Source: a virus. From it: a stretch of DNA of 21,456 nt. This document shows positions 1-21,456 of the stretch, in pieces. A program made the position numbers and the translations under genes. Position 1 is the stretch's first letter. The number at the start of each line of letters is the position of its first letter. The DNA lies in the IMG/VR virus record IMGVR_UViG_3300044568_001844, positions 1 to 21,456 of that record, one strand, 5' to 3'. The notes under the pieces are model-generated. The model did no database searches. It was not told the DNA's origin and saw only the letters and a program-made list of their open reading frames with translations.

Positions 1-10
1 ACCTAGGGGG

Positions 11-28
11 GCTATCGTCATCGATAGC
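11..28 (-). other. 7-bp inverted repeat at a transcript 5' end
   Basis: GCTATCG (11-17) and CGATAGC (22-28) pair perfectly around a 4-base loop. Read leftward, the stem begins 7 bases after the -10-like TACGCT at 40-35, so it would form the very 5' end of the next leftward transcript. The loop contains an ATG (21-19), opening a frame (Met-Thr-Ile-Ala-Pro-Leu-Gly) that runs off the window. There is no U-tract, so it is not a normal terminator. Confidence 0.5.
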
Positions 29-32
29 AGAC

Positions 33-42
33 TTAGCGTACC
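33..42 (-). promoter_or_regulatory. Leftward GGTACGCTAA promoter-like element
   Basis: On the minus strand this reads TGGTACGCTAAG, an extended -10 form (TG, one base, then TA-N3-T). It directly follows the stop of the HNH gene and faces the gene that continues beyond the left edge. It belongs to the recurrent 11-base family found at 4474, 5595, 6451, 6467, 7242, 7328, 7605 and 11944. No convincing -35 hexamer is visible. Confidence 0.55.
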
Positions 43-43
43 A

Positions 44-664
44 TCATTTATTCTTTGTTGACCAATATTTCTCATTTTCTTCAAGTTCTTCTTCGGTCGC
101 CAAAGTTTCGGGGTCGTGAGCTGACCATTCGTGCTCCGACAGGGGCAAGAACGGCTTAGTGCCATCGACCTTGCCGTCCTCACGCATGGGCCGCTTGCCA
201 TAGAACTTGTCGTTTGCTGCGTGCCAGCGGTGATGGCAGAACGCGCAGATCCGGTGAGCGTTACCCGGCTCGTTAGCCAGCGTGTTCTTATCGGGTCCGT
301 GATGCACGTCACCTTGCTTGTATGTGCCCTTACCGCCCTTCTCAGGCGTGATCTTATTGAAATTGCAACCGATGATCGGCGCTACACCGCCACCAGCGCT
401 CCTCAAGCCTGCCCACTCACACACCATGCCCTCAAAGATCGGGTACAGCATGGCAGCCCGCTTACGCCCTGTCGAAAGCACGTCGGTGATCTCGTCAGGC
501 TGAGCTACTGGGCGGCCTACTTCTCTCACCCAGTCCTCACTATCTTTGCCGTGCGATCCGTCAAAGCAACAACACTTATAACTTTCGCTGTCCTCAATAG
601 GTTGTAGGTCAAAACATTCCTCATGTAATCCGCAGATACAGCCCCAGCAAGCTTCAGCAATCAC
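44..664 (-). CDS. HNH endonuclease-like protein
   Basis: A 206-aa protein that probably cuts DNA in one of the roles HNH nucleases play in phages (packaging, recombination or homing). The C-terminal half has the HNH/treble-clef signature: His121-His122 (DVHHGPDKN), Asn135 (EPGNAHR), and Cys140-x2-Cys143 followed by HHRWH (His144, 145, 148) and Asn151. The Cys pair and the Cys at 100 may bind structural zinc. The N-terminus has a separate Cys cluster (6, 9, 11, 17, 31-33) that could bind a second metal; its role is unknown. The GTG start (664-662) shares bases with the TGA of the SNF2 gene (GTGA overlap), so the two are translationally coupled. The tail is acidic (EELEENEK). The HNH call is firm; the biological role is not known from sequence. 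Confidence 0.8.
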   Translation of the reverse strand: MIAEACWGCICGLHEECFDLQPIEDSESYKCCCFDGSHGKDSEDWVREVGRPVAQPDEITDVLSTGRKRAAMLYPIFEGMVCEWAGLRSAGGGVAPIIGCNFNKITPEKGGKGTYKQGDVHHGPDKNTLANEPGNAHRICAFCHHRWHAANDKFYGKRPMREDGKVDGTKPFLPLSEHEWSAHDPETLATEEELEENEKYWSTKNK

Positions 665-2583
665 AAGATCTCTCCGTTCTCAATAGCTTCGCGCAGATTC
701 ATCATCATGTCTTCCTTATCTTCTGTCATCTCATCAGAGAACTCACCAATAAGTTTCTCCTTACGATAAATAGTATTCGCCATCCACGTATCTATCGTGC
801 CGGGTATCCGGTAAACGTAAACGTCGGATTCTTCTATTTGACCCATGCGGGCGCTCCGAGCGTACGCTTGGTCGCGTTTTCCGGGGTTCCATTCTTCGTC
901 GAGGATGTGCGTCTTGGTGATGCTGGTCAGATTGAGCCCGACACCGCCAGTCTTGTAGTTGCACAGCAACACGTCCCACTTAGCCTCTTGCCCCTTGGCC
1001 CGGTAGAAGTTTGTCTTGATCTCTTTGCGCAGCTGCTCAGGTGTGTCGCCGTCGAGCCGCACCACACGTAAGCCAGCGTTACCTACCCGCTTCTCAAGCT
1101 CAGCTAGGGCCGTCTTGAATTGGCTAAACACGACCTGTCGATGCCCGTCTTTGTGAAATTGCTGAAGGTTGTCAAGAATGTAATCCATTTTGACTGACTC
1201 TTGCACCTCGTCGCCCACCTTGAACACGACGTTACCGTCTTCATCTTTAACCTCAATGCCACCAGCCCATACGTTTGCCTGACGCTTACGTGTCACGAGC
1301 GCGATGAGGTGCATAATCGTCATGCGTTGCCCACTGTCAAGCAGGATTTGAGCTGCTTTCGACAGCTGCCGTATAATCTTGAGCTGCTTAGCGTAGGCCA
1401 CGGGATCGAGGTCCACAGACACCACGTGTACGTGCTGTGGGGGTATCGTGACGTTCGCGTCGTCATACGTACGGGCCAAGAACCTACCCTCAATGAGCGG
1501 CTTAAGATTTTGCACAGCGCCCGGGCGAAACTCCCATTTGCCCGACAGATAGTTCTCTCGACAATAGGTAGACAAGAACTGATTAGCCGTCTTGAAAAGA
1601 ATTGGGTCGGATAGGTGCAGTAGCGAGTAGATATCCTCAGGGCTGTTCAAGATGGGTGTTCCTGTCGTGAACATGACATTCTTGACACTCTTAGTCTTCA
1701 AGAAGTCATCAAGCGGGTTGTCGTAACTGATTCGGGTAACGTCGCTGAACATCCAACCGCACGCAGGGCAGGGCTTAGGCACTTTCTTAGCCAGCGGGTG
1801 CAGCATGTCACCGTACAAGCCGTCAAGGTAGCCGCCACAGTCAGGGCACATGTTGTCTGCGAACGTCAACAGTTTGATGCCCTTAAAGTTGGTGCTCTGC
1901 GTGTTCTTGAGCGCGTGCGCCTCGTCAACAATGAGTGTGTCTGCTTGCCAACGTGTCAACTTAGCCAGCACGTCAGTGTCCCTGCGCCATATCTCGTAGT
2001 TCATAATGACCATGCCCTCGGGACGTGCCAATACCTCGTCAAGTATGACGTGACGGCGCTTAGGTGTCTTCTTGCTGAGTGTGACAATGTGCCGGTGAGG
2101 GGCGAGAGTCATCGCTTCGCCCGCCCACTGATCGCATATGTCGGCAGGTACTACGACAACTACCTTCTTAGCCTGCACGAGGTCGAGCCAGCCTATAGAT
2201 TGCCACGTCTTGCCGAGCCCGGGCACGTCGCCCAGTACCCAGCGTTTAGCGACAGCACCAAACATCACACCTTGCTTCTGGTGCGGCAGGATACCATCCC
2301 ACCACACGTGCCCGTCAGCGAGCATCTCAAAGTGTGCGCGCAGCTCGTCTACGCCAGCATTTACTAACTCAGCCTGATTGCGCCCTGCCTGTAGGCGCTC
2401 CTCACGCTCTAACTCTTTGCGGGCCTCGATAACTTCTTTGCGTAGGCGCTGATTCTCAGCATCACTCTTAGCGCGATCGAGAAGCAACGCTTCGAGCTCA
2501 GCAGCGCTGTTGTTAGCGCGCTCCTCGGCCCGTTGCCTCTCGATCTCAAGTTGAATCAGTCGCTGTCTAGCGTCCTCAGCCAT
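661..2583 (-). CDS. SNF2-family DNA helicase/ATPase
   Basis: A 640-aa superfamily 2 SNF2-type ATPase that would translocate on DNA during phage replication or repair. Residues 1-75 look like a charged coiled coil. Then come Walker A (VPGLGKT, about 120-126), Walker B/DEAH (VDEAHAL, about 219-225), motif III (TTGTP), a four-Cys zinc-ribbon insertion (CPDC about 246 and CPAC about 272) between motifs II and III, and the C-terminal helicase half with GGVGLNL and the motif VI region ARSARMGQ near 582. The frame is open further upstream to a GTG at 2631, but I choose the ATG at 2583. It overlaps the TGA of the preceding zinc protein (TGATG) and begins the coiled coil cleanly. The downstream HNH gene overlaps its stop. 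The family call is secure; the exact role is inference. Confidence 0.9.
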   Translation of the reverse strand: MAEDARQRLIQLEIERQRAEERANNSAAELEALLLDRAKSDAENQRLRKEVIEARKELEREERLQAGRNQAELVNAGVDELRAHFEMLADGHVWWDGILPHQKQGVMFGAVAKRWVLGDVPGLGKTWQSIGWLDLVQAKKVVVVVPADICDQWAGEAMTLAPHRHIVTLSKKTPKRRHVILDEVLARPEGMVIMNYEIWRRDTDVLAKLTRWQADTLIVDEAHALKNTQSTNFKGIKLLTFADNMCPDCGGYLDGLYGDMLHPLAKKVPKPCPACGWMFSDVTRISYDNPLDDFLKTKSVKNVMFTTGTPILNSPEDIYSLLHLSDPILFKTANQFLSTYCRENYLSGKWEFRPGAVQNLKPLIEGRFLARTYDDANVTIPPQHVHVVSVDLDPVAYAKQLKIIRQLSKAAQILLDSGQRMTIMHLIALVTRKRQANVWAGGIEVKDEDGNVVFKVGDEVQESVKMDYILDNLQQFHKDGHRQVVFSQFKTALAELEKRVGNAGLRVVRLDGDTPEQLRKEIKTNFYRAKGQEAKWDVLLCNYKTGGVGLNLTSITKTHILDEEWNPGKRDQAYARSARMGQIEESDVYVYRIPGTIDTWMANTIYRKEKLIGEFSDEMTEDKEDMMMNLREAIENGEIL

Positions 2584-2777
2584 CAGAAAGCAGCCCACGC
2601 ATCCTCGGTGTGTTTGCCACACTGAGGGCACGTGAAAGCAAAGTAGTAGCCGTCAGCGTCGCCCACAGCCTGAACAGTTACCTGCTCATTGAAGTCACAC
2701 ACGGGGTCATCGCCGCTTTTCAGCCACGCTTCACACTCAAACATCACATAAGTTTCGTGCTCAAAATCATGCACCAT
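2583..2777 (-). CDS. Small zinc-finger-like protein
   Basis: A 64-aa protein of unknown function. Its C-terminus has a Cys-Pro-x-Cys-Gly knuckle (FTCPQCGKH), with two more cysteines upstream (Cys15 in FECEAW and Cys27), which could together bind one zinc ion. ATG at 2777-2775 is preceded by a good ribosome-binding site (TAGGAGAAAACCGAC). The stop overlaps the SNF2 start, so it belongs to the same leftward operon. A role alongside the helicase is only inferred from position. Confidence 0.7.
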   Translation of the reverse strand: MVHDFEHETYVMFECEAWLKSGDDPVCDFNEQVTVQAVGDADGYYFAFTCPQCGKHTEDAWAAF

Positions 2778-2789
2778 GTCGGTTTTCTC

Positions 2790-3266
2790 CTAGTCGGTTT
2801 CGGTGAGTACATCGTACCAGTCAGGCCGATCGCTGACCTGCTGCAATTCGTAGGCCAACGCTGCCAGCGAGCCAGCCAGTGTGCCTATCTGCTCTGCAAC
2901 CTTCTTAATAGGTAGGTCGCGGTTTATCACTAGGGCGCTCAGAGCCTGTCCTACGGCTTCATGTTGCTTGTTCCAGACAGCCACAACGTCGTCAGCCTGC
3001 TTAGCGCTGACCGTGTAATCTACGTCAGCGTGCTTGCTGGCAACTCGGCGTGAGCCATTTAGTCCATCCGTTCTGTCGATGGTCCAAAGGACCGGATACG
3101 AGCCGTCCAGCTGCACGACCGAGCCAGCGTCGCGCAGGGCGACCCTCACAGAATTATGAGAGCGCCCTACGAGAGCTGCTACGTCAGCAGTCGTGGCAGG
3201 TTGCCCGATACTTGCCAGTGCTTCGCGCACCTGAAACTTGAGCCTGTCGCTCACGTAAACGGTCAT
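2790..3266 (-). CDS. Winged-helix DNA-binding-like protein
   Basis: A 158-aa protein. Residues about 8-65 look like a winged helix: QVREALASIGQPATTADVAA then LVGRSHNSVRVAL as recognition helix, then a wing ending YPVLWTI. The C-terminal half is helical (residues 85-145) with no recognised domain. The frame extends upstream to a TTG at 3290, but the ATG at 3266 is far better. It has AAGGAGAGAACG just upstream and overlaps the TGA of the preceding gene (ATGA). It could regulate the leftward operon or act in DNA replication. The fold is likely; the function is unknown. Confidence 0.72.
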   Translation of the reverse strand: MTVYVSDRLKFQVREALASIGQPATTADVAALVGRSHNSVRVALRDAGSVVQLDGSYPVLWTIDRTDGLNGSRRVASKHADVDYTVSAKQADDVVAVWNKQHEAVGQALSALVINRDLPIKKVAEQIGTLAGSLAALAYELQQVSDRPDWYDVLTETD

Positions 3267-3454
3267 TCGTTCTCTCCTTCGTGTGTCCAATACTTGTTCG
3301 AGCAGTCAAGGCACATGCCCAATTCTTCAGTGTGAATATCTGAGTCGATTGGCACGCCGCAGTGATCGCACGGCGTAGTGGCGGCTTGCTTGCCTATTAG
3401 TAGGCGTGGATCGAATCCCCCATCGGGAGAGACTCGGTTAGTGATTTCGTTCAT
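3263..3454 (-). CDS. Small zinc-ribbon protein
   Basis: A 63-aa protein with two Cys-x2-Cys knuckles, TPCDHCG (about 29-32) and GMCLDCS (about 48-51), spaced as in a compact zinc ribbon. The ATG at 3454-3452 has GAAAGGACAACGC in front. It overlaps the stop of the gene before it and the start of the gene after it (ATGA at both ends). Small zinc ribbons are common in phage early operons. No specific function can be assigned. Confidence 0.72.
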   Translation of the reverse strand: MNEITNRVSPDGGFDPRLLIGKQAATTPCDHCGVPIDSDIHTEELGMCLDCSNKYWTHEGENE

Positions 3455-3621
3455 GCGTTGTCCTTTCTTCGGTCCAATTCAGCGGTAATCTCGTCGGCCT
3501 GTGCCCGCCACTTGTCGCGCTCTTTCTGTGTCGCGTAGTTGTCGGGTAGCACAGACCCGCGCAGTAAGCGCGTACGGTCTGCGGTCAGTTCGTAAATGCC
3601 GCGCTTCGTGAGGTCAGTCAC
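3451..3621 (-). CDS. Small hypothetical protein (56 aa)
   Basis: A charged, helical 56-aa protein (MTDLTKRGIYELTADRT at the N-terminus; KERDKWRAQADEITAELDRR near the C-terminus). The second half reads as an amphipathic helix or short coiled coil. The GTG start (3621-3619) shares bases with the TGA of the upstream gene (GTGA) and its TGA overlaps the next ATG (ATGA). This tight double overlap, filling the gap exactly, is the main evidence that it is real. There is no recognisable family. Confidence 0.7.
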   Translation of the reverse strand: MTDLTKRGIYELTADRTRLLRGSVLPDNYATQKERDKWRAQADEITAELDRRKDNA

Positions 3622-3896
3622 GCGCGCTTGCCTAGGCTGTCGAGAGCTGCCCGCGTACCCTCAAAGCCGGGAATCTCGGCAGGCTCGTTGCCCGTGTGCA
3701 TCACGTCATGTTGCCATTCTTCGTTCTCGTCGAATGCCCGTGTGCTTGTCCATACTGAGCCGTCCGGCGTGACTCTGCGAATCTCCACGTTTTCGCGGGT
3801 CCACAGAATCACCACCGGGCTACCGTCAGCATGTGTGTAAATGTCCATAGGTGAATAAGCCTCTAAGTGCTTACGCTGCGCTTCAGTGAGCTGCAT
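3618..3896 (-). CDS. Hypothetical protein (92 aa)
   Basis: A 92-aa protein with no recognised domain. The middle (VVILWTRENVEIRRVTPDG) looks like two beta strands; the rest is charged and helical. ATG at 3896 is preceded by AGGGGAGATC, a strong ribosome-binding site. The 3' end overlaps the 56-aa gene. It is part of the same leftward polycistron. Confidence 0.68.
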   Translation of the reverse strand: MQLTEAQRKHLEAYSPMDIYTHADGSPVVILWTRENVEIRRVTPDGSVWTSTRAFDENEEWQHDVMHTGNEPAEIPGFEGTRAALDSLGKRA

Positions 3897-3905
3897 GATC
3901 TCCCC

Positions 3906-4412
3906 TTAGTCTCGGTCTGTCTTGAAGTCGAGCAGCTGGCAGAACGTGGTGACGAAACGCTCGGCGATGACGTAAAGCGCAAACCCGGCTTGCTGGTTCA
4001 TGTCCGAATTCTCGTCTACCCAGACTTCGATGTCTTCGTTATACGCGCACAGGTCTACGAACGTCTCCCAAATGTCGTGCGTGTAGATGGGTAGCGCTTC
4101 GTTCGCTACTTGGTTTACGTCGAGCGGCTCGTCGTTGTTGTTGAGCCATTCGAGAATGTAGTAGCGCAGGTCGTCGAGCAGCTCAGCGCCCTTGCTACTG
4201 AGTGACGAAGGTGAAGCGCTGTCGATGATGCTCGCCATGTAGTAGGCGTTGATGCTTTTCAGCCATGCCTGCCGCGCGTCGATCGTGGAGTCTGCCACGG
4301 CTACTGAGCACAGCCAATCTGCCGGGCTCTGGTAACGCACGTGCCCGCACAGATCGCATACGCCCACGGTGTCGCCGAAGCGGTGGTCAAGGTTTGTTTC
4401 TGTCGTTGTCAT
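3906..4412 (-). CDS. Hypothetical acidic protein, first gene of the leftward operon
   Basis: A 168-aa acidic protein. A Cys-Asp-Leu-Cys knuckle (VGVCDLCGHVRY) sits near the N-terminus and could be half a zinc site. The remainder is helical, with no recognised family. I choose the ATG at 4412 over an upstream TTG at 4454 because the TTG lies in the hairpin-rich leader and gives an unlike N-terminus; neither start has a strong Shine-Dalgarno. It is the first gene after the promoter-like element at 4474-4484, with a leader of about 58 bases. Confidence 0.7.
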   Translation of the reverse strand: MTTTETNLDHRFGDTVGVCDLCGHVRYQSPADWLCSVAVADSTIDARQAWLKSINAYYMASIIDSASPSSLSSKGAELLDDLRYYILEWLNNNDEPLDVNQVANEALPIYTHDIWETFVDLCAYNEDIEVWVDENSDMNQQAGFALYVIAERFVTTFCQLLDFKTDRD

Positions 4413-4438
4413 GTCGGTTTCTTTCTGTGTCGTCCTAC

Positions 4439-4467
4439 CGGCTAAGCCGTGCAAGCCCGGATGGGCT
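4439..4467 (-). other. Two small hairpins in the mRNA leader
   Basis: Within the predicted leader of the 168-aa gene lie AGCCC/GGGCT (4454-4467, loop GGAT on the plus strand) and CGGC/GCCG (4439-4449, loop TAA). The first starts about 10 bases after the -10-like box. They may stabilise the 5' end, as similar hairpins follow the other leftward promoters. Confidence 0.4.
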
Positions 4468-4473
4468 CACGCA

Positions 4474-4490
4474 ATTAGTGTACCACTAAT
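4474..4490 (-). promoter_or_regulatory. Leftward promoter within a pseudo-palindrome
   Basis: The minus strand reads GTGGTACACTAAT, a TG-extended -10 of the recurrent family. The element lies in ATTAGTG-TAC-CACTAAT (4474-4490), an imperfect 17-base palindrome, so it may double as an operator. It would drive the large leftward operon (4412 down to 44). The usual -35 position falls on the GCACATATT repeats just upstream. Confidence 0.55.
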
Positions 4491-4494
4491 GCGC

Positions 4495-4572
4495 GCACAT
4501 ATTGTGCACATATTCCAAAACTAATGCAAAAAAAGTTTTGCCCCGAGTTTCCGGTACATATGTGCACATATG
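4495..4572. repeat. Iteron-like GCACATAT repeats with 16-bp palindrome
   Basis: GCACATATT occurs at 4495-4503 and 4506-4514 (11-base period). GTACATATG occurs at 4554-4562 and GCACATATG at 4564-4572 (10-base period). The second pair forms a perfect 16-base palindrome, CATATGTGCACATATG (4557-4572). Between the pairs lie CAAAACT/AGTTTTG (4516-4522, 4534-4540), an inverted repeat; GTTTTGCCC is repeated at 4535 and 4594. The stretch is AT-rich and non-coding. It could be an operator for the leftward promoter or a replication-origin element. Sequence alone does not decide. Confidence 0.55.
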
Positions 4573-4607
4573 AACGAATATTGGGGCGCACACGTTTTGC
4601 CCGTATA

Positions 4608-4652
4608 AATAACACCCGGTATGCTCCATCAAGGAGCATCCCGGGTGTTATT
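4608..4652. terminator. Long hairpin, likely terminator or transcript boundary
   Basis: AATAACACCCGG (4608-4619) pairs with CCGGGTGTTATT (4641-4652), and inside it ATGCTCC (4621-4627) pairs with GGAGCAT (4633-4639) around ATCAA. The outer A/T-rich ends act as short U-tracts on either strand. It closes the left side of the non-coding region 4653-4832 and separates it from the main leftward promoter. Confidence 0.65.
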
Positions 4653-4832
4653 CAGTAAGAGAATAGACCGAGGCGCTCCCCGCCTAGGGGCGGTCGCGCT
4701 CGGTCGGTGAGCTGCTCAGGTGCTCGGGGGCCCAGCTGCTCAGTCGGGAATAGCCAGCGAAGACCGGTCAAGCGTCCGAGATCGCGGAAGCCGGAGCGTG
4801 CAGGCAGCCAGTTAGTCCACTTGCTTCCTAAG
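4653..4832 (-). ncRNA. Candidate structured non-coding RNA region
   Basis: About 180 bases between two terminator hairpins, headed by a copy of the ACAAGTGG-type upstream repeat. On the minus strand it contains a strong hairpin (GACCGAG near 4706 with CTCGGTC near 4673, with GCGC and CCGCC/GGCGG inside) and a directly repeated CTGAGCAGCT about 24 bases apart. A 64-codon open frame (4652-4846) crosses it, but it would start with GTG without a ribosome-binding site. Its N-terminus would also be encoded by a repeat that is non-coding elsewhere, so I treat the region as RNA or control sequence. No tRNA-like T-arm is visible. Confidence 0.35.
4809..4831 (-). repeat. Diverged copy of the upstream element
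   Basis: On the minus strand TTAGGAAGCAAGTGGACTAA is followed by CTGGCTGCCTGCACG. It matches the copies at 5629-5657 and 6491-6515 with a few changes, but here GGTACGCTAAT does not follow. It lies immediately after the clamp-gene terminator. Confidence 0.6.
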
Positions 4833-4845
4833 CCCGCCGACAGCA

Positions 4846-4879
4846 CTAAACCCCCAGCCGGGGGTGACTGGGGGTTTAG
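4846..4879 (-). terminator. Terminator after the clamp gene
   Basis: CTAAACCCCCAG (4846-4857) and CTGGGGGTTTAG (4868-4879) form a perfect 12-base stem with a 10-base loop. It lies about 24 bases beyond the stop of the leftward clamp-like gene. The U-tract is short (GGGGGTTTAG), as often seen in actinophage terminators. Confidence 0.7.
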
Positions 4880-4885
4880 GCAGCT

Positions 4886-4915
4886 GCTAGCGCGGGATAG
4901 GGTTAGCGCGCTAGC
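4886..4915. repeat. 9-bp inverted repeat over the clamp gene stop
   Basis: GCTAGCGCG (4886-4894) and CGCGCTAGC (4907-4915) are exact inverted copies around 12 bases. The right arm lies in the last codons of the clamp-like gene, so the gene's end and a possible 3' RNA hairpin share sequence. Confidence 0.45.
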
Positions 4916-5547
4916 AAGTTTGGTTGAATCAGCAGCTCGATTGTGCTGAGCCCGTCTTTCGACTGCTGACTGCAGATCAGCGGCCCGGGCTTGTCACTCA
5001 GGCCGATTGTATTCTGCATACGCCACACGCCGAAGCGCTTAGCAGGTGTGAGCCCTGCATCGACAGGCAGCATCAACTTGGTGAGCGTAGCGAGCAGCTC
5101 AGCCCGGAATGACTGCGGCACGTGAGTTACGGGCTCGTCACTGAGTTCCGGGTATAGCCGGTCCATCGGCGGGAATTGACCGGCGATAGCCGTAGTCCCC
5201 ATAGAGTGACCGGAGCGCTCGTTAGAGATCGTGAGCACGTTGCCCTCGACAGTGAGCACATTCTCAGTAGCGAAGCGCTCTTTTTTGACCGTGGCATAGA
5301 AGCCGCTGAGCCATTTAGCCGGGAGCAGCGCGCTCACGTCGGGAGCGTCTACGGGAATAGTCAGGCGTGCCGCTTGGTAGCGGTCCGTCGAATACGCGCG
5401 TAGTTGACCGCCGGTAACGATTACCTGTATGCCAGTTAGCACGGGGGTTACGTCGGCGTTAGACGTGCAATTTGACAGGCTGGCAATAGCGCCCAACTCG
5501 TCGGTTGTGAGCGTGATCGATACGCGCTCGGTTGTGTCGGTTGTCAT
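4903..5547 (-). CDS. Sliding-clamp-like protein (DnaN-related)
   Basis: A 214-aa protein resembling part of the bacterial beta clamp. TPVLTGIQVIVTGG then AYSTDRYQAARLTIP matches the strand and TDRYRLA-type loop of a DnaN domain. IELLIQPN at the extreme C-terminus resembles the final strand of DnaN. Clamps tether the polymerase to DNA and form rings around it. DnaN has three domains in about 370 residues, whereas this protein has room for about two, closer to T4 gp45-sized clamps. ATG at 5547-5545 is preceded by weak AGAGAATGGG. The gene stands alone between its own promoter element and terminator. The clamp relation is likely; ring formation is inference. Confidence 0.72.
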   Translation of the reverse strand: MTTDTTERVSITLTTDELGAIASLSNCTSNADVTPVLTGIQVIVTGGQLRAYSTDRYQAARLTIPVDAPDVSALLPAKWLSGFYATVKKERFATENVLTVEGNVLTISNERSGHSMGTTAIAGQFPPMDRLYPELSDEPVTHVPQSFRAELLATLTKLMLPVDAGLTPAKRFGVWRMQNTIGLSDKPGPLICSQQSKDGLSTIELLIQPNLLAR

Positions 5548-5567
5548 AAGAATTACCCATTCTCTAA

Positions 5568-5593
5568 ATGTGCCTGTCGGTTTACTGGCACAT
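5568..5593 (-). other. 5' leader hairpin of the clamp transcript
   Basis: ATGTGCC (5568-5574) pairs with GGCACAT (5587-5593) around 12 bases. It begins 4 bases after the -10-like box, so it would lie at the extreme 5' end of the mRNA, 20 bases before the start codon. Confidence 0.5.
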
Positions 5594-5594
5594 G

Positions 5595-5605
5595 ATTAGC
5601 GTACC
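5595..5605 (-). promoter_or_regulatory. Leftward promoter-like element for the clamp gene
   Basis: The minus strand reads GTGTGGTACGCTAATCATG, an exact copy of the 11-base consensus with an extended -10 TG. It lies about 50 bases before the clamp-gene start and downstream of the repeat at 5629-5657. Confidence 0.6.
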
Positions 5606-5628
5606 ACACTTCTGAGCTGCGCGAGCGA

Positions 5629-5657
5629 GCAGCCAGACAGTTCCACTTGTTTCCTAA
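5629..5657 (-). repeat. Upstream element with ACAAGTGG core
   Basis: The minus strand reads TTAGGAAACAAGTGGAACTG, then TCTGGCTGC. It shares 18-20 identical bases with the copy at 6491-6515. It sits between the terminator of the previous unit and the promoter element, 37 bases before GGTACGCTAAT. It may be an activator or repressor site. Confidence 0.65.
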
Positions 5658-5684
5658 CCCCCGGAGGGAAAATTTAGCTGCACG

Positions 5685-5710
5685 AAAAACTCCCCCATTT
5701 CTGGGGGAGT
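5685..5710 (-). terminator. Intrinsic terminator after the SSB unit
   Basis: Read leftward, ACTCCCCCA-GAAA-TGGGGGAGT is followed by TTTTTC. It is a GC-rich perfect stem with a GNRA loop and U-tract, about 12 bases after the last small gene. Confidence 0.85.
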
Positions 5711-5721
5711 CTCTCGGCGGA

Positions 5722-5820
5722 TCAACTTTCGCAATCGTGCCCGTAGTACCATTCGCTCGCGTCTTCCGCGTCTGTGAGGTCGAATTGCCTATTGCATTCG
5801 ACACACACGGGAGACCTCAT
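5722..5820 (-). CDS. Tiny Cys-containing protein (32 aa)
   Basis: Thirty-two codons, starting MRSPVCVECNRQFD and ending WYYGHDCES. The CxxC pair plus the later His-Asp-Cys look like a minimal zinc knuckle. The ATG overlaps the TGA of the preceding gene (ATGA), and the frame ends just before an intrinsic terminator. Real-gene status rests on this placement and on the metal-binding pattern. Function unknown. Confidence 0.55.
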   Translation of the reverse strand: MRSPVCVECNRQFDLTDAEDASEWYYGHDCES

Positions 5821-5981
5821 TCGTCTACCTCACTCTCAAAGTCTGCGGCCTCAATGCGATAGGCGATTGGGTCACAGTAAAACAGAATTTTAGCGGGTAG
5901 GAATTCCAGCGATCCGATTTTGTAAGGCTCGTAGCATTCGTTTAGCATTTCGTCGAATTTTTCATTTCGTTCGGTAGTCAT
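5817..5981 (-). CDS. Small hypothetical protein (54 aa)
   Basis: An acidic 54-aa protein (MTTERNEKFDEMLNECYEPY at the start; ends FESEVDE) with a hydrophobic central stretch (FLPAKILFYC). ATG at 5981 has AGGAGAAAATT directly upstream, a strong ribosome-binding site, and follows a hairpin (5999-6020) after SSB. The next tiny gene overlaps its stop. No family recognised. Confidence 0.72.
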   Translation of the reverse strand: MTTERNEKFDEMLNECYEPYKIGSLEFLPAKILFYCDPIAYRIEAADFESEVDE

Positions 5982-5998
5982 AATTTTCTCCTAAGTGT

Positions 5999-6020
5999 GG
6001 GGCCCGGTCTCCCGGGCCCC
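5999..6020 (-). other. Intercistronic GNRA hairpin after SSB
   Basis: GGGGCCCGG/CCGGGCCCC is a perfect 9-base stem with loop GAGA on the transcribed (minus) strand. It sits 6 bases after the SSB stop and 17 bases before the next ATG, with no U-tract. It is more like an mRNA stability or processing element than a full terminator. The hairpin at 6716-6739 has the same design. Confidence 0.6.
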
Positions 6021-6026
6021 AGTCGG

Positions 6027-6410
6027 TTAGTTGTTTTCGTATTCCGAGAGTGACGCGGACGTGCGCGTGTAAGTGCTGGTTCCCCAAAACATATCGTGTC
6101 CCATAGTCTCGGCCTCAACCTCAACAGTGGTTCCTGAGCGGTCGGTATTCTCCCAGTCACGAATGCGCAAACGTCCGGCGACGATAATACGGTCGCCCTT
6201 CTTAATTGATTCTGCGGCATTCTGCGCCAATCCGTGCTTGCACGAAATGGTGTACCAGTTTGTATCTGTGTCTACCCAACGCTGGTGGTACGAGTCATAT
6301 CGGCGTTGACTTGATGCCAAACGGAATGACGCTATGTGCAGACCTTCCGAGGTGGTGATATAGCGCGGCGTAGTGGCAACTAGTCCACGAACCATGATTG
6401 TGTCGGTCAT
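6027..6410 (-). CDS. ssb: Single-stranded DNA-binding protein
   Basis: A 127-aa OB-fold protein that coats single-stranded DNA during replication. It has the SSB order: an N-terminal strand (IMVRGLVATTPRYI), LHIASFRLASSQRRYD, WYTISCKHGLAQNAAESIKK then GDRIIVAGRLRIRDWEN, and a final strand TTVEVEAETMGHDM. The C-terminal tail is short (SLSEYENN) and lacks the DDDIPF-type tip that recruits partner proteins in bacterial SSB, as in some phage SSBs. ATG at 6410-6408 follows TAGGGATACAAA. It is driven by paired promoter-like elements at 6451 and 6467 and followed by a hairpin and two small genes. Confidence 0.87.
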   Translation of the reverse strand: MTDTIMVRGLVATTPRYITTSEGLHIASFRLASSQRRYDSYHQRWVDTDTNWYTISCKHGLAQNAAESIKKGDRIIVAGRLRIRDWENTDRSGTTVEVEAETMGHDMFWGTSTYTRTSASLSEYENN

Positions 6411-6426
6411 TTTGTATCCCTATTCC

Positions 6427-6443
6427 GGCGTGCATTTCACGCC
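6427..6443 (-). other. 5' leader hairpin of the SSB transcript
   Basis: GGCGTG (6427-6432) pairs with CACGCC (6438-6443) around a 5-base loop. It lies about 10 bases after the nearer -10-like box and 17 bases before the SSB start codon. Confidence 0.45.
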
Positions 6444-6450
6444 CTATGTA

Positions 6451-6477
6451 ATTAGTGTACCACATGATTAGCGTACC
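6451..6477 (-). promoter_or_regulatory. Tandem leftward promoter-like elements for SSB
   Basis: Two copies sit 16 bases apart on the minus strand: GGTACGCTAAT (6477-6467) and TGGTACACTAAT (6461-6451). The nearer copy has the TG extension. This is the only place with two full copies, which fits strong or two-step expression of SSB. No consensus -35 is seen. Confidence 0.6.
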
Positions 6478-6490
6478 GTGCAGGTAGGCA

Positions 6491-6515
6491 GTCAGCCAGT
6501 TCCACTTGTTTCCTA
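6491..6515 (-). repeat. Upstream element with ACAAGTGG core
   Basis: The minus strand reads TAGGAAACAAGTGGAACTGG, then CTGAC. It ends 13 bases before the first SSB promoter element. It is the second well-conserved copy of the element at 5629-5657. Confidence 0.65.
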
Positions 6516-6537
6516 CTAGGCCGATCGAGCTGCAACG

Positions 6538-6560
6538 ACAAAACCCCCCTTTCGGGGGGC
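6538..6560 (-). terminator. Intrinsic terminator
   Basis: Read leftward, CCCCCC-GAAA-GGGGGG is followed by TTTTG. It ends the unit containing the 148-aa gene and the 39-aa membrane protein. Confidence 0.8.
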
Positions 6561-6580
6561 TTGCCGGTTAGGGAATAACC

Positions 6581-6700
6581 CTAGAGCCATCGTTCGGAGT
6601 ACATGCTCGCGCCGACTAGCAGGGCGAGGATCACGGTACTCCACATCATGACGGTGGCAATTTCTTTCCATTTTTTGTGGGCTTTTGTGGGCTCATTCAT
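6581..6700 (-). CDS. Small single-helix membrane protein (39 aa)
   Basis: A basic N-terminus (MNEPTKAHKKWKE) precedes a hydrophobic segment (IATVMMWSTVILALLVGASM, about residues 14-33) and a short C-terminus (YSERWL). By the positive-inside rule the N-terminus faces the cytoplasm. ATG at 6700-6698 has GAAAGGACACATA upstream, and the gene sits between a GNRA hairpin and an intrinsic terminator. It could be a membrane-acting early protein (exclusion, holin-like or host takeover), but nothing identifies it. Confidence 0.68.
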   Translation of the reverse strand: MNEPTKAHKKWKEIATVMMWSTVILALLVGASMYSERWL

Positions 6701-6715
6701 TATGTGTCCTTTCGT

Positions 6716-6739
6716 GGGGAGCCGGTCTCCCGGCTCCCC
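6716..6739 (-). other. Intercistronic GNRA hairpin
   Basis: GGGGAGCCGG (6716-6725) and CCGGCTCCCC (6730-6739) form a perfect 10-base stem; the loop is GAGA on the minus strand. It sits 6 bases after a stop codon and 15 bases before the next ATG, the same layout as 5999-6020. No U-tract. Confidence 0.6.
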
Positions 6740-6745
6740 GATCGA

Positions 6746-7192
6746 TTAGTCCTGCCTGTTGATTTCGGTAATTTCCCAGTTGACGGTCTGGTATTCCCCG
6801 TCTCCCACGTACTCCTCGACATCATCATCTGAGACCATGTTTACCGGGTCTTGATTGTTAAGGCACGTCACGGGGATGGAGAGTATCGCGGTCCTAGTCA
6901 CCTCGACCTCGACGTAGTAGTGGCGTTCCCGTGTGTAGCCGGTTCCGAGTTCCGCCATCATGTAATCGAATTCGTCACAGTACCCGCGGTCTGTTGCGAT
7001 TTCTGCGGCACGTTCCCAAATCTTCCGGAGACGTTGGTCACTTGGCTCGATTACCTCGACATCCCAAATCGGCGTAAATGCCTTTTCAAGGCGTATCCGG
7101 CGCTCTGCCTCCGCGACCTCCTCGTGGAACGTGGCGGACGTGTTGCCTAGGTTGGTGCTTGTGGGCTCGTTGCCCGTGGTGCTCTCGTTCAT
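6746..7192 (-). CDS. Hypothetical protein, first gene of the left arm
   Basis: A 148-aa acidic protein. After a low-complexity Ser/Thr-rich start, residues about 20-80 are helical and charged (EEVAEAERRIRLEKAF and RKIWERAAEIA). The C-terminal half (ERHYYVEVEVTRTAILSIPV, then DDDVEEYVGDGEYQTVNWEI) looks like a small beta-rich domain. No family recognised. The frame is open to 7321, but the promoter element at 7242-7252 lies inside that extension. The ATG at 7192 has AGGGAAACC upstream, so I start there. It is the first gene of the leftward arm, opposite the first rightward gene. Confidence 0.68.
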   Translation of the reverse strand: MNESTTGNEPTSTNLGNTSATFHEEVAEAERRIRLEKAFTPIWDVEVIEPSDQRLRKIWERAAEIATDRGYCDEFDYMMAELGTGYTRERHYYVEVEVTRTAILSIPVTCLNNQDPVNMVSDDDVEEYVGDGEYQTVNWEITEINRQD

Positions 7193-7214
7193 GGTTTCCC
7201 TAACTATGTGTTTG

Positions 7215-7234
7215 ATGTGTACCGGATGGCACAT
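7215..7234 (-). other. 5' leader hairpin, possible degenerate promoter repeat
   Basis: ATGTG (7215-7219) pairs with CACAT (7230-7234), with CC/GG pairs possible inside. The minus strand also reads GGTACACAT here, resembling the GGTACACTAAT element. It lies in the short leader of the 148-aa gene. Confidence 0.35.
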
Positions 7235-7241
7235 AACCCAT

Positions 7242-7252
7242 ATTAGCGTACC
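7242..7252 (-). promoter_or_regulatory. Leftward promoter-like element in the divergent region
   Basis: An exact GGTACGCTAAT on the minus strand. It is 53 bases before the 148-aa gene and about 75 bases from the rightward copy at 7328, making a divergent control region. An ACAAGTGG core (minus strand, 7294-7287) lies 33 bases upstream, as in the SSB and clamp units. Confidence 0.6.
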
Positions 7253-7327
7253 GAGATGATGTTGCGAAATTTGCCGAGTACCCCCCCACTTGTAACAGGT
7301 CATTCGTCTGCATTTTCTCAAACGTAT

Positions 7328-7338
7328 GGTACGCTAAA
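7328..7338 (+). promoter_or_regulatory. Rightward promoter-like element at the arm junction
   Basis: TATGGTACGCTAAAC contains TG-G-TACGCT, an extended -10 form. A transcript starting about 7 bases downstream would begin at or next to the ATG at 7342. That leaves a 15-base leader with AGGAG in front of the ATG at 7357. It is the likely start of the rightward arm. Confidence 0.6.
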
Positions 7339-7356
7339 CCGATGAAAGGAGCTGTG

Positions 7357-7614
7357 ATGGCTACGAAGAAGGTTCTTGATGAACTAGATCCTGCTGGTGT
7401 GTCTGTGCCTACGACGGTAAAGAAGCCGGTTAGTAGGATGGGTGAGTATCCTCGGTACGCTCAGTCTGCGCATTATCAGGTTGAGGTTGGTGAGCCTGCG
7501 ACGGGGATTCCGGTTGCGCGGATTTCGCCTGTTGGTTGGGTGGGGATGCCGCCTTTGATTGTTCCGGAGTCTCGGATTGACGAACTTATTCAGCTTTTAA
7601 CGCAGGTACGCTAA
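7357..7614 (+). CDS. Hypothetical protein, first gene of the right arm
   Basis: An 85-aa protein of unknown function. It has a basic, Lys-rich start (MATKKVLDELDP), then about 30 residues with Pro/Gly/Val turns (GIPVARISPVGWVGMPPLIV), and ends in a helix (RIDELIQLLTQVR). Two in-frame starts exist. ATG 7357 has AAAGGAG 7 bases upstream and is preferred. ATG 7342 would only be used by a leaderless mRNA and adds five residues. Its stop overlaps the next start (TAATG). Confidence 0.68.
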   Translation: MATKKVLDELDPAGVSVPTTVKKPVSRMGEYPRYAQSAHYQVEVGEPATGIPVARISPVGWVGMPPLIVPESRIDELIQLLTQVR

Positions 7615-7615
7615 T
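7605..7615 (+). promoter_or_regulatory. GGTACGCTAAT copy across a stop/start junction
   Basis: An exact copy of the 11-base consensus, encoding the last codons (GTA CGC TAA) of the 85-aa gene and touching the next ATG at 7614. A -10 here would start RNA inside the next gene, so it may be a protein-binding site or chance codon use rather than a promoter. Confidence 0.35.
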
Positions 7616-7886
7616 GGCGAAGTCGGATGAGATGATGGCGATTATGCGCCAGACTGCGTTGAAGTTTTTTCCGAAAGCGTTGAAGGTTGAGGTTGGTGCT
7701 TTGCCGATTCCTCACGTGATCCTCACTGTTGGTGACGTGTTGTGTGAGATTCGCGTGAGCGACAAGTATGACCTTGAGGCTTTCCAAGAGGAAGTGTGGT
7801 TTCAGTTTAAGAAGCTGCAAACGAGCCTTGACATGAATGACGTTTCGGAGACACCTGAGAAAGCGATAACCATTGACGACAACTAA
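7614..7886 (+). CDS. Hypothetical protein (90 aa)
   Basis: A 90-aa protein with no recognised family. It has a helical N-terminus (EMMAIMRQTALKFFPKALKV), a beta-like middle (PHVILTVGDVLCEIRVSD) and a helical, acidic C-terminus. The ATG shares its A with the stop of the 85-aa gene (TAATG), so it is translated by coupling rather than from its own ribosome-binding site. It overlaps the next gene by 14 bases. Confidence 0.66.
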   Translation: MAKSDEMMAIMRQTALKFFPKALKVEVGALPIPHVILTVGDVLCEIRVSDKYDLEAFQEEVWFQFKKLQTSLDMNDVSETPEKAITIDDN

Positions 7887-8403
7887 CCCCTTTACTTACC
7901 TGCGCAACAAGTCGGGTATGACGATGCGACAGTTCTGCGATTTTTACAAGTTTGCTAAGCAGACGCTGATCGGCATGGAAGCTGGCTTGTACCCGGAGTT
8001 GTCCGTGCGGATGCTGGAAACTGCGAAGGACTTGGGCAAGCGTTTTGACATTCGGATCGACGATGAGCTGATGGATGCTTACGGCACGGCTGATTTGCAG
8101 ACGGCTTACACGTGGTGGATTGATTCCGAACGTGGGAATGTAGTTCCGAGCATTCGTACGTACAACCCGGACCAGTGGACTGACAAGCTTTCCCCGATGC
8201 ACTTCTTTGTGAAGAACACGACGGGCAGCGCGCAGGGGTTTGCTAAGCAGTTGAAGATTCCCCCGGCTACGCTGATGCGTTATGCCACTGGCAAGCAGGC
8301 TGAGATGCCTTCCAGCATTGAGCGTGCGCTTCGCGCGATTGATTACCCTTACATGGCACAACTAATTACTAATCAAAGAAACTGGACAATAGATAATGAA
8401 TGA
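7873..8403 (+). CDS. Regulator-like protein with two HTH-like segments
   Basis: A 176-aa protein. Residues about 8-50 (RNKSGMTMRQFCDFYKFAKQ then TLIGMEAGLYPE) resemble a Cro/XRE helix-turn-helix. A second similar segment lies at about 125-160 (SAQGFAKQLKIPPATLMRYA then TGKQAEMPSSIERAL). Two such domains in one chain suggest a dimer-like reader of a repeated or inverted DNA site. The start is a TTG at 7873, within the end of the previous gene, with only a weak purine run upstream. It is a good candidate for a phage regulator that could bind the repeats in this genome; that link is inference. Confidence 0.66.
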   Translation: MTTTNPFTYLRNKSGMTMRQFCDFYKFAKQTLIGMEAGLYPELSVRMLETAKDLGKRFDIRIDDELMDAYGTADLQTAYTWWIDSERGNVVPSIRTYNPDQWTDKLSPMHFFVKNTTGSAQGFAKQLKIPPATLMRYATGKQAEMPSSIERALRAIDYPYMAQLITNQRNWTIDNE

Positions 8404-8521
8404 TTACGACCTGTGGGCTCAACTCACTGAACTGAACGGACTGAACTTTTTTCTGGGCGTTGCTGTGCTCGCCATTATTGGGTGGGTGATCGCAGCCGTT
8501 GAAAAACATCGTCGATCGTAG
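8396..8521 (+). CDS. Small single-helix membrane protein (41 aa)
   Basis: Forty-one codons: an acidic start (MNDYDLWAQLTELNG), a membrane segment (NFFLGVAVLAIIGWVIAAV, about 17-35) and a basic end (EKHRRS). This charge pattern puts the C-terminus inside. The ATG overlaps the stop of the HTH gene and the TAG overlaps the next gene by 23 bases. There is no strong Shine-Dalgarno. It could be a holin-like, antiholin-like or other membrane protein. Confidence 0.58.
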   Translation: MNDYDLWAQLTELNGLNFFLGVAVLAIIGWVIAAVEKHRRS

Positions 8522-9200
8522 CGGCGGGATACTCGTCAGGGATCCGAAGAAAGGCTTCGTCCCTGTCGATACCCCCATCGGCTTCACCGATCTAGAGTTT
8601 CGTAATACGATAGCTGCCGCCTACACGCACTACCGGGCGACAGGCAAACTACCTACTGTCGATGACCTTGCTGAAATCAACAGGAACATCACAAAGAAAA
8701 CATATTCGTCGATCATTTTGACCGATGAGTTCAAGAAGGCGTTGTCTTACCGTGGGGTCGAATGGAATAATGAAGCTGGTCTAACACTGGAGCAACAGAG
8801 TGTTTTAATCAAACTTCAGGACTTCACGGATCGGCGTAGTCTTGGCGTTAAGCTTCGTGAGCTTGGCGTACCGATGGCCCGCTATCAGGCGTGGCTAAAA
8901 CATCCACTATTTAGAAAGGCGATGAATGATGCGGCGGAGAACGTCCTTTCAGAAGCCGTTGCCCCGGCACTCTTGGCGCTTTCGGGTAAAGCTGCTGCTG
9001 GCGAAGATCGGGCTATAGAGAAGCTTCTTGAGATCTCTGGGCGGTGGAATCCGAATGCTCAGAGTGTCGAGGATGCTCGCATCGTTGTTATGACTTTGCT
9101 GGAAGCTATAATCAAACATGTGCCCGATGCCGATGTGCGCAAGGCGATTATGAGCGAGGTTTCACTCGCGGCAGGTACACTTGAAGCATTGAATCCATAG
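8499..9200 (+). CDS. Probable small terminase subunit (HTH DNA-binding)
   Basis: A 233-aa protein. The centre (LGVKLRELGVPMARYQAWLK then HPLFRKAMNDAAENVL) is a helix-turn-helix of the phBC6A51 type, often found in small terminases, which bind the packaging site and hand DNA to the large subunit. The following helices (APALLALSGKAAAGEDRAIE then KLLEISGRWNP) would be the oligomerisation part. The start is TTG at 8499, overlapping the 41-aa membrane gene, with no strong ribosome-binding site; a later start is possible. It is 3 kb from the large terminase, which is unusual, so a different HTH role cannot be excluded. Confidence 0.6.
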   Translation: MKNIVDRSGGILVRDPKKGFVPVDTPIGFTDLEFRNTIAAAYTHYRATGKLPTVDDLAEINRNITKKTYSSIILTDEFKKALSYRGVEWNNEAGLTLEQQSVLIKLQDFTDRRSLGVKLRELGVPMARYQAWLKHPLFRKAMNDAAENVLSEAVAPALLALSGKAAAGEDRAIEKLLEISGRWNPNAQSVEDARIVVMTLLEAIIKHVPDADVRKAIMSEVSLAAGTLEALNP

Positions 9201-9209
9201 GAGATTATC

Positions 9210-10511
9210 TTGGCTACCTCTACTACTCGGCTTGGCCTTACTAAGCCGGACGGAACAGATCTTGTCGATGTTGCGGTTCTCAACACTAACTTTGACAAGA
9301 CGGACGCGGCTGCGGGTGCTTTTGTTTGCACGTCCACGACACGCCCCTCTACGCCTTACAGCGGTCAGATTATCTATGAGACGGACACTGATCAGTCTTT
9401 TGTGTGGGATTCGGCTACGAGCACGTGGAACGTGCTGACTCCCGGTGCAACCGTGTGTACGTCAGCTTCACGCCCAGCTTCTCCGGTCCCGGGTCAGGTA
9501 ATTTATGAGACTGACACAAAACTTACGTATGTGTATGCGTCGGGTACGTGGGCCCCTGTTGTCAATGAGCAGGCTGTAATTCCTTTTATTAATCGCACCA
9601 ATTTTTTGATCAACGGCGGCTTTGATATTTGGCAGCGGGGAACATCCTCTACAGCTAACGGTGTTTACATTGCTGACCGTTGGATTCACGAGCGATATGC
9701 AGGGACGCACACCGTTTCGCGTTCTACGGACGTACCAGTGACTACACTTCAGTACTCACTTTCTTTTGCCTCTACTTCAGGCAGTTCTCCATCTTTGTTT
9801 CAACGTATTGAAGCAGCGAACGCTGCTCAGCTTGTTGGGCAAACTGTTACATTTTCTATTTGGGCAAAAAGCACTGTTGGTACGGGCGGTTTGTCATGGA
9901 CCTCATTTTTTCCCACAACGACAGCAGACACATTTAGTGCTATAACCACGGATCAAACTGGTGTTTTTAACGCAACCATGACTGTCGGTACGTGGACGCG
10001 ATATTCTGCGACATTTACGGTTGCAGCTGGGGCTGTGCGCGGGTACGGTGTAAATGTTTTTCGCAGCGTAACAACAGCGAATACGACAACTTTGTACGCT
10101 GGTGCGCAACTTGAAATTGGAACAGTTGTTACTGCGTTTCGGCGTAACGCACCAAGTATTCAAGCTGAGCTTGCTGCTTGTCAGAGGTACTACTATCGAG
10201 CCGTAGCTGATAGCGCTTATGGGTGGTTTGGAATGATGAGCCACGCCAGCACTACTTTAGGTCTTATGGTTATAACTCTCCCAGTGACTATGAGAGCTGC
10301 CCCGACGCTGTTTGAATCTAGCGCAATCGGTGCTTTTCAATACATAGGCCCTACGGGAACACTATCTTCGCTAAGTCTAAGCACTGATGGAAATAACTCA
10401 AGGCAGATAGCAGTTAACGTAAACGGTGGAAGCTTTACTGGAGCAAGTGCCGGTTTTCTTCGCGCAAGCAACAATGCCGCAGCGTTTATCGGAGCAGGCG
10501 CGGAACTTTAA
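9210..10511 (+). CDS. Minor tail / tail fibre-type protein
   Basis: A 433-aa virion protein. It opens with a motif common in actinophage tail proteins (LGLTKPDGTDLVDVAVLNTN then FDKTDA). Two tandem repeats of about 40 residues follow (CTSTTRPSTPYSGQIIYETD at about 40 and CTSASRPASPVPGQVIYETD at about 83), each ending in a Trp-containing strand. From about 130 it reads as a jelly-roll-like domain (NFLINGGFDIWQRGTSS then ADRWIHERYAGTHTVSR), as in phage sugar-binding tail parts, rich in Ser/Thr and Gly to the end. TTG start at 9210 follows AGGAGATTATC. It probably contacts the cell surface. It lies apart from the other tail genes, which are not in this window. Confidence 0.75.
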   Translation: MATSTTRLGLTKPDGTDLVDVAVLNTNFDKTDAAAGAFVCTSTTRPSTPYSGQIIYETDTDQSFVWDSATSTWNVLTPGATVCTSASRPASPVPGQVIYETDTKLTYVYASGTWAPVVNEQAVIPFINRTNFLINGGFDIWQRGTSSTANGVYIADRWIHERYAGTHTVSRSTDVPVTTLQYSLSFASTSGSSPSLFQRIEAANAAQLVGQTVTFSIWAKSTVGTGGLSWTSFFPTTTADTFSAITTDQTGVFNATMTVGTWTRYSATFTVAAGAVRGYGVNVFRSVTTANTTTLYAGAQLEIGTVVTAFRRNAPSIQAELAACQRYYYRAVADSAYGWFGMMSHASTTLGLMVITLPVTMRAAPTLFESSAIGAFQYIGPTGTLSSLSLSTDGNNSRQIAVNVNGGSFTGASAGFLRASNNAAAFIGAGAEL

Positions 10512-10531
10512 AACAAACAATTAGGAGACGT

Positions 10532-11791
10532 ATGAGCTACATAAACACCCTTGCCCAGTATCGCATGAGCGATAATTGGGCAGAGCATTTAGCTAGAGGT
10601 TCCCGGGGTGGAATTGATTACGCTGTCCGAACAAACACGCCAATTCCAGCGCCAACGGACGGTCGTTTAGAGAATCGCCCGATGACGAATGGCTTTGGCA
10701 ACTACATTCGTTTTCACCACGGCAACGGTTTTATCGACGAATACCTGCATTTGAAAGACGGCGGGTTTGTTGCTGAGGGAAACTACAAACAGGGTCAGAT
10801 TATTGGATACTCAGGTTCGACCGGGCAATCAACTGGACCTCACGTTCACTGGCATCTTATTGATCCAAGTGGTCGCCGCGTAAACCCCCTTGACTATGTT
10901 GATGGCGGCTCTGGAACTAACTCAAACGCAGTAAATATTCAAAATCTTCTAAACAAGTTTGGGTATGGACTAGTTGCTGACGGAATTATTGGGCCTAAAA
11001 CAATATCTGCTATCAAAGACTTTCAAGCCAAAAACGGGCTAGTAGTTGACGGCATTGTTGGCCCAAAGACGTTGGCTGCGTTAAACGCCAGCCCGTCTGG
11101 CGCGCTTGCTGTTGATGGTGACTTCGGCACAAAAACTATTAAAGCGCTTCAGCGTGCCCTTGGGGTTGTTGACGATGGATCGTTCGGACCTGCCAGCACA
11201 TCTGCCCTTCAGTCTTTTCTTGGCGTTACTGCGGATGGTTCGTGGGGGTCCGCAACTACACGTGCGCTTCAGGCATATCTTGGCGTAACTGTCGATGGGT
11301 CTTTTGGCCCTCAAAGTATTCGCGCCATGCAGGAACGCTTGAACGCGGGGCAGTTTACGAAGCCGACTGCGCCGACCCCGCCTCCTACCAAGCCTGAGCC
11401 AGTAATTCCACCAGTAGTAACTCCTCCAGTTTCAGAAAAGCCAGAGGTTATTGTCCCAGAAAAACCCGCGAAACCCGTAAAGCCGATTCGCCCTCCCCGC
11501 CCAACTAAACCCATAAAGGATCTAATCGTGCCAACTATTAAACCCCTTCCCTCAGACGCAAACAACGCAGCTCAAGATGCCCTTGGAATTCTTATTCCGA
11601 AGGCTAAAAACCGCAAGATTGCTTACGCACTCTACGGACTTGCCGCACTCGTGATCAGCAACCTGTCGGTTGCTGTTATGGCAAGTGGTACTCAGGCTCC
11701 GATCTGGCTCATTGTTGCTAGCGCTGTTGTCGGAAACCTTGCGGTTCCCTTCACTACGCTTGCCATCGCCAACGCCTCGTCTAAGAAGTAA
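10532..11791 (+). CDS. Endolysin (M23-like) fused to a holin-like C-terminus
   Basis: A 419-aa lysis protein. Residues 1-125 are an M23/LytM-like endopeptidase: GGIDYA (Asp29), EYLHL (His73) and GPHVHWH (His104, His106). Residues about 133-275 hold about six peptidoglycan-binding repeats of the form DGxxGPxTxxALQ (Asp150, 173, 195, 215 and later). A Pro/Lys linker (about 278-345) precedes two hydrophobic helices (about 363-384 and 389-412) like an actinophage holin. The first zinc-ligand His of the usual HxGxD is replaced by Arg (RGGID); His19 may serve instead. ATG at 10532 has TTAGGAGACGT. It cuts peptidoglycan at host lysis; the C-terminus could place it at the membrane or act as a holin. 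Confidence 0.85.
   Translation: MSYINTLAQYRMSDNWAEHLARGSRGGIDYAVRTNTPIPAPTDGRLENRPMTNGFGNYIRFHHGNGFIDEYLHLKDGGFVAEGNYKQGQIIGYSGSTGQSTGPHVHWHLIDPSGRRVNPLDYVDGGSGTNSNAVNIQNLLNKFGYGLVADGIIGPKTISAIKDFQAKNGLVVDGIVGPKTLAALNASPSGALAVDGDFGTKTIKALQRALGVVDDGSFGPASTSALQSFLGVTADGSWGSATTRALQAYLGVTVDGSFGPQSIRAMQERLNAGQFTKPTAPTPPPTKPEPVIPPVVTPPVSEKPEVIVPEKPAKPVKPIRPPRPTKPIKDLIVPTIKPLPSDANNAAQDALGILIPKAKNRKIAYALYGLAALVISNLSVAVMASGTQAPIWLIVASAVVGNLAVPFTTLAIANASSKK
11528..11791 (+). CDS. Possible internal-start free holin (87 aa)
   Basis: Inside the endolysin gene, in frame, GTG at 11528-11530 has AAAGGA 7 bases upstream (11515-11520). Translation from it gives an 87-aa protein of exactly the two-helix part: a short hydrophilic start (MPTIKPLPSDANNAAQDALG), helices around AYALYGLAALVISNLSVAVM and APIWLIVASAVVGNLAV, and a basic end (ASSKK). 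That is the size and layout of a class II type holin. Fused and free forms could both be made. The ribosome-binding site is visible; use of this start is inference. Confidence 0.45.
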   Translation: MPTIKPLPSDANNAAQDALGILIPKAKNRKIAYALYGLAALVISNLSVAVMASGTQAPIWLIVASAVVGNLAVPFTTLAIANASSKK

Positions 11792-11793
11792 AC

Positions 11794-11877
11794 GTGGACG
11801 AGGAAGTAGAAGTAGTCGGCTCCTGCATAGTGCCCATTGACCCAATGGATGCCATGCAGTGCGAATCCTGCCAGTAA
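11794..11877 (+). CDS. Tiny Cys-containing ORF (27 aa)
   Basis: A GTG start two bases after the endolysin stop opens 27 codons (VDEEVEVVGSCIVPIDPMDA then MQCESCQ), acidic at the front and with a C-terminal Cys-x2-Cys. The upstream AAGAAG is a weak ribosome-binding site. It ends before the hairpin and terminator. It may be a real microprotein or chance. Confidence 0.35.
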   Translation: MDEEVEVVGSCIVPIDPMDAMQCESCQ

Positions 11878-11881
11878 AAGT

Positions 11882-11900
11882 GTTTAGTCGCTAACTAAAC
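11882..11900. other. 7-bp hairpin before the terminator
   Basis: GTTTAGT (11882-11888) pairs with ACTAAAC (11894-11900) around CGCTA. It sits immediately before the strong terminator and may help pausing or processing. Confidence 0.45.
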
Positions 11901-11901
11901 A

Positions 11902-11943
11902 AAAATAAAACCCCCCGTCTCTTAGACGGAGGGGTTTTATTTT
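11902..11943. terminator. Strong bidirectional terminator
   Basis: AAAATAAAACCCC (11902-11914) pairs with GGGGTTTTATTTT (11931-11943); inside, CCGTCT pairs with AGACGG around CTT, with one bulged A. A 19-pair stem with U-tracts on both strands closes the tail/lysis unit. Confidence 0.9.
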
Positions 11944-11954
11944 GCTACGCTAAT
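11944..11954 (+). promoter_or_regulatory. Rightward promoter-like element, leaderless spacing
   Basis: GCTACGCTAAT differs from the consensus by one base and has TG before the extra base (TTGC-TACGCT). The -10 box ends at 11951 and the ATG starts at 11958, so RNA would start at or next to the ATG. No ribosome-binding site precedes the gene, which fits a leaderless mRNA for the packaging/capsid unit. Confidence 0.65.
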
Positions 11955-11957
11955 CTC

Positions 11958-12272
11958 ATGGTTAAAGAAATACGACAGTATGGTGGCGGATCTTCTAAGC
12001 CGAGCGCTTTAGCTACACAGAAACCGTCAGCCGAAGAAGTGGACGCTTTTCACACAAACTCGGACCTAGACATTCGAGCTGAGTCTTTGCATCACAGTCT
12101 TGGAGCTTTGCCTACGCAAGCATCTCCCGGTAATCACAATCACGACGGGGGCAATTCGGCAGCAATCCTTGCTGATTTGTCGATTACGGGATCTCGCGCT
12201 ACGGATGCGTGGCGGCTTAGCGTAAATGCCCTTCTCGTGAGACTGGGCGCTGAAGACAACTCGACAGCTTAA
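11958..12272 (+). CDS. Small virion-associated-type protein (GNHNHDGG)
   Basis: A 104-aa protein. The centre (HHSLGALPTQASPGNHNHDG) matches a short His/Gly motif seen in phage fibre or decoration-type proteins. The C-terminal half is helical (RATDAWRLSVNALLVRLGA). It lies just before large terminase, where a small terminase could sit, but the motif is not like a DNA-binding domain, so I favour a structural role. The start has no Shine-Dalgarno; it is leaderless from the element at 11944. It overlaps the terminase start (TAATG). Confidence 0.6.
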   Translation: MVKEIRQYGGGSSKPSALATQKPSAEEVDAFHTNSDLDIRAESLHHSLGALPTQASPGNHNHDGGNSAAILADLSITGSRATDAWRLSVNALLVRLGAEDNSTA

Positions 12273-13849
12273 TGGCTACTAAAAAGAACGAACCTAGCCT
12301 CAAAGAATTATTCGATCTGGCTCTTGATGAGCTGGACTCGTCGGTCCGTAAGCCGAACATTTTGGCTTACGGACAAAAGGACTACCCCGAGCAAAAAAGA
12401 TTCCACCAAACCGCTAAACGGGGACGATTCTTGTCGGGTGGCAACCGAGGAGGTAAATCAGATGCTGAAGTTGTCGAAGCAATTTGGTGGGCCACGAATA
12501 CTCATCCGTATATCGATCGTCCAGAATCGTGGGGCCGCGGGGCCATCCAGCTTCGATTTGTCGTCGTCGATATTGCTAAAGGTGTGGAACAAATTGTTTT
12601 ACCTAAGCTTCGACGGTGGACAACCACATCCATGCTTGTTAATGGATCTTTTTCTGATAGTTGGGACGCGAAAAACCTGATCTTTACGTTCTCTAACGGA
12701 TCGACGATTGATTTCGTGACGTGGGGCATGGACCTTATGAAACTTGGTGGTGTGCCACGACACCTTATATTTTTTGACGAGGAGCCTCCCCAGCCAATTT
12801 TTAACGAGTCAATGATGCGTTTGATTGACTACAACGGCTGGTGGGTTATTGCAGCTACGCCAACTAAAGGTATGGGCTGGACCTACGATCTTTTGTGGGA
12901 ACCTGCGTTGGAAAACCCGGATGGCGAGGTAGCCACGTTCCAACTGTCGGCTGAGCAGAACCCTTACATCGAAGCCGAAGACGACGACATGAACTTCTAC
13001 ACAATCGGCATGAATAAAGAAGAACGTGAAATTCGAGAAAAAGGTGAGTTTATTGCCCGGTCCGGCCTTGTGTTCCCAAACTTTAATTTAAGTATCGACA
13101 AGTACGTCGTACCGCCAGTTATCCCTCCGAAGCACTGGGAGTGGTACATGTCTATCGATCATGGTTGGAATAACCCCACAGCTGTCCTGTGGCACGCTGT
13201 AGCCCCTGCCGGAGACATTGTTACCTTCGCTGAGCACTATGCGCCCAACATGACTGTTAGCGAGCACTCAGCGGTTATCCATGAGCGTGAGCGATCGTGG
13301 GGCAAAGAAGCTGACATTCGGACCGGCGACCCCGCCATGAAGCAAACGTCAGGAATCACCGGAACGTCTGTACTGCAAACTTACGCTGAGCACGACGTAA
13401 ACATAGCTGTCGAGGGCGTTCCCCGCTCTGTGATCATCGGTATTGAGAAGATGCAAGAGTATCTGCGTATCCGGCCTAACGGAACTCCGACATGGACGGT
13501 CACGTCTAACTGCCACAATCTAATCCGGGAACTCAAGAAGCTTCGCTGGGCTACTTACGCTTCTGACAAGCAGGCGTACAGCATGAACAAGCAAGAAGAA
13601 ATCCATAAAAAGGACGATCACGCGGCTGACTCGGCCCGCTACTTTATGACACTGATGCCAGACCTGCGACCCAACGAAGGTCGTGAACTTACCAGAGATG
13701 AGAAAATACCGACTACAATTCCCTATATGGACTTACTAGCAAAAATGACTAGTGATCCTAATGTCGAGTTTGTGGACGAATACAACGAAACCGGGGAAAG
13801 TCCTCGGTGGCACACTTTTGAATCAGTGGGCGACTACTACGGAGGCTAA
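12272..13849 (+). CDS. terL: Terminase large subunit
   Basis: A 525-aa ATP-driven DNA packaging motor and nuclease. Walker A is GGNRGGKS (56-63). Walker B with the catalytic acid is LIFFDEE (165-171). The nuclease part has Asp296 (MSIDHGWNNP), Asp353 (TGDPAMKQ) and the Asp group in KKDDHAADSARYF (about 447-458), a typical RNase H-fold arrangement. Length fits the family. It docks on the portal (14484-16604), cuts the concatemer and pumps DNA into the capsid. Its start shares a base with the preceding stop. Confidence 0.93.
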   Translation: MATKKNEPSLKELFDLALDELDSSVRKPNILAYGQKDYPEQKRFHQTAKRGRFLSGGNRGGKSDAEVVEAIWWATNTHPYIDRPESWGRGAIQLRFVVVDIAKGVEQIVLPKLRRWTTTSMLVNGSFSDSWDAKNLIFTFSNGSTIDFVTWGMDLMKLGGVPRHLIFFDEEPPQPIFNESMMRLIDYNGWWVIAATPTKGMGWTYDLLWEPALENPDGEVATFQLSAEQNPYIEAEDDDMNFYTIGMNKEEREIREKGEFIARSGLVFPNFNLSIDKYVVPPVIPPKHWEWYMSIDHGWNNPTAVLWHAVAPAGDIVTFAEHYAPNMTVSEHSAVIHERERSWGKEADIRTGDPAMKQTSGITGTSVLQTYAEHDVNIAVEGVPRSVIIGIEKMQEYLRIRPNGTPTWTVTSNCHNLIRELKKLRWATYASDKQAYSMNKQEEIHKKDDHAADSARYFMTLMPDLRPNEGRELTRDEKIPTTIPYMDLLAKMTSDPNVEFVDEYNETGESPRWHTFESVGDYYGG

Positions 13850-13851
13850 TT

Positions 13852-14283
13852 ATGGCTTTTGAAGGTGAAGATGCACGTCGTTGGTCAATGACCGATGCCC
13901 CAACGTTGGCTCCAGCGGTGGACTTTATTACGCGATCCCCCGTCGGACCGTTTATCGATACGGGTGTTAACACAACAGTTGAAACCAAAGGACACGTTTA
14001 CCTGTCGGTAGACACAATCCGAGAGATGGCTGAGATTGCTGGCCTTCTCGAATCCAAGAGCGCGCAAGAGCGTTCTTTGCACGATCTTGAAATGTATAAC
14101 GCAGGCTACGAAGCTGGCCTCAAGGAAGGACAGGAAATCAGTGAACGATTGGTTGCCATTTCTAATCGGCTTGGGACTCAGCACAGCAGTAACGATAGTG
14201 CTGGTGCTGCGGTTGCTAAAGCAACAAAGGTTACAGCAAGCGTCAGCGCTGGAAAGCCAGAAAGCGATCCTCTCGACATATAA
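13852..14283 (+). CDS. Hypothetical protein between terminase and portal
   Basis: A 143-aa protein; no family recognised. The middle (TIREMAEIAGLLESKSAQER then SLHDLEMYNAGYEAGLKEGQ) looks like a long helix or coiled coil. The last 40 residues are Ser/Ala-rich low complexity and overlap the next gene in another frame. ATG at 13852 follows ACGGAGGCTAATT, a good ribosome-binding site, directly after the terminase stop. Confidence 0.7.
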   Translation: MAFEGEDARRWSMTDAPTLAPAVDFITRSPVGPFIDTGVNTTVETKGHVYLSVDTIREMAEIAGLLESKSAQERSLHDLEMYNAGYEAGLKEGQEISERLVAISNRLGTQHSSNDSAGAAVAKATKVTASVSAGKPESDPLDI

Positions 14284-14548
14284 GAAACTGCTCACCGATT
14301 CGGGTGATCGTGAGGAGCGCATGGCTAATTTGTTGGCTTCTCGCGACGCTGTGACGTACCAAGCCCTTACTGCCGTCTTACCGTCTTCGCGGTATGATGA
14401 TTTTGATGATTTCGACCCATCGGATGCTGGAGAAATTTCCCGTATTGCCGAACGCCAGAAAGCTTTAGATGAGGAACCCTTAGATGAGTATGAACAGTCC
14501 TTCGCCACAGAGCTTGGACTCGACGCAGAGTTCTTCAGCGCCGACTAA
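14141..14548 (+). CDS. Membrane-anchored coiled-coil protein, overlapping gene
   Basis: A 135-aa protein from GTG 14141: a membrane segment (WLPFLIGLGLSTAVTIVLVL, about 4-23), a basic turn (RLLKQQRLQQ), a helical coiled coil, then an acidic tail (DDFDDFDPSD; ends LGLDAEFFSAD). The frame is open further upstream, but there it reads as an out-of-frame copy of the previous gene. GTG has AGGA in front. It overlaps the previous gene by 143 bases and the portal by 65, both in other frames. A membrane protein among head genes is unexpected; function unknown. Confidence 0.55.
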   Translation: MNDWLPFLIGLGLSTAVTIVLVLRLLKQQRLQQASALESQKAILSTYKKLLTDSGDREERMANLLASRDAVTYQALTAVLPSSRYDDFDDFDPSDAGEISRIAERQKALDEEPLDEYEQSFATELGLDAEFFSAD

Positions 14549-16604
14549 GCTGCCCGTCAACGACGGGTTTGACATTCAAAAGTACCTTCAGTCGAAGGAT
14601 GCTTCTAAGATGGCTGCTTGGGTTAAGAGCGAATACTCAAAGGCTAAGCAATCACGTACACAGCGTCAGTTGCAGTGGTACACCAACATGGCCTACTTCT
14701 ATGGTCAGCAGTGGGTAGAACAGACGGGCAAGAACTACCCTGCCGATCTTCAGGGCAAGTTGGTTATGCCGAAGCGTCCTTACTACTCTCAGCGCAAGGT
14801 AGTTAACCGTACCCGCGCGTTTGTTCGCTCGGAGCTGGCCCAGTTCCTGTCGGCAATCCCTAACGCTGTAGCCGTCCCTTCGACAGCTGAGGATGAGGAC
14901 GTTCGTTCCGCGTACGCAGCTGAGCAGGCGTGGTCGTCTATCTCAGAAACTCAAAAGCTTCGCTATCACTACTCGCGGGCTATGTGGTGGACCGTAGTTT
15001 GCGGTACAGGCTTTATCAAAACGTGGTGGGACCAAGATTCTGTCGATAAGGTATCAGGCCAGCAGGGATCTATTCGCTACGGCGCGGTAACGCCCTTCCA
15101 CCTCTTTGTTCCCGACGTTCGTGAGCAAGACATTGACGATCAGCAGTTCATTATCAACGCTTACATCAAGCCGGTTAGCTGGTGCTACCAGTACTTTGGT
15201 GACGCGCTTGCTGGACGTACCCTTGCGCCTAGCGTGTCGAGCGCCAACCAGATTATCGAGGAAGGCTACCTCAATCTGGATAGCTTTAACACGAACTCGC
15301 CCGATTCTGTGATTGTTTACGAAACGTGGTTAAAGCCGGGAGCTCACAAGCTGATGCCTAATGGTGGTGTAATCATCTCCATTGACGACATTGTGGTGTC
15401 GATTACAAGAGACGGGCTTCCCTACAACCACGGACAATTCCCATTCACCAAGTTTGAGCACATCCCAACAAGCACGTTCTACGGCGATTCTCCACTTGTT
15501 GACTTGAACCCGCTTCAGCGTGAATTCAACACCTTGCGTTCTCAGATCTCTGACGCAGGTAATCGCATGGCTAAACCGCAGTTGGTTGCTCAAAAGGGCA
15601 GTATTGTTCCGTCAAAGGTAACGAATGAGCCGGGACTTGTCATCGAGTACAAAGCCGGATTCGCAGCTCCTCAGCCGTTGCAGCTCAGCCCGCTTCCTCA
15701 GTACTACGTCGAACAGCAGGATCGCGTTCTTCGTGACATGGAAGATATTGGCGGTCAGCACGATGTTTCACGTGGAAACGCACCGGCAGGTGTGACGGCT
15801 GGCACGGCTATTGCGTTCTTGCAAGAAGCAGACAACGCATTCCGCACCCCGCAGTACCAGAACATTGAAGATGGCTACAGCCGTATCGCTCAGCAGACGA
15901 TTGAGAACTTTGTTCAGTTTGTGGACCTAAAACGCAAAATCAAGACGATCGGTGCTGACGGAGCGTTCGACACAATGCTTCTCAGCGGAGCTGATCTTCG
16001 CAACGGTACGGACATCCGTATCCAGCGTGGAAGTTCTGTCGGTACATCGAAAGCTGCTCAAGATGCTCGGATCATGGACATGTTTGGCATGGGTCTTATC
16101 GATCAGCCGTTGGCTTTGCGCCTTCTTGAGGTTGGTGGAGCGCAAAAAATTCTTGACATCCTTCAGGTAGCCGAGCGTAAAGCTCAGCGAGAGAACATCA
16201 AAATGAAGATGCTTCCGCCGCAAGAACTTCAGGCTATGCAACAGCAGTACGAAATGCAGGCTCAGCAGTTTGCTCAGCAACAGCAGGAGATTGATCCGAC
16301 AGGGATGACTCCCAATCAGGAGCTCCCGATGTCGTTGGCTATCAAAGTCGATGACTTCGATATTCACGAAAAACACATTGAGGTTCACAACACTTTCCGT
16401 ATGTCGCAGGAGTACGAGATCCTCCCGGATCTTGTCAAGCAACAGTTTGATGCTCACGTAGCTGAGCACGAGCGTTACCTGCAAGAACAGCAAATGAATG
16501 CCATGATGCAGGCCGTACAGCAAAGTGCCCCTGAACAGGGTCCGGGTGCTACTATGGCAGGTAATGGGCAAGTCCCAGACATGACCCAACAAACAGGAGC
16601 TTAA
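14484..16604 (+). CDS. Portal protein (P22-like)
   Basis: A 706-aa portal, the dodecameric ring through which DNA enters and leaves the head. It has the long P22-type layout: an N-terminal region with QRQLQWYTNMAYFYGQQWVE, VVNRTRAFVRSELAQFLSAI, a wing/stem region (FEHIPTSTFYGDSPLVDLNP then LQREFNTLRSQISDAGN) and a Gln-rich C-terminal part (about 575-610 and the end). The last 130 residues are likely the flexible barrel or crown. ATG at 14484 follows GAGGAACCCTTAG. It overlaps the membrane gene and lies two genes after terminase. Confidence 0.88.
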   Translation: MSMNSPSPQSLDSTQSSSAPTKLPVNDGFDIQKYLQSKDASKMAAWVKSEYSKAKQSRTQRQLQWYTNMAYFYGQQWVEQTGKNYPADLQGKLVMPKRPYYSQRKVVNRTRAFVRSELAQFLSAIPNAVAVPSTAEDEDVRSAYAAEQAWSSISETQKLRYHYSRAMWWTVVCGTGFIKTWWDQDSVDKVSGQQGSIRYGAVTPFHLFVPDVREQDIDDQQFIINAYIKPVSWCYQYFGDALAGRTLAPSVSSANQIIEEGYLNLDSFNTNSPDSVIVYETWLKPGAHKLMPNGGVIISIDDIVVSITRDGLPYNHGQFPFTKFEHIPTSTFYGDSPLVDLNPLQREFNTLRSQISDAGNRMAKPQLVAQKGSIVPSKVTNEPGLVIEYKAGFAAPQPLQLSPLPQYYVEQQDRVLRDMEDIGGQHDVSRGNAPAGVTAGTAIAFLQEADNAFRTPQYQNIEDGYSRIAQQTIENFVQFVDLKRKIKTIGADGAFDTMLLSGADLRNGTDIRIQRGSSVGTSKAAQDARIMDMFGMGLIDQPLALRLLEVGGAQKILDILQVAERKAQRENIKMKMLPPQELQAMQQQYEMQAQQFAQQQQEIDPTGMTPNQELPMSLAIKVDDFDIHEKHIEVHNTFRMSQEYEILPDLVKQQFDAHVAEHERYLQEQQMNAMMQAVQQSAPEQGPGATMAGNGQVPDMTQQTGA

Positions 16605-16605
16605 C

Positions 16606-16812
16606 ATGGCTATTGGTGACGTAAAACACTCACTTACCCCTCACAACGACAACCGTATTGCGAACGACCACCCAAACGTGGGCGGCCTGCGTACGGCTAT
16701 CATCGGATCAGCTGAATCCGCTTCGTACCCAGTAGCGTTCTTGAACACTGCAACGAAGCAGGACCTGATCTACATTTGCAAACTTCACGGAATCTCCGTG
16801 GTAGGTCTGTAA
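16606..16812 (+). CDS. Small hypothetical head-region protein (68 aa)
   Basis: A 68-aa protein. It has an N-terminal MAIGDVKHSLTPHND, then strands (GLRTAIIGSAESAS, YPVAFLNT) and a helix/strand end (ATKQDLIYICKLHGISVVGL). No family recognised. ATG at 16606 has AACAGGAGCTTAAC. It sits between portal and scaffold, where connector or decoration proteins occur, but nothing more can be said. Confidence 0.65.
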   Translation: MAIGDVKHSLTPHNDNRIANDHPNVGGLRTAIIGSAESASYPVAFLNTATKQDLIYICKLHGISVVGL

Positions 16813-16818
16813 TAGTTT

Positions 16819-16824
16819 TATACT
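16819..16824 (+). promoter_or_regulatory. Possible -10 before the scaffold gene
   Basis: TATACT lies in the AT-rich 68-base gap before the scaffold gene and is close to a consensus -10. No convincing -35 is seen, and it is not of the GGTACGCTAAT type. It could boost scaffold and capsid expression. Confidence 0.22.
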
Positions 16825-16880
16825 TTTACTGACAAAAAATATCTAGCTAGGGCCTCGTAGAGGTACGGCAAGGAGAAAAA

Positions 16881-17714
16881 ATGGAAAACCCCGAAGTTGA
16901 TGGTACAGAGCAAGCAGATCAGTTCGACGGAGCTGATTATGCAGACGCTACAGGGCCAGAAAACAATAGTGCAGGAGGATTTAATCCTGCATGGGAACCC
17001 ATCAAAGAAAAGCTCGGTGACGCAGCCTTTCAACTGATTCAGCCTGAACTGAGCCAATGGGATCAGGGCGTAAATAAGCGCTTTGAAACTATTAGCTCGC
17101 AATACGCACCGTATAAGGATCTCGGCTCGCCCGAGGAACTCGCCAATTACAAACAGATAATTGAGCAGATGGACTCCAACCCGGAGGCTATATACGAGGC
17201 TCTTGGAACCTTCCTTGAAGAAAACGGTCGTATGCCGTCGAAACAAGAAGCACAAGAACTTGCTGATGATATTGACGAGCAAGACGGAGATCCGTCTTAC
17301 GACCCTCGTATTGATGAGCTTGCGCAAGGACAGGAACAGATTCGTCAGTTCCTTGAAGCGCAGCAAGACATGGAAATACAGGCGCAGGCTGAGTACGAAC
17401 TTGTGGATGAAATGAATGCCATCCAACAGGAGCGCAATTATTCACAAGAGGACATGGCGGAGATAATCCGTCAGGCCGCTTTTCTAAGCTCCCAGTCAGA
17501 TAACATCGTCCCCCTGTCGGTCGCGGCAGATCAGTTCGATGCTCTGCGAGAGAGAATCCTAACAACCCCCCGTCCCGGTGACTCAGCTCCACGGCTTTTG
17601 CCAACTTCGGGAGGAACACCATCTTCGGCTGCAAACAAGTCGATGGGTGAACTCTCCCGAAACGAAACGCAGGATTTAGTTGCTGCATTTCTAAGCGAAA
17701 GCAACAGGGGCTAG
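16881..17714 (+). CDS. Scaffold / capsid assembly protein
   Basis: A 277-aa protein just before the major capsid gene. It is very acidic, helical and Gln/Glu-rich, with a disordered acidic N-terminus (NPEVDGTEQADQFDGADYAD) and long helices (about 150-190). It ends in a Ser/Arg tail (VAAFLSESNRG) that could contact the capsid. Those are the usual traits of head scaffolds, which hold the capsid protein in shape until DNA is packaged. ATG at 16881 follows AAGGAGAAAAA. The call rests on position and composition, not on a conserved motif. Confidence 0.72.
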   Translation: MENPEVDGTEQADQFDGADYADATGPENNSAGGFNPAWEPIKEKLGDAAFQLIQPELSQWDQGVNKRFETISSQYAPYKDLGSPEELANYKQIIEQMDSNPEAIYEALGTFLEENGRMPSKQEAQELADDIDEQDGDPSYDPRIDELAQGQEQIRQFLEAQQDMEIQAQAEYELVDEMNAIQQERNYSQEDMAEIIRQAAFLSSQSDNIVPLSVAADQFDALRERILTTPRPGDSAPRLLPTSGGTPSSAANKSMGELSRNETQDLVAAFLSESNRG

Positions 17715-17741
17715 CGCCAATCCCCACAAAGGAATCGAATA

Positions 17742-18965
17742 ATGCCAGCAACACTGTCCACTATTACGCCTCTCCTTAAAGAGGTATATCAGGGCCGTAT
17801 CCGCGAGCAGCTCAACCAAGAGATCACCGCTCTGAAGCGCATTGAGCGCTCAAGTGCCGGTGTGACCAACGAGACTGGCGGCAAGTACGTAACCTTTCCC
17901 GTCCACACCCGTCGTAACTCCGGTATCGGAGCCCGAAACGAGATGGAAGCACTCCCCGTTGCAGGTCAGCAGGGTCACGCAGCCGCTCGTGTCGGCCTCA
18001 AGCACCAGTACGGCGGAATCCAGCTCACCGGGCAGGCTATTGCCATGTCGAGCACGGATCCCAAGTCGTTTGCTAAGGCACTCGACAACGAGATTGAGGG
18101 CTTGAAGAATGACTTCAAGAAGGACCTCAACCGCCAGATCTACGGTTCGGGAAACGGCGCTATTGGCGTTGTCCGTGCCAACGGAACCGGCGTGAACATT
18201 GTTCCCGTCACTGACGCTCGTTTGTTCCAGATCGGCGCGACCATTGACATCATCACGTTGCCTACAACTGTTGCTGTCTCGAACCGCACCGTTACTGCTG
18301 TTGACCTGACCGCTGGTGCTAACACGGTTACTCTGTCGGGAGCCACGTTCAACGTAGCTACCGCTCAGATTCTCGTTCGCACCGGATCGGGCCCCTCGGC
18401 TTCTGGAAACCGCGAAATCACTGGCCTCGAAGCAATCATCGCTGCCAGCGGAACGCTGTACAACATTGACCCCGCTTCAGAGCCTGAGTGGACCGCCGAA
18501 GTTTCGTCTAACGGTGGAACTGGTCGCGCTCTGTCAGAGGGTCTGATGATTCAGATGGCTGACCGTATCCGCACGCGCGGTGGTACGACCACGGTTATCT
18601 TCCAGAGCCTTGGTGTTCGTCGTAGCTACTTCAACCTGCTTTCGCAGACTCGTAGTACGGTAAACCAGCAGGAATTTACTGGTGGATTCACCGGCCTCGC
18701 ATTCACCACTGACATGGGAGAAATCCCCGTTGTGGCTGACGTGGACGCACCTCTTGGCAAGCAGTACTTTGTCAACGAAGGCGCAGTCACGTTCTACCGC
18801 GATCAGGAAGCTCACTTCCTTGACCGTGACGGTAGCATGTGGAAGCAGGTCCGTGACGCTAACGGCGATTACGACGCTTACTACGCACGTCTGGTCGAGT
18901 ACCACGAGCTTGGTACTGACCGCCGTAACACCCACGGTTTGATCTCGGACATCATCGAGTCCTAA
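17742..18965 (+). CDS. Major capsid protein (HK97-like fold)
   Basis: A 407-aa protein; position, length and composition match a major capsid protein. A charged N-terminal helix region (EVYQGRIREQLNQEITALKR then IERSS) is followed by TFPVHTRRNSGIGARNE, GLKHQYGGIQLTGQAIAMSS and a Gly/Thr-rich domain, and it ends near YHELGTDRRNTHGLISDIIE. That order is typical of HK97-fold capsids of actinophages. ATG follows AAAGGAATCGAATA. A good terminator follows the stop. It would be the most abundant virion protein. Confidence 0.85.
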   Translation: MPATLSTITPLLKEVYQGRIREQLNQEITALKRIERSSAGVTNETGGKYVTFPVHTRRNSGIGARNEMEALPVAGQQGHAAARVGLKHQYGGIQLTGQAIAMSSTDPKSFAKALDNEIEGLKNDFKKDLNRQIYGSGNGAIGVVRANGTGVNIVPVTDARLFQIGATIDIITLPTTVAVSNRTVTAVDLTAGANTVTLSGATFNVATAQILVRTGSGPSASGNREITGLEAIIAASGTLYNIDPASEPEWTAEVSSNGGTGRALSEGLMIQMADRIRTRGGTTTVIFQSLGVRRSYFNLLSQTRSTVNQQEFTGGFTGLAFTTDMGEIPVVADVDAPLGKQYFVNEGAVTFYRDQEAHFLDRDGSMWKQVRDANGDYDAYYARLVEYHELGTDRRNTHGLISDIIES

Positions 18966-18971
18966 TCAAAC

Positions 18972-19016
18972 TGACCGAAGGCCCTATCCGATACAATCGG
19001 GTAGGGCCTTTTGGTC
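18972..19016 (+). terminator. Terminator after the capsid gene
   Basis: AAGGCCCTA (18978-18986) pairs with TAGGGCCTT (19002-19010), followed by TTTTGG. CCGAT/ATCGG pairs inside around the loop, and outer GACC/GGTC extend it. A -10-like TACAAT (18992-18997) lies in the loop. Confidence 0.85.
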
Positions 19017-19036
19017 ACTAGCGAAGGATATGACTC

Positions 19037-19306
19037 ATGGAAGAAATTGCTTACTACCGCATACAGTCTGGACTGGCAGATACCAAGTTGTCTCAGACGG
19101 ATTACGAGTACGTTTACTTTAAAACCGCGTCTGCGTTAGCGACTGGCCTCACGCTGGACGATTACAAACTTGGCTTTTACAAGGCCCAGACTGGGCTGGC
19201 TAACCGCGAAGACGCGGAGTACAAGTACTTTACGACAGTTTCTGGCGACACGACGGGGACAAAAAGTTTAGAGGATTTAAAGAAGATTTTCTTCGATATG
19301 CAGTAA
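19037..19306 (+). CDS. Small repeat protein after the capsid gene
   Basis: An 89-aa protein built from about four similar units of 17-22 residues, each opening with an aromatic pair and Thr/Ser: YYRIQSGLAD, YFKTASALATGLTL, FYKAQTGLAN and YFTTVSGDTTGTKS. Units end in helical Asp/Glu/Lys stretches (SLEDLKKIFFDMQ). It may form a small helical or solenoid fold. ATG 19037 follows GAAGGATATGACTC. A head-completion or decoration role is possible by position. Confidence 0.68.
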   Translation: MEEIAYYRIQSGLADTKLSQTDYEYVYFKTASALATGLTLDDYKLGFYKAQTGLANREDAEYKYFTTVSGDTTGTKSLEDLKKIFFDMQ

Positions 19307-19309
19307 GCT
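19304..19309 (+). promoter_or_regulatory. Possible weak leaderless promoter
   Basis: TAAGCT followed by AACCTTT and ATG (19317) has a 7-base spacing like the stronger element at 11944 (6 bases). It lies over the stop of the repeat protein and differs from the consensus at three of 11 bases. The next gene has no ribosome-binding site. This may be chance. Confidence 0.25.
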
Positions 19310-19316
19310 AACCTTT

Positions 19317-19553
19317 ATGGATGACTTGATACTCAAGCTGAGTTCGCCGCCCGCCAAAAACATTTGCAGCTTTAGCAAATGGTTTGACAAACTTACTGAT
19401 ACTGAAAAAGAGTCAGTAACAGCCGCTATGGCTAACCCGCAGTGGTCTGGAGAAAAGCTGGCTGACGTGTTCAAAGAACACGGAGCTGCCTTTGGATCAG
19501 AGTCTGTAATAAGGCACAGAAAGGGTAAGTGCGTAACTTGTGGACCTATCTAA
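19317..19553 (+). CDS. Small HTH-like protein with C-terminal Cys pair
   Basis: A 78-aa protein. The middle (LTDTEKESVTAAMANPQWSG then EKLADVFKEHG) reads as helix-turn-helix, followed by a recognition-like stretch (FGSESVIRHRKGKC). It ends Cys-Val-Thr-Cys-Gly. Small proteins ending in RHRxGxCxxCG are seen in actinophages and are often labelled HTH. No Shine-Dalgarno precedes the ATG. It overlaps the next gene by 14 bases. DNA-binding is likely; the target is unknown. Confidence 0.6.
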   Translation: MDDLILKLSSPPAKNICSFSKWFDKLTDTEKESVTAAMANPQWSGEKLADVFKEHGAAFGSESVIRHRKGKCVTCGPI

Positions 19554-20745
19554 AAAGTTAGAGGTAGTCCCGCCAGTTCTGGTATCGCGCAAACGTGGAT
19601 CTCATCCGAAGGGGTGGGAGCCGGGTATTTTGTTCGACGAGAACGATGTGCGGTTTATTACGACAGACGTTCTCCCCATGCTGGAGGGCGAGCCGGACTT
19701 TACTAAAGCCATTCAGGATATGGGCATGGAGGTCCCCGAGGGGTATCGCGTCCGTATTGCTGAGATGAAGTACGACCCGGTTGCTTGGACCCGTGAGACA
19801 CCTGAGCAGAAGTATGCGACTACTAAGGCCGTGTGGCGTTACCGTTTCGTTATAGAACCGGACATGACTCAAGCCTCTGTCGATGGTGTTGCCATCCTTA
19901 ACGCTTTGAAGCGTCGCCCTAAAGCAGCAAAGCTGACTGGCGACAAGACACTCGTACTGAACCTGAACGACACTCAGGCGGGCAAAAGCGAGGGGGGTGG
20001 GACTGACGCGCTTATTGAGCGCATGGATCACTTTTTTACTCTTGCTGAGGAACGGATCAGTGACGATAAGAAAAGCCTTGGCGATCTTGTTGTGTTACTT
20101 GGTGGGGACCTCATCGAGGGATGCAACATTTTTCCCAATCAGAGCTGGCAGATTGACCGCGATATGCGCGACCAGATTCGCACAATGACTGGCATCACCT
20201 TGCACATGCTTGATCGTCTAGCAACCAAGTTTCCTACGACACGAGTAATAGCTGTCGGAGGAAACCACGGAGAAAACCGCCAGAACGGAAAGCGAGTCAA
20301 TCGACATGACAACTTCGACCAACTCGTCGCGGAATCGACGGCCCTCGCTGCGGGTAGAGATTCGGCTTTACAACACGTCAACTTTAATATTGCCTATGAC
20401 GAGCCTGCGCTCACAGGTGATATTAGAGGCCATATTTACGCAGTTACTCACGGATCCATCTACGGTAAAGGTCAAGGTGCTGGGCCGGACCAAAAGGCGT
20501 ATAACTGGTACAAAAATATGGCGGCTGCGCATAACCCTATCGGGGATGCTGTTGTCTTGGTTGGCAACCATTACCACCACGAAGTCATCCGCAATTTTGG
20601 AACGCTTTTATTTGTTCAAAATCCTGCTATGGATGGTGGGTCTGCTTACTTCTCGGAATACTCGGGCATGGAAGCGGCGGCGGGGATGGCTTCATGGGTA
20701 GTCAGCGAAGACTCTCGTTTCACCGGCTATGAGGTTCTAAGATAG
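19540..20745 (+). CDS. Metallophosphoesterase (calcineurin-like)
   Basis: A 401-aa protein. The motifs of a two-metal phosphoesterase occur in order: LNDTQAG (Asp144), GGDLIEG (189-194), GGNHGEN (241-246), THGS (His304) and GNHYHHE (343-348). Motif I has Asp-x-Gln in place of Asp-x-His, which may be a feature of this phage branch. The first 130 residues include no known domain. It may be a DNA nuclease or repair phosphatase (Mre11/SbcD-like) or a phosphatase acting on nucleotides; sequence does not choose. GTG start at 19540 lies inside the previous gene. Confidence 0.8.
   Translation: MDLSKKLEVVPPVLVSRKRGSHPKGWEPGILFDENDVRFITTDVLPMLEGEPDFTKAIQDMGMEVPEGYRVRIAEMKYDPVAWTRETPEQKYATTKAVWRYRFVIEPDMTQASVDGVAILNALKRRPKAAKLTGDKTLVLNLNDTQAGKSEGGGTDALIERMDHFFTLAEERISDDKKSLGDLVVLLGGDLIEGCNIFPNQSWQIDRDMRDQIRTMTGITLHMLDRLATKFPTTRVIAVGGNHGENRQNGKRVNRHDNFDQLVAESTALAAGRDSALQHVNFNIAYDEPALTGDIRGHIYAVTHGSIYGKGQGAGPDQKAYNWYKNMAAAHNPIGDAVVLVGNHYHHEVIRNFGTLLFVQNPAMDGGSAYFSEYSGMEAAAGMASWVVSEDSRFTGYEVLR
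20738..20743 (+). promoter_or_regulatory. Possible weak -10 box before the HAD gene
   Basis: TAAGAT is followed by 6 bases and ATG 20750, the same spacing as 11944. It lacks GGTACGCTAA similarity beyond TA-N3-T, and the gene has no ribosome-binding site. Confidence 0.15.
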
Positions 20746-20749
20746 TTCT

Positions 20750-21136
20750 ATGGATGGTTACGATCTCGACGATACGCTTGCGGAAGTAAATTTCAAGCAA
20801 GCAGCGTTCAAAAGCATGGAATCAATCTTTACTGACGCTCCGGTGATCTACAAGCCCGAAGGCGCTTTTGTCGTCATTACAGGCCGCCCAGCTAAGTCCA
20901 AAGCTGAGAGAACGGCTACTGAAAACTGGCTTCGTAAGAACATGCCCGGGTTCCGCAAGATTTACTACGTGACGGGTAGCGAGAAAAAGGTCCTCGAAGA
21001 AAAAGCCGGGATCATTGGCAGACTCAATCTAGCTTCCTACACGGACAACAATCCAAAAGCTCTTGGGGCTATCAGGCAACTTCTTCCGGGCGTTCCGTTG
21101 TTCCTGATGCAGAATGGCAAGCGTTCTCCCTTCTAA
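20750..21136 (+). CDS. HAD-superfamily phosphatase-like protein
   Basis: A 128-aa protein with HAD motifs: GYDLDDTL (Asp5, Asp7; nucleophile and acid), VITGRP (Thr, motif II), a Lys-rich region (GSEKKVLEEKAG) and YTDNNPKAL (Asp pair, motif IV). It has no large cap domain and so is a minimal HAD. It could be a 5'-nucleotidase or polynucleotide phosphatase in nucleotide or end processing, next to the metallophosphoesterase. The start lies 4 bases after the previous stop. It is compact but complete. Confidence 0.75.
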   Translation: MDGYDLDDTLAEVNFKQAAFKSMESIFTDAPVIYKPEGAFVVITGRPAKSKAERTATENWLRKNMPGFRKIYYVTGSEKKVLEEKAGIIGRLNLASYTDNNPKALGAIRQLLPGVPLFLMQNGKRSPF

Positions 21137-21150
21137 CCTGTAGCCTGCGA

Positions 21151-21156
21151 TACACT
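21151..21156 (+). promoter_or_regulatory. Promoter-like TACACT before the edge gene
   Basis: GATACACTCAT resembles GGTACACTAAT with two changes. The -10 box ends at 21156 and the ATG starts at 21164, a 7-base gap with no Shine-Dalgarno, which fits a leaderless mRNA. It follows the HAD gene stop by 14 bases. Confidence 0.4.
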
Positions 21157-21163
21157 CATAGGT

Positions 21164-21456
21164 ATGGAAACAACACTCAATAAATCGTCTGTTGTGTGGA
21201 ATTCTGCTCTTGGCGAGTTCATCAACGACAAGCACGCACACTTGGCTCAGATTTTGCAGGACTACAAGCCTACTTTTTCGCTTGTCTATATCCCTAAGAA
21301 AGATCGGGACGCTACGGACACTAAGCCGTGGGCCATTCTTGACAAGCCTGCAAACAAGCCAGAGCACATTATCCGTTATCTGTCGGATAAAGAAATGGAA
21401 AACCCTGAAGCCATTCTTCAGTGGGTTTTTGAGGGTGACTTGGATAAGCACCGCCC
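21164..21456 (+). CDS. Hypothetical protein, cut by window edge
   Basis: An open frame of 97 codons that runs off the right end. Its N-terminus (METTLNKSSVVWNSALGEFI) leads into alternating strands and helices (FSLVYIPKKDRDATDTKPWA, then ILDKPANKPEHIIRYLSDKE), with an acidic run at the end. No family is recognised. Position after capsid and head genes suggests a connector, tail or chaperone protein, but this is inference. The start is chosen by the promoter-like TACACT 7 bases upstream and by the lack of an earlier in-frame start after the HAD gene. Confidence 0.62.
   Translation, partial: METTLNKSSVVWNSALGEFINDKHAHLAQILQDYKPTFSLVYIPKKDRDATDTKPWAILDKPANKPEHIIRYLSDKEMENPEAILQWVFEGDLDKHR

Follow-up and report, generated by a model that had tools for sequence, protein, structure and literature searches.

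Cooperative two-site operators joined by DNA loops are well known from lac, gal and lambda OL/OR, where the spacing between sites changes by whole helical turns. The element described here resembles them in having two copies of one site, one over a promoter and one upstream, with turn-wise spacing, but its spacing is very short (55-68 bp) with a phase of about 0.4 turn, and any looping is hypothetical here. The Apl sites of phage 186 lie at an early promoter of that phage and are direct repeats set one helical turn from each other (PMC7498355), an arrangement that the element shares. The settings differ, as Apl doubles as an excisionase and phage 186 is temperate, and the likeness drawn here is one of arrangement. 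In Cluster A mycobacteriophages (L5, Bxb1, Trixie), the repressor acts at Pleft and at 20-30 dispersed operator/stoperator sites (PMC6550527). As in that cluster, the present case concerns actinobacterial phages in which a phage regulator, proposed here, would act at an early leftward promoter (PMC6550527), and the sequences of sites and regulators vary between related phages, just as Cluster A specificities differ accordingly (PMC6550527). Cluster A phages, in contrast, are temperate, and their dispersed sites are asymmetric and mostly act by blocking elongation, whereas here the sites are confined to a single promoter, in two phased clusters. The two-site operator principle is known; what appears to be new is its phage-specific sequence in virulent-looking podoviruses.

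The window, meaning the whole stretch of DNA analysed, is the entire 21,456-bp IMG/VR virus record IMGVR_UViG_3300044568_001844, probably a fragment of a larger genome. Its genes include an SU10/P22-like portal and capsid, a terminase, an SNF2-type helicase, an SSB and a sliding clamp, and they run leftward up to about 7.3 kb and mostly rightward beyond. Judged by its proteins, the phage is a podovirus related to Microbacterium phage Shocker, the closest isolate (50% identity in the portal, 47% in the helicase). Relatives were collected from viral contigs via the helicase; L006, L007, L008 and L030 show 73-77% identity, and many others about 55%. Direct searches with the clamp and first-gene proteins as queries and a scan of GTDB genomes returned no relatives. 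The group looks like one of actinobacterial podoviruses that are virulent by appearance. Arthrobacter phage Jasmine belongs to a phage set described as primarily lytic (PMC5513430); it is a more distant relative and carries a relative of the candidate regulator HTH1 (E 1e-9) and a similar -10, and in Cellulosimicrobium phage DS1 the element was not recognisable. Integrase and resolvase families (PF00589, PF00239) gave no match in ten relatives, the window itself being only a fragment. As the motif is also confined to one promoter, membership in Cluster A is not claimed.

The element occupies a gap that is bounded by the leftward gene (3906-4418, or -4454) on one side and by the sliding-clamp gene (4903-5547) on the other (Table 1). 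Two copies of GCACATATT at 4495-4503 and 4506-4514 are identical across 9 bases, and the distal pair GTACATATG/GCACATATG at 4554-4562 and 4564-4572 agrees in 8/9 bases. Two 9-base repeat pairs spaced by 10-11 bases, as claimed in the preliminary description, are therefore fully borne out for the near pair (9/9, 11 bp) and only approximately for the far pair (8/9, 10 bp); the separation of about 60 bases given there compares with 58 bp. The perfect 16-bp palindrome that it also reported is present as CATATGTGCACATATG at 4557-4572 and is the only gapless palindrome in the window with arms of at least 8; by itself it is unremarkable, because 0.3 such palindromes are expected per sequence of this length and composition. 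The remarkable part is rather the clustering. A search of the rest of the record, much as had been suggested, confined the four GTGCACATAT matches (at most 1 mismatch) to 79 bp at 4493-4571, with none elsewhere in the 21,456-bp record, and the reversed control of the pattern gave 0 matches record-wide. When the two sites of the window are compared, their best direct repeat has a shuffling p of 0.01-0.03. As an RNA hairpin the distal palindrome is not notable (z -0.6), and Rfam gave no family match. A search with the exact palindrome led to one unrelated contig that lacks the two-site layout: L005:1317-1332 is the sole other viral contig with the exact 16-mer, in a region dense in TTATATACATG-like repeats.

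Table 1 Features of the element and its surroundings in the window
Feature	Position	Strand	Remarks
Proximal site	4495..4514	-	ATATGTGC in two units at 11-bp spacing (GCACATATT on +); overlaps -35 region; first unit begins 31 bp before -10
Distal site	4554..4572	-	Two units 10 bp apart including perfect palindrome; begins 58 bp upstream of proximal site; counterpart in relatives
A/T-rich stretch	4515..4540	.	Between distal and proximal sites; counterpart at same place in L006, L007 and L030 (read by eye)
-10-like hexamer TACACT	4477..4482	-	Leftward promoter; inside motif GGTACACTAAT; aligns with TACCTT (L006) and TAGACT (L007)
Inverted repeat ATTAGTG-TAC-CACTAAT	4474..4490	.	7-bp arms, 3-bp spacer, spans -10; several arms of 7 expected by chance
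Long stem-loop	4606..4654	-	14+6 pairs, just upstream of distal site; -35.4 kcal/mol, z -8.3
Second terminator-like stem-loop	4844..4881	-	12-bp perfect arms; z -6.0
First gene of controlled operon	3906..4418	-	PHROG 4239, unknown function; alternative TTG start at 4454
HTH1, winged helix-turn-helix protein	2790..3290 (also given as 2790..3266)	-	In controlled operon; recognition helix HNSVRVALRD; candidate binder
HTH2, two HTH motifs	7873..8403	+	Rival binder
GGTACRCTAA, eight exact copies	33-42, 4475-4484, 5596-5605, 6452-6461, 6468-6477, 7243-7252, 7328-7337, 7605-7614		Motif

The leftward promoter that had been placed at 4474 stands in outline, with TACACT as its -10 and the near pair over its -35 region, and no consensus -35 was found there. 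The inverted repeat that spans the -10 is weak alone as a signal. Both stem-loops sit between the promoter and the clamp/SSB genes, and the longer one, whose GCTCCTTGATGGAGC stem is also found in relatives, probably serves to insulate the promoter against the clamp/SSB operon. A search with the hairpin as a DNA pattern returned only already-known contigs.

The same layout precedes the corresponding operon in L006, L007 and L030, with stem-loop, distal site, A/T-rich stretch, proximal site and -10 in this order (MAFFT alignment to the window for L006 and L007, direct reading for L030). The proximal site takes the same position in all three, as seen in an ungapped 50-bp alignment made by eye and, for L006 and L007, with MAFFT. 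The units themselves differ, with ATATGTGC in the window, AATATTGT in L006, CAATATTGT/ACATATTGTC in L007 and AATACTGT in L030. L006 and L007 have ATATTGT half-sites in common, TTGACA lies inside the proximal site of L007 and L030, and L030 carries three AATACTGT units exactly 10 bp apart together with its own 16-bp palindrome TTGACAGTACTGTCAA. A second clade (L010, L012, L014, L015, L020, L036) repeats the layout, and most of its members have a site that is bipartite, TTGMAA-N7-TTGMAA. In addition, L019 has a direct pair (p = 0.017), L032 an inverted 18-bp pair (p = 0.003) and Shocker a GAACTTGAA pair with 22-bp spacing at the proximal place, and no convincing repeat pair was seen in L011, L021 and L022. 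Apart from scattered matches with one to three mismatches, each phage's own motif occurs only at this promoter in the complete contigs examined at the stringency used. The preliminary description had named absence of conservation in relatives as a refutation; the architecture is conserved, the site sequence is not.

Just upstream of the proximal site, GACACGCCC(AC) is kept in L011, L012, L014, L015, L020 and L036; L010 has AACACGCCC in its place, and GACACGCCC was not seen in the window's clade. Beyond the two-site region, L010:4496-4720 and L011:3720-3940 contain a further stem-loop (GAGTCC...GGACTC) and a promoter of their own; in L010 the two-site region holds the pair, and the separate promoter is TTGACA-N17-TACGCT. 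This looks like the addition of an attenuator or the replacement of the original promoter.

Tested one genome at a time, the repeat pairs reach p values of 0.01 in the window, 0.0025 in L030, L012 and L015, 0.005 in L036, 0.007 in L014, 0.013 in L010, 0.08 in L007, 0.09 in L020 and 0.22 in L006; these single-genome tests are moderate, and the pairs of L006 and L007 are not significant alone. Across 12 phages, the distal and proximal sites of one genome match better than foreign pairings do (permutation p = 1e-5), a score that common local base composition could raise slightly. In the six-phage clade the true distal/proximal pairing ranks best of 720, and in the window's clade of four only 2 of 24 pairings score equally well, the true one included. 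In the window, L006, L007, L030, L012, L014, L015 and L036, the start of the proximal site precedes the -10 by 30-32 bp, in a partly hand-set register and with inferred -10s, those of L030 and L012 being placed by alignment. In motif register, the distal-to-proximal spacings are 58, 66, 67, 66, 57, 57, 56, 68, 68 and 55 bp, falling into two groups, 55-58 and 66-68 bp, that differ by about one helical turn; L019 has 79 bp. This phasing has p = 2e-4 with the hand-set register and 0.008 with objective automatic offsets, neither adjusted for shared ancestry, and its phase of about 0.4 turn is non-integer.

The element is best read as one that controls a promoter, because the site at -35 is fixed to the -10, a matching and phased site lies upstream, and a probably insulating terminator is present. 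From the DNA and its relatives, we put a probability of roughly 0.55 on a two-site operator of the early leftward promoter, used by a phage regulator, most likely HTH1, for cooperative shut-down. The same site is present twice at one promoter, one copy always lies at the same place over the core promoter, and the interval between copies changes by whole turns. The mechanism that follows is inferred, from binding and the identity of the binder to the direction of regulation and looping. The regulator, phage-encoded and dimeric (or higher), would bind the proximal repeats across the -35/spacer region and likewise the distal repeats, which lie about 58 bp further upstream; cooperation across the intervening A/T-rich DNA would shut the promoter down, activation being less likely. 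The regulator would most likely be the winged-HTH protein HTH1 of the same operon, which would then act on its own operon's promoter and time early expression through negative autoregulation, and regulator and sites would have changed specificity together, phage by phage. Of the cooperative operator with looping put forward in the preliminary description, the operator is supported by the conserved layout, pre-operon place and -10 distance and by the helical-turn steps; looping is only compatible with the data, as a phase of about 0.4 turn does not imply a simple same-face loop.

HTH1 is kept in the phages with the element and across the family, in Shocker as gp57. It found no name in Pfam or PHROGs; weak sequence matches to a LacI headpiece were rejected, as they probably reflect the HTH motif alone and the model is a winged HTH. 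That model (pLDDT 77) adds long C-terminal helices which could serve dimerisation. At positions 1, 2 and 6 the recognition helix reads H,N,V in the window, P,Q,Q in L006, R,Q,H in L007 and Y,E,Q in L030, Q at position 2 being common to L006 and L007, as are the ATATTGT half-sites. This variation may track that of the sites, which is suggestive only, with four sequences from one clade confounded by phylogeny. Alternatively, the same operator could be bound by HTH2, whose pair of HTH units might each recognise one half of a bipartite site such as that of the TTGMAA-N7-TTGMAA clade. HTH2 is likewise conserved in the family, and its confident model (pLDDT 96) resembles XRE/SinR-type repressors. 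Its recognition helices, however, are nearly constant, keeping AKQT and PPATL in the window, L006, L007 and L030, and a conserved motif would then be expected in place of the four different ones observed; its gene also lies outside the controlled operon. Binding by HTH2 is therefore unlikely, and HTH1 is the better candidate.

Regarding the direction of regulation, repression is favoured because the repeats reach into the -35/-10 spacer and TTGACA lies inside the L007 and L030 sites, so that those promoters look able to fire alone. The opposite case, in which RNA polymerase is brought to a weak -35 promoter by a regulator bound near -43 and -100, is conceivable because the window promoter is without a consensus -35; the rigid distance to the -10 would suit it, as would the 10-bp steps in distal position, since such steps are also typical of upstream activation. 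Given the spacer overlap and TTGACA, we consider it about as improbable as binding by HTH2. Less probable again is a replication origin, also raised in the preliminary description, with iterons around an A/T-rich unwinding region and a replication initiator acting on them. That reading would fit the direct repeats at 10-11 bp beside an A/T-rich middle, the adjoining SSB and sliding-clamp genes, a cumulative GC-skew minimum at 4069 in the window and the conservation of GACACGCCC between the sites in the second clade, but the element is locked at a fixed distance to the -10, has only 2-4 units, and none of the window proteins searched was recognised as an initiator. GC-skew minima track it inconsistently, the distance being small in the window, about 2 kb in L006 and Shocker, and large in L007 and L030. 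Least probable, and very much so, are a host transcription factor site or chance repeats. The window's own repeat score (p = 0.01-0.03) would leave room for them, but a host factor of fixed specificity poorly explains phage-specific sequences in a conserved layout, unless hosts differ, and the cross-phage pairing test speaks against chance. The element is probably a repressor site of known general type whose specificity has changed between phages.

A two-site operator of this kind would give the poorly studied actinobacterial podoviruses a defined regulatory element with a candidate regulator and about twelve naturally occurring variants of specificity. Confirmation of the regulator would make these a natural experiment in the co-change of a winged-HTH protein and its operator. 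The question raised is why seemingly non-lysogenising phages diversify an operator as temperate phages do. Perhaps, and this we hold to be a doubtful generalisation, virulent podoviruses rapidly diversify the operator "password" of their early switch and its cognate regulator within a fixed layout, as temperate immunity systems do. If true, this would point to a selective force other than lysogenic immunity, for instance the blocking of co-infecting relatives.

The GGTACACTAAT motif around the -10 recurs at further promoter-like places. GGTAMRCTAA (GGTACRCTAA) has eight exact copies in the window, each oriented with the local direction of transcription, and at most 1 mismatch allows 12 matches to GGTACRCTAA versus 1.9 expected; it is probably a shared -10 type promoter motif. 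GGTAAGCTAA is used in L006 and L007 too, with none in L030. Another motif, GGWAMCAAGTGG, lies upstream of several early genes, at 5654 and 6513 (minus strand) in the window and also in L006, L007 and L011.
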